From assembly GCA_025356095.1 (NCBI GenBank), contig JANXUR010000069.1, positions 1 to 47,978 of the forward strand: a DNA stretch of 47,978 bases, written 5' to 3'. The notes under the pieces are model-generated. The model was given only the letters and a program-made list of their open reading frames with translations. It ran no database searches and had not been told where the DNA came from. Every line of letters begins with the position of its first letter. Positions within the stretch are counted from its first letter, which is position 1. Position numbers and translations under genes: made by a program. This stretch comes from Acidobacteriaceae bacterium (lineage in GTDB: Bacteria; Acidobacteriota; Terriglobia; Terriglobales; Acidobacteriaceae). This document shows, one piece after another, positions 1-47,978 of the stretch.

Positions 1-1491
1 ATTCTGGTCTGCGAACAGCAAGGAACCGGAAGAGAGGCCGACTGTGGTCTGCAGAAGAATGCCAATATTTGCGCCGCCGATGACGAGGTCTGGTTTCCCA
101 TCGCCGTTAAAATCACCAGCAGACATTGCAGTGGGACCGGAATTGGTGGGAAAATCGATATGATTCTGGAATGTGCCGTCCCCGTTGCCTAGCAGGATCG
201 ATACAGTGCTCGCACTGTTGGAGTTACAACTGATATCGCTGCCACATGAGTTGGTGACTGCGGCGTCTATCACTCCGTCCGCGTTAAAATCTCCAATAAC
301 CACCGAGTGCGGTGCGACTCCGACATCATAATCCCGCTCCGCATCGAAGGTACCATCCCCACGCCCGAGCAGAACCACAATCACCTGTGTTCCAGGAGAA
401 CCGCTAGCGGCAATCAAGTCAAGCTTACCATCATCGTTGATATCCGCCGTCGTGACTGAGACTGAGCCAGAGGTAGTCTTGTTAGTGGGGGATTGGAAGG
501 TGCCGTCGCCGTTACCTAGCATCAGTGAGATCGTGCTGGTGACGCCAGTGGTGCCACCAGCCGCAATGTCGAGTTTGCCATCCCCGTTGAAGTCTCCCAG
601 TGTCAAATAGTCAGCCACCATCCCGGGGTATTCCAGTGCAGTCTGAAAAGTACCGTCACCGTTTCCAACCAGCACCCAGATAGCGGCGAAATTTGTGTCC
701 CCAACAGCCAGATCAAGCCTCCCATCCCTGTTAAAGTCAGCGGCGACTACCGAAACAAGACTCGAGCTTTGGAAACCAACAATGGTGTCTATATGCGACT
801 GAAATGTGCCGTCACCATTCCCTAGTAAAATAGATATAGCGGACTCGCCGCCATTCTTTCCAAACACTGTAGCGGCGACGTCAACTCTCCCGTCGCCATT
901 GAGATCTGCCAGCGTGAGGGTCTGAACTGTTCCGCTGCCGATGCTGTAGGCGACTGGTGCCTTGAAGGTGCCATCGCCGTTACCAATCCGCACAGATACT
1001 ACTCCGCTGCAATCACTTGTAATTAAGTCCGCTTTTCCATCTAGATTGAGGTCTGCGACCGCAGCGCCACATGATCCAGCAGACTGGAGCCCTGGCCCCC
1101 CAAAGCCTAAAGCGGAAGTGGCGTTGCTAATCTCGAACGGGAGTGCGTTAGATGTACCCCCACCAGGCGCGGGGTTAGTGACGTTTAGTTCGAACGTGCC
1201 TGGGTTGGTCAGGTTCCCTGCAGGTACCGTCGCAGTCAACTGAGCATCGCTGATCACTTTAGTCTGGATCGTATTACCGTTCCACTTGACTATAGAACCC
1301 GCTACAAAGCCCGTTCCTCGTATGCTCACATTGAGCATTGGGCTGCCTGGACTCTGCGCCGACGGCAGCACTGGTTCAGTGATAAAGGGCACTGAATTTC
1401 CTTGTGCGGCAATGGTTAGCGGCGCAATGAGGGCAAACACGGCAAGAATAGTGAAGCAAGAAATCTGTGGGACTACATTTCGCTCTTTCAT
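1..1491 (-). CDS. FG-GAP/VCBS repeat surface protein with IPT/TIG domain (3' end outside window)
   Basis: The frame is open from ATG 1491 to base 1, giving 497 codons with no stop, so the C-terminus lies outside the window. A Sec-type signal peptide covers about residues 1-27 (hydrophobic stretch, then AQG). Residues about 30-105 read like an IPT/TIG immunoglobulin-like domain (GTGFVAGSIVKWNG, then TNPGTFELNVTNP). After that come at least seven FG-GAP/VCBS repeats with calcium-binding-like D-x-N-x-D-G-x-x-D loops (DLNLDGKADL, DLNGDGRVDV, DFNRDGRLDL, DFNGDGKLDI, DINDDGKLDL, DFNADGVIDA, DFNGDGKPDL), separated by LGNGDGTF motifs. Such repeats form a beta-propeller in exported proteins. The GAGGTGG ribosome-binding site lies 5 bases before the ATG. 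It starts 23 bases after the stop of the beta-helix gene, so the two are probably co-transcribed. The family is frequent in acidobacteria. The ligand is unknown. Confidence 0.85.
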   Translation of the reverse strand, partial: MKERNVVPQISCFTILAVFALIAPLTIAAQGNSVPFITEPVLPSAQSPGSPMLNVSIRGTGFVAGSIVKWNGNTIQTKVISDAQLTATVPAGNLTNPGTFELNVTNPAPGGGTSNALPFEISNATSALGFGGPGLQSAGSCGAAVADLNLDGKADLITSDCSGVVSVRIGNGDGTFKAPVAYSIGSGTVQTLTLADLNGDGRVDVAATVFGKNGGESAISILLGNGDGTFQSHIDTIVGFQSSSLVSVVAADFNRDGRLDLAVGDTNFAAIWVLVGNGDGTFQTALEYPGMVADYLTLGDFNGDGKLDIAAGGTTGVTSTISLMLGNGDGTFQSPTNKTTSGSVSVTTADINDDGKLDLIAASGSPGTQVIVVLLGRGDGTFDAERDYDVGVAPHSVVIGDFNADGVIDAAVTNSCGSDISCNSNSASTVSILLGNGDGTFQNHIDFPTNSGPTAMSAGDFNGDGKPDLVIGGANIGILLQTTVGLSSGSLLFADQN

Positions 1492-1514
1492 AACTGCCAC
1501 CTCAAAGGCTAAAT

Positions 1515-3836
1515 TTATTGGCTAACGGTTAACGCTACACGTAGGGTCTTGTTACCTACAGTCGCACTGTCCATGACAATCCCGAGTACCTCGCCACTTT
1601 TCGACGAGCTGTCCCGGCAACGCCCGGCCGTTGCGGTCGACACTATTGCGAAGTGACCAACCGTAACCGTGGCCTGAGAATCGAAGACGCAGGGTGCGAT
1701 ACCACTCACTGCTATCACGGCATTTCCTGTTGTACCGACGGCTGGAGTTGAAACGACAATACCGACAATGCCAGGGGGCGTCGTAGCCGTTGATGGCACC
1801 ATTGCGCATGTGCCCCCGGGGCAGCTTGACCCTACCCCTGTTAGGATGGCAGTCTCGTAGAGTGTTGTGCCGGTTGAGGTCTCATTCGGTACCACGATGT
1901 TTACGCTCCGGCCCGCAATACCCAATGGCGGCGTTCCCATGCCCAGGGTAACACCATATTCGTCGGTGATTGAGGACGTGTTGGTGCCATTGTCCGTAAG
2001 AAGCACGGAGGCGCTCGGATTGGTGCTACTCAGAGTTGGCTTATAGATATCTATATTGGAGCAGCCCGCACCGATATTGATACCGACGGCGACGGATGCG
2101 ATCACCGGGAAGGCGATGCGGGTTCCTGAACACTTATTGCTGTTTGCGAGAGGGTTGGTTTCCAAGTCAATACCGAATCCCTGCACACCGGTGTTGATAT
2201 TCTCTTCCTTTATCTGGACAATGGTGGCAGCGGCAATATCCACCAGCTTGATGTGCCCTGCCGGAAAATCTCGCAGCGCGATATCGTGAATACGGATGTT
2301 TCCATCGGCAGCCATAGCAGTCGGATTCCGCTCGAAATCAAGGCCTATCCCGATGCCCGTTGTCGAGATGTCGCTGCTGGTGAGTGTGCCGCCATCAATC
2401 TCGAAGTCACTGAAGTTTCCGGGCGCGCGGATGCCAAACTTGCAGCCATCCCCGCGAATCTTGTGGATGGTCGCAATCTGAACCTGGGCCAGACCGTTAC
2501 CGCCGTCAACATGCAGGCACTCGCCCGAGGCAAAATTGATCATGGACACGCGGTCAAGATACGTTCCATCAACCTCGCCAAAAAGACTGATTGCACCAAA
2601 GGCGTTTCCCAATGCGTCCTCGATACCGAGGCCGTATATTGCGAACCCGGCAACGTTCGCGGAGGTGTCAGTCGGTGCATCGCCCACTTGCACTGCCCAA
2701 AGTCGCGAGCCAACGACAATCTCTGGCGTGGGCCTGGTCAGTGTGAATGAACCCCCGCCAATTCCTGCATTCCCGAGCCCGCCGCTACCCATGAGGACGA
2801 CGTTGTTTGAAGGGGTGCTGCCAGCGCCAGATATGAGTGCTGTCTGGGACATATAGAAGCGTCCGGTGTGGGTTCCGCTGGTCGGAGATGGATAAGTAAA
2901 ATGAATCGCGCAGCCAGTGGTAGTTGCGTTTGTTACTGCAGATCGAGTACACGCGTTCAATGCGCTAGCAAACGGCGCTGTGTTGTCGGTGCCCCAGACT
3001 ACGACGTTGTTCGTGCCAGTAATCTGGACGGGTGTGGCATCGGTAAGGGTCACCTGAGTCGTAGTGTTGGACGTACCGCTCACTGTGGTTTGCCACGAGG
3101 TGGCGGCGGGTGGGAAAGGCCCGTTCGATACAATATTGTTCAACGTAACCGCGTGGGCGCTGCCAAATATGCACGCATTGGGATAAGTGGTTGCCAACGT
3201 CGCCGACTGGCAATAAGCCGCTCCGCTCATGGCGGTCGAAAGTGTCTGTTGAGTTTCTTGACCAGAAATCTGTGACGCATAAACGGAGAAGGACGTGATA
3301 AGGGCGTTGGATGGAGTTGATGAACTGACATTTAGGGTACCATCATTGACCCCGCTGCAGCTGATGGTCTGGGTAGCAAAGGCTGTGGCTTTCGATTCTC
3401 CCAAGAAATAAGAGGTTCCCGTAGTGTGTTCCGCGACCCAAGTTATTTGAACGAAGTACGCAGCGCCGTCCTTCAACTTGCCGTTCGCTGAGTCGCAGCC
3501 CGTTGTCAACGTCAGCACGGGGGTGTTCATGATGCCCGTGTTGCCAGCCGCGAGCGTGAACGCGATTGCTTTCCCGCCCTCCAGAGCGGCGGCGAATTTC
3601 GGCGCGCTCGCCGTCCCGATACTCAGAGTTGTCTTGTTGACTTGGGTTGCCGTGTTGTTGATTAGCGCGTCATCAACGCCGCCGTAGGCCGCGTTGGAAA
3701 TGTCCACCCACGGGTTGGGGCCTTGGAAAGTTGTGCCAACGCCTTGCGCCATGGCGCTATGGCCTAGCGCAGCCCAGCAAATGGCGATCAGAATGCAGGG
3801 GGGGGGTAAAATCGAGCGAACGAAACGGACGGGCAT
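1515..3836 (-). CDS. Secreted beta-helix-like surface protein of unknown function
   Basis: 773 residues when started at ATG 3836, which has GGAGGA five bases upstream; an in-frame extension to 3869 lacks this support. Residues 1-31 form a signal peptide ending AMA-QG. The body is rich in Thr, Ser, Gly and Asn. From about residue 290 it shows short alternating beta-strand turns of the kind seen in right-handed parallel beta-helices (VDGTYLDRVSMINF, IRIHDIALRDF, CSNIDIYKPTL), as in pectate-lyase-like and tail-spike folds. No catalytic motif was recognised. The C-terminal 120 residues look like a separate beta-rich domain (GIVVSTPAVGTTGNAVIAVSG). It is the first gene of an operon with the FG-GAP protein. 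A phage tail-spike or surface glycan-binding protein is possible. The fold assignment is an inference from pattern only. Confidence 0.7.
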   Translation of the reverse strand: MPVRFVRSILPPPCILIAICWAALGHSAMAQGVGTTFQGPNPWVDISNAAYGGVDDALINNTATQVNKTTLSIGTASAPKFAAALEGGKAIAFTLAAGNTGIMNTPVLTLTTGCDSANGKLKDGAAYFVQITWVAEHTTGTSYFLGESKATAFATQTISCSGVNDGTLNVSSSTPSNALITSFSVYASQISGQETQQTLSTAMSGAAYCQSATLATTYPNACIFGSAHAVTLNNIVSNGPFPPAATSWQTTVSGTSNTTTQVTLTDATPVQITGTNNVVVWGTDNTAPFASALNACTRSAVTNATTTGCAIHFTYPSPTSGTHTGRFYMSQTALISGAGSTPSNNVVLMGSGGLGNAGIGGGSFTLTRPTPEIVVGSRLWAVQVGDAPTDTSANVAGFAIYGLGIEDALGNAFGAISLFGEVDGTYLDRVSMINFASGECLHVDGGNGLAQVQIATIHKIRGDGCKFGIRAPGNFSDFEIDGGTLTSSDISTTGIGIGLDFERNPTAMAADGNIRIHDIALRDFPAGHIKLVDIAAATIVQIKEENINTGVQGFGIDLETNPLANSNKCSGTRIAFPVIASVAVGINIGAGCSNIDIYKPTLSSTNPSASVLLTDNGTNTSSITDEYGVTLGMGTPPLGIAGRSVNIVVPNETSTGTTLYETAILTGVGSSCPGGTCAMVPSTATTPPGIVGIVVSTPAVGTTGNAVIAVSGIAPCVFDSQATVTVGHFAIVSTATAGRCRDSSSKSGEVLGIVMDSATVGNKTLRVALTVSQ

Positions 3837-3941
3837 GGGTTCCTCCAACGGGGATATGGTGGATGCCAAGGGGCCCGGGCGTCACGGCCAAAAGCCAGCC
3901 AGACGCTTCCTCTCGCGCAACGGCGAATCGCGCTCAAATTG

Positions 3942-3970
3942 ATTACATCACCAAAGTAACCACCGGTCAA
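3942..3970 (-). promoter_or_regulatory. Candidate sigma70 promoter for the surface-protein operon
   Basis: Reading the minus strand, TTGACC (3970-3965) is separated by 17 bases from TGTAAT (3947-3942). It lies about 105 bases upstream of the ATG at 3836. This is a sequence match only and the -10 box is imperfect. Confidence 0.35.
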
Positions 3971-4075
3971 TGGCACACTCGTGCCAGACAGTCCCACATG
4001 ACCGGCTCGTACGACTCGCACGTACACGGGCGCATCGGCGTCCACAACATTACAGGGCGCGGCTGCGCAGTTGAC

Positions 4076-4098
4076 AAAAACCCGCGCCGGAGCGCGGG
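4076..4098 (-). terminator. Rho-independent terminator after uxs
   Basis: On the minus strand CCCGCGC, a four-base loop TCCG, and GCGCGGG form a perfect 7-bp GC stem followed by TTTTT (4080-4076). It starts 34 bases after the stop codon of the UDP-glucuronate decarboxylase gene, so it ends the ugd-uxs transcript and insulates the surface-protein operon. Confidence 0.85.
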
Positions 4099-4132
4099 CT
4101 TTGTAAGTGCGAACTATATGCAGGCCTTGCGC

Positions 4133-5104
4133 CTAGGACGCTACCGCTTCTTTCGCCACTGCCATCTTGAAGTACTCCAGCGAAAGCTTGAGGCCGGTTT
4201 CAAGGTCTATCTTCGGCTCCCAGCCCAGCCGGGTGCGGGCCTTGGTGATGTCCGGACGGCGCTGTTTGGGGTCATCCTGCGGCAGCGCCTCGTAGATGAT
4301 CCTGCTGGTGGAGCCGGTCACCTCGATAATCTTCTGCGCGGCTTCCAGAATGGTGAACTCGCCGGGGTTGCCGATGTTCACCGGCAACTCTTCCGCCGAG
4401 CGCGAGAGCCGCACAATGCCATCTACCTCGTCGGTACAGTAGCAAAAGCTGCGCGTCTGGCTGCCATCGCCGTAGACGGTGATGTCCTGATTGCGAATGG
4501 CCTGCTTCATAAAGTTGGGGATGACGCGGCCGTCATTCAACTGCATGCGCGGGCCATAGGTGTTGAAGATGCGCACCAGCTTGGTATCAAGCTGATGATA
4601 GCGGCGGTATGAAACCGTCGCAGCTTCGGCAAAGCGCTTCGATTCGTCATACACCGAGCGTGGGCCGATGGGGTTAACGTTGCCCCAGTAAGTTTCCACC
4701 TGCGGATGCACTTCGGGGTCGCCGTAACATTCCGAAGTGGAAGCCTGCAGAAATCCTGCGCCATATTTTTTGGCGACATCGAGCGAGTTGAAGATGCCGT
4801 AGGAGCCGACCTTAAGGGTCTCCACGCCGTGCGCGTGGTAGTCCACCGGGCTGGCGGGCGACGCGAGGTTGAAGACGTATTGCACGGGGCCCGGGTCAAA
4901 AGCGTCGCAGATATCGAGTTCCATGAACTCAAAACGCGGTTCATTCGCCAGATGCTCAATGTTGGCGAGTCTGCCAGTAATTAGGTTGTCAACGGCGACT
5001 ACCGAGTGGCCTTCGCCGAGCAGGTAGTCAATCAGGTGGGAGCCGAGAAAGCCGGCTCCGCCTGTCACCATGATGCGTTGTTTTTGCGTGGTCGTCAGGG
5101 TCAT
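4133..5104 (-). CDS. uxs: UDP-glucuronate decarboxylase (UDP-xylose synthase)
   Basis: 323 residues, an extended SDR enzyme. It would oxidise and decarboxylate UDP-glucuronate to UDP-xylose in the cytoplasm. Visible signs: the NAD-binding [11 protein letters not shown] near residue 14, the S-T-S-E-C-Y-G loop at 122-128 with Glu125 at the position typical of UDP-GlcA decarboxylases, and the catalytic pair Tyr152/Lys156 in YDESK. Later signatures are [32 protein letters not shown] and RRPDI, all typical of UXS rather than of GalE or RmlB. It begins six bases after the ugd stop, so substrate supplier and user are co-transcribed, and a strong terminator follows. A more general UDP-sugar epimerase is the main alternative, but the neighbour and motifs favour UXS. 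Confidence 0.88.
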
Positions 5105-5110
5105 GAAGGC

Positions 5111-6523
5111 CTATGCCCCCGCGTTCCGGGCGTGTTCTGCCTCAATGCTGGGGTCATCTGGAGCAATCGTCTCGCGGCCCACGCTGTGATAGGTAAAGCC
5201 CGCCGACTTCATCACCTGACGCTTGTACAGGTTTCGGCCATCCACCACAATCGGATACCGCACCACGCTATACAGCTTCTTCAGATCGAGGTTGGCGAAG
5301 TCCGCCCACTCGGTCAGAATCAGCACAGCGTCGGCATCCTTACATGCGTCGTAGGGATCGCTGGCGTACTCGACGCTACTGGGCAGCTCTTCTTTCGCAC
5401 GGTCCATTGCCGCCGGGTCATACGCGCGAATGTTGCAGCCTTCGCGCAGCAGGGCTTGCACCGTCATAATCGCGGGTGAGTCGCGAATATCGTCGGTACC
5501 GCCTTTGAACGCCAGTCCCAATACCGCCAGCCGCTTGCCCCGCAAAGTCCACAACGCCGAGCGCACCTTGCGCAAAAAGCGCTGGCGCTGCTCTTCGTTA
5601 ATCTTCATCACTTCATCCAGCAGATTAAAGTCGTAGCCGCAATCGCGGGCAACGGAGCGAAACGCCAGCACATCTTTGGGGAAGCAAGAGCCGCCATAAC
5701 CGACGCCGGGGGCCAGAAAACGTGGCCCAATGCGGATATCGCTGCCCACGCCTGCCACCACCTGCTCAATGTTGGCGCCAACCTCTTCACACATGCAGGC
5801 TACCGCGTTGATGTACGAAATCTTCATCGCCAAAAACGCGTTCGACGCGTGCTTGATCATCTCCGCGCTCTTGGCGCTGGTTTCGATGAGCGGCGGCGGA
5901 ATCGGCGGTGCGTTCTTCGGTGCCGGAATAATATCTTTCTGCTTGTAGTAGCTGCCGTCGGTGAGCGGCTTGTAAACATTGCGCATCACTTCCATCGCCT
6001 TGTCGGTATTCGCGCCCACTACGATGCGGTCGGGATAAAGGAAATCTGTGACCGCCGTGCCTTCGCGCAAAAACTCCGGGTTCGAGCAGACATCGAATAA
6101 ATCTGGCGCGATCCGATTCAGCAACATCACCTTGCGAATCCATTCATTCGTGTAAACCGGCACCGTGCTCTTTTCCACCACAACCTTATACCCGTTGATG
6201 GCTCCCGCTACGCCCTGCGCCACCGATTCCACATAGCTGAGGTCGGCGTCGCCCTGCTTGGTAGGAGGCGTGCCGACCGCGACAAAAATCGCTTCGCTGG
6301 CCTGCACCGCCGCGCCCAAGTCGCCGGTGTACTTAATCCGTTTGCCACGATGCTTGGCCAGCAACTTAGGCAGAAACTCTTCGTGAATGGGCACTCCGCC
6401 CGATTCCAGCACCGCCAGCTTCTTCGGGTCGTTATCAACCAAGTAAACGTCATGACCCAACTCGGCAAAACAGGCACCTGCCACCAAACCTACGTATCCA
6501 GAACCAACCACTGCAATGTTCAT
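5111..6523 (-). CDS. ugd: UDP-glucose 6-dehydrogenase
   Basis: 470 residues. The enzyme makes UDP-glucuronate from UDP-glucose with two NAD+. The N-terminal Rossmann motif is GSGYVGLVAG (residues 7-16); the catalytic cysteine is Cys280 in GYGGSCFPKD; the C-terminal UDP-binding domain carries LGLAFKGGTDDIRDSP. A proline-rich insertion (about residues 195-212, DIIPAPKNAPPIPPPLI) sits just before the SAEMIKHASNAFLA helix and makes the protein longer than typical Ugd enzymes. The ATG has GGAG eight bases upstream. It is the first gene of the ugd-uxs pair; UDP-GlcA is also the likely source of uronic acid for the polymer locus to the right. Confidence 0.93.
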   Translation of the reverse strand: MNIAVVGSGYVGLVAGACFAELGHDVYLVDNDPKKLAVLESGGVPIHEEFLPKLLAKHRGKRIKYTGDLGAAVQASEAIFVAVGTPPTKQGDADLSYVESVAQGVAGAINGYKVVVEKSTVPVYTNEWIRKVMLLNRIAPDLFDVCSNPEFLREGTAVTDFLYPDRIVVGANTDKAMEVMRNVYKPLTDGSYYKQKDIIPAPKNAPPIPPPLIETSAKSAEMIKHASNAFLAMKISYINAVACMCEEVGANIEQVVAGVGSDIRIGPRFLAPGVGYGGSCFPKDVLAFRSVARDCGYDFNLLDEVMKINEEQRQRFLRKVRSALWTLRGKRLAVLGLAFKGGTDDIRDSPAIMTVQALLREGCNIRAYDPAAMDRAKEELPSSVEYASDPYDACKDADAVLILTEWADFANLDLKKLYSVVRYPIVVDGRNLYKRQVMKSAGFTYHSVGRETIAPDDPSIEAEHARNAGA

Positions 6524-6837
6524 GAGTATGACTCCGCTGGACCCCGCTCACGGGGCGATGGAATTTTCGCGACTAAACCTGTATGAGGACGCGGGAGAGC
6601 GTACCCCGGTAAAATTGCCGCAAATATTGCCCCTCGCATGGCCTAAGCATGGCCACGCAGGCCTTTCCTTTACTTTACCAGCATCGGCAACTCCGCCGCA
6701 GGCTGTTAGGAACTATTCACAATCGCTCGCTACCAACCGTCCTATTTTGAGCAGAGCTTTGGGTGCGCTCCGATGCAGTGGGGGAGGGAGCCTGTCTGCA
6801 ATCCGCACTTGACAGCACTCTCATTTATGATGCCAGC
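6524..6837. other. Divergent intergenic region between ugd and the 4-epimerase gene
   Basis: 314 bases without a convincing gene. It must hold promoters for both directions, though no good -35/-10 pair was found. It contains the direct repeat GCATGGCC at 6636-6643 and 6647-6654, whose 11-base period would place the copies on the same face of the helix. Confidence 0.5.
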
Positions 6838-7809
6838 ATGGCGTTGCAACTGGTTACCGGAATCGCAGGATTCATCGGCTCGGCGCTGGCACGAGCGCTT
6901 CTGGCCGAGGGCCACCAAGTGCGTGGCATAGACAATCTTGCCACCGGGAGTATGAGTAATCTCTCGGAAATCATTGACCAGATTGACTTTAGGCAAGCCG
7001 ACCTGCTCGACCCGGCTGCCATGGCTTCGGCCTGCGTTGGTGTGGATTGCGTCTTCCACGAGGCTGCCCTGCCCTCGGTGCCGCGCTCGGTGATTGACCC
7101 CGTCGCCAGCAATCAGGCCAATGTGGATGGTACGCTTAACTTACTGATAGCCGCGCGCGACGCGAAGGTGCGTCGGGTGGTCTATGCTGCGTCGTCCTCG
7201 GCCTACGGCGACACCCCTACCCTGCCCAAGCACGAGGGCATGACGCCCAATCCGATCTCGCCTTACGCCGTGGCCAAGCTGACTGGGGAGCTTTACATGC
7301 GGTCGTTTTATCGGGTTTATGGACTGGAAACCGTCTGCCTGCGCTACTTCAACGTCTTCGGTCCGCGGCAGGCTCCGAATTCGCCGTATTCAGGAGTCCT
7401 CGCCAAGTTCATCACCAATATGTTGAAGGGTGAGACCCCAACCATCTACGGCGATGGGGAGCAAAGCCGCGACTTTACTTACATTGACAATGTGGTGCGG
7501 GGCAACCTGTTGGCCAGCGGACCGCTTGCAGCAGGTGCTCCGGCGGAAAAGGTGGCGGGCGAGGTCTTCAACTGCGCCTGCGGCGAGCGCATCACACTGA
7601 ACCAAACCGCGGAGATGCTGCGCGGCATCACCGGCTACACCGGCCCGGTGGAATACGCCCAGGACCGCAGCGGCGACATCAAACACTCTTTGGCCGACAT
7701 CACCCGCGCCGAATCCGCCTTCGGCTACCGCCCGGTGGTGAACTTTGAGGAAGGCCTGCGGCGCACGGTGGAGTGGTACCGGGAACAGATTGCAGCCGGT
7801 AGGGCGTAG
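6838..7809 (+). CDS. UDP-glucose/UDP-GlcNAc 4-epimerase-like SDR enzyme
   Basis: 323 residues from ATG 6838, where the Rossmann strand begins immediately (VTGIAGFIGS). An upstream GTG at 6763 would add 25 residues without family support. The 6838 start lacks an obvious ribosome-binding site. Motifs: AASSSAYGD around residues 117-125, catalytic Tyr143/Lys147 in SPYAVAK, LRYFNVFGPRQ, YGDGEQSRDFTYIDN. The HEAALPSVPRS and NVFGPRQ.P pattern resembles the WbpP/TviC group of UDP-GlcNAc C4-epimerases more than classical GalE, so UDP-GalNAc supply is plausible; UDP-galactose cannot be excluded. It is transcribed alone, divergent from ugd, with a terminator-like hairpin at 7940-7966. Confidence 0.85.
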   Translation: MALQLVTGIAGFIGSALARALLAEGHQVRGIDNLATGSMSNLSEIIDQIDFRQADLLDPAAMASACVGVDCVFHEAALPSVPRSVIDPVASNQANVDGTLNLLIAARDAKVRRVVYAASSSAYGDTPTLPKHEGMTPNPISPYAVAKLTGELYMRSFYRVYGLETVCLRYFNVFGPRQAPNSPYSGVLAKFITNMLKGETPTIYGDGEQSRDFTYIDNVVRGNLLASGPLAAGAPAEKVAGEVFNCACGERITLNQTAEMLRGITGYTGPVEYAQDRSGDIKHSLADITRAESAFGYRPVVNFEEGLRRTVEWYREQIAAGRA

Positions 7810-7939
7810 GGCGTAGAACTTGGGGCAAGAAGCCCGGCAAGGCTAAATCGGGGAAAGTCCTAAGAAGAAGAGCAAGTCCTAAGGGATTCTTGGGAGCAGC
7901 GTGACTCGACTCAAGGAATTAGGGGGATGCGCTTACGGT

Positions 7940-7966
7940 GCCGCAACAGCGGGTTTGCGGCTGTTT
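7940..7966 (+). terminator. Probable terminator after the 4-epimerase gene
   Basis: GCCGCAA (7940-7946) and TTGCGGC (7955-7961) form a 7-bp stem with an 8-base loop, followed by the short T-containing tract TGTTTA. It lies 130 bases after the stop codon. The U-tract is weak. Confidence 0.4.
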
Positions 7967-7968
7967 AC

Positions 7969-8008
7969 TTGGACGACTGGTACTTGGACGACTCGTAGTT
8001 GGACGACT
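7969..8008. repeat. 15-bp-period tandem repeat with core TTGGACGACT (3 copies)
   Basis: The decamer TTGGACGACT occurs at 7969-7978, 7984-7993 and 7999-8008, exactly 15 bases apart, with variable 5-base spacers. The last copy touches the stop codon (8007-8009) of the small minus-strand gene. It sits between two convergent genes. Confidence 0.85.
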
Positions 8009-8381
8009 AGCGAACTAGGGCTCGTTCGCTGCTGAGCGCAGCCATGCGCTTCTCTTCGCTAGCCTTGCTAGCCTGGCTAGGTTGGCCAGCTTGCGGGCCA
8101 TCGTCGGCCACTTCGCGGCTATCGGCTTGCGCGATGCCAATCAGCTCGCCCAGTTCGTAGCTGTAAGGACCGTATCCGGTGAAGGTGTGCTCATCAAACA
8201 AGCGTTTGATGCCGCAGGCGGTACAGACCTGATAAGAAAGCTTGCCAGCGCGCACCGGCCAGCTCATGTTCTTGTGCCAGCATCCGCGGACGGCCACGGC
8301 AGCCACACCGGTCACCCCGGCGGCTAGAATGCCCAAAGGCCACAGCCACACTGACTTTCTCGACTTTTTCACGTCTGCCAT
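8007..8381 (-). CDS. Small single-span membrane protein, unknown function
   Basis: 124 residues from ATG 8381; GTG 8387 would add two. A charged N-terminus (ADVKKSRKS) precedes one transmembrane helix (about residues 11-31, WLWPLGILAAGVTGVAAVAV). A short domain with CTACG and the aromatic run FTGYGPYSYELGELIG follows. The Cys-x-x-Cys motif with only one extra Cys suggests a partial metal knuckle or a disulfide, depending on topology. The tail is Ala/Ser/Gln-rich (PSQASKASEEK), encoded by imperfect GCTAGCC-type repeats, and probably disordered. No family was recognised. It is convergent with the 4-epimerase gene. Confidence 0.6.
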   Translation of the reverse strand: MADVKKSRKSVWLWPLGILAAGVTGVAAVAVRGCWHKNMSWPVRAGKLSYQVCTACGIKRLFDEHTFTGYGPYSYELGELIGIAQADSREVADDGPQAGQPSQASKASEEKRMAALSSERALVR

Positions 8382-8569
8382 CGTCACTGCTCGCGGATGC
8401 TAGCGGATGCTCACGCGCAACCCCATTCCTTCGAGCATAGGATGAAACCCGGCTTAAGGCAAATATCTTCTGTTAATTCTTGAAGTCAGAACCAATCTGG
8501 GTAATCTCAGGCGGCTTTGGCCGTAGCGGCGTTTTGGGGGAGAACCCGGCTGGCCTCCCCAAAAGTGCC

Positions 8570-8598
8570 TGTAAACCATTGCGTCTAAGGTATATACT
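8570..8598 (+). promoter_or_regulatory. Candidate promoter of the GAF-amidase gene
   Basis: A good -10-like TATACT (8593-8598) within TATATACT lies 17 bases after a weak -35 (TGTAAA, 8570-8575), about 38 bases before the ATG at 8636. The -10 box is the main support. Confidence 0.35.
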
Positions 8599-8635
8599 CG
8601 CCCCGTGGACGCGATAGACTGGTAAGAGTCTCACG

Positions 8636-11047
8636 ATGCTGTCACTGACCCAAACCGAGCAGGAAGCGCGCACGCTGGCCCCCGAAGCACGGGTGCATTG
8701 GATTGCCGAGCGCATTCTGGCGCTTACCGGAGCCTCTGGCTCGGCCGTTGCCCTGCGCGATGCCGCAGGCGTTTTCGTGTGCCGCGCCCGTGCCGGGGAA
8801 GCCGCGCCGCGCATCGGTGCGCCGCTCAACATCGAAGCGGGCATCTCCGGAGCCTGCATTCGCCATGCGGAAGTGATCCGCTGCGAAGACGCTTGGAAGG
8901 ACGACCGCGTGGATGAGCAGGTCGCCCGGAAAATCCAAGTGCGCTCAGTGCTAGCGGTGCCGATTTTTGAAGCGGGAGGACATAGCAGCGCCGGGCACAG
9001 TGGACATTGCCAGCCCGTTGGTTTAGTACAAGCACTTTCCGCGCGACCTTATGCATTTTCTGTTTCCGATCTGGAACGTCTGCGCAAGCTGGCACTGCTG
9101 CTGACAGAAGCGGAACCACCAGCGGGTATCGAGAACAGCGGGCCGACTGCAACTGCAGTCGCACAGTTTGAAGAGCAGGTTGCCGAAGCGCTGCCGGTTG
9201 CACTAACGGGCGACGTTGTGGAAGTAGAAACTACGCCTGTACGTCTGGCGACGGTCACTCCGATTTTTGCGACTTCGCAGGCAAGCGAACCGGAGTTACA
9301 GCATGAGAATGAACCAAGCGCGGCTCATGCTGTGACAACCGAACCGGCCGAGCCCCATCAAGCCACAACCCACGTCGCGCAGGTGATTGAGTTCCCTGCC
9401 CCCGTGGTAGTTGAACGCGCATTGGTTGAACCCGTGGTGGTTGAACCCGTGGTAGTTGAACCCGTGGTGGTTGAACCCGCCGCGGCATCGGCTCAGTTTG
9501 GTGAAGAGGAACTGCCGACGACGATTGCGCTCGTTCCTGACGCTCGTCAGGGGTTGGCTCCGCTTGCGCTGGAGCCTACTCTTCCGGGAGATAGCCCGCT
9601 ACTTTTTCAAGCGTACGGCGAACCCACTCGCCCGCGTCGCGGAAAATGGCTCTTGCTTGTCGCCGCCTTGGTATTGCTGGCCGGAGCAGCTTATTGGTGG
9701 ACTCAACACAGTTCGCAGGCTTCGCAGCTTTTCCAGAGCCTCGTGACGCGTGGGCCTTTGACCAGCGGCGTTGCCGTGCAAGCTACACCTGCGCTTGCCG
9801 CTCCATCGGCCCGGGTTGCGTCGTCACCGCTTCCGTCGTCACCGCTAGGCACTACCCCGACAATAGAAGCAACCAACGGCGCCGTAGCTACCCAAACACC
9901 CGCAAGCACCGCCATCCCTGCATCCTTACCTGCGACGGTGCCTGCAGCACCTGCCGGGCCAGCGTTGCCCTTGCATGTGCCGAGCGCCGGGCCACGCAGC
10001 ATGAGTGGCATTCACGTTTCCGTCGAGGCTGGGCGCACCGTCGTCCTGCTCGATTTGAACGATCAGGTGCAATACGAAGAACATCGCCTCACCAATCCCG
10101 ACCGCATCTACTTTGACTTGCAGGAAACGACGGTGGGCGCCCGGGTCTCGGCGAAAATGGCGGGCGACGGCTTGCGCATTCTGCGAGTACGTACCGCCAG
10201 TTCGCAGCCCGGCGTAACACGCGTGGTGCTCGACACCAAAGGCATTGTGGACTATCGGGTGCGCATGAACACAGAGCCTTACGGCTTGCGGATAGAAGTT
10301 GGCACTGCACCTCGGGATCTGCCGAATGCCGTCGCCGCCGCTCCCCATCCGGGTTCCACTGCGGTGGCGGCGGTACCTCACCCGCTGCGCAAAATACCCG
10401 GCATCGCCGCAGCCAAGCTCAAGATTGTGCTTGACCCCGGGCACGGTGGCTGGGACATGGGCACCATTGGCAATCGCGGACTGATGGAAAAAGATTTGGC
10501 GCTCGATGTCGCCCAACGGTTGAGCCTACTATTGCTGAAAAGCTCTGACTACGACGTGACGCTTACCCGGCTGGACGATACTTACATTCCGTTGGAGCAG
10601 CGCGCTTCCGCCGCCAACACCGCGGGTGCGGACTTATTTATTTCGATTCACGGGAACTACAGTTCGCGCAGCCATTCGCGCGGGGTGGAGACTTACTACC
10701 CTATCGCCAGCAGCACCGATGCCGCCACGAGTGTGCGCACGGAGGATTCGCGCAAGCTGGCGGAAATGCTGCAAACCTTTCTGCATCATCAAGAGGCGGC
10801 CAGCAATCCCGGCCTGCCTGACCGCGGAGTGAAGGGCGCGAACTTCGCAGTGCTGCGTTCCACGGCGATGCCCGCAGCGCTGGCTGAAGTTTCTTTTGTC
10901 AGCAGCCCCAATGACGAGATACAACTTATCCAATCGAGCTACCGCCAGCAACTCGCCGAGGCTCTGTATAAGGGCATCGCCAGTTACGTGAGCCAGCGCA
11001 ACCAGAAGCTCACCGCGAGCGCGAGTTCGCGCGCATCGGGACAGTAA
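8636..11047 (+). CDS. GAF domain - transmembrane - AMIN - N-acetylmuramoyl-L-alanine amidase fusion
   Basis: 803 residues. Residues about 10-165 form a GAF domain with no signal peptide before it (WIAERILALTGASGSAVAL, SVLAVPIFE, GLVQALSARPYAFS). A long Pro/Ala/Val/Glu-rich linker follows, including VVVEP repeats (about 257-281), then one transmembrane helix (about 337-355). A second low-complexity linker leads to an AMIN domain (about 458-550) and an Amidase_3 domain (596 to about 790). The amidase zinc site is intact: His603 (LDPGHGG), Glu618 (LMEKD), His672 (ISIHGN), and catalytic Glu751 (ALAEVSF). The amidase cleaves the MurNAc-L-Ala bond of peptidoglycan in the periplasm. Predicted topology puts GAF in the cytoplasm and AMIN-amidase in the periplasm, so a cytoplasmic signal could control wall hydrolysis. 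Usual AmiC-type amidases have a cleavable signal peptide and no GAF. Confidence 0.9.
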   Translation: MLSLTQTEQEARTLAPEARVHWIAERILALTGASGSAVALRDAAGVFVCRARAGEAAPRIGAPLNIEAGISGACIRHAEVIRCEDAWKDDRVDEQVARKIQVRSVLAVPIFEAGGHSSAGHSGHCQPVGLVQALSARPYAFSVSDLERLRKLALLLTEAEPPAGIENSGPTATAVAQFEEQVAEALPVALTGDVVEVETTPVRLATVTPIFATSQASEPELQHENEPSAAHAVTTEPAEPHQATTHVAQVIEFPAPVVVERALVEPVVVEPVVVEPVVVEPAAASAQFGEEELPTTIALVPDARQGLAPLALEPTLPGDSPLLFQAYGEPTRPRRGKWLLLVAALVLLAGAAYWWTQHSSQASQLFQSLVTRGPLTSGVAVQATPALAAPSARVASSPLPSSPLGTTPTIEATNGAVATQTPASTAIPASLPATVPAAPAGPALPLHVPSAGPRSMSGIHVSVEAGRTVVLLDLNDQVQYEEHRLTNPDRIYFDLQETTVGARVSAKMAGDGLRILRVRTASSQPGVTRVVLDTKGIVDYRVRMNTEPYGLRIEVGTAPRDLPNAVAAAPHPGSTAVAAVPHPLRKIPGIAAAKLKIVLDPGHGGWDMGTIGNRGLMEKDLALDVAQRLSLLLLKSSDYDVTLTRLDDTYIPLEQRASAANTAGADLFISIHGNYSSRSHSRGVETYYPIASSTDAATSVRTEDSRKLAEMLQTFLHHQEAASNPGLPDRGVKGANFAVLRSTAMPAALAEVSFVSSPNDEIQLIQSSYRQQLAEALYKGIASYVSQRNQKLTASASSRASGQ
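9401..9475 (+). repeat. 15-bp in-frame tandem repeat encoding VVVEP
   Basis: Five 15-base units of the form CCCGTGGTRGTTGAA, the second degenerate (CGCGCATTGGTTGAA), lie in the linker of the GAF-amidase fusion. Each unit is five codons, so gain or loss of copies would keep the frame and change linker length. Confidence 0.9.
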
Positions 11048-11058
11048 CTTACTTCCAC

Positions 11059-13191
11059 TTACTTCGCGTCCCCGTACTTCTCCAGCCACTTCAACTCTTC
11101 GCGCACCTTGATCCTGCCGTGCCACGGATTCTTGCGTAGCCCGTGCCCTTCTCCGGGAAAGATCAGCAGCGAACTGGGAATGCCCAGTGAGTTCAGCGCG
11201 CGGTCGAGTAAATAGTCTTCCAGCACGGCCACGCGAATATCATCGCTGCCAGCGACCATGTGAGTCGGGGTGCGCACCCTATCTATATAGTTGAGCGCAG
11301 CCTCTTCCGCATATACCTTCTGCTGCTCCCACGGACGCCCGCCGAACAAGCCTGCATCATCGAAACTGGTGTCATCATTGCCCCAGTTGGCAGCATGTTC
11401 CACCGCACCAGCGCCCGTCATCGCGGCCTTGAAGCGCGTCGTTTGCGTAATCAGCCAATTGGTCATATAACCGCCGTAACTGTAACCGGCAATCGCCAAT
11501 TGGTGCGGATCAGCAATACCCTGCTTTACTAACTCATCTACGCCAGCCAGAATATCCTTGCCGGGAGTGGAAACGATATGCGGTGCAATATCCAGCGCGA
11601 AGTTGTCGCCATAGCCAATGGAGCCACGGTAGTTTGGCTGGAAGACGAGCCAACCTTCGTTCGCCGCCAGCGTCGTCCACTGGTACCAATCCATTTCAAA
11701 GTGATCGCCGTCAGAATCCTGTGGACCGCCATGGATCAAAGTCAGCATCTTCAGCCCCTTGGCGTGCAACTGTCCCGGCGGATAGATCAGCATACCCTCC
11801 ACCGGTGTTCCGTCGGCTGCTGTCCAGCGAAACGGCTCGCCCTGTGGCAACTCACGCTCGGCGAACAGTTTATTAAAAGTAGTAATAGGATGCGCGGAAG
11901 CAAGCTTTTCAACCGACTCGGCAAGGTACACTTCCGTCGGCTTCTGTAGCGTGGAAAAAGTGAATGCCAGCTTGCCTTCCGCCGACGCGGTTACCGCAGA
12001 ATAAGTACCTGCCCAACCCGACAGCTTCACTGTGTCGGCAGTCGGCGATGCCACGCGATAATACTGTACTTGGGTACCCAGCCGCCCAGCGAACACTAAG
12101 CCGTCGCGCAGCGGCGTATACTCGCCAAGTTGTACCGCACCCTCAAACTTGGCTGCCCAGCGCTCGACCTTGCGTGACTCCACTTCCACCCAGTACAACC
12201 TCGGCTGCGGATTCCAACGTGAGCCCTCAATCGAACCTATATCGGTTCCAAAAAATAGATGGCGACTATCGGCGGCCCACTTGAGTCCTGCTTCCTGGGC
12301 GTTGTTTTCAGTAAGCTTGCGCGGAGTGAGCACAGCGTCCGACGCAGTCAAGTCCACTCCATACACCTCATGCTGCGTAACTTTTTCCTGACGCCGTGAA
12401 ATGGAAGAGGAAATAAATCCTAACCGCTTGCCGTCTGGAGCGCACACCAACTCGCCTATAGCCAGATCGAAGCTAAGGACTAACTTCGCATCTGGAGTGC
12501 CAGCCACTTCCGCAGGCGGCTGCGTCAGTGTGCCGTTGGCATAGTGCCTTGGCAAAGCGGTTGCCAAGTTGAGCTGGAATATCTGGTCGCCGCGCTCGGC
12601 ATCTCGATACTGCACCACATCCTTCCACTGCTTCTTGTACTCTTCGGTCTTCGACTTGGTCCACGGCTGGCGGGTGGCGAAGTACACAGACCTGCCATCG
12701 GGTGCCCACGCGAACGCATGCACATCCTCATCGCCCTCGGTGATAGGAAAAGCCTCACCGCCATCGGCTGCGATCAGGTAGAGCTGCGATGCCTTCTCCG
12801 CCGTCTCGGCATCATCGCCGCGCTCCCGCGCGCCGGTTTTTCCACCCGGTGCCTTGCGGTCAGAAACAAAGGCAATCCACTTGCTATCCGGCGACCACTG
12901 CGGGTCGCCATCATGACCCGATTGCGTCAACTGCACCAAAGACCCGCCATTGGCGTCGCGATACAGCCAAAGATCACGTCGAAAATACTCCTGCTGCCAG
13001 TCGGCACGGTCAGTACTCATCACCACCGAGTGACCGTCAGGCGCGATGCGCACCGAACCCACGCCGACGGCGTTAAAAAACTCGTCGAAGCTAACCTTGG
13101 GCTTGGACTGGGCGCTGAGTGCAGGGGCGACAGTAAGCAGGACGCCGGCAATAGCAGCCTTGAGCGCAAAAGAAGAACGGACGGATTTCAT
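11059..13191 (-). CDS. Secreted S9 family serine peptidase (acylaminoacyl/dipeptidyl-peptidase type)
   Basis: 710 residues. A signal peptide (about 1-27, ending ALSAQ) is followed by a TolB/PD40-like beta-propeller (about 35-430; WSPDSKWIAFVSD, WAPDGRSVYFA, WAADSRHLFFG) and a C-terminal alpha/beta-hydrolase. The catalytic triad is complete: Ser571 in GYSYGGY, Asp650/651 in GSDDIRV, His683 in GEGHGL. The oxyanion strand is LIHGGPQDSD. Such enzymes remove short peptides or acylated residues from peptide N-termini, with the propeller limiting substrate size. It is probably periplasmic. It is convergent with the amidase gene (11 bases between stops) and stands alone. The exact specificity (DPP, acylaminoacyl- or prolyl-peptidase) cannot be told. 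Confidence 0.9.
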   Translation of the reverse strand: MKSVRSSFALKAAIAGVLLTVAPALSAQSKPKVSFDEFFNAVGVGSVRIAPDGHSVVMSTDRADWQQEYFRRDLWLYRDANGGSLVQLTQSGHDGDPQWSPDSKWIAFVSDRKAPGGKTGARERGDDAETAEKASQLYLIAADGGEAFPITEGDEDVHAFAWAPDGRSVYFATRQPWTKSKTEEYKKQWKDVVQYRDAERGDQIFQLNLATALPRHYANGTLTQPPAEVAGTPDAKLVLSFDLAIGELVCAPDGKRLGFISSSISRRQEKVTQHEVYGVDLTASDAVLTPRKLTENNAQEAGLKWAADSRHLFFGTDIGSIEGSRWNPQPRLYWVEVESRKVERWAAKFEGAVQLGEYTPLRDGLVFAGRLGTQVQYYRVASPTADTVKLSGWAGTYSAVTASAEGKLAFTFSTLQKPTEVYLAESVEKLASAHPITTFNKLFAERELPQGEPFRWTAADGTPVEGMLIYPPGQLHAKGLKMLTLIHGGPQDSDGDHFEMDWYQWTTLAANEGWLVFQPNYRGSIGYGDNFALDIAPHIVSTPGKDILAGVDELVKQGIADPHQLAIAGYSYGGYMTNWLITQTTRFKAAMTGAGAVEHAANWGNDDTSFDDAGLFGGRPWEQQKVYAEEAALNYIDRVRTPTHMVAGSDDIRVAVLEDYLLDRALNSLGIPSSLLIFPGEGHGLRKNPWHGRIKVREELKWLEKYGDAK

Positions 13192-13244
13192 CAGCGGGCT
13201 CCGGTACAGATGTTTGAGAATGGCGATGGAAGATGCCTCCGCAG

Positions 13245-13271
13245 TCTATACCGGGAAGCGCAATCCGCCAA
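13245..13271 (-). promoter_or_regulatory. Weak candidate promoter of the S9 peptidase gene
   Basis: On the minus strand TTGGCG (13271-13266) is followed after 15 bases by TATAGA (13250-13245), about 54 bases upstream of the ATG. The spacer is shorter than ideal. Confidence 0.25.
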
Positions 13272-13379
13272 CTTGCCGCTGGGGGGCGAAGCGCTAGCCT
13301 CACAGCTATGTGAGTGCCTGACGCTGCGCCCACTCAAATCAAACCCGGCAAGTCAGTACGCCTTTACGACCCCCATCCT

Positions 13380-14264
13380 TCAGCTTGCAATCATCTTACT
13401 CAGCACTTCTTTCACAATCTTCGCGGCCACCATCGCCGTCATGCCACTCGCATCGCGTGCGGGGTTAAACTCCACCACATCGGCACCGACGATGTTGCCC
13501 TTGATGGCTTGAATCAAGCGCAGCGCCTCGCGCGTGGTTAGCCCGCCCGGCTCCCAGTGTGAAACGCCCGGAGCCATGCCCGGCTCAATCACGTCCATAT
13601 CGAAGCTGATGTACACCGGGCCGGTAAACGCGAGTTGCTCCGCCATCTGACCCGGCGTGGGCAGGTTCCGCATCTCGAACACTTCCACGCCGAACTTGTC
13701 GGCCTGCTGGCGCTGATGGCCGTTCATGGTGCGAATGCCGATTTGCACCAGCCGCGACGCCAGTTTCTGTTCACCTTGGCGCTCCATGATGCGCGCGAAC
13801 GGGCACGCATGAGACAGCCGGTTGCCTAGCAACTCGTCGTACAGGTCAGAATGTGCGTCGAAGTGCACGATAGTGAGGCCGCTCGCCCCGCCCAACTTGC
13901 GCGCGCCAAACGCGCCCAGCACTGGATACGTAATCGAGTGGTCACCGCCGAGAATCACAGGTCGCTTGCCAGCATCGAGCAGAGCGCCTACCGCCGCTTC
14001 AATCGCCGCAAAGTCTTCCACGGAACCAGTTTCGTTCCGCAGTTCAAGATCACCAGCATCGCCCCACGCACCGGCTGCGCTCAGGTCAACAAAATCTTCC
14101 GTCCAACTGTTGGCAGAGTCGCTCGCCATCGCCTGACGTATCAGCGGCGGCGCCGCAGCAGGCCCGGTAAGAAACGAAGAGTTGGCATCCAGCGGAACCC
14201 CGAGCAGCGTAGGCGTACCGAGCCTGGCGCTCCCCGCAGCATTAGAAGAAGAGTCTACTGTCAT
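13380..14264 (-). CDS. Arginase/agmatinase-family ureohydrolase
   Basis: 294 residues from ATG 14264; a GTG at 14300 would add 12 residues. The binuclear manganese ligands are all present: His109 in GGDHS, Asp136, His138 and Asp140 in FDAHSDLYD, and Asp222 and Asp224 in SFDMDVIEP. The SHWEPGGLT segment after the last metal motif resembles the plant-type arginase/agmatinase branch. These enzymes release urea from arginine, agmatine or related guanidines. The substrate cannot be fixed from sequence. The gene is monocistronic as far as can be seen and unrelated to the polysaccharide locus. Confidence 0.85.
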   Translation of the reverse strand: MTVDSSSNAAGSARLGTPTLLGVPLDANSSFLTGPAAAPPLIRQAMASDSANSWTEDFVDLSAAGAWGDAGDLELRNETGSVEDFAAIEAAVGALLDAGKRPVILGGDHSITYPVLGAFGARKLGGASGLTIVHFDAHSDLYDELLGNRLSHACPFARIMERQGEQKLASRLVQIGIRTMNGHQRQQADKFGVEVFEMRNLPTPGQMAEQLAFTGPVYISFDMDVIEPGMAPGVSHWEPGGLTTREALRLIQAIKGNIVGADVVEFNPARDASGMTAMVAAKIVKEVLSKMIAS

Positions 14265-14408
14265 GGGTCTATCGTATGCCTGCACCGCTAGACTATGCAC
14301 TAGGTTCTGCGCCCAACAAGCCGGTCATCCCGACCGAAGAATCGTCAAGGAATCGCGCGGCGATTTGCAGCGGAGAAATCCTATGGTTTCGGGACGGTAA
14401 CTAAACCC

Positions 14409-14978
14409 TCAACGCTTCTTGCACCGGAAGCAGCCCTGTGTGTGATCATCCACCAAGCCGGTGGCCTGCATAAATGCGTAACAGATTGTTGAGCCAACGA
14501 ACTTAAAGCCGCGCTTCAGCATATCCTTGCTCATCGCGTCCGACTCGGCGGTTGTAGCAAGCAGTTGCTTCATCGCCTGCGGGCGGTTCACCTTCGGCTT
14601 ACCGCCAACAAAGCGCCAGATGTATTTGTCGAAGCTGCCAAACTCTTTTTGCACGGCGAGAAAGGCTTTGGCATTCGTCACCGCCGAGGCAATCTTCAGC
14701 CGGTTGCGCACAATCTCGGGATTCAGCATCAGCGCCGCCAGCTTGGCATCATCAAAGCGCGCTACCTTCTTCGCGTCGAACCCTGCAAACGCCCTGCGAT
14801 AGCCTTCGCGCTTAGACAAAATCGTAGACCACGAAAGCCCGGCCTGCGCCCCTTCAAGAATCAGGAACTCGAAGAATATGTTGTCGTCATGCACAGCCCG
14901 GCCCCACTCGGCGTCGTGATACGCAATGTCGAGCGGCTTCTGCGCCCAGTGGCAGCGGGGTTTGGGGGCTTTCGTCAT
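14409..14978 (-). CDS. tag: DNA-3-methyladenine glycosylase I
   Basis: 189 residues, the usual length. The enzyme excises 3-methyladenine from alkylated DNA in base excision repair. The Tag zinc ligands are visible: Cys9 and His21 near the start (RCHW, YHDAEWG) and His179 and Cys183 near the end (DHTQGCF). The core FEFLILEGAQAGLSWSTIL motif and NRLKIASAVTNA helix are typical. Its ATG overlaps the stop of the upstream DUF885 gene (ATGA at 14978-14975), so it is translationally coupled to a peptidase with no obvious functional link. Confidence 0.95.
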   Translation of the reverse strand: MTKAPKPRCHWAQKPLDIAYHDAEWGRAVHDDNIFFEFLILEGAQAGLSWSTILSKREGYRRAFAGFDAKKVARFDDAKLAALMLNPEIVRNRLKIASAVTNAKAFLAVQKEFGSFDKYIWRFVGGKPKVNRPQAMKQLLATTAESDAMSKDMLKRGFKFVGSTICYAFMQATGLVDDHTQGCFRCKKR

Positions 14979-16756
14979 TTCTTGGTCTCACTCAGGCGAT
15001 CCAGCGTATCCACCTCGTCCTTCGAACCCAGATATTCCCAGCGCTGCAACGCAATCGGCACATTGCCATTCACCCACACAAAATCGTGAAAAGCCTTCTG
15101 GTCGAACTTCGCTGCCATTTGGCGTTGGCTGTCTGCCAACATCTTGATGACTTGCCGTTTGCCGATCTGGTAGCTGATAGCCTGCCCCGGCGTGGCCGAA
15201 AACAGCGCCGCCTCGCGTCCTGCCGTTTGCGCGTCCATCGGCACATAGGTGGTAAGGTACTCCGCCGCCTGTGCTACGGTGAATTCGCCAAGCGCGAGCT
15301 TTACGTCCACTTCCACCCGCAGCGCCCGCAGCCGCGCGAACGCATAGATAATCTCGCGGGTGCGCGGACTATCGTCGAACAGGCCGTTGTTCAGCATCAT
15401 CTCTTCCGCATAAAAGCCGATGCCTTCATTCGCGCTGGAATCATAGTAGTGCCGCCGGATGGGGTCAGGATTCGCCCACGCCAGAGCAAGCTGAAAGTAG
15501 TGTCCGGGCACACCTTCATGCACAATCAGCGGACGCGGATCCTGCGCCATAGTACGGCCGAAGAAGCCAGCATTCGGCGAAGGCGGTGTCACCCAGCGGG
15601 TGCAGTCTTCACCAAGCCGCGTCGCCGAGGTGAAGTCGTCAAGCTCACCTACGCCATCGAATACGTCGAGATAATCTGGCTGTAACGCAAATTTGTAGTG
15701 GTGTACCCATCCCGGAACACTCATCACCCCACGCGCTTCTAAGAAGTTGCGAATCGCAGCTTCGTCGGCCACCTGATGCTGCAGTTGCGTTGCCGTATCG
15801 GGGAAAAACGGCAGTTGCGCCACCCCCGCGTTGCGATGCTCTTCATACACCGTGAAGGCGACCGAGCGTTCCCACTCCTGACGCGCCATGGCCAGCAACT
15901 GTTCGGGTGAGTAGGGCAGCAAAGCCACGTAGTGGAGAAAATAAAGGTAGCCCTCGCGGCCCACGGCGGTTGCTTGCGACATCTTGGGCATCTCTCGCGT
16001 CAGCCATGCCGAATAAGCAGCCAAGGCCTCGCCCGCCTTCTCAGCAGCCGCATCAAACTGCACCAATTGTTCGGCGCTCAATGTCTTGGCCAGCTCTGGC
16101 CTCAATGCTGCCATTGACTGCGCCAGCCTCGGCTTGATCTCGGTGAGCGTGCCCATAGCCAGCCGCGCAAACGGCTGCGCGGGCTGCGTCAGATTCTTCT
16201 TGCCATCTTCCAGCGTCTGCGGAATCGCCTGCATGCGCCGCAGCACTTCTTCCGCGCGCACCTTGGTAAACGGGGGAGGAGGCAAAATCGGCTCCATCAA
16301 TCCACCCAGCGTCTGATCCACATAAAAGCCGGGATGCCGTTGCCACATGCGGGTGATGTTCAGCTCCCAATGCACGCGCGCGATCGCCGAGCCAATCAGC
16401 CGATAGTCCACCTGATCGTGCACCGGCCAAGTTGCGGTCGCCGGGCGCAGCTTCTCCCATCGGCTTTGGAACTCCAGCGCTTGTGAGCGATACCGAGCCA
16501 CGGCGGCGGGCGACCAGTCGCCATGCCAACCCTCGGGCCGCTCAAGGCGCGGAATGTCATCGCCGCCAAAGGGCATTTCCGCCGAGCGCCAAGCCCAAAA
16601 TTCCCCGGCAAGGGCGTCGAACTGTGCCACAGACTTGTTACTTGGGCTGTTGGTGGTAGCGGCCGGAGCGGCAGATACTTTGGTCGCAAGCGGGAGGGCA
16701 ATCAGGGCAATCAGGACAATCACGAGCGCAAAGCGGGGCAAAAGTGTCTTTAACAT
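14975..16756 (-). CDS. DUF885 family secreted zinc metallopeptidase-like protein
   Basis: 593 residues from ATG 16756 (MLKTLLPRF), chosen because a typical signal peptide begins there (hydrophobic 9-24, then VSAAPA); an in-frame extension to 16807 would bury it. The hallmark is HEGVPGHYFQ with His413, Glu414 and His419, the HExxxGH zinc motif of DUF885. Downstream NEGIGFYAEEMM provides the probable third ligand, and YQIGKRQVIKML near the end is a conserved family helix. The family is common in acidobacteria and proteobacteria; substrates are mostly unknown. It is the first gene of a pair with tag. Confidence 0.88.
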   Translation of the reverse strand: MLKTLLPRFALVIVLIALIALPLATKVSAAPAATTNSPSNKSVAQFDALAGEFWAWRSAEMPFGGDDIPRLERPEGWHGDWSPAAVARYRSQALEFQSRWEKLRPATATWPVHDQVDYRLIGSAIARVHWELNITRMWQRHPGFYVDQTLGGLMEPILPPPPFTKVRAEEVLRRMQAIPQTLEDGKKNLTQPAQPFARLAMGTLTEIKPRLAQSMAALRPELAKTLSAEQLVQFDAAAEKAGEALAAYSAWLTREMPKMSQATAVGREGYLYFLHYVALLPYSPEQLLAMARQEWERSVAFTVYEEHRNAGVAQLPFFPDTATQLQHQVADEAAIRNFLEARGVMSVPGWVHHYKFALQPDYLDVFDGVGELDDFTSATRLGEDCTRWVTPPSPNAGFFGRTMAQDPRPLIVHEGVPGHYFQLALAWANPDPIRRHYYDSSANEGIGFYAEEMMLNNGLFDDSPRTREIIYAFARLRALRVEVDVKLALGEFTVAQAAEYLTTYVPMDAQTAGREAALFSATPGQAISYQIGKRQVIKMLADSQRQMAAKFDQKAFHDFVWVNGNVPIALQRWEYLGSKDEVDTLDRLSETKK

Positions 16757-16829
16757 AAGAACACTCTTATATACCGAGCCAGTCAAATGCGAAAGCCCGC
16801 AGCCCATCGAATTGCGCCGCCAAGCAGAA

Positions 16830-16850
16830 CGGCTCCCTTGGCGGGAGCCG
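16830..16850 (-). terminator. GC hairpin after the 46-residue ORF (possible terminator)
   Basis: CGGCTCCC (16830-16837) pairs perfectly with GGGAGCCG (16843-16850) around a 5-base loop, 31 bases after the stop of the small ORF at 16881. Only a poor T-tract (TTCTGCTT) follows on the minus strand, so termination is uncertain. Confidence 0.35.
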
Positions 16851-16880
16851 CATGGCCTGCATAACGCGGGATCGCTAGAG

Positions 16881-17021
16881 CTAGTTTGGGCGCCGGATGC
16901 AGCCTAGAAAGTACGCTCCGGCCACAAATCCAGCGGAAAATCCTAAAACAAAGAGCGAAGCTTCCCCCGCCACGGCAATTGAGGGTTGAAGCCATAGCAC
17001 AGCGGTGACCCAAGCAAGCAT
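16881..17021 (-). CDS. 46-residue hydrophobic membrane peptide
   Basis: A short frame from ATG 17021 to TAG 16881. It is supported by a perfect GGAGGT five bases upstream of the ATG and by a coherent hydrophobic composition. The N-terminus (LAWVTAVLWLQPSIAVAG) could be a first helix or signal, followed by a helix (SLFVLGFSAGFVAGAYFLG) with a GxxxG-like glycine spacing, then a short basic tail (CIRRPN). No family was recognised. It lies between wecB and the DUF885 gene and has its own hairpin downstream. Confidence 0.5.
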   Translation of the reverse strand: MLAWVTAVLWLQPSIAVAGEASLFVLGFSAGFVAGAYFLGCIRRPN

Positions 17022-17493
17022 TCAATACCTCCGGACAGCCAGCAAAGCCAGACGGTATTCCGCCTTGGCGCAATCAATCGGCAGCATTCTGCCTTTGTCA
17101 GTTTGCAGAGATCCGGTGCCCGCATCGGGAGACGGGACAGCGAACCTCCACCTTACTGCCAAGCACCTCCATGTACCGGTACCCGGCGCCCTGGTTGCAG
17201 GTCTGGTAAATCCATTGCAAGCGGCCCTTCGCTGTTATGGGGCACACCTGCCGCCCTACCCCAGCCACTTCAGGGTCCTTTTGTTTGCAATGGGAAGAAC
17301 CAGCAAATTGTACCGAACTTGTGTATAGAAAACACACTCAAGTCACAATTCCTGTTAAAAACTGGTGAATCTCCATACCTTACTGCAAGAGACGTGCCGC
17401 CGCTGGTAATGGCGGTGACAATTCATAAATATTTTGTTGCTACCGTGCCGAATTGGGAAGGGTCACAGAGAAAGCATCCGCACCGACTCCACC
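17022..17493. other. Intergenic region between wecB and the small membrane ORF
   Basis: 472 bases without a credible gene on either strand. The part from 17290 to 17450 is clearly more AT-rich than the surroundings (for example ATAAATATTTTG at 17425-17436), as expected for regulatory DNA. No confident promoter pair was found. Confidence 0.5.
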
Positions 17494-18561
17494 TCAGACG
17501 ACAGAAGACTGTAGGACCGCAGCGATTCGCTCGGCCGCCCGACCATCCCACAAAGGTATGGCTTGCGCCGCCCGCCATCGGCCCGCCAGCACTTCTGCCA
17601 CAGACTCTCGCAGTGCTTGCAAGTTTCGACCCACCAGCCGGTTCGTTCCCAAGTTCACGGTAATTGGCCGCTCGGTGTTTTCGCGCACTGTAAGGCATGG
17701 CACGCCCAAGTAAGTCGTTTCTTCCTGCACGCCACCGGAATCACTCATCACCAGCACGGCATCGCGTTGCAGCGCCAGAAATTGCAGATAGGGTTGCGGC
17801 TCCAGCAGAATCAAGCGCGCGCTGGTGGCGGCGTCTATTCCCATCGCCTGCAACCGTTGCAACGTGCGCGGATGCGCCGGGAACACCACCGGCAGGTGTT
17901 CTGCCACGTCCCCCAGCGCACCAAGCAGGCTCTTGAGCCAGGCCGGGTCATCCACATTGGAAGGCCGATGCAAAGTGACCAGCGCATAACGCGCTGGTAA
18001 ACCTTGGGGCGGCACAGCCAAAGGTAGCAGCCGCACCAGCGTATCTATCATCACGTTGCCCACACAAAATATCTTTTCCGGGGCGATGCCTTCACGGCGT
18101 AGATTTTCGTCCCCGTCGGGTGATGGCGTAAAGAGCCAGTCGGAAAGCTGGTCGGTTACCAAGCGATTCACTTCTTCGGGCATCGAGCGGTCGCGGGAGC
18201 GCAAACCAGCTTCCACGTGTGCCACCTTGATACCTAATTTGGAACAGACTAGGGCCGCCGCCACCGTAGAATTTACGTCCCCATATACAACCACGACATC
18301 CGGCTGGCGTTCGAGCACAATTTTCTCAAAACGTGCCAGTATTTCGGCAGTCTGACTGGCATGGCTGCCAGAACCGACCCCTAGATTCACATCCGGCTGC
18401 GGCATCCCCAATTGCTTGAAGAATACCTCGGACATACTGGCATCATAGTGCTGCCCAGTGTGTACCAAGGTCTGCCGAAGGCCGCACGCCGCCAGCGCAC
18501 GCAATACCGGTGCCGCCTTCATAAAGTTGGGTCGTGCGCCGACTACGTGGAGTATGTGCAT
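17494..18561 (-). CDS. wecB: UDP-N-acetylglucosamine 2-epimerase (non-hydrolysing)
   Basis: 355 residues. Interconverts UDP-GlcNAc and UDP-ManNAc in the cytoplasm. Recognisable elements: GARPNFMKAAP at the N-terminus, HTGQHYD, Asp95 in VVYGDVNST, Glu117 in HVEAGLRS, Glu129/130 in MPEEVNR, and SDSGGVQEE near residue 280. The aspartate and first glutamate coincide in number with the catalytic residues known from E. coli WecB. It follows wecA after 97 bases on the same strand and is the last gene of the long polysaccharide transcript. UDP-ManNAc would be a donor, or the precursor of ManNAcA; no WecC-type dehydrogenase is present in the window. Confidence 0.93.
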   Translation of the reverse strand: MHILHVVGARPNFMKAAPVLRALAACGLRQTLVHTGQHYDASMSEVFFKQLGMPQPDVNLGVGSGSHASQTAEILARFEKIVLERQPDVVVVYGDVNSTVAAALVCSKLGIKVAHVEAGLRSRDRSMPEEVNRLVTDQLSDWLFTPSPDGDENLRREGIAPEKIFCVGNVMIDTLVRLLPLAVPPQGLPARYALVTLHRPSNVDDPAWLKSLLGALGDVAEHLPVVFPAHPRTLQRLQAMGIDAATSARLILLEPQPYLQFLALQRDAVLVMSDSGGVQEETTYLGVPCLTVRENTERPITVNLGTNRLVGRNLQALRESVAEVLAGRWRAAQAIPLWDGRAAERIAAVLQSSVV

Positions 18562-18658
18562 AGGGCGATTCGGGGGCTGCTTTGTCGGTCAGATGGTGCA
18601 GATAGTTTACTTGGATTTAACCCCTAGGGGCCGCAGCCAGAGGAGGGGTGGCGCGGCG

Positions 18659-20251
18659 CTACCCTACACGTGCGCTCACGGTCTCGGATTCGGGCAGCAA
18701 GTCCGCCGCCATGGCGCGCTGGGCTGCCACGTTCAGCGCCCGCTCCACTGCGCTGGAAAGCACCATGGGAAACTCCCGCACCAGCAGATTCACGTCCACC
18801 ATGACAGGCCGGCCGGAGTACGCCCGATACACCAGCAAAGTTCCAGCGCGATGCCCCAACGAGGTGGAGAGTTCCAAATGAATCTCCCACGCAGGGTCCT
18901 GCCGTTGGCCGTGTTGCCGGGGCTGGCGCCAATCAAAGTGCAGCGCGTCAGGAATCTGATCTGCGTCCCGGCAAACCGGCGGATAGTCGCGCGAATTCGG
19001 GTTGCGGAAGACGACGAACTGGAATCCGCCAAAATCGTTGGTATCAAACCCGGCTTGCAGGATGCGGCAAATCTGGGCATAGTCTTCTGCCACCCCCAGT
19101 TCCGCCACCGCACGGCGCAAAGCAAGATTGTTGATGACTACCTGCCGCTGCTCAATCGTGCGCATGGCCAACCGCTGCAGCTCACCAAACTCCAGATAGC
19201 CCAAATGCTGGACGCCCAGCCATACCCCGATCCCGATTACCGTCAGCACCAAGCCCACAGTGCGTCCGGAAGGCCACAGCAAAAATAGACTCAGCAGGCC
19301 AAAGACGGCTGAAACCGCGTACAGCACCACCACCACTTGCCGGTGGGAGTAGCCAAGTTCCAGTAGCTTGTGGTGGATGTGCTCGCGATCGGCCGTAAAT
19401 ACCGGGCGCCCGCTCAAAAAGCGCCGCAACACCGAGAGCGCCGTTTCTAGAATCGGCAGGCCAAACGACACCACCGGAATCGCCACGGCAACCACGGTCG
19501 AAGCCTTTTGCGCACCTTGCAGCGCCAGCGCCGACAACATAAAGCCGATAAATAGAGATCCAGAATCGCCCAGAAAAATCGTGGCCGGGTTGAAGTTGAA
19601 ACGCAGAAAGCCGAGAATCGCGCCCGCCAATGCAATACTCAGCAGTGCCACTAGCGTCGCACCACTCACCAGCGACACCACAAACACGATCATGGTGGAA
19701 AACAGCGCTGAACCCGCAGCCAAACCGTCGAGGCCATCAATTAGGTTGAAAGCATTGGTGATGCCGATGACCCACAAAATCGTCAGCGGCAAACCCGCCA
19801 ACATGCTCAGCGGATGATGAGTGCCGAATAGCACTGGTAGGTCTAGAATCCGCAAGCCGCCGAAAAACAACATTGCGCCAGCGATGCCTTGCACGGCAAA
19901 CTTGGTGGCTGCTGAAGCAGTGCGGATGTCGTCGTAAACCCCCACCAGAAATACCAAGGTTCCCGCCGCCAGAATGGTCAGCAGTTGCCGCATCCCAAAA
20001 TTCAAGCCATAAGCCGCCATTAAGGCGGGATAGCGGCTCGCGGTAAAGATGGCTATCAGCGAACATCCCACAAAAGCCAGGTAGATTGCCACCCCACCCA
20101 ACCGGGGAATGGGGACACTGTGCACGTGCCGCCGCTCGGTGGGCCAGGCAACAATGCCCCTGGCCGTGGCCCAACTCCGGACTTCTCGGGTCAGAGCAAA
20201 CGACACCACCAGACTGCCTACGAAGAGTCCGAGAATCAACAGAGCCAGCAC
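18659..20251 (-). CDS. wecA: Polyprenyl-phosphate HexNAc-1-phosphate transferase (WecA/MraY family) with long C-terminal domain
   Basis: 530 residues from GTG 20251, chosen because GAGG lies just upstream and the first transmembrane helix starts there. This is the initiating enzyme: it puts GlcNAc-1-P (or a related HexNAc-1-P) on undecaprenyl phosphate at the inner membrane. About ten helices carry the family motifs LIDGLDGLAAG (Asp-rich Mg site), FLGDSGSLFIGF, and HIHHKLLELG near residue 305. After the last helix come roughly 180 mostly soluble residues (LQRLAMRTIEQRQVVINNLALRR and onward to the end) that normal WecA (about 360 residues) lacks. This tail contains a coiled-coil-like start and a beta-rich part. 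It is followed by wecB and is divergent from wza. Confidence 0.88.
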   Translation of the reverse strand: MLALLILGLFVGSLVVSFALTREVRSWATARGIVAWPTERRHVHSVPIPRLGGVAIYLAFVGCSLIAIFTASRYPALMAAYGLNFGMRQLLTILAAGTLVFLVGVYDDIRTASAATKFAVQGIAGAMLFFGGLRILDLPVLFGTHHPLSMLAGLPLTILWVIGITNAFNLIDGLDGLAAGSALFSTMIVFVVSLVSGATLVALLSIALAGAILGFLRFNFNPATIFLGDSGSLFIGFMLSALALQGAQKASTVVAVAIPVVSFGLPILETALSVLRRFLSGRPVFTADREHIHHKLLELGYSHRQVVVVLYAVSAVFGLLSLFLLWPSGRTVGLVLTVIGIGVWLGVQHLGYLEFGELQRLAMRTIEQRQVVINNLALRRAVAELGVAEDYAQICRILQAGFDTNDFGGFQFVVFRNPNSRDYPPVCRDADQIPDALHFDWRQPRQHGQRQDPAWEIHLELSTSLGHRAGTLLVYRAYSGRPVMVDVNLLVREFPMVLSSAVERALNVAAQRAMAADLLPESETVSARVG

Positions 20252-20611
20252 AAAAACCTCAAAACAGATGCAATCCGTATCGTGAACTACCAGCAACCAA
20301 GCACCAGAATGGCACCGCAACAGGCCCAAGGGAGGGAGGGCAGCAGCCGCTCTAGACCTAAGGTAACGTTACCATTGGACTCAAGTTTTGGGAATGGCCC
20401 ACCCGTGACCAACCCGCTAAACTGCCTTGGCACACGCCTCGCCACTCAAAGCCTCAAACCGGTAGCCCCGGCGGATTACTTACTCACGACCGTTTGGGTT
20501 CGGGCTGGCTGCCGGCATCGGCTGGAGCGCTTGCAGAGCCGTGGTAAACTACGCATAGGGCGACAGATAGGCGTAACTTCCGCCAGCGGTCGCGACCGCC
20601 GGAGCCGCATT
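20252..20611. other. Divergent regulatory region between wecA and wza
   Basis: 360 bases between the GTG start of wecA and the TTG start of wza. In-frame codons continue upstream of wza to 20120 but look non-coding (biased, no family pattern). The region holds the perfect palindrome at 20362-20373. No convincing -35/-10 pair was identified. Confidence 0.55.
20362..20373. promoter_or_regulatory. Perfect 12-bp palindrome GGTAACGTTACC, operator-like
   Basis: GGTAACGTTACC is its own reverse complement with a central CG, the layout of LacI/GalR-family operators. It lies between the divergent wecA and wza starts (111 bases from wecA, 239 from wza). No regulator gene is present in the window. Confidence 0.45.
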
Positions 20612-21595
20612 TTGATTCGTTTCTATTCACTTTTTTTGACCACGCTGCTGGCGCTGAGCGGGCTTTTAGCGGCGCAAGTGCCCACACCCGCGCCTGTGCC
20701 GCAAGCTGGAGTCCCTGCCGGATCTGTACCTGCTGCTGCCGCCCCAATCACATCCAAACCCGTGGCTGGCACCACAACCTTGGGTATTGGCGATCTGGTG
20801 GAGTTTTCTGTATTTGGCGTTCCCGACCTTACCTCCAAATCTCGTGTGAATGACGATGGCGAGCTCACCATACCGCTGGCAGGCTTGGTAAAGGTTGCGG
20901 GCATGACGCTGCGGGAAGCCGAAAAGGCGGTGGCTACCACTATGATCGCAGGTGGCTTCCTGAAGGCACCGCAGATTTCACTCTTTGTAGTCGAGTCGGT
21001 TTCCCAGAATGTAAACGTGCTGGGCGAAGTAAACCGGCCGGGTACCTATCCCATGCTGGGCGCACGCACTCTTTACGACGCGGTCTCGGCTGCCGGTGGC
21101 CTGACGCAGAAGGCTGGCGAGACGATCACGGTGCGCCATCACGAGCACCCAGATCAGCCCATCGCCATTCCACTCCACTCAGGATCGGGCGGAGAGTTGG
21201 CGAGTTCCCTTTCCCAGCCGGTCAGTTCCGGTGACACCATCACCGTTTCGCAGGCGGGCATTGTGTACGTTGTGGGTGCGGTTGCGCACCCCAGCGGATT
21301 TGTACTGGAAGGCGGCGGAAGCATTTCTGTACTGAAAGCGCTGGCACTGGCTGGCGGTACCACGCCGACCGCATCGCTGACGCACTCCCGCATCATCCGG
21401 CGCAACCCGGACGGCAAGACGCAAGACCTGCCCATCCCACTCAATAAGATACTCGAGGCGAAGGCGGAAGACCCGGTACTGCAACCAAATGATGTTTTCT
21501 TTATTCCGGACAGCGCCACCAAAGCCGCCGCCAAACATGCAACAGACGTAGCCATTCAAACCGCAGCAACGGTTGGTCTTATCTTTCTTCGTTAG
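20612..21595 (+). CDS. wza: Polysaccharide export protein (Wza-like, Poly_export and SLBB domains)
   Basis: 327 residues from TTG 20612, which has GGAG seven bases upstream and opens directly into a signal peptide (IRFYSLFLTTLLALSGLLAAQ). No lipobox cysteine is present, so unlike E. coli Wza it is not an obvious lipoprotein. After a Pro-rich spacer comes the Poly_export domain (GIGDLVEFSVFGVPDL, DDGELTIPLAGLVKVAG), then two SLBB domains (VNVLGEVNRPGTYPML and VYVVGAVAHPSGFVLEGG). The C-terminus ends in a hydrophobic amphipathic stretch (AIQTAATVGLIFLR), which could be the outer-membrane helix. It forms the export channel for polymer made by the minus-strand locus. Its last 17 bases overlap the convergent GT gene. 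Confidence 0.88.
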   Translation: MIRFYSLFLTTLLALSGLLAAQVPTPAPVPQAGVPAGSVPAAAAPITSKPVAGTTTLGIGDLVEFSVFGVPDLTSKSRVNDDGELTIPLAGLVKVAGMTLREAEKAVATTMIAGGFLKAPQISLFVVESVSQNVNVLGEVNRPGTYPMLGARTLYDAVSAAGGLTQKAGETITVRHHEHPDQPIAIPLHSGSGGELASSLSQPVSSGDTITVSQAGIVYVVGAVAHPSGFVLEGGGSISVLKALALAGGTTPTASLTHSRIIRRNPDGKTQDLPIPLNKILEAKAEDPVLQPNDVFFIPDSATKAAAKHATDVAIQTAATVGLIFLR

Positions 21596-22946
21596 TCGCT
21601 TCGTTAGTCGCTTCGTTAGTCGCTTCGTTAGTGGCTTCGTTAGCGGCTTCGTTAGTGGCTTCGTTAGCGGCTGCTTTCGCCGTCTGCTTTTTCATGTTGG
21701 CGAGAGCTTGCAGATATTCCAAGCTCTTGGCGTGGCGGGAAAAGTTCTGCTCGATATAGCGGCGGCCCATGGTGCCCATCTTGCGCCGCGACTCCGGGTC
21801 GGCCTTCAACTTTAGAATGGCGGCCACCAGTTCATCGCATTGCTCCGGTTCCACGTAGACGCCACTCTGGCTCTCTTCCACAATCCGTCGAGCTTCGCCA
21901 TCCACGCCCACAATCACCGGCCTGCCGCACGCCATAAACTCCAGCATCTTGGTGGGAATGACGGTCCGAAACAGATCGGCTTTGCGCAGCAACACCAGCG
22001 CCGCATCCGAGGCGCGAATATACTCAGGAATCCGCTCGCGGGGTTGCTGGCCCACCAGGCGAATATTGGTGAGCCCGCGCTCGGCAATCAGCCGCTCGAT
22101 GCGCTTTTTGTCGGCACCTTCCCCGACCAGCAGGAATAGCACCTCGGGGTGCGTTGCCCGTATCTGCGTGGCCGCCTCCACCAGCGTACCCAGTCCGTGG
22201 GCCATGCCCATCGTGCCCAGATAACAGACGATGAAAGGATCGGTGGATGCGGCATCCTTCAGCAATGCAAAGCGCACAGCATCGCCGGAAATGGCGGGAG
22301 AAAACATTTCCGTCTCCACGCCATTTTCTACCACTGCGATCTTTTCCGCGGGAACCTGCCAGTGCTCGATCAAGTGGGTCTTGAACGCGGGTGTGACCAC
22401 GGCGACCAGATCGGCCCGGCGATACAAGAAGCCGGCGATTTTTTCCAGCAGCCGATAGAAGACTGAGTCCTGCTGCCCCATGCCCACGGCCGTGAGCGAC
22501 TCCGGCCACAGGTCGCGGACTTCGAAGACGAACGGCACTCGCTTCCACGCGCTCTTCACCACGCTGATCCACCAGCCCGATGGACCAACCAGCAGCTGTG
22601 GCGAAGTCGCGATGACAACATCCGGCCTACCCAGAAACATTCCTGTGAACGCAGCCGACACGCAGAACGATCCGTAGTTCAACATGCGTTCGTACGCTTT
22701 GCGGTTGGGCAACGGCCACAGCCAAGTGCGAATCACAGTCGCACCGCGATACTCCTCACGCACCACGCCCCGCCAGATCTTGCGGCAATACTCAGGTGCA
22801 AGCTCACCTGTGGGATGGTTGGGAAAGCCAGTCAGGATGGTCACCTGATGCCCTGCTTCTACCCAGTGGCGCGCAAGTTCGGACGCGCGTGCGGCAGGCG
22901 CACCCATCTCTGGCGGAAAGTATTGCGATACGTAGAGAATCCTCAC
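21579..22946 (-). CDS. GT4 glycosyltransferase (WcaI/WbuB-like)
   Basis: 455 residues from GTG 22946, where the family N-terminus RILYVSQYFPPEMGAP begins; a TTG at 22991 would add 15 residues. GT-B fold: the N-terminal half carries FPNHP and FEVRDLWPESL, typical of the WcaI/WbuB subgroup; the C-terminal half carries YLGTMGMAHGL and PTKMLEFMACGRPVIV. It would transfer a nucleotide-activated sugar to the lipid-linked repeat at the cytoplasmic face. The last 25 or so residues are a (ATNE/AANE)n repeat encoded by a 12-bp tandem repeat, and the end overlaps the convergent wza stop. It is 61 bases downstream of the C5-epimerase gene. Donor and acceptor are unknown. Confidence 0.87.
   Translation of the reverse strand: MRILYVSQYFPPEMGAPAARASELARHWVEAGHQVTILTGFPNHPTGELAPEYCRKIWRGVVREEYRGATVIRTWLWPLPNRKAYERMLNYGSFCVSAAFTGMFLGRPDVVIATSPQLLVGPSGWWISVVKSAWKRVPFVFEVRDLWPESLTAVGMGQQDSVFYRLLEKIAGFLYRRADLVAVVTPAFKTHLIEHWQVPAEKIAVVENGVETEMFSPAISGDAVRFALLKDAASTDPFIVCYLGTMGMAHGLGTLVEAATQIRATHPEVLFLLVGEGADKKRIERLIAERGLTNIRLVGQQPRERIPEYIRASDAALVLLRKADLFRTVIPTKMLEFMACGRPVIVGVDGEARRIVEESQSGVYVEPEQCDELVAAILKLKADPESRRKMGTMGRRYIEQNFSRHAKSLEYLQALANMKKQTAKAAANEATNEAANEATNEATNEATNEATNEER
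21589..21672. repeat. 12-bp tandem repeat (7 copies), C-terminal ATNE repeats
   Basis: Seven contiguous units of TCGTTAGTCGCT or close variants (TCGTTAGTGGCT, TCGTTAGCGGCT). On the minus strand they encode Ala-Thr-Asn-Glu or Ala-Ala-Asn-Glu at the tail of the GT4 protein. Because the unit is a multiple of three, copy-number change keeps the frame. The first unit overlaps the stop codon region of the convergent wza. Confidence 0.95.
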
Positions 22947-23007
22947 GGCTGGGTGATCATCGTCATTTTGAGCAAATTCTGCAAATTGCAATTTTGCCGG
23001 GGAAAAA

Positions 23008-24009
23008 CTAGTAGTAGCACAATTTGAAAATCACTTTGCCCACCAGCGCCCGCCACCGCTTCCAGCGGCTTCGAGTATAACCCTGCCAGCGATCCGCAAC
23101 ATCGGCGAAGTGTTGATGCCCCGTCAGCCGCTGCAACACTCGCAACTGTACGATGTGCAGCCGATGATAGAACGAACTGGCAAGCATGGGCAGTGCGGTT
23201 CCAGATTGCTCATAGAGCGACCACCAGCCCGTATCAAAACGATCTACCGCCGTCAGCAGCGTGCTGACCGCATGTCCCCACATTTCGCTGGCGTTGCCAT
23301 CGCCCGTCGCCAGCGCATAGTCGTGCACGCCCCAACTTGCCCAGATAAATCCATTCAGAATGTGAGTGGGCGGCGCAACAATATACTCCTCAAACCACAG
23401 GTGACGGTCTGCATCCACAAACACCACACCGCCATCTTCCACATGAACCAGAAACGCTTGCCATGCGCGTCGAGCTGCCGTCAAGTAGCGTGTGTCAGCT
23501 GTATGCAGATGCGCCCTCACCAGCAGTGAGATGCCCTGCCCCTGCGCCAACCCTGAGTACCAAGGCGCAACCAGCGTGTCGCGATAATCCCAATCAAAGT
23601 GATGCATCCACATACTGCGGCCAGCGGGATTTTCTTCCAGATGATGCATCATCCAGTCGGCGGCCAGCAGAAATTTGCGTTCGCGCTCGCTTGCGCCGTC
23701 CGGATCTTGCGCAGCTCTGGCCCGCAGCAGCAGGTTGTAGTTACCCAGCCCATATTGCGCGATCGCAATCGGGTTGTACTGCCGACCGATGGCACCCCGA
23801 TAGTCAAGCATGGGAATGCCTGCTTCGTCCAAGGTGCCGGCGTAGTCAGCCTTCTGGTCGAAGTCCATGTAGTAGGGGCCAAGCGCTACTGGATCGAACT
23901 CCCCATTGATGCGTGGCTCGCCATGCCAAAAGCTTAGCTGGCTCGGATTGGCCGTGAGATAGGCCGAAAAGATGCGCTGCCAGTAGCGCAGACGCTTGGC
24001 CAGACTCAT
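23008..24009 (-). CDS. D-glucuronyl C5-epimerase C-terminal domain protein
   Basis: 333 residues from ATG 24009, which overlaps the upstream stop as ATGA. The sequence matches the alpha/alpha-barrel C-terminal domain of heparan/heparosan D-glucuronyl C5-epimerases: YNPIAIAQYGLGNY (78-91), WYSGLAQGQGISLL (150-163), EEY (207-209), and THILNGFIWASWG (215-227). In animals and some bacteria this domain inverts C5 of glucuronic acid within a polymer to iduronic acid. There is no signal peptide, so it would act in the cytoplasm, perhaps on the lipid-linked repeat, unless exported another way. Ugd in the window can supply the uronic acid. An epimerase-fold protein with a different role (for example a uronate lyase-like helper) cannot be excluded. 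Confidence 0.82.
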   Translation of the reverse strand: MSLAKRLRYWQRIFSAYLTANPSQLSFWHGEPRINGEFDPVALGPYYMDFDQKADYAGTLDEAGIPMLDYRGAIGRQYNPIAIAQYGLGNYNLLLRARAAQDPDGASERERKFLLAADWMMHHLEENPAGRSMWMHHFDWDYRDTLVAPWYSGLAQGQGISLLVRAHLHTADTRYLTAARRAWQAFLVHVEDGGVVFVDADRHLWFEEYIVAPPTHILNGFIWASWGVHDYALATGDGNASEMWGHAVSTLLTAVDRFDTGWWSLYEQSGTALPMLASSFYHRLHIVQLRVLQRLTGHQHFADVADRWQGYTRSRWKRWRALVGKVIFKLCYY

Positions 24010-24645
24010 GCCGGGCCTGCTTGCCGGGCGTCGCGCTGCTGCCGCCGCCAAAAGTGGGTAACTGCATCTTCCCGCTTCACCGCCGCAGTCGTAAAGGCAA
24101 GCCACGGCGAATCGTTTTCACCATCGGGCAGAGAAACATTACCAAACTGAAAGTACTTCATCGGCCAGGCATCTTTAGTCCAAGTACCAACAGCATTGAA
24201 ATTGGCGGGTGCATCTGCGTCGTCATTCGCGCAAGTCGCGCCATACAAGCACACCACCGACTGCGAATTCACCAGACTCGGCTCGGCCATCGTAGAAAAC
24301 ATCACAGCATCGCCCACCCTGCATCCGCACAATGACGACGACGCGACCGGCGCAAGCTGGTGTAAGCTGCCCGTGCGATTGAGCCGGTAGATGTAGTTCT
24401 GCTCCCATGGCGGTTCGGTGGCAAAGTACAAGCCGTCGCGCATGGGCACCGCCGCCACTGCTCGGGCCTGCTGATTGCCCTGGAGCACCGGAACTATCTC
24501 CTGCAAATCTTCACTGGCGCTGAGAATTTGACACTCCTCTCCATCGTCACCAGTCAGAATCTACAGCCGAGAGGCGAACGAGTCCCAGAGAATGTTGTGG
24601 ACATGGCGGACGGCACGCACTGGAAAAGTATGCGCCACACTCCGC
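24006..24645 (-). pseudogene. 3' remnant of a propeller-type protein gene, with nonsense codon
   Basis: Reading down from about 24645, one frame gives TFPVRAVRHVHNILWDSF, then ASRL, a TAG stop (24563-24561), then ILTGDDGEECQILSASED and a further 170 or so codons to the stop at 24006. The flanking text fits a continuous protein (RHVHN, then xLTGDDGE, then GLYFATEPPWEQNYIYRLNRTG), so the TAG looks like a mutated TGG tryptophan codon. The start of the gene is missing: upstream, the DNA is carbamoyltransferase. A piece from an internal TTG (24506) could still be made and would couple to the C5-epimerase by ATGA. Repeat spacing suggests a beta-propeller of BNR/sialidase-like type. Function is not assigned. 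Confidence 0.7.
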
Positions 24646-24882
24646 GTACTGCACTTTCTTCAATAGATTTGCGTCCGTGTCAGAGCCGACCGAAATGTGC
24701 TCCACGTCGGCAATCTTCGCGCCGACCGCATTGAGACAGGCCTGAATCGCGAGCGCCGGAAATCCGCCAAAATGCTTTTGCCGATTCAACCGTTCTTCGG
24801 CCACTGCAAACTTTACTTCGCCATCCAGCAAAATCGCCGCCGAGGCGTCTGCGTGGAACATATTCAAACCTAAAATCAGCAT
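24643..24882 (-). pseudogene. 5' remnant of a carbamoyltransferase gene (NodU/CmcH family)
   Basis: From ATG 24882 the frame gives LILGLNMFHADASAAILLDG, VAEERLNRQKHFGGFP, then ADVEHISVGSDTDANLLKKV. This is the N-terminus of NodU/CmcH-type O-carbamoyltransferases (about 550-600 residues), which carbamoylate sugar hydroxyls from carbamoyl phosphate. Family similarity stops near residue 80 (KKVQYA, about 24643). The frame then runs through unrelated sequence to a TGA at 24549-24547. The remaining 85% of the gene, including the YrdC-like ATP/carbamoyl-phosphate half, is absent. It is therefore a truncated gene joined to the propeller remnant. It lies 95 bases after the two-domain oxidoreductase gene. 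Confidence 0.78.
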
Positions 24883-24977
24883 GACAGAGAAACTTCCTTC
24901 CGGGTCTGGTGCCCGTGGTTTTAGAACTGCTTTACTTGCTGCCAACTTGCCACTCAATTTAACGCTAACGTGCCGCG

Positions 24978-27206
24978 TTACTGGCCGAGCCGAATTCGAT
25001 CCTTAAATGCTGGCACGTCAATCTTCACCCGCTCACCGGTGCGCAACGCCGTCAGTGCGTGTAGCGTCAGCAGTGTCGAACCGATGATGTGGTCAAGCGG
25101 CACCGGCTCCAACTTGCCTTCTGCAAATGACCGCACAAATGCTTCCCACTCGCCGCGATGACCTTTGTCCTGGCCCAGTCGCGCGTGCTCGGTGCGGAGC
25201 TTGCCGCCTTCAGAAAGCTCCAGCGTCCGAAAGTCGTCAATCACCGCCGTCTTGCCAGCGCCGAACACCTCAATACGTTCTTTGCCAAACGCGCGGTCGC
25301 CATTCGCCATGTAGCTCACTACGCCCCGCGAGCCATTGGCAAAGCCAACACTAATCACGACATTGTCATCGCAAAAGCTGCCGTTATCGCCGAGCGTGCG
25401 CGCTTCCACTTCCACCGGTGCGCCGCATACGAAGGTCAAGTAGTCCAGAAAGTGGCATACCTCACCTAACATTCGCCCACCTTCGGATGCATCCTGAGTC
25501 CAATGGTTCGGGGGCAGAAAGCCCGCGTTCACTCGATAGTGCGCGTACATCGGTGCGCGATGCACGTCGCGCCGCATAAACTCGCGCAGCTTCACACTCA
25601 TCGGCGCGTAACGGCGGTTAAAGCCCACCATCAGGCGCAAGGGGGCCGGGTTCGCTAGCAGGTTGGTTACAATGTCGCGCAACTCGTCTTCGGAAAGGCA
25701 AAGCGGTTTTTCGCAAAATACATTCTTGCCCGCCTTAAGCGCGGCAATCACCTGACCTGCATGCAGGCTGTGGCGGGTAGCAATCACCGCCGTATTCACC
25801 GACGGATCAGCTAACAAATCTTCTAGACTCGTCGTGCAGAAACGGAAGCCAAACTTTTCCGCAGCGTGTTTGGCCTTCGCGCCGGATGCGCTACACACTC
25901 CCGCATAGTCCACACCAGATATTTTCTGCATCGCGGGCAGCAGAGTGGTTAGCGCAAATCCGCCTGCTCCAACCAAGCCGACTGAAACTTTCGCACCCGC
26001 CACCGCAGTGCGCACTGGTAACTCCATGCGTGTGCTCGGCGCAAAGTCTGCGCTGCTGTAGGTCAGCAATACACCCAGAAACGAGCCGCCGCTCTTCCCA
26101 GTGATCAGTTCATAAGCGTCCGTGGCCTGCTCCAATGGGAAGCGATGCGAGATCAGGGATGTCACATCTACCTTGCCCGATGCCAGCAAATCGAGGAACG
26201 CATCCATGTTGCGAGTCTCGGTCCAGCGTACAAAGCCCGCAGGATAGTCGCGGCCCTTCTCCTCAAAGTCGGCATCATATCTGCCCGGGCCATACGACCG
26301 CGACACCCGAAAGCTGAGCTCTTTCTTGAAGTACGAATCACGCCGCAGGTTCAAGCCAACCGCTCCGACAGACACCACCGCACCACGGTCCCGCGCCACC
26401 TGTGCGGCTAACTCAACCGGATCGCTCGAAGGTGTTTCTGCAGTGATTAGCACAGCGTCGGCGCCGATGCCGCGCGAAAATTCCCGGCACAATTGAGCCA
26501 AGTCCGCTGACGAAGTGCAAGCGGCATCCGCGCCCATGCGCCGCGCCAGCTTCGCACGCTCTTCACGCGGGTCTATGCCCACCACCACGCAACCATTGGC
26601 GCGAAGAATTTGCACCGTCAACTGCCCGAGTAATCCCAAACCAATCACGGCAACTACATCGCCCAGCTTCACCTCTGCCGTGCGAACCCCGTGCAAGGCC
26701 ACCGCACCCAGCGTAGTGAAGGCCGCTGCCTCAAACGGAACCGGCACTGCATTTCCAGAAGCATTTTCGGACGTCGCTACCGGCACCTTTGCCACCAGCA
26801 GTCGCGGCACCGATACCACCTCCGCGTGGATCGCATAGTTCGCACCGGCGCAAGCCACGCGGTCACCGGGCTGAATTCCGGTCACCTGCTCACCCGTCGC
26901 GATCACCGTGCCCGCACAACTGTAGCCGAGCGCAAGTGGTTGGTCGAGCCGACCGCGCACCGAATGGATCGTCGGCAGCAACCCATCGCGACGAATCTTT
27001 TCCACCACCTGCCGTACCAAGTCGGGCCGGGCTTTGGCTTTACCTGCCAGACTCTTCTCGGCAAACTCGGTCACCGCGCGCTCGGTTCCCGCAGAAACCA
27101 CGCTCGCCACTACCCGCACCAGCACGGAGTTTGGCCCCATGTGCGGCACTGGCACATCGGTCACCGTAATCGCACCACTGCGCGCATCCTGCGAAAGCTG
27201 CTTCAT
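24978..27206 (-). CDS. Two-domain oxidoreductase: zinc-type alcohol dehydrogenase fused to Gfo/Idh/MocA
   Basis: 742 residues from ATG 27206, with GGAGGTG six bases upstream and ATGA overlap with asnB; an in-frame extension to 27362 is unsupported. Residues 1-380 form an MDR-type dehydrogenase (LGYSCAGTV, GDRVACAGANYA, Rossmann VIGLGLLGQ at 187-195). Residues about 407-742 form a Gfo/Idh/MocA oxidoreductase (VGLVGAGGFA at 409-418, CEKP at 498-501, GGRMLGEVCHFLDYL). The catalytic Lys of Gfo/Idh enzymes is that of EKP. This fusion recurs in bacterial polysaccharide clusters next to asnB and glycosyltransferases. Its reaction is not established; a nucleotide-sugar or lipid-linked-sugar redox step is the likely role. 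Confidence 0.88.
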   Translation of the reverse strand: MKQLSQDARSGAITVTDVPVPHMGPNSVLVRVVASVVSAGTERAVTEFAEKSLAGKAKARPDLVRQVVEKIRRDGLLPTIHSVRGRLDQPLALGYSCAGTVIATGEQVTGIQPGDRVACAGANYAIHAEVVSVPRLLVAKVPVATSENASGNAVPVPFEAAAFTTLGAVALHGVRTAEVKLGDVVAVIGLGLLGQLTVQILRANGCVVVGIDPREERAKLARRMGADAACTSSADLAQLCREFSRGIGADAVLITAETPSSDPVELAAQVARDRGAVVSVGAVGLNLRRDSYFKKELSFRVSRSYGPGRYDADFEEKGRDYPAGFVRWTETRNMDAFLDLLASGKVDVTSLISHRFPLEQATDAYELITGKSGGSFLGVLLTYSSADFAPSTRMELPVRTAVAGAKVSVGLVGAGGFALTTLLPAMQKISGVDYAGVCSASGAKAKHAAEKFGFRFCTTSLEDLLADPSVNTAVIATRHSLHAGQVIAALKAGKNVFCEKPLCLSEDELRDIVTNLLANPAPLRLMVGFNRRYAPMSVKLREFMRRDVHRAPMYAHYRVNAGFLPPNHWTQDASEGGRMLGEVCHFLDYLTFVCGAPVEVEARTLGDNGSFCDDNVVISVGFANGSRGVVSYMANGDRAFGKERIEVFGAGKTAVIDDFRTLELSEGGKLRTEHARLGQDKGHRGEWEAFVRSFAEGKLEPVPLDHIIGSTLLTLHALTALRTGERVKIDVPAFKDRIRLGQ

Positions 27207-29260
27207 GCTGGCACCTCCGCAGGCACGATCGAGGAAGCACACGTACGCGTAGCGGCCGCAATGGCAGCGTTGTTTCTTTCGCGCCAGCCACCGGCACCAT
27301 TGTCCAGGAACATCTGCATCCACAACTCCAGCGTCAAAAATTGCCAAATCTGCATAGACCAATCTTGCCGTCCACTGCGATGCTCTTCCACATATCGCCG
27401 CACTACGTCGGGCCGCAACAGCCCCCGTGCGCGAATCCGCGCTTCCGACAACAGATCATCCACCATGGGGCGCATCTCATGCGCCAACCAATAATCTACC
27501 GGAGCGAAGAAGCCCGCCTTGGGCTGACGCAGCACTTCCTCAGGTAACGCATCCTTCATCGCGCGGCGCAAAATGTGCTTGGTCTCCGGACTCAGCAAGC
27601 CTTTTAACTTGAGTGACGGCGGCACTTCGCTGGCCACAAACTGCGCCAGTTCGTGATCCAAGAACGGCACCCGCACTTCCACAGACGACGCCATACTCAT
27701 CTTGTCGTTATACGTCAGGTTCAGGCTGGTCATGAAGATTTTCGTATCCAGATACAGCATCTGATTCAGAAAGTCTGCGCCGTTCACGCGCGAAAAACGC
27801 TCGCGATGCTGAATCGCCGGGTCGAAACCCTCTACCTGCGCCATCATCGCTGGCTCGTACAGTTCGCGCTTTTGCGCCGCGTCTAGATAAGTGGCGTTCT
27901 GGATGAACTGCTCTTGTGGAGGCAACGATCCGCTGCGCGCCATCTTCTTTGCTAACCGCACCGGGCCTTTGAGCGCGGTGCCGCGCATGCCCGGTAGCGC
28001 CAGTATGGCAGGCTCCAGTACACGGCGCGCAAACCCCGGTATCTGCTGATACACCCCGGCCCAGCGCTGGGCTACATGCTTGCGATAGCCCGCGAAGAGC
28101 TCGTCGCCACCGACACCACTCAGCAAAACCGTCGCATCTTTTGTGGCTTCTTTACAAACCAGATATGCGGTAATTGCCGCCGGATCGGCGACTGGCTCAT
28201 CCATGTGCCAAATCAGTTTCGGCAGCAACTCGGCCACATTAGGATCCACCTCGATCCGATGATGCCGGCACCCAAAGTGCGCCGCCACGCGGCCCGCCAC
28301 ATCCGGGTCGTCCAGCGTGCTTTCGCCCACGCGATACTTCGCCGGGAACGTGATCGTGTAAGTCCGTACCGGCTGCTCGGCTACTTCTGCCATCATCGCC
28401 ACAATGCTACTGGAGTCCAAACCCGCGCTCAGGAACGCGCCGAGCGGCACATCACTGATCATCTGCTCCCGCACGCTGTTGCGAAAACGCTCGCGCACCT
28501 CCGCCACTAAGTCGTCCTGGGTGCGCGATGAAGTATGGCACGAATAAGTATGGTGCGACGGCGGAAATTGCAGGTCCCAATACTGCTCGATCTTCAACTC
28601 GCCGCGGCAAAAGGTCGCGTAGTGCCCTGCGGGCAGCTTCCAAATGTCGCGAAACATAGTGAGCGGGTCCGGCACCCAGAGAAACGTCAAAAACTGCTGC
28701 AGCGCCTCCCTGTCCATCTGCGCCGTAACGCCCGGCACTTCCAGCAGCGACTTAACCTCTGACGCAAATGCCAGCCGCCCGCCCTGCTGTGTGTAATACA
28801 GTGGCTTGATGCCAAAGTGATCGCGCGCCAGCAGCAGCAGCGGCTCGCTTCCGTGGATTGCTTCGCGCAGATCGTAGATTGCCAGCGCAAACATTCCCCG
28901 CAAGCGCCGCAGAAAGCTCACACCCTCTTGCTCGTATAGATGCACCACCACTTCCGTATCCGTCTGCGAGTGAAAGCGATGCCCCTTGGCCGTCAACTCT
29001 TCGCGCAACTCAGCGAAGTTATAGATTTCCCCATTCAACGCAATCCAGACGGTGCCATCGCCGTTGCTCATCGGCATGTGGCCTGCGGCAGAAAGGTCTA
29101 GAATCGCCAACCTGCGGCTGCCCAGTCCGCAATAACCGCCACCGGGCAACAGTTTCTGCCAGACGCCCGAATCGTCAGGACCGCGATGCGCCTGTACCTG
29201 CGTCATCCGCATCAGCGTTTCCGCGTCGCCCCAATTGGCTAGGCCGCAAATACCGCACAT
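27203..29260 (-). CDS. asnB: Asparagine synthase (glutamine-hydrolysing)-like amidotransferase
   Basis: 685 residues. The N-terminal class II glutaminase domain begins with the catalytic Cys2 (MCGICGLANW) and includes HRGPDDSG and the FHSQTDTEVVVHLYE region. The synthetase domain has the ATP pyrophosphatase loop SAGLDSSSIVAMMAE, LSGVGGDELFAGY, and NDKMSMASSVEVRVPFLDHEL. The ATG has GGAGG seven bases upstream and directly follows the GT2 stop. In polysaccharide loci such AsnB homologues are often thought to amidate uronic acids or amino-sugar derivatives rather than make free asparagine. The uronate-related context here fits, but plain asparagine synthesis is possible. Confidence 0.92.
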   Translation of the reverse strand: MCGICGLANWGDAETLMRMTQVQAHRGPDDSGVWQKLLPGGGYCGLGSRRLAILDLSAAGHMPMSNGDGTVWIALNGEIYNFAELREELTAKGHRFHSQTDTEVVVHLYEQEGVSFLRRLRGMFALAIYDLREAIHGSEPLLLLARDHFGIKPLYYTQQGGRLAFASEVKSLLEVPGVTAQMDREALQQFLTFLWVPDPLTMFRDIWKLPAGHYATFCRGELKIEQYWDLQFPPSHHTYSCHTSSRTQDDLVAEVRERFRNSVREQMISDVPLGAFLSAGLDSSSIVAMMAEVAEQPVRTYTITFPAKYRVGESTLDDPDVAGRVAAHFGCRHHRIEVDPNVAELLPKLIWHMDEPVADPAAITAYLVCKEATKDATVLLSGVGGDELFAGYRKHVAQRWAGVYQQIPGFARRVLEPAILALPGMRGTALKGPVRLAKKMARSGSLPPQEQFIQNATYLDAAQKRELYEPAMMAQVEGFDPAIQHRERFSRVNGADFLNQMLYLDTKIFMTSLNLTYNDKMSMASSVEVRVPFLDHELAQFVASEVPPSLKLKGLLSPETKHILRRAMKDALPEEVLRQPKAGFFAPVDYWLAHEMRPMVDDLLSEARIRARGLLRPDVVRRYVEEHRSGRQDWSMQIWQFLTLELWMQMFLDNGAGGWRERNNAAIAAATRTCASSIVPAEVPA

Positions 29261-30241
29261 CTAGTGGCCTCCGTTCTGAGTTGCGTCTTGCGAGGCTCGC
29301 GTCCGCAGTTCGTAGATCTTCGCTTTGGTGTGGAACATCTGGATACCCTGAAAGGCGCAGTACAAAAGCCCCGGCACCCCATCTAAAATGCCGAGCCGGA
29401 AGATGTAGCGGTACAGAAACAGCAGCAGCGGCGAACCCGGCAGGCGAAAAAACCGCGTCTTGAGCCAGCGCCGCCGCTGCGCCTGGGTGCCAAACAATTT
29501 CGCCGGAATCGCATCTTTGCCAGAATCCGCCCCCGCGAGCACACGCGACTCCCAATTGGAGTACTCATCGTGCTTCAAGATATAGCGCGAGAGGTCGTTG
29601 TAGTTATGGTGAAGCAGCTTGTGCTTCAGCCGCATCGTCGGCCCCTCCACCCGCACATGCTCGTGGATTTCAATATCCGCCATGGAAGCATTCTGGTCGG
29701 CAAGCCTGCATTCATAGCGGCCGCAAGTCCGGCGGAACAAGCTCAACTTTTCGAAGCTGCTGTCGCCCCATTGCAGTGCCTGGCCCACGAACCACATCCT
29801 CAGGCCGACGTAGTACCCGTTCACTTCGTTTCCGGTCACATTCGCTCTTTGCACAGCCGACCTGATCTCTGACGCTAGTTCCGGCGTCACCACTTCATCG
29901 GCATCCAGCAGAAAGAGCCATTCGTTTACCAGTGGCAGTGTGTCCATGGCCCACTGACGCTTCTTGGGCCAACCCCCGGCATAGTGGAACTGAACCACCC
30001 TGCATCCATGCGCTTCGGCGATCTCGACCGTACCGTCGGCACTCTGCGAGTCCACCACCACCACTTCACCGAACTCCTTCAACGCTGCCAGGCAGCGCGG
30101 CAAGTTTGCCGCCTCATTCCTTACCGCTAAAATCACAGTCACCGGAATCCTCGCGACCGCAGCGTGAGGCGCATCGGACAATTGGGGTGCTGGCGGAATG
30201 GAGACTGGCTGGGTCACGGAGTCGGGGGTCGAACCTCTCAA
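29261..30241 (-). CDS. GT2 glycosyltransferase (WaaE/KdtX-like)
   Basis: About 326 residues. The start is uncertain: TTG 30241 is the longest and GTG 30217 is an alternative, neither with a good ribosome-binding site. GT-A fold: VTVILAVRNEAANLPRCL, then VVVVDSQSADGT, then LLDADEVV as the DxD metal site, and RLKHKLLHHNYNDLSRY, a pattern typical of the WaaE-type branch (beta-1,4-glucosyl or heptosyl transferases of LPS cores). The C-terminal RFFRLPGSPLLLFLYRYIFR segment is amphipathic and may bind the membrane. It lies immediately before asnB (stop 29261, next start 29260). Confidence 0.88.
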   Translation of the reverse strand: MRGSTPDSVTQPVSIPPAPQLSDAPHAAVARIPVTVILAVRNEAANLPRCLAALKEFGEVVVVDSQSADGTVEIAEAHGCRVVQFHYAGGWPKKRQWAMDTLPLVNEWLFLLDADEVVTPELASEIRSAVQRANVTGNEVNGYYVGLRMWFVGQALQWGDSSFEKLSLFRRTCGRYECRLADQNASMADIEIHEHVRVEGPTMRLKHKLLHHNYNDLSRYILKHDEYSNWESRVLAGADSGKDAIPAKLFGTQAQRRRWLKTRFFRLPGSPLLLFLYRYIFRLGILDGVPGLLYCAFQGIQMFHTKAKIYELRTRASQDATQNGGH

Positions 30242-30267
30242 AACCTAGTGTTATCTGTAACTTGGCT

Positions 30268-30290
30268 CCTTGCCGAGGACGCGGGCAAGG
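30268..30290 (-). promoter_or_regulatory. Leader hairpin before the GT2 gene
   Basis: CCTTGCC (30268-30274) and GGCAAGG (30284-30290) can form a 7-bp stem with a 9-base loop in the 112-base gap before the GT2 start. No T-tract follows in either direction, so it is not a normal terminator. It may be a processing or pause site within the operon. Confidence 0.3.
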
Positions 30291-30353
30291 TTCCCATTCT
30301 CTTCACAGGATACAACAATGGGGTGACTGGGCTGTTACAAGCATGGCTCCCCG

Positions 30354-31547
30354 CTAGCTGCGTGGCTTGTTGACCAATTCCGTGGCAATTGCCAGCAACT
30401 CGTCCACGTGCCGTGTCCATGAAAAATCCTGCGCCCGCCGCAGTCCGGCTGCGCTCAATTCCTGCGCCAAGTCCAAAAAACTCGCTACCTCTGCCACCCG
30501 ATCCGCCATGCCCTCTGGCGAAAATCGCCCAAAGATGCGCGCATGAGGGCAAACCTCACGATGCACGGGCAGGTCAGACGCCACCACGGGCAATCCACAA
30601 GCCATCCCCTCGAGCAAGGGATGGGCGAAGGTCTCGGCATAGGCGGCGGTCACGTAGATATTGCTGGCCTGATACAGGTGGTGCAAGCTCTCGTACGGCA
30701 CCGCACCCAACTCCACCACTTCATCGCGGATGCCAAGTTGCTCCACCAGCGCCGCTGCTTCCGCACTGCGATAGCTGCCGGGGTTGGCATCGTCGCGCAG
30801 CTTGCAGGTGAGTAGCAACCGGAGAGGCCGCCCTTCCAGCCGCTGTCGAATCAACGGCACCGCCCGCAACAGGGTTTCGACGTTGCGATAGTAGTTATAG
30901 TGGCTCACCATCAGAAGGCGCAACGCGCCGGGAGCTTCTTCGAGTTGCTTTCGCACAATGGCGGAGAGCGGCTTGCTGCCTGCCCCCCCATCGCCAAAGA
31001 AGACCGCCGGGTCAAAACCATGATGCACCGCGCGCACATCACAGCGGCGTGGGGAGCCAGCCCACCGCTGCAACTCACCCGCAAACCACTGGCTTGGAGC
31101 TACCGTGCAGTCTGCCCAACCCACCGACCGCCGCACCATTTCGCCTTTCAACTTGGTGTCGAGCCACAACGCATTGTGCCCCCGTCGCCGCACGTCGCGA
31201 TAGAAGTCAGCCGACATATACAGGGCATTGCCGCACAGCAGAATCTGCGGCACCGGCGACCGCCTCACCGCGACGTTGCCCGCCGAGATCAGGAGGTCGG
31301 CACCCACCCGCCGCGCCAACTCTGGCACTGCACGCTGCGTCTGGAGGAACCGTCCCGGGGCACCACCCGCGGCATCTGGTACCGCAATCACATCCACGTT
31401 GGGGAATCCGCCGATACCTTCGGCAAAGTCGCCCCGCATGAGCACGGTGACCGCGACACCCCGCGCTGAAAGCTTGGGCAAAACATTCTTGAGGTAAGTA
31501 AGGCCACTGCCCGCACTCGCCGCCAGCGATTCAATCAGGATTCGCAT
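30354..31547 (-). CDS. GT4 glycosyltransferase
   Basis: 397 residues from ATG 31547 (RILIESLAASAGSGLTYL), which overlaps the stop of the O-antigen ligase-like gene as TAATG; a longer in-frame start at 31694 would lie within that gene. GT-B fold: the N-terminal glycine loop is SAGSGLTYLKNVLP; the C-terminal nucleotide-binding half shows VSHYNYYRNVETLLRAVP, the EX7E pair in AETFAHPLLEGMACG, and GLPVVASDLPVHRE. A retaining transferase is expected. Donor is unknown. Confidence 0.9.
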   Translation of the reverse strand: MRILIESLAASAGSGLTYLKNVLPKLSARGVAVTVLMRGDFAEGIGGFPNVDVIAVPDAAGGAPGRFLQTQRAVPELARRVGADLLISAGNVAVRRSPVPQILLCGNALYMSADFYRDVRRRGHNALWLDTKLKGEMVRRSVGWADCTVAPSQWFAGELQRWAGSPRRCDVRAVHHGFDPAVFFGDGGAGSKPLSAIVRKQLEEAPGALRLLMVSHYNYYRNVETLLRAVPLIRQRLEGRPLRLLLTCKLRDDANPGSYRSAEAAALVEQLGIRDEVVELGAVPYESLHHLYQASNIYVTAAYAETFAHPLLEGMACGLPVVASDLPVHREVCPHARIFGRFSPEGMADRVAEVASFLDLAQELSAAGLRRAQDFSWTRHVDELLAIATELVNKPRS

Positions 31548-32941
31548 TAGCGTCTGTTCGCAGCAAAGGCGGCGGGAGGCTGCGCCCTCGCCTGCGGCTC
31601 CACCATGAAAAATCGCGAAGGCACCAGATCCATTAGCAGAAAGGCAAAAGTCCAGAACACAATCGAGAGATAGTAGCCGACGGCCAGCAGCCAATCTTCA
31701 AATACGGCATTCAACAACGCTGCAGTCAGCACGGCGGTAATCGGCACGATGGCATGGTAGGCATTACCGGTTCTGCGCATCCACAGGTAAGCACGCGTCA
31801 TTCGACTGACGAGCATTGCCATCAACGCGATAAACGGCAGGCACCCGAGTAGGCCCAACCACGCCACCATGGAAAGATAACTGCTCCCGTGCTCCATCTC
31901 CTCCGAGCGGCTAAAAGTGGCAATCCCGCTTTTCGTAAATCCGGCGTTCTCCACCGAGGTGCCGAAGCCGCTGCCCAAAAACGGCCGCTTCTCAATAATC
32001 GCGACGGTCTGGTTCCACACCGAGCGCCGCGACTGCAACAGATCACGCTCGCCACTCTGCTTATAAACCACACCGGTCACCACATCTTCCACGCGGCCCG
32101 GACTGAAAAGCTCCACCGTGGCTACTATCAGAAACAAAGCAATAAAACCGTTGGCCAGCAGGCGATGGCGACGTAAGGCCCACAGCAGCAACGTGCTGGC
32201 CACCAGCAAGGACGCGATGCTCGCCCGCGACCCGCTTTGGAAGACGTAATACCCCGCCAGTAAAAGGCTGGCGGTACGCCGCCACTGCACCTCAGGACGA
32301 GCCGCAGGTGTCAGTGTGCTCCATAGAATTACGGGAAACAGCACTACAGACATTACCGCACCTAACGAATTGGGGTTGCCGAAGAAGGCCCGCCCAAGCA
32401 CGAAGGATTGCACCGCCGTGAACCACACCAAACCTTCACATACCAGCGCAAACCGATGCATGAATAGTTGTTCTCCGCTGCGGAACGAGATCCGCAGCCC
32501 CACACTGCAATACAGAAAAAGCATGGCCAAGCTGGCAGCCTTGGGCCCGGCCAAGCTCGAATTCACTGAGTCATAAACCGAAGCACCGGCCATAATCACC
32601 GCGAGCGCTGCTGAAAAATGAAAGACCTCAAATTTCATCCATCCCCGGCGCACCGCCAAAATCACGCCAAAGACCGCGGCAGCCGCCAGCACCACCCAGC
32701 GGCCCACTGTACCCGCCGATTGAAAGGGGACAAAAGTGCCCGCCCACAGAAATGAAATCAGCACAGCGGCATAGATCCGGCTTTCATAGCGCAGCAGCAG
32801 AAGGCCCAGAATCACCACGCCCGCGATACCGCCCAGCAATGCCGGCTGCGCCGCGAGGTCTGGGTTAGTCACCAGCGCGAACGCAACCAGCAACAATAGA
32901 GCGCCGATGATCCATGGCAGTGCAGACTTCATTGCGCTCAC
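31547..32941 (-). CDS. O-antigen ligase/polymerase family membrane protein (Wzy-like, copy 2)
   Basis: 464 residues if started at GTG 32941, or 461 from ATG 32932. About ten to twelve transmembrane helices occur, with the large periplasmic loop typical of the Wzy_C/O-antigen ligase family between about residues 290 and 350 (SRRSVWNQTVAIIEKRP, LGSGFGTS, MEHGSSYLSM). Arg residues flanking this loop are typical of Wzy and WaaL enzymes. It would polymerise flipped repeat units or ligate glycan to an acceptor at the periplasmic face. It overlaps the next GT4 gene by TAATG. A second member lies at 41325, so the two may have different roles (polymerase and ligase). Confidence 0.85.
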   Translation of the reverse strand: MSAMKSALPWIIGALLLLVAFALVTNPDLAAQPALLGGIAGVVILGLLLLRYESRIYAAVLISFLWAGTFVPFQSAGTVGRWVVLAAAAVFGVILAVRRGWMKFEVFHFSAALAVIMAGASVYDSVNSSLAGPKAASLAMLFLYCSVGLRISFRSGEQLFMHRFALVCEGLVWFTAVQSFVLGRAFFGNPNSLGAVMSVVLFPVILWSTLTPAARPEVQWRRTASLLLAGYYVFQSGSRASIASLLVASTLLLWALRRHRLLANGFIALFLIVATVELFSPGRVEDVVTGVVYKQSGERDLLQSRRSVWNQTVAIIEKRPFLGSGFGTSVENAGFTKSGIATFSRSEEMEHGSSYLSMVAWLGLLGCLPFIALMAMLVSRMTRAYLWMRRTGNAYHAIVPITAVLTAALLNAVFEDWLLAVGYYLSIVFWTFAFLLMDLVPSRFFMVEPQARAQPPAAFAANRR

Positions 32942-32982
32942 TTTCGGCCACCGCCGACTCGCGCGGTGTACCGCTGAAAGAT

Positions 32983-34152
32983 TTAACTACCTTGGTGAAA
33001 TGAATGGGCGAACTTGCAGGCGAGCCGCTCCACGCCTGCCGCCCATGCAGCGGGTGAATATCGCTGGATATGCCGGGCGGCGCACTCCCCCACTTCCCGA
33101 CTTATCTGCGGATCCAAAATCAACTTCTCCATAGTAAACCGGAGTCCAACTTCGTCATGCGGTGCCATGGCCCATCCTGTGCGCCCACTTGCGGCTTCAA
33201 GAATCAAGTCTGCTCTACAGCCCGCCACCTGAGAGACGATTGCCGGGGTACTGCACGCCATCGCCTCATTCACCACCAGCCCCCATGGATCGCTCCACGT
33301 GGGCAAGATCAACGCTTCCGCGAGCGCGTAGTAGGCGGGCAAATCCTCCTGCTGGGCAAAGCCTTTCCAAACGATGTTGCCACCAGCTACCTTGGCCACC
33401 GCCTGCTGCAGCTCGACCCTCTGCGGCCCGTCCCCAGCAAAAACCAACCCAACCCGCTCGCGCAGTGCCTTGGGGAGCGCCGCATAGGCGTTCACCAGTT
33501 CAAAAATGCCTTTTTCTCGCACCAACCGGCCTACGTAAAGAAAATAGCGGGCGGGCAATCCTAGCCTCTGCCGCAACTGAGCCTCTGGCGCGCGGAGCGC
33601 CTCAGCCGCCAGCGCCGCGAAGCGCTCATTGTCCACCGCATTCGGCGCCGTTTCCACCTGCGCCTTCGCAACGCCATAAGACTGCAAGTATTCGCTGGCG
33701 GACGTACCCGGCACCAGGAATCCCTGACACTGGCGAACAAAGCGCCGCTTAAGCCACTCGCGTAGGCGGCCCCCGGCGCGCTGGTCACCCAGATTGCTCT
33801 CGCTCCACAGCACAAATGGCACATGGGCGCGCCTAGCCCAACGCTGCGCCTGCCACATTGCCGGATAGTTGTATCCGCCCGCCAGAATTACATCGGGACG
33901 CGCCCGCTCCAGCGCGCTTTCGACTCCTCGGTTGAGCAGCAACATAGTGCCCCCGACGCGCTTGCGCCAACTCGCCAATATTTCAAACGAAAAGCGAATG
34001 CGCTCGCTTTCCACCCGCCATTGCCGCTGAGTAACGTCGTTTTCCGCCAAAAAAATCACATGCGGCTCGACCATGCCGCGCTCGGCCAGCGCATTAAACA
34101 CTGGGATGCGGTAGGGCGCGACGATCTCGGTGATGATAGTCAGCCGCGTCAT
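32983..34152 (-). CDS. GT4 glycosyltransferase
   Basis: 389 residues from ATG 34152 (AAAGG just upstream; ATGA overlap with the preceding GT gene). GT-B fold: ITEIVAPYRIPVFNAL at the N-terminus, LVPGTSASEYLQSYGV and PNAVDNERF in the middle, LYVGRLVREKG at the start of the nucleotide-binding half, and LPTWSDPWGLVVNEAMA, where the first acid of the usual EX7E pair is Asp. Three GT4 genes in a row here suggest sequential additions to one repeat unit. Specificity cannot be read from sequence. Confidence 0.9.
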   Translation of the reverse strand: MTRLTIITEIVAPYRIPVFNALAERGMVEPHVIFLAENDVTQRQWRVESERIRFSFEILASWRKRVGGTMLLLNRGVESALERARPDVILAGGYNYPAMWQAQRWARRAHVPFVLWSESNLGDQRAGGRLREWLKRRFVRQCQGFLVPGTSASEYLQSYGVAKAQVETAPNAVDNERFAALAAEALRAPEAQLRQRLGLPARYFLYVGRLVREKGIFELVNAYAALPKALRERVGLVFAGDGPQRVELQQAVAKVAGGNIVWKGFAQQEDLPAYYALAEALILPTWSDPWGLVVNEAMACSTPAIVSQVAGCRADLILEAASGRTGWAMAPHDEVGLRFTMEKLILDPQISREVGECAARHIQRYSPAAWAAGVERLACKFAHSFHQGS

Positions 34153-35396
34153 GTACCTTTCTCTCCGCCCCTACGGGCTTGCGCCCCATCCTCTCGCACG
34201 GTGGCGTACAGAGCAATCAACTGCTGCGCCTGATGTTGCACCAGAAAACTGCTCATCACCTTGGCACAGCCGGCTTGGCCGAGTTCGCGTCTGCGGTCCG
34301 GCTGCGCCAGCAATTCGGCCAGTGCAGCGGTCAAAGCGGCGTCGCCCGGATCCTCTACGGGCACCAGCATTCCGCTCACTCCGTCCTGCACAATTTCGCC
34401 GACGCCCTGCCCGGAACATGCAATCACCGGCTTCGCACAGGCCATGGCCTCCAAATACACGCAGCCCAGCGCCTCATAGCGACTGGGCAGGACGAACACC
34501 GCGCAGGCACGCATGTGCGCCGCGACTTCCGCCCGCGGCAGCGTCCCCAAGAATCGTACCGGACAGCCGACTTCCCCTGCCAACCGCTCCAGCGGTGCGC
34601 GTTCCGGCCCATCGCCAATCACCTTCAGCCGCAATCGAGGAAACCGCTTGCGCAGCTCCGCCACCGCACGTATCACGCGGTCGTGCCCCTTAATGGGAAT
34701 CAGATTGCCTACGGTCAACACCACAAGTTCGTCCGTGTGCTCGTCTTCGGGAAAGAACTGCAGTTGGTCGGCACCGTTATAAATCACCTCGGTGCGCACA
34801 GCGACGCCGTCCATGCCCGCGAGCACCTGCTCTTCCACGGCACGGCTGACGCACACCACTCGTGCCGCCTCGCTATAAACCCTCCGTGACAAGCCACAAC
34901 TCAGACGCCCAGCCCAGCCCGGTACCTGATGGTCAGCAAACGCGTCCAACCCGTGCACGGTCACCACAAACGGAATCCCCAGCTTTCGAGCCAAGGTGAC
35001 TGCAGCATGGCCGCACGGCAAAGCCGCATGGGCGTGAATTAGATCCGGCGAGTCCGCGCTCCAGCGTGATTCGAGGGCAGTGATCGCCAACGAAAGCCCC
35101 GGCCCGGCACTGGGCAATCCCCACCGCGTGGGTAGCGCGGGGTAACTGATCCACTGGCAGGGGAACTCGGGCGAAGATTGGCGGCGGCCCTTGCGGCGCG
35201 CCTCCGCCCACGATTGCGCGGCGACTACCTCCGACTTCACCGCACCGGCATCCATCGCCGCCAGCGGCTCAGAAACAAAGCAGCCCAGCGCGGGGTTATC
35301 CAGCGCAGGGTAAAACGGTGTCAGGGTAAGCACACGAAGCCCATCATGCACGTGATGCGCGCCAAGCCAGCGAAGCGCCCGGCCCGCTTCCGGCAT
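34149..35396 (-). CDS. GT4 glycosyltransferase
   Basis: 415 residues from ATG 35396, preferred because GAGG lies five bases upstream; a GTG at 35411 would overlap the preceding gene by 8 bases. GT-B fold: LRVLTLTPFYPALDNPALG with HAHAALPCGHAA in the first half, VLTVGNLIPIKGHDRVIRA and VIGDGPERAPLERLA in the second, and a full EX7E pair in RYEALGCVYLEAMACAKP. It resembles TuaC/WbdM-type transferases. Coupled by ATGA to the following GT4 gene. Confidence 0.9.
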   Translation of the reverse strand: MPEAGRALRWLGAHHVHDGLRVLTLTPFYPALDNPALGCFVSEPLAAMDAGAVKSEVVAAQSWAEARRKGRRQSSPEFPCQWISYPALPTRWGLPSAGPGLSLAITALESRWSADSPDLIHAHAALPCGHAAVTLARKLGIPFVVTVHGLDAFADHQVPGWAGRLSCGLSRRVYSEAARVVCVSRAVEEQVLAGMDGVAVRTEVIYNGADQLQFFPEDEHTDELVVLTVGNLIPIKGHDRVIRAVAELRKRFPRLRLKVIGDGPERAPLERLAGEVGCPVRFLGTLPRAEVAAHMRACAVFVLPSRYEALGCVYLEAMACAKPVIACSGQGVGEIVQDGVSGMLVPVEDPGDAALTAALAELLAQPDRRRELGQAGCAKVMSSFLVQHQAQQLIALYATVREDGAQARRGGEKGT

Positions 35397-35403
35397 GGGT
35401 GCC

Positions 35404-36480
35404 TCAGCCACGCGGCGCTTCTGCCACTACTTCGTCGAATACCTGCTCCCACTGGCGCGCCACGGAGTCCCACGAAAACTGCCGGGCGAATTCCGCCGTG
35501 GCCTCGCTCAGCGAACGCCGCAGATCGGGCTGATGAAACAATCGCGCTAACAGTTCGGGTATCTGCTGATGCGATTGGGCCAGTAGCGCCGTTTTGCCAT
35601 CCACCACATAGTCTGGCTGATAGTTGCCCATGGAGAGGCAGGGCATGCCGCACGCCGCTGCCTGTGCCACCACTTGCGGATTGCCTTCCGTCTCGCTGGG
35701 GAACAGGAATACGTCGGCCTGCCGCATCTCATTGCCAAGATCACCCGGTGACAGATGCCCTAGAAACTTCACATTGCGGCAATGCAACTCGGCCACCAGC
35801 GCGCGCAGCTTTGGCTCCTCGTCGCGCAACCCGCCGCCTGCAATGCGGAACTCCACCTGCGGCCATTGCCCTGCCTGACGCACAAACACGTCCACCCGCT
35901 TGTAGTCGCGGAACGACCCGGCATAAAGTACCCGCAGCTTGCCCGACTCCAGCGTCTGAAACACGCGGTTCTCCGCGGGATAGAACCAGCGCTCATCTAC
36001 GCCGTCGTAAATCGTGCCGTGGGGAGTGCGCCCAAAGCGCTGCTCAATCTCGCCAATCATGCGCTGATTGTTGCCAAACAGCCGGTGCGCCTGCAAGACG
36101 GCGCGTTTGCGCGTATAGGGCTGCGGTGTGGTCAGAATGCCGCCGGAAACAATGTAGGTCACAATGCGCGAGCGGCGGAATCCGCCACGCCGTTGTAGTT
36201 CCAGAAAGATGGTATCGAGCGGCCCCTCGCGCGGAAAAAAATATACATCTGGTGGGTTCTTTAGCAAGTACGCCAGCAAGATCGGCGTGTTGCCGTGCTT
36301 GTGATAAGGAATCAGGTTGGTATTGGGGCGCGCACCAACCCCAGCGTCCGGCTCGCCGACGCATACCAAAGAAACGTGAAATCTGTTTGGGTCGAAGCGC
36401 GGAACAATTGCCTTGACCGTCAGGTTTTGCGCATTCGTGTTGTCTGCGTCCGCAAACGACGGGGAAAAAATAGTTACCAT
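35404..36480 (-). CDS. GT4-like glycosyltransferase with altered EX7E pair
   Basis: 358 residues from ATG 36480. The N-terminus (VTIFSPSFADADNTNAQ, LTVKAIVPRFDPNRF) and the C-terminal half (LRVLYAGSFRDYKRVDVFV, NVKFLGHLSPGDLG, FLFPSETEGNPQVVAQAAACGMP) show a GT-B fold. In the EX7E position the first Glu is present (SETEG) but the second is Gln or Ala (GNPQVVAQAAA), so donor phosphate handling may differ from typical GT4 enzymes. It lies 27 bases downstream of the phosphatase-superfamily gene. Confidence 0.82.
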   Translation of the reverse strand: MVTIFSPSFADADNTNAQNLTVKAIVPRFDPNRFHVSLVCVGEPDAGVGARPNTNLIPYHKHGNTPILLAYLLKNPPDVYFFPREGPLDTIFLELQRRGGFRRSRIVTYIVSGGILTTPQPYTRKRAVLQAHRLFGNNQRMIGEIEQRFGRTPHGTIYDGVDERWFYPAENRVFQTLESGKLRVLYAGSFRDYKRVDVFVRQAGQWPQVEFRIAGGGLRDEEPKLRALVAELHCRNVKFLGHLSPGDLGNEMRQADVFLFPSETEGNPQVVAQAAACGMPCLSMGNYQPDYVVDGKTALLAQSHQQIPELLARLFHQPDLRRSLSEATAEFARQFSWDSVARQWEQVFDEVVAEAPRG

Positions 36481-36507
36481 CAGCGACTCTGGACCTCGCC
36501 TAATAGA

Positions 36508-38013
36508 TTACCGGAAGGCGACAGCACCCTCCAGCCGCAGATCGCGTAAACGGGCGCGCAACCGGGCCACTGGGTCACGTTCCGCTTGCGACTTCTTGAC
36601 GTGATCCAGCACCGCTTGCATCAATCTGCGGCGCACCTCGGGCACCTCTCCCGGCGGTAAGGGTGCCGTTTCGCCCGGATCGGCGGCCAAGTCAAATAGC
36701 TGCTCGCTGCCTCCGCCCAAATTCCATGTCAGTTTGTAACGGCCATGATGGATGGCAAGCAGCCGGCTGCCGTTCCGACGGCAACTATAGAAGGGATTGG
36801 TGCTCCCGGCAACGCACTCGGTGACTGTGGGCGGCTCGGTTGCGTCTCCCACTTGCGCCGCCAGCAGTTCGTTCCACCGGCTGCTTCCGGCCATTCCTCC
36901 CGGTGCTACCCCTACGGCTTCCAGTAAGGTTGCAGGTAGGTCAGTTTGGCTGAATGGCACATCTGCGAACCTTCGCCCACCCGTGCCCGGCACCCTCACC
37001 AGTAACGGCACTCGAATCAGCGACTCCGGCAGCGCGTCCGGCCGGTGATAGCGGCGGCCTTGCTCCAGCAGTTCTTCGCCGTGGTCGGCGGTCACCGCAA
37101 CAGCCGTATCGTCGTCCAATCCGAATTGCTGCAACATATCCAATAGTCGCCCGATCTGCCGGTCCGCCCAATAGACGCCCGCGTCGTAGAGCGCGGTCAC
37201 ATCATCACGATAGGCGGCAAGCTGGCTCGCGCTCAAATCCCCACGATTCCACACCGAGTTCAGTTTCCTAGCCCGACGCACATCAATATCGGGCCGGCCG
37301 ATGGCCGCCAGTGCCTCCAGCGGCGGGTAGTACGGATGGTGAGGATCCATTAGGTGCAGCCACAGAAAAAATGGTGCCCCGCCGCGCCCCGCCAACCACG
37401 GCCCCACTCGATTCACCATCGCATCCGCCGAGGGATAGCGGCGCAGATCATCCACGGTGACATCTTGTTTCCCGGCCTGCCACTGGCCGTAGCGAAAATA
37501 GGCGTCGTTATAAACCCGGCCCAGACCAATCGTCTTTGCGACGCCGCGCAGCGCACCATTCAGCTTTCCTACCAGACTTCCTGAGCCGCTTTCGGTTTCC
37601 GGTGTCTCATCCTGTCCGCATTTCGCAGGGCTGCCCCCGAGAAAATCCTCGAATTCGTCGAATCCCTGCTCATAGCCGAAGCGCGGACTCAGGTAGGCAT
37701 TGCCAGCAACAAACGCGGCAGTGGCATAGCCCGCGTCGCGCAGACACCAAGCCAGCGTCGCCTCTCCGGGGGCCATCCCGAGCACGTCACGGCCCATGGC
37801 CAGCGGGTGGCGTCCGCCCAAAATGGCAGGAAATGAATAGTAAGTAGGCGCACCGGCAACAACCGCGCAGGGGAATACGCAACTCTCGGACGCAAAACGA
37901 CTCAGTACCGGCGTGAACACGCCAGCATCCGCCGCCTCGCCAGTCACGTCATGTGTCCTGTCGAGGCGGAGGCAATCCACGGTAATCAAAATCAGCGAAC
38001 GTTGAGGATGCAT
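36508..38013 (-). CDS. Alkaline-phosphatase-superfamily (sulfatase-fold) enzyme without formylglycine motif
   Basis: 501 residues. Fold signs: ILITVDCLRLDR with metal ligand Asp13, the nucleophile region APTYYSFPAILGGRHP (55-70), and VTADHGEELLEQG with metal ligands Asp310 and His311. Classical sulfatases have C/S-x-P-S-R at the nucleophile; counting back from the Gly-Arg pair, the position here is Thr57 (T-Y-Y-S-F), with no Pro or Arg. A Thr nucleophile is known in phosphoethanolamine and phosphoglycerol transferases of this superfamily. There is no signal peptide or transmembrane helix, so it should be cytoplasmic. A role in modifying the polymer, or hydrolysing a phospho-ester, is an inference from the neighbours. 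It starts four bases after the deacetylase-like gene. Confidence 0.8.
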   Translation of the reverse strand: MHPQRSLILITVDCLRLDRTHDVTGEAADAGVFTPVLSRFASESCVFPCAVVAGAPTYYSFPAILGGRHPLAMGRDVLGMAPGEATLAWCLRDAGYATAAFVAGNAYLSPRFGYEQGFDEFEDFLGGSPAKCGQDETPETESGSGSLVGKLNGALRGVAKTIGLGRVYNDAYFRYGQWQAGKQDVTVDDLRRYPSADAMVNRVGPWLAGRGGAPFFLWLHLMDPHHPYYPPLEALAAIGRPDIDVRRARKLNSVWNRGDLSASQLAAYRDDVTALYDAGVYWADRQIGRLLDMLQQFGLDDDTAVAVTADHGEELLEQGRRYHRPDALPESLIRVPLLVRVPGTGGRRFADVPFSQTDLPATLLEAVGVAPGGMAGSSRWNELLAAQVGDATEPPTVTECVAGSTNPFYSCRRNGSRLLAIHHGRYKLTWNLGGGSEQLFDLAADPGETAPLPPGEVPEVRRRLMQAVLDHVKKSQAERDPVARLRARLRDLRLEGAVAFR

Positions 38014-38017
38014 TCCA

Positions 38018-39241
38018 TCAGGCGGACTCCTGCAACTCGAGTCCCGCCTTGAAAGAATAACCGGGAGCGTGCACCTTGCGCACCTTCACCCTCACCGCTC
38101 CATGCTTGGTGTGGACAATGCCGCGGCTCACCAACTCATACATCGAATCGTCATTCAGGTAGAGAAGCCGCGGATACTTTCTTTCCATCGCCGCTAGAAA
38201 CTGGCTGAGGTGAGTCAGCGTGTAGTCGCGATAGTTGCTCAGTTTGGATTGGAAGTTGATCGAGTGCAGGGACACGACCGCCGGGAATCCCGCTTCCAGC
38301 AGCCGCATTGCCTTGTGCACGGAATCCTGCAAGGTAACGTCGGGTGCCGTCGCTGGCTCAATGTGGACGTTACGGCTTAGCCGCAGCACACCCTGCGCAT
38401 CCATGTGCGGTGCCACAATGGAGCCGGGCCCGGTTTGCACCACTCGCACCCCCTCCTTACGCCAACTGCGCACGGTGGCGGCATTGGCCCGGTAGCCGGG
38501 GGCACACGCGCTCACCGGGGCCGCCCCAAACAACTTCACCATCTGCTCCATACCTCGCCGAATCGCAGCTCCCTGCTCCACCTCAGGCAAAAATTCCCCC
38601 CACGCCGACGCGGTGCGGTCCCAGTACTCATAGCCAATCCATGGCATGCGGGAATGGATGTAGGGAGTCTCGGCGCACAACAGAGTCCGCAACAGTTCCC
38701 CTTCTCTGCTCTCTTCCATCAACCGGTTTTCCAGTGCCGAGGCGCAAAAATGCGTTGCCCCGTGGAACCCTGCAACAAACAAGCCGCTCGCCACACCCTC
38801 GCGGTACGCCTTCAGCAACCCGGGACGCCGCCACTTTCCCGGCCACCCTTCCGATAGCGGCTTGTAGTGCAATCGCCGGTAACTTCCCGCCGCCATGCTT
38901 TTGTAGTCCAGATTCGAAGTAACGAAGTTCATCTGCAAACTAGGAGCTTGCCCTGCGGAATCTTTGTGGCGGGCAAGCATTTCCGCCAAGGCCGTCACAT
39001 CGGCTGCGGTCTCTAGCGAGTGCAGGTCATAGGGACGCGCACCTATGTCAAGCCCTTCTGCACGCAACTCGCGCAAGCCTGCGTTATCTCGCACTCCGGC
39101 ACGACCCCAGTCATCGCTTTGCAGCATCACAATCGGTCGGTCAAAAAAGAACGCATCTACGGGCTGGCGATTGCGCCAACTCCAACGCAAGCGCGAAATT
39201 GCAGGCGAGCTTTGCAGGGCTGGAAAGCTGAGCACTGACAC
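38018..39241 (-). CDS. Polysaccharide deacetylase-like (NodB-fold) protein
   Basis: 407 residues from GTG 39241, which has GGAGG seven bases upstream. Motifs fit a divergent NodB/CE4 fold: MLQSDDWGR (Asp43, Asp44), the metal-type motif GFHGATHF, ACAPGYRAN, and VVSLHSINF at the C-terminal side. The usual spacing of CE4 motifs is stretched and no signal peptide is present, so the exact reaction is uncertain; removal of an N- or O-acetyl group from a glycan, or another NodB-fold hydrolase activity, is possible. It forms a tight operon with the phosphatase-superfamily gene and the GT4 genes. Confidence 0.65.
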   Translation of the reverse strand: MSVLSFPALQSSPAISRLRWSWRNRQPVDAFFFDRPIVMLQSDDWGRAGVRDNAGLRELRAEGLDIGARPYDLHSLETAADVTALAEMLARHKDSAGQAPSLQMNFVTSNLDYKSMAAGSYRRLHYKPLSEGWPGKWRRPGLLKAYREGVASGLFVAGFHGATHFCASALENRLMEESREGELLRTLLCAETPYIHSRMPWIGYEYWDRTASAWGEFLPEVEQGAAIRRGMEQMVKLFGAAPVSACAPGYRANAATVRSWRKEGVRVVQTGPGSIVAPHMDAQGVLRLSRNVHIEPATAPDVTLQDSVHKAMRLLEAGFPAVVSLHSINFQSKLSNYRDYTLTHLSQFLAAMERKYPRLLYLNDDSMYELVSRGIVHTKHGAVRVKVRKVHAPGYSFKAGLELQESA

Positions 39242-39379
39242 AGGACTACCTCCGTCTTCTGCTTAGAAATAGCACGGCCAGATAGCGCTTCAGCAGAAAT
39301 TTTCGAATTGTTTGTCATGGTGTGCAGGAACGGGAGAGTTTGTAGTTCCATTGCGGAACCAATCGCACCGGAAATGGAC

Positions 39380-39407
39380 ATTTTAACGGCCAGCAACCAC
39401 AGAACAA
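39380..39407 (-). promoter_or_regulatory. Candidate internal promoter before the deacetylase-like gene
   Basis: On the minus strand TTGTTC (39407-39402) is followed after 16 bases by TAAAAT (39385-39380), 139 bases upstream of the GTG at 39241. It lies in the longest gap of the operon's right half (39242-39422). Confidence 0.4.
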
Positions 39408-39422
39408 GAATCCGTAGCAGGG

Positions 39423-39665
39423 TTACAAATAGCCCAAATCCCGCAAACGGGCGGCGATCATCTTTTCATCCTCGCGGTCGGCTTTGCCACTTTCGTCGCG
39501 CGCCATTTCGTCCAGAATCAGCGTCAGCAGGGGCACCAGCCCGCCAAATGCAGGTGCTACCTGCGCTTCCACCCTGGCGCAGAGATCTTCGGGCAACAAC
39601 ACGGCGCGGGTAGTTAGAGTCGCCAGTTTCGCCTTGCCGTCCGCAATATCCACTCTGTCTGGCAT
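39423..39665 (-). CDS. Small acidic protein, unknown function
   Basis: 80 residues from ATG 39665, which has GGGGAGA about nine bases upstream; a GTG at 39692 would add nine. The sequence is acidic and has no transmembrane helix. A beta-like start (AKLATLTTRAVLLPEDLC) is followed by a hydrophobic segment (VPLLTLILDEM), then a charged helix ending ARLRDLGYL. That final LGYL resembles the RL-x-x-LGYL ends seen in many sulfatase-family proteins, which is notable because a sulfatase-fold gene lies downstream. It starts 33 bases after the stop of the flippase gene. No family was recognised. Confidence 0.5.
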   Translation of the reverse strand: MPDRVDIADGKAKLATLTTRAVLLPEDLCARVEAQVAPAFGGLVPLLTLILDEMARDESGKADREDEKMIAARLRDLGYL

Positions 39666-39698
39666 CGTCGGTCCGTCTCCCCAGGAAATCACTCACAC

Positions 39699-41321
39699 TT
39701 ACTTCGTCCAAGCAGGTAATGCGCCGCGCAATTTTCGCGTCACAGCATCGGCCACAATCCGGTCGTCATCATCTAACCCAAGCAGGAGTGCACCCGCTAG
39801 AAAGACAGCATACCCTGCCGCCAGCGCAATACCAATGCCCACCCACCCCGGCAGCGCAGCCAAGGGGGTGCGCAGCCCCCAAATCGTGGCCCCCGATGCC
39901 AGCAGAGTTGGCAGCAGCCGCAAATAGTCACGGTTGTACGGCCACAGCTTTAGCCACCGCCACACACTGTAGAGCATCATCAAATTCATCAAGGCGGCGG
40001 CAGTCGCCCACGCAATCGCGGCACCCATCATGCCGAGTCTGGGAACCAGCAGCAGGTTCATGCTCACAGTCAGCACCGCGACAATGCCCTCAATCTGCAA
40101 AATCCTCTTCTGGTGGCCAGACATGGTAAGCAACGAGCCGACCGAACCCGCAGCCACATTCACCAACTGGCCAAGCGTCCCAATCATGAGCACACCACTA
40201 CCCACCACGAATGCGCTGCCAAAGATGCCTAGCAGCGGCACCGCGTACAGTAGCAGAACCAGCGAAAACGGGAAGGTAAATCCGATCACCCACTTGGTAA
40301 CGGTCTGGTAGATTCGCCCCAACAAAGCCTGCTCGCCGCGCGCATGCAAATCCGCAATCATCGGGGCAAATATCTGATTCACCGACTGCAAAGGCACTGG
40401 GACAAAGGCCACCATGGTCGCCGCCAATGCGTAAATGCCAATCGCACGCGGTTCCAGGAACGAACCCAAAATCACCTTATCCGCCTGGCTCAGGATGAAC
40501 TCCAGTACCGTGATCGCGAATACTGCGCGACAGAACTTGACCACACCCGGCCCCAACGGCGGTGCTGGACCGGTCTGCCGGCGAACCTCGCCCGGCAACA
40601 GCCGCCACACAAAAACCGACAGCAGCACCAAAGCCACCGCGTTGCCGATAATCTGCGCCCACAAATAGCCGCCCAACCCCCAGCCCATCTCGATCATGGC
40701 TGCGGCCAGAAGAATCATGATGGGGTTGGCGACAATCTGGGTGACGAAGGTGCGTTTGGCGGCATCCTGAAAACCTGCCAGCACCTGCCCCAGCCATGTC
40801 ACCAAAGCCCCGGTGACCATGATGGCGGCAAAAAAAGCCATAAACCCGGCCAGCGTGGGGGCATCGTAAAGACCTTGCGCCACCCATCGCCGCGCCAGCA
40901 TCATGGCAGCCGAGCAGACGGCGAGCATCACGGCGATCACAACCAGCGAGCGCCACAGAAATCCCCGGAGAGCGCCATACTGACGGGTTCCGACATACGC
41001 TGCCACAAAGCGCGCGGCGGCCTGCGGCAGTCCCGCGACTCCAAGAATGCTGAGTACGCCCACCACCGTCATACCCAGCGCATATACGCCCAGTGGTGAC
41101 GGCCCCAAGCGGCGGGCCAAATAAATTTTGAATAGGTAGTTTGATACCGTGTAGAAAACCGTCCCACCAAAGACAATTGCCGACTGGCTAGAGACCCGTC
41201 CCATCTGTCGCCGGAAGTGGTCTTCCGGCGCGCCCTCGCCTGAGGACATCACAACCGTGGTGTCACCTATGCCGCTTTTCGGCTCGGGTTGCACCGAAGG
41301 ATTGGTCTCGTCGGCAGTCAA
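39699..41321 (-). CDS. wzx: Wzx-type oligosaccharide flippase
   Basis: 540 residues from TTG 41321; a later start at ATG 41249 is possible. About 14 hydrophobic helices are arranged as in the MATE/PST flippase family: VFGGTVFYTVSNYLFKIYLARRLGPSPLG at the N-terminus (helix 1), LGQVLAGFQDAAKRTFVTQI, LSQADKVILGSFLEPRAIGIYALA in helix 7-8, and NLLLVPRLGMMGAAIAWATA near helix 11. It would flip undecaprenyl-PP-linked repeat units to the periplasmic face. It starts three bases after the stop of the Wzy-like gene. Confidence 0.92.
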   Translation of the reverse strand: MTADETNPSVQPEPKSGIGDTTVVMSSGEGAPEDHFRRQMGRVSSQSAIVFGGTVFYTVSNYLFKIYLARRLGPSPLGVYALGMTVVGVLSILGVAGLPQAAARFVAAYVGTRQYGALRGFLWRSLVVIAVMLAVCSAAMMLARRWVAQGLYDAPTLAGFMAFFAAIMVTGALVTWLGQVLAGFQDAAKRTFVTQIVANPIMILLAAAMIEMGWGLGGYLWAQIIGNAVALVLLSVFVWRLLPGEVRRQTGPAPPLGPGVVKFCRAVFAITVLEFILSQADKVILGSFLEPRAIGIYALAATMVAFVPVPLQSVNQIFAPMIADLHARGEQALLGRIYQTVTKWVIGFTFPFSLVLLLYAVPLLGIFGSAFVVGSGVLMIGTLGQLVNVAAGSVGSLLTMSGHQKRILQIEGIVAVLTVSMNLLLVPRLGMMGAAIAWATAAALMNLMMLYSVWRWLKLWPYNRDYLRLLPTLLASGATIWGLRTPLAALPGWVGIGIALAAGYAVFLAGALLLGLDDDDRIVADAVTRKLRGALPAWTK

Positions 41322-41324
41322 GGC

Positions 41325-42710
41325 TTAGTCAGCTTGCGGGGTGGGCTCGGAACGATGCCGCCGCCGGCCACCACCCGGCTTCTGCAGGGTGTCGTCACCC
41401 CATCCGGGATGCGTACCCAAAATGCAGAGCGCGTAAAAAATCGCGGCGTTGGCTGGAACGTGCAGGTTGAAATCCACCAAACTGTGCACCAGCAAACCGG
41501 TGACGCCTACCAAACAAACCGTGCGTAAGGCCGCCGTGCCTGAAGACTTCCAGCCACCCAGAGCGGGTAGGGTCTGGCGATAAAACAGAAACAAGAACCA
41601 CACTGCCAGCGCAACCCCAATGGTGCCGCACTCGACCGCCAGTTGCAGCACATCGTTGTGCGCGGCATTCACGAAATTGTCGGTCGAAAAGCTTCGATAC
41701 TGGGGATTCACCACCGGAAACGTACCCAAGCCAAAGCCTTCGATCGGTTTTTCCAGAAACATGCGCACACAATCCCGGTTGATGTCCATGCGCATCGCGA
41801 TGCCCAAATCGCCTTGCGCCTCTCCCGGCACTCCGGTCAGGCGATGCAGCAAAGCTTGCCCGCCCAGCAGACCCACTAACAGCACGAAGCCCACCAGGCC
41901 GCCCAAACCGTAGTACCGGTAAGGCGATTTTTTTGCCGAACGCCAGACCAGGATGCCAAGTATCAATGCTTCGACGGTGAACGCGACCATGCCGCCGCGC
42001 GAACCGGAAAGGAAGATGGTGGTTGCCATCACCAATCCTGCGCCACCTAATATCCAGCGTTGCACTTGGGTTACGTGGCGGCTGAAGGCCAACAGAATCG
42101 GAATCGGTACCAGCAGTTCCATGAGCCCGGCATAGTGGTTGTGGTTCACGTAAGGCCCGTAAATCCACCCACCTTGACTTGGGGTTCGTAACCAGTAGAG
42201 CCGACCGTTTGGCGCCAAACCTTGCAGCAACGCAAAACTGGCGAGCGCACCACCATATACCACCAGAACACCGGTCACCTTGCTCAGGCTACTGCGATCC
42301 AGCGACTGGGTCAGCAAAAAACATAGCAAGCCGTAGCAGACCAGCAGCATCAGTTCCTGACTGGTGGCATGGCGGTAAGCCGTCAGGCCGAGCGCCCACT
42401 GCACCAGCCCGAACGCGAAAAAGGCGAGCATGGGGGCGAACAGCGGATTCCACGCTACCGCAGGTGCGTCGTCGCGACCCTGATCCTTCAACCAAATGAA
42501 GAAGAGCAAGCAGGAGCCCGCCTGCAGCACGAAGATGGCCCAAGGCTCCACCGCGCCAAACGCCAGCGGCGCGGCGAGCAGCAGGCCGAGCGTTCCCCAC
42601 AGCAGTTGACGGCTTGTCGTCTTGCGGGCCGATGCCGCTGCTGCCGGACGCTGCTCTGTGCTTTCCAGCGGCGCAGTGAAGGGCGAAGTGAACGGCGAAG
42701 TAAAGCTCAT
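41325..42710 (-). CDS. O-antigen ligase/polymerase family membrane protein (Wzy-like, copy 1)
   Basis: 461 residues from ATG 42710, overlapping the TPR gene stop as ATGA. It has about 11-12 transmembrane helices and a periplasmic loop with the family motifs GPYVNHNHYAGLMEL (about 185-200), FLSGSRGGMVAF, FGLGTFPVVNPQY and AHNDVLQLAVECG. The NHNHYAG/AHNDVLQL pair is typical of the EPS polymerase branch found beside Wzc and Wzx in acidobacteria and proteobacteria. The N-terminal 20 residues contain repeated SPFT/APFT units. The cluster order (Wzc, TPR, Wzy, Wzx) supports a polymerase role here. Confidence 0.87.
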   Translation of the reverse strand: MSFTSPFTSPFTAPLESTEQRPAAAASARKTTSRQLLWGTLGLLLAAPLAFGAVEPWAIFVLQAGSCLLFFIWLKDQGRDDAPAVAWNPLFAPMLAFFAFGLVQWALGLTAYRHATSQELMLLVCYGLLCFLLTQSLDRSSLSKVTGVLVVYGGALASFALLQGLAPNGRLYWLRTPSQGGWIYGPYVNHNHYAGLMELLVPIPILLAFSRHVTQVQRWILGGAGLVMATTIFLSGSRGGMVAFTVEALILGILVWRSAKKSPYRYYGLGGLVGFVLLVGLLGGQALLHRLTGVPGEAQGDLGIAMRMDINRDCVRMFLEKPIEGFGLGTFPVVNPQYRSFSTDNFVNAAHNDVLQLAVECGTIGVALAVWFLFLFYRQTLPALGGWKSSGTAALRTVCLVGVTGLLVHSLVDFNLHVPANAAIFYALCILGTHPGWGDDTLQKPGGGRRRHRSEPTPQAD

Positions 42711-44011
42711 CGGGTCACCCCTTTGGCGAATGCACCGGGTGGGTTGCCAGCGACGCTGGTTACCGCATTGTGCCGCGTTATCTGCACATCATCCACCCAC
42801 AGCTTGCCTTTGATGGCGTTATTTGCGGGCGTACGCACCAGCCGGAGCGACACCATCTTTGCTGCCTTGCCCGTGCGGAAGCTGCCAGTTACCTCCCGCC
42901 AGATTTCTGAGCCGACCAACAAGGGACTGGTAAAGTACACCTCTGCCGACTGTTGATCTTGCACTAGAAATGCAGGGCCGCCTGCACCTTCCATCTGCTC
43001 GGTCTTAAACTGCACCGAGAAGTCATACGTGGCATCGGGCTGCACGGGCACCCATTGCTCAATCCCGATCTCGCCCACGCGCAGGCCGTCGAAAGTGACC
43101 GACATGGAACGGCTGGCACTGCGGAAGTCCGACGCGTCCAAGGCCAGATCAGCGTGAGTCTGCTTGTCGTAGTGCCAGTCGAAGCCGTCATTTAACAGCC
43201 GCATATCGAAGCCGCCGTTGATTACAAGATTTTCAGTGGGGATGTAGTTATTCAGGCCGCACAAAGGCACCAACTCGCGCCACGCTTCCATGGCACCGGC
43301 GGCATCGCCCTGCTGCACCAGATAACGGACGTAGAAAGAAACCTTCTTGAGTTCCAGCGGCTGGCGCAGTTGCATCAAGCGAGTCCACACTTGGCGCGCG
43401 GCGGCGTCCTGCTTGTCAGAAATCAGGCTGACCAGCAGCATCTGATAAAGCACAGGATCGGGCGGAATTGCCTCCCGCAGGATGCGATCCACGTCAGGAC
43501 TGGTCTGCCACACCAGATGCATCGCCTCTTCTCGGTACGAAACATCATTTTGCAGGGCCATGCCGAAGGCACTGAGCGCCTTATCAGTCGCACCGGCTAC
43601 CAGATAGAAATTAGCCGCCTGCCAAGCCAGCGAGGGGGTTTTGGGGTCCGCTTTTAGCGCTGCATCAAAGGCACGGCCCTGATCCTGCGTTCGGCCCAAC
43701 TGCTGATATATGCTGGCGAGTTCAAGCCAGTAGCGAGCTTCATGGGGGTTTCGCGCCACCGCTTGTTCCAAGTCCGCCGCCGCCTTTGCGGGGTCGGTGT
43801 CTTGCAACGCGGCGTACTGCGCCAACTGCCACCACCATTGGGCGTTGCCGGGATCTATGGTTCGGGCCACTTGCCACAATTGGACGTTTGCCTGCGAGCC
43901 CAGCGTGTGCGCCACCAGATCCCGACCTGCGAATCCTAGATACAACAGGACGGCGGCCGCCAACACCAGCCGCACCGCAAGACCGGACTTTCCCTCTAAT
44001 TTCATAGGCAT
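42707..44011 (-). CDS. TPR protein with C-terminal jelly-roll-like domain, EPS locus
   Basis: 434 residues from ATG 44011 (GGAAG nine bases upstream). One N-terminal transmembrane helix (about 9-28, GLAVRLVLAAAVLLYLGFAG) anchors it; the rest should be periplasmic. Residues about 40-250 are helical TPR units (WQLAQYAALQDTDPAKAAAD, WLELASIYQQLGRTQDQGRA, WQAANFYLVAGATDKALSAF). Residues about 265-425 form a beta-sandwich of carbohydrate-binding type (NLVINGGFDMRLLNDGFDWH, KLWVDDVQITR). It is coupled by ATGA to the Wzy gene. A scaffold linking polymerase, Wzc and glycan is a reasonable inference. No enzyme motif is seen. Confidence 0.8.
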   Translation of the reverse strand: MPMKLEGKSGLAVRLVLAAAVLLYLGFAGRDLVAHTLGSQANVQLWQVARTIDPGNAQWWWQLAQYAALQDTDPAKAAADLEQAVARNPHEARYWLELASIYQQLGRTQDQGRAFDAALKADPKTPSLAWQAANFYLVAGATDKALSAFGMALQNDVSYREEAMHLVWQTSPDVDRILREAIPPDPVLYQMLLVSLISDKQDAAARQVWTRLMQLRQPLELKKVSFYVRYLVQQGDAAGAMEAWRELVPLCGLNNYIPTENLVINGGFDMRLLNDGFDWHYDKQTHADLALDASDFRSASRSMSVTFDGLRVGEIGIEQWVPVQPDATYDFSVQFKTEQMEGAGGPAFLVQDQQSAEVYFTSPLLVGSEIWREVTGSFRTGKAAKMVSLRLVRTPANNAIKGKLWVDDVQITRHNAVTSVAGNPPGAFAKGVTR

Positions 44012-44068
44012 GATTTCAGTTCTTCCAGCCAAAACACGCAATGGTTCGCCAAGCTGGCCGCGCGTCCG

Positions 44069-46414
44069 TTAACTACCGCCCGCGGAACTCCGGGGGGTCT
44101 CGTCTTCGTTGTAGTAGGCTGCGTACTTGGAACCGTAGCCGTAGTACTGATATCCGGGCGCATTCAGGTCTACCGCGTTGAGCACCACGCCCGAAATTCG
44201 TGCATTGACCTGCACTAGGATATCCCGTGCCCGTTTCAGCGCGTGCTTGGTGGTTTGCCCAGCGCGGATCACCAAAACCACTGTATCCGCCATCGGAGAG
44301 ACCACGGCCGCATCGGTCACCGAGAGTACCGGCGGGGTGTCAATCACAATGTGGTCGTATTGTTTGCGCAGACTCGACACCAACTCGTGCATCTCCACTG
44401 ATGCCAGCATCTCGGCTGGATTGGGCGGCGTGGTGCCTGCCGGAAGAACATACAGACTCTTCAGCGAGGGAACCCGGATTACTGTGGACTCCAGCGTGGC
44501 GCTACCGGAAAGCACATTGCTCAGGCCCAAACGTGGCCCTAATCCCAACGTGGTGTGTACCGAAGGCCGGCGCAAGTCCGCGTCAATCAGCAAGACTCGC
44601 GATGCCTTTTGTGCCAGCACTGTGGCAAAATTCAACGAGGTCGTGGTCTTACCTTCCTGTGGCAGCGAACTGGTCACCATGATGACGCGCGGTGGGCCGC
44701 CAATCGAGGACAGTAGAATCGAAGTACGCAGCGCGCGGTAGGACTCTGCCATCTGCGATTGCGGACGGCTTTGCGTGATCAGTCCGGCCGGCTCCATGAC
44801 TTTGGCCGCGTCATCTTCCTCCGCGGCATCACCCTCATCTTCGCCGCCCTTAAGCCGCCTGTTCTGGTTGTCTTGCAACGCTCCTCCCAAGGGAATCATG
44901 CCCAGTGCGGGCAAGGAGGAAATCGTCTGCGCCTCTTCGGTAGTTCGCACCGTGTTGTCAAGGCTTTCCAGCAGAAATGCCATACCCACGCCTGCCATCA
45001 TGCCAAACAGCAGCGCAAAGGCCAAGTTCCGTGGAATATTAGGCGACGAAGGAGAGGTTGGCAGTCGCCCATAATCCACCACCCGGATGCCGCTGGAACG
45101 GAGGCCCGCCGTGACGCCCGCTTCCTTCAGCTTTTCCAGCAAGCCGTCATAGAGCTGCTGGCTGGTCTCGGCATCCCGCTTGAGCGCTGTGTACTCAATA
45201 AAGCTTTCGTTCAAATTGTTGTACTGCTGCTTTTGCTCTTCGAATTCCGCCTGCAACAACTGTTCTCGCTGGGCCGCTGCCAAATAGGACGACTTGAGCT
45301 TGTTTACCTGGCGACCGCCCTCTTGGTGCATGTCGGCCTGCACTTGCTTCAGTTGGTTTGAAAGCCGAATGACTTCCGGGTAGGCCGGACCAAACTCACT
45401 ACTCAGCTTCGCCAGTTGGACTTTCAGGTCGCCTTCCTGCGCCCGTAACTTATCCATGAACGATTCCTGGCCTGCGGTGATGCTGGATTCGCTGGGGGCT
45501 TCCCCGGATTGCGCCAGTCGGTAGGCGGCTTCCTTTTCAATCCGTTCGCCCTGCGCCAGCGTGAGTTCACGGTTGATTTCGTCTAGTTTGGCGGTGACGA
45601 CGTTCTGCTTTTCATCACCCAAAATCTCGTGGTCCTTCTGATACTGCACCAGCTTGACCTGTGCGGTTTCCACGCGCATCTGCAAGTCCACCAACTGGCG
45701 TGACAGCCAGTCCGAGGCTTGCATTGTGCCTTCAAACTTCGTCTTGAAGTTTTGCTCGACATACGCTGAAGCCGTCGTGTTGACGACCGCGGATGCCAGT
45801 TGCGGATCGGTACTGCTGTACTGAATCTCAACCAGCCGGGTGCTGGGAACCCGCACCACTTTCAGCCCACTCTTGAAGGAGTCCAGTACGCCCGAAGCCT
45901 CGACCGCATCCGCGCCAGCGATCTCCGGAACCGCGCCACCGGCATCTTGCACCGCTGGTTTTCCGCCATAAATCGGGTTGTGCACCAGATCCAGCTTTTT
46001 GATGACCTGCAATGCCAGCACGTCGCTCTGGATGATGCGAACCTGCGTTTCCATCTCCGCATCATCAATCACATCCTCCGCATTCCCTTCGCGCAAGGTT
46101 TGCGACGCTTGATCCGACCGGCTAATCGCCAAACGGCTGGTGGACTGGTAGATTTTGGGCAGTCGAAGACTCGCCAGACCCGCCAGAATCACGATGCCGA
46201 CGGTGCACCCAATGACTACCCAGCGGCGCTTCAGCAACACTTGCCAATACTGGCGGAAGGGGGAATCCCCTAGCGGCTGCGCGCCGTAGTTGTAGGCATT
46301 TCCCGGCAAAATGGGCTGGGCGAAGTCCGCAGTCCGATGAATGGTTGCGATCTCCCGCACGACCGGTCCCTGCCCCCCCGGCATACCCATTGGGGGATAA
46401 TTCCCTGTTTGCAT
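44069..46414 (-). CDS. wzc: Polysaccharide co-polymerase/tyrosine autokinase (Wzc, BY-kinase)
   Basis: 781 residues from ATG 46414; an in-frame extension to 46504 looks non-coding. A Wzz domain with two transmembrane helices (RRWVVIGCTVGIVILAGLAS near residue 65 and LAFALLFGMMAGVGMAFLLE near 470) encloses a coiled-coil periplasmic part. The cytoplasmic kinase has Walker A SSLPQEGKTTT (Lys589), Walker A' LLIDADLRRPS and Walker B HIVIDTPPVL. The C-terminal tyrosine cluster (seven Tyr at 755-768) is the autophosphorylation tail. Phosphorylation cycles control chain length and export with Wza. It is the first gene of the minus-strand EPS locus and divergent from pseB. Confidence 0.95.
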   Translation of the reverse strand: MQTGNYPPMGMPGGQGPVVREIATIHRTADFAQPILPGNAYNYGAQPLGDSPFRQYWQVLLKRRWVVIGCTVGIVILAGLASLRLPKIYQSTSRLAISRSDQASQTLREGNAEDVIDDAEMETQVRIIQSDVLALQVIKKLDLVHNPIYGGKPAVQDAGGAVPEIAGADAVEASGVLDSFKSGLKVVRVPSTRLVEIQYSSTDPQLASAVVNTTASAYVEQNFKTKFEGTMQASDWLSRQLVDLQMRVETAQVKLVQYQKDHEILGDEKQNVVTAKLDEINRELTLAQGERIEKEAAYRLAQSGEAPSESSITAGQESFMDKLRAQEGDLKVQLAKLSSEFGPAYPEVIRLSNQLKQVQADMHQEGGRQVNKLKSSYLAAAQREQLLQAEFEEQKQQYNNLNESFIEYTALKRDAETSQQLYDGLLEKLKEAGVTAGLRSSGIRVVDYGRLPTSPSSPNIPRNLAFALLFGMMAGVGMAFLLESLDNTVRTTEEAQTISSLPALGMIPLGGALQDNQNRRLKGGEDEGDAAEEDDAAKVMEPAGLITQSRPQSQMAESYRALRTSILLSSIGGPPRVIMVTSSLPQEGKTTTSLNFATVLAQKASRVLLIDADLRRPSVHTTLGLGPRLGLSNVLSGSATLESTVIRVPSLKSLYVLPAGTTPPNPAEMLASVEMHELVSSLRKQYDHIVIDTPPVLSVTDAAVVSPMADTVVLVIRAGQTTKHALKRARDILVQVNARISGVVLNAVDLNAPGYQYYGYGSKYAAYYNEDETPRSSAGGS

Positions 46415-46686
46415 GACTTTACGATGCCTCGATCGCCCAACTTTTGATACCTTTTCAAGCCGCACCCACCTCTCCGCCACCGGATACCGCGAAGGGGAGC
46501 ACAAAGCCTATCCGCACGAACATGGGAGAAACTACGCGCTGGCTTGGGCTGGCTCAGCTACCCTTTCATGGTAACACTCCACGCAACCAGACTGTGCCCG
46601 ATCGGGCCGGGGCAGCATCCTTCGGTGTTATCTTTGAAAGGTACAAGTTGGCGGCTCCAATTCTCATTATTCTTTAGGACTCACTC
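46415..46686. other. Divergent region between wzc and pseB
   Basis: 272 bases separating two divergent starts. It should hold promoters for the EPS locus (minus) and pseB (plus). AT-rich blocks occur at 46441-46460 and 46630-46680, but no convincing promoter pair could be assigned. pseB is preceded by AGGA seven bases before its ATG. Confidence 0.5.
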
Positions 46687-47694
46687 ATGGATTGGTCTCA
46701 ACTCTCGGTTTTAGTGACCGGTGGCACGGGCTCATTTGGTAAAAAGTTCGTGGAGATCATGCTCCGCGACTACAAGCCCAAGAAACTGGCCATTCTGAGC
46801 CGCGACGAACTGAAACAGCACGAAATGCGGGCAGCAGGCTTTCAGCACGATAGTCTGCGTTACTTTATTGGTGACGTGCGCGATGCCGAGCGTTTGCAGC
46901 GCGCCTTTCACGGAATTGATATCGTGGTGCATGCCGCCGCGCTCAAGCAGGTTCCCGCCTGCGAATACAACCCCTTTGAAGCCATCCAGACGAACATTAT
47001 CGGTGGCAAGAACGTAATTGACGCCGCGATTGATCAGGGCGTCCAACGCGTTCTCGCCCTATCCACCGACAAGGCCGTCAATCCAGTAAACCTTTACGGG
47101 GCCACTAAATTGTGCGCCGAAAAGATGTTTGTGCAGGCCAATGCCTACTCCGGCGGACGCCAGACCCGCTTTAGCTGCGCCCGCTACGGCAATGTGGTGG
47201 GGAGCCGAGGCAGCGTCGTCCCCATGTTTCTGGAACAGCGCAAGACCGGCAAAGTGACTGTGACCGACCCCCGTATGACCCGCTTTTGGATCACGCTCGA
47301 CCAGGGCGTGAAGTTTGTAATTGACTGCATTGGCCTGATGCATGGTGGTGAGATTTTCGTACCCAAAATTCCCAGCATGACGATGACCGGCCTCGCAGAA
47401 ACCATCGCTCCCGGCTGCACCATTGAGAATATCGGCATCCGTCCCGGCGAAAAGCTGCATGAGTCGCTGCTGTCAGAAGACGAAGCTCGCAGCACCATTG
47501 AGCTCGACCACATGTTTGTGGTGAAGCCGCTGCACCCCTGGTGGGACGACGGCAACTGGAGGAACGGTCGTTCCTTGCCAGATGGGTTCCGCTACGCCAG
47601 CGACACAAATACCGAGTGGCTTGACGGGCCAGCCATGCTGAAACTGCTGGACCCGGCCACCTTGCCGGACGATTTACTGGCGGCAGCGAAATAG
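46687..47694 (+). CDS. pseB: UDP-N-acetylglucosamine 4,6-dehydratase (inverting, PseB type)
   Basis: 335 residues. Makes UDP-2-acetamido-2,6-dideoxy-beta-L-arabino-hex-4-ulose from UDP-GlcNAc, the first step toward pseudaminic acid and related 6-deoxy-HexNAc sugars. Motifs: VTGGTGSFGKKFVEIML, SRDELKQHEMR, HAAALKQVPACEYNPFEAI, the STDKAVNPVNLYGATK run with Asp128, Lys129, Tyr137 and Lys141, and GIRPGEKLHE near the end. NLYGATK and the KKFVEIML start separate PseB from CapE/FnlA. The partner aminotransferase PseC is not within the window but could lie beyond 47978. It is divergent from wzc. Confidence 0.93.
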   Translation: MDWSQLSVLVTGGTGSFGKKFVEIMLRDYKPKKLAILSRDELKQHEMRAAGFQHDSLRYFIGDVRDAERLQRAFHGIDIVVHAAALKQVPACEYNPFEAIQTNIIGGKNVIDAAIDQGVQRVLALSTDKAVNPVNLYGATKLCAEKMFVQANAYSGGRQTRFSCARYGNVVGSRGSVVPMFLEQRKTGKVTVTDPRMTRFWITLDQGVKFVIDCIGLMHGGEIFVPKIPSMTMTGLAETIAPGCTIENIGIRPGEKLHESLLSEDEARSTIELDHMFVVKPLHPWWDDGNWRNGRSLPDGFRYASDTNTEWLDGPAMLKLLDPATLPDDLLAAAK

Positions 47695-47749
47695 GCCGGT
47701 GTGAGTTGCTGGCGGACTGCTTGTTGCAAGGGCGTAGAATAGGTGCATT

Positions 47750-47941
47750 ATGGTCAACATTCCTGGACGTCAGCCCGACGTGAAATTCTGGCCTGCTTGC
47801 AAGGGTGAACTGCGCAACGTACCACGAGACGAGATGGACTACGCGGGATACGTGAGGGCGGACGGAACGGTATCGCGAGACACGCACACCTACGAGTTCG
47901 CAGGCTGCAAGAACCGCTTTGAGATCAACCAAGACCGATAA
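47750..47941 (+). CDS. Small protein resembling a degenerate zinc ribbon
   Basis: 63 residues from ATG 47750, with AGGTG five bases upstream. Two short Cys-containing knuckles flank a polar middle: FWPACKGEL near residue 15 and FAGCKNRFEINQDR at the end. The arrangement resembles a zinc ribbon in which one Cys of each C-x-x-C pair has been lost, leaving only two cysteines, so metal binding is doubtful. No specific family is recognised. It starts 55 bases after pseB and could be co-transcribed. Confidence 0.6.
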   Translation: MVNIPGRQPDVKFWPACKGELRNVPRDEMDYAGYVRADGTVSRDTHTYEFAGCKNRFEINQDR

Positions 47942-47978
47942 AATTGAAAATGGCCGAAGGGGCGGTTCGCACTACTTG

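Follow-up and report, generated by a model that had tools for sequence, protein, structure and literature searches.

An apparent deletion in an acidobacterial exopolysaccharide operon joins the remnants of a carbamoyltransferase gene and a beta-propeller gene

Results

Two gene remnants meet at one junction

The window, meaning the whole stretch of 47,978 nucleotides from an Acidobacteriaceae bacterium analyzed here, carries an exopolysaccharide operon on its minus strand. Between an intact dehydrogenase gene and an intact C5-epimerase gene lie pieces of two other genes, a carbamoyltransferase and a beta-propeller protein (Table 1).

Table 1. Features at and around the junction, in order of transcription
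Feature	Position	Strand	Evidence
Asparagine-synthase/glutamine amidotransferase-like gene, intact	27203..29260	-	Pfam Asn_synthase E 1.4e-98; NCBIfam asn_synth_AEB above cut-off; same place in L038-L041
Two-domain dehydrogenase (zinc ADH + GFO/IDH/MocA), intact	24978..27206	-	Pfam; upstream of carbamoyltransferase in L010, L012, L038-L041
5' remnant of O-carbamoyltransferase gene, codons 1-80	24643..24882	-	80% identity to L010 residues 1-80; Pfam Carbam_trans_N
Deletion junction (probable), carbamoyltransferase codon 80 to Trp codon of the propeller's Asp-box-like stretch; position uncertain by at least 1 bp	24640..24648	-	Junction bases aligned with both parent genes of relatives
3' remnant of beta-propeller gene, from residue 169	24006..24647	-	Match to intact L010 protein; fold model of intact relative
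In-frame TAG in propeller remnant, Trp in relatives	24561..24563	-	W in all 31 distinct intact propellers aligned
TGA closing carbamoyltransferase frame, 31 unrelated codons beyond the junction	24547..24549	-	Frame translation
ATGA overlap of propeller frame end and epimerase start	24006..24009	-	Also present in 8 distinct intact loci, every one from genus g28
D-glucuronyl C5-epimerase-like gene, intact	23008..24009	-	Pfam C5-epim_C E 9.6e-48; invariant-column test
Glycosyltransferase (group 4, WcaI-like), intact	21579..22991	-	Pfam; NCBIfam below cut-off; 3' of epimerase in L010, L012, L038-L042

The initial annotation, made from the sequence, described some 80 codons of a carbamoyltransferase followed directly by a different protein in the +1 frame, and comparison with an intact relative (locus L010) bears out both halves of that description, positions included. 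The first frame opens at ATG 24882, 95 bases downstream of the dehydrogenase stop, and matches residues 1-80 of the 586-residue L010 carbamoyltransferase without a gap (64 of 80 identical, 24882-24643, E 2e-36); past codon 80 it has no further match to that protein. Pfam recognizes the fragment as Carbam_trans_N (PF02543) at 27.9 bits against a cut-off of 24, over profile positions 2-65 of 346. With 80 of 586 residues left and everything from residue 81 onward gone, the remnant is most unlikely to be an enzyme. Starting at 24647, the +1 frame aligns with residues 169-361 of the 365-residue L010 propeller (103 identities over 200 alignment positions, E 3e-60), continues through a single in-frame TAG exactly where the annotation had expected a tryptophan, and stops at the TGA at 24008-24006, which overlaps the epimerase ATG. 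What remains of the propeller is its C-terminal half alone, short of a complete blade set, and a Pfam search of this remnant matched no model.

At the join itself the parent genes share one certain base, a G, and up to five bases, imperfectly matched, if the lost codons were those found in relatives. Within the window the 24-base sequence at the junction is unique, and inspection of the sequence found no N bases at the join.

The flanking genes are intact. The dehydrogenase begins at ATG 27206, the Pfam and locus comparisons having used a version from 27212, two codons longer. In the epimerase, two of 103 invariant columns are changed in the window, compared with as many as 5 of 108 in relatives. 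The annotation's statement that the epimerase coupled by ATGA stayed intact thus holds for the overlap, which is present, and for the gene as sequence, its intactness being that of the sequence alone. The end of the glycosyltransferase gene (21579-21670, minus strand) translates into a run of repeated T-N-E-A units. Elsewhere in the operon, a sulfatase-family gene (36508-38013, minus strand; Pfam E 1.7e-35) is possibly another polymer-decorating step.

Relatives keep both parent genes side by side

A search of public genomes with the epimerase yielded 28 loci, and a search of 60 related genomes with the propeller remnant added five more besides the window's own; four of these five were fetched as wider stretches (L038-L041), and L042 is the fifth. 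In L010, L012 and L038-L041 the gene order is dehydrogenase, carbamoyltransferase, propeller, epimerase, glycosyltransferase, and L042 has the same order from the carbamoyltransferase onward, with no dehydrogenase match within the stretch fetched. The asparagine-synthase-like gene comes first in L038-L041, as in the window, and L040 has 1.2 kb between epimerase and glycosyltransferase. Thus the parent genes of both fragments are found intact and adjacent in relatives, on the same strand and in the same order, between the dehydrogenase and the C5-epimerase. The carbamoyltransferase is 586 residues long in L010 and 579 in L012, and a near full-length match to it was obtained in 37 loci, 33 of them distinct. 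Among the 28 epimerase-search loci a propeller match is present in 14, with a carbamoyltransferase beside it only in L010 and L012.

These loci give the size of what is missing. Measured from codon 80 of the carbamoyltransferase to the propeller's corresponding Trp codon, where both genes are near complete, the stretch absent from the window spans 1,982-2,194 bp with a median of 2,008 (28 locus records, of which 23 are distinct and 5 repeat a locus already counted).

In other loci (L020, L024-L029 and L031) a dehydrogenase and an epimerase are present, and neither a carbamoyltransferase nor a propeller match lies between the two. These loci come from Chloroflexi, Gemmatimonadota, Flavobacteriales, Jorgensenbacteria, Omnitrophota, an unplaced bacterium and two further acidobacteria; L020 and L024 carry in that position a UDP-GlcNAc 2-epimerase-like gene, named by its likeness to window positions 17494-18561. 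Such loci in other bacteria suggest that the remaining genes of the operon can function in the absence of these two.

Among the sampled genomes only this one shows the junction

The window's genome is a draft of 3.53 Mb in 120 contigs, with completeness listed as 100. Searching it with full-length carbamoyltransferase and propeller queries at E<=10 returned only the window fragments, with no second copy and no transposed pieces. Taken with the intact genes that tblastn finds in related loci, this supports the annotation's proposal that a deletion broke both genes at one junction.

A survey of the family covered 398 genomes, the window's included, drawn evenly from a larger group. A carbamoyltransferase of the NodU/TobZ kind (E<=1e-20) was found in at least 124 of them, and the propeller (E<=1e-10) in 50, with 51 matches. 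The annotation had raised the prospect of the same junction being conserved in many relatives; no junction common to relatives appeared among all 51 propeller matches in the 398 genomes, and the only match starting at propeller residue 169 is the window's. Two other partial propellers are cut differently, one in G253 (from residue 73) and one being the second piece in G080 (residues 5-75).

Several apparent breaks in other genomes were considered as further losses. Those in the carbamoyltransferases of L107 and L108 were rejected, as runs of N at the breaks mark assembly gaps. A single stop attributed to the G115 carbamoyltransferase was likewise set aside, the match in L105 being free of stops, and that in G216 (L106) falls beyond the conserved end of the protein. 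In locus L104 of G082 (7799-8788), the carbamoyltransferase lies in pieces whose frames are shifted, covering residues 177-377 (interrupted by a stop), 435-508 and 529-574; there is no run of N, and an intact propeller adjoins the broken gene. G082 belongs to another genus, where this carbamoyltransferase was apparently lost a second time, independently. An in-frame TGA, flanked by matching sequence, lies close to the 3' end of the propeller gene in L022 (2944-3966; the same locus as L080, in G369) and reflects either early decay or a sequencing error.

Signs of decay and the ATGA overlap

Of 40 propeller columns invariant in the other sequences, five differ in the remnant (W to F, W to TAG, D to E, T to P and Y to F), compared with at most 4 of 44 when the propellers of other loci were left out one at a time as a control; the carbamoyltransferase remnant has none of 39 invariant columns changed. 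Among nearly invariant propeller columns the window again has the most changes, 16 of 86 against 14 of 90 in one relative. Given the divergence of the epimerase, the window has the lowest propeller identity among 28 loci, with a mean residual of -0.064, the next lowest being -0.033 and the pair scatter 0.034. The codon-position GC bias of the propeller remnant resembles that of its intact neighbors and the frame is open apart from the TAG, features that make recency and residual use of the remnant indistinguishable. Overall, the signs of decay are modest and would fit a recent loss. Because a TAG at an invariant tryptophan is accompanied by excess divergence of the propeller, the scar looks biological rather than like an assembly join. 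The epimerase tree is weakly resolved, with the window standing alone on a long branch (end branch 0.6; no starred set); an unplaced window tells nothing about the deletion event.

The ATGA overlap at the epimerase start recurs in intact loci (L061, L062, L063, L066, L067, L068, L070 and L073, with L106 being the L073 locus again), and so it may have arisen before the deletion. Other records measured have a propeller-epimerase gap of 4-292 bases, with one case of 1,810, the start being taken as the codon aligned with the window's epimerase ATG. The window's propeller frame runs about 13 codons beyond its last matching residue, making a later change at the propeller end possible. The deletion may thus have taken away the translated upstream partner of a coupled pair and lowered translation of the epimerase.

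Carbamoyltransferase and propeller occur together

Across the family, orthologues of the carbamoyltransferase were defined at >=70% identity, with three cut or gapped examples included (G109, G253 and G278). Among the matches listed, the propeller is present in 41 of 43 genomes with an orthologue, 8 of 49 propeller genomes have no carbamoyltransferase at that identity, and 346 of 397 genomes have neither gene. Fisher's test of the association gives p 3e-45 (397 genomes with the window's left out, a calculation that ignores kinship). Five of the eight orthologue-less genomes have a distant carbamoyltransferase at 39-49% identity (G239, G349, G361, G369 and G393); the remaining three are G082, with its broken gene, and G135 and G384, which have none among the matches listed. 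In the two genomes of genus g7 that were examined, G105 and G166, the dehydrogenase-carbamoyltransferase and propeller-epimerase parts lie on different contigs (L048, L051, L078 and L086), so the co-occurrence reflects more than linkage.

What the lost proteins resemble

The intact L010 carbamoyltransferase matches solved carbamoyltransferases over nearly its full length, the best being 7xb6 (E 8.8e-92), with TobZ (3ven, E 2.7e-80) and GdmN also matched. Against the NCBIfam NodU model it scores 169.9 bits, so far below the cut-off of 1000 that its substrate cannot be named.

The intact propeller matched no Pfam or NCBIfam model. A structure model of the L010 protein (13 sequences; mean pLDDT 79.7, pTM 0.83) was identified by Foldseek as a beta-propeller, giving substance to the word that the initial annotation had used. 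At E<=0.001 the model matched 1,366 PDB chains, with TM scores to the query of 0.34-0.58 in the best 50 of the 1,366; so many similar matches imply that the protein has no close relative. Weak sequence matches were to a cellulose-binding family II protein (E 0.057) and a xyloglucanase (E 0.062), and weaker ones to trans-sialidases (E 0.52-0.53) beside two unrelated proteins. The protein contains an S-x-D-x-G-x-T-W stretch, which we take to resemble an Asp-box motif, and the window's junction falls on the W of this stretch.

Discussion

A single deletion and its alternatives

A single deletion of about 2.0-2.2 kb in the exopolysaccharide operon very probably fused the 5' end of the carbamoyltransferase gene to the 3' end of the propeller gene. 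It would have taken the last ~500 codons of the former and the first ~169 of the latter, the cut falling in the Asp-box-like stretch. One certain shared base at the join, or at most an imperfect 5-bp match, fits illegitimate recombination, by which the loss would have happened in one event, probably a recent one when set against the divergence from known relatives. The two remnants would then be pseudogenes, and the polymer made here would be without the carbamoyl group that relatives add. The dehydrogenase upstream and the epimerase and glycosyltransferase downstream are intact and presumably still active.

An error of assembly or scaffolding could produce the same picture, with both genes whole in the organism and a piece of about 2 kb dropped at the join. 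The genome is, after all, a draft in many contigs, and drafts of relatives are gapped inside this very carbamoyltransferase gene, as the runs of N in L107 and L108 illustrate. Yet the join here contains no N, the missing 2 kb was found on no other contig at E<=10, and a stop at an invariant tryptophan together with other changes at invariant sites would not arise from joining intact pieces; we consider such an artefact very unlikely. Still harder to credit is the notion of two short genes of independent origin whose likeness to the ends of known genes is fortuitous. Nothing was found in its favor: the ends match, order and strand agree, and the neighbors are conserved on both sides, leaving this reading with next to no probability.

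More substance attaches to the idea that the propeller remnant is kept as a shorter working frame, restarting beyond the TAG at a codon such as GTG 24488 or ATG 24443 and running into the ATGA so as to couple epimerase translation. The overlap exists in intact relatives of one genus, the frame is unbroken after the TAG, and Shine-Dalgarno-like bases lie upstream of both candidate codons, with pairing energies of -7.4 kcal/mol for the GTG and -6.3 for the ATG, the epimerase ATG itself pairing only weakly with the ribosome at -4.3. These energies are not strong, being near the background range (median -3.1, 5th percentile -7.2 kcal/mol) when 17 in-frame restart codons were tried. Half a propeller would moreover be unlikely to fold, invariant residues are changed after the TAG, and no such form was found in the 397 other family genomes searched. 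On balance we regard a retained short frame as unlikely, and prefer a deletion that left two pseudogenes.

A possible functional pair

As an event, the deletion would be ordinary gene decay, seen in an unusually clear case; what deserves attention is that propeller and carbamoyltransferase appear to be paired. The two proteins might act as a functional pair when acidobacteria make exopolysaccharide, with the propeller, for example, handling or recognizing the carbamoylated sugar. This is a tentative suggestion that we ourselves consider doubtful. The near-complete co-occurrence and the genomes with the two genes on different contigs speak for it, among the matches listed, and against it stand the propeller genomes without an orthologue and the intact propeller beside a broken carbamoyltransferase in G082. 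Were the pair real, the window would amount to a natural double knock-out with the rest of the operon kept, and the role of the pair could be tested by comparing polymers. The locus looks like a natural case in which a step that decorates the polymer has been lost while those that modify its backbone are retained, and it brings to light a propeller family, outside the Pfam and NCBIfam models, that co-occurs with a carbamoyltransferase.

Relation to known systems

The titles and abstract openings of the best-matching publications listed contain no account of this operon, and the nearest comparisons are with families and with a general phenomenon. Like the NodU/CmcH/TobZ O-carbamoyltransferases, the window's 80-codon 5' remnant belongs to Carbam_trans_N; unlike them, the window has nothing from residue 81 onward. 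The intact relative shares with Asp-box and sialidase-like beta-propellers its modeled fold and the S-x-D-x-G-x-T-W stretch, whereas it differs in matching no Pfam or NCBIfam model and in having no catalytic assignment, and the window keeps only the C-terminal half. Deletion pseudogenes in polysaccharide loci are a general phenomenon, and the window resembles them in its gene pieces, apparently fused across a deletion between intact flanks; it differs from them only in the particular genes concerned.
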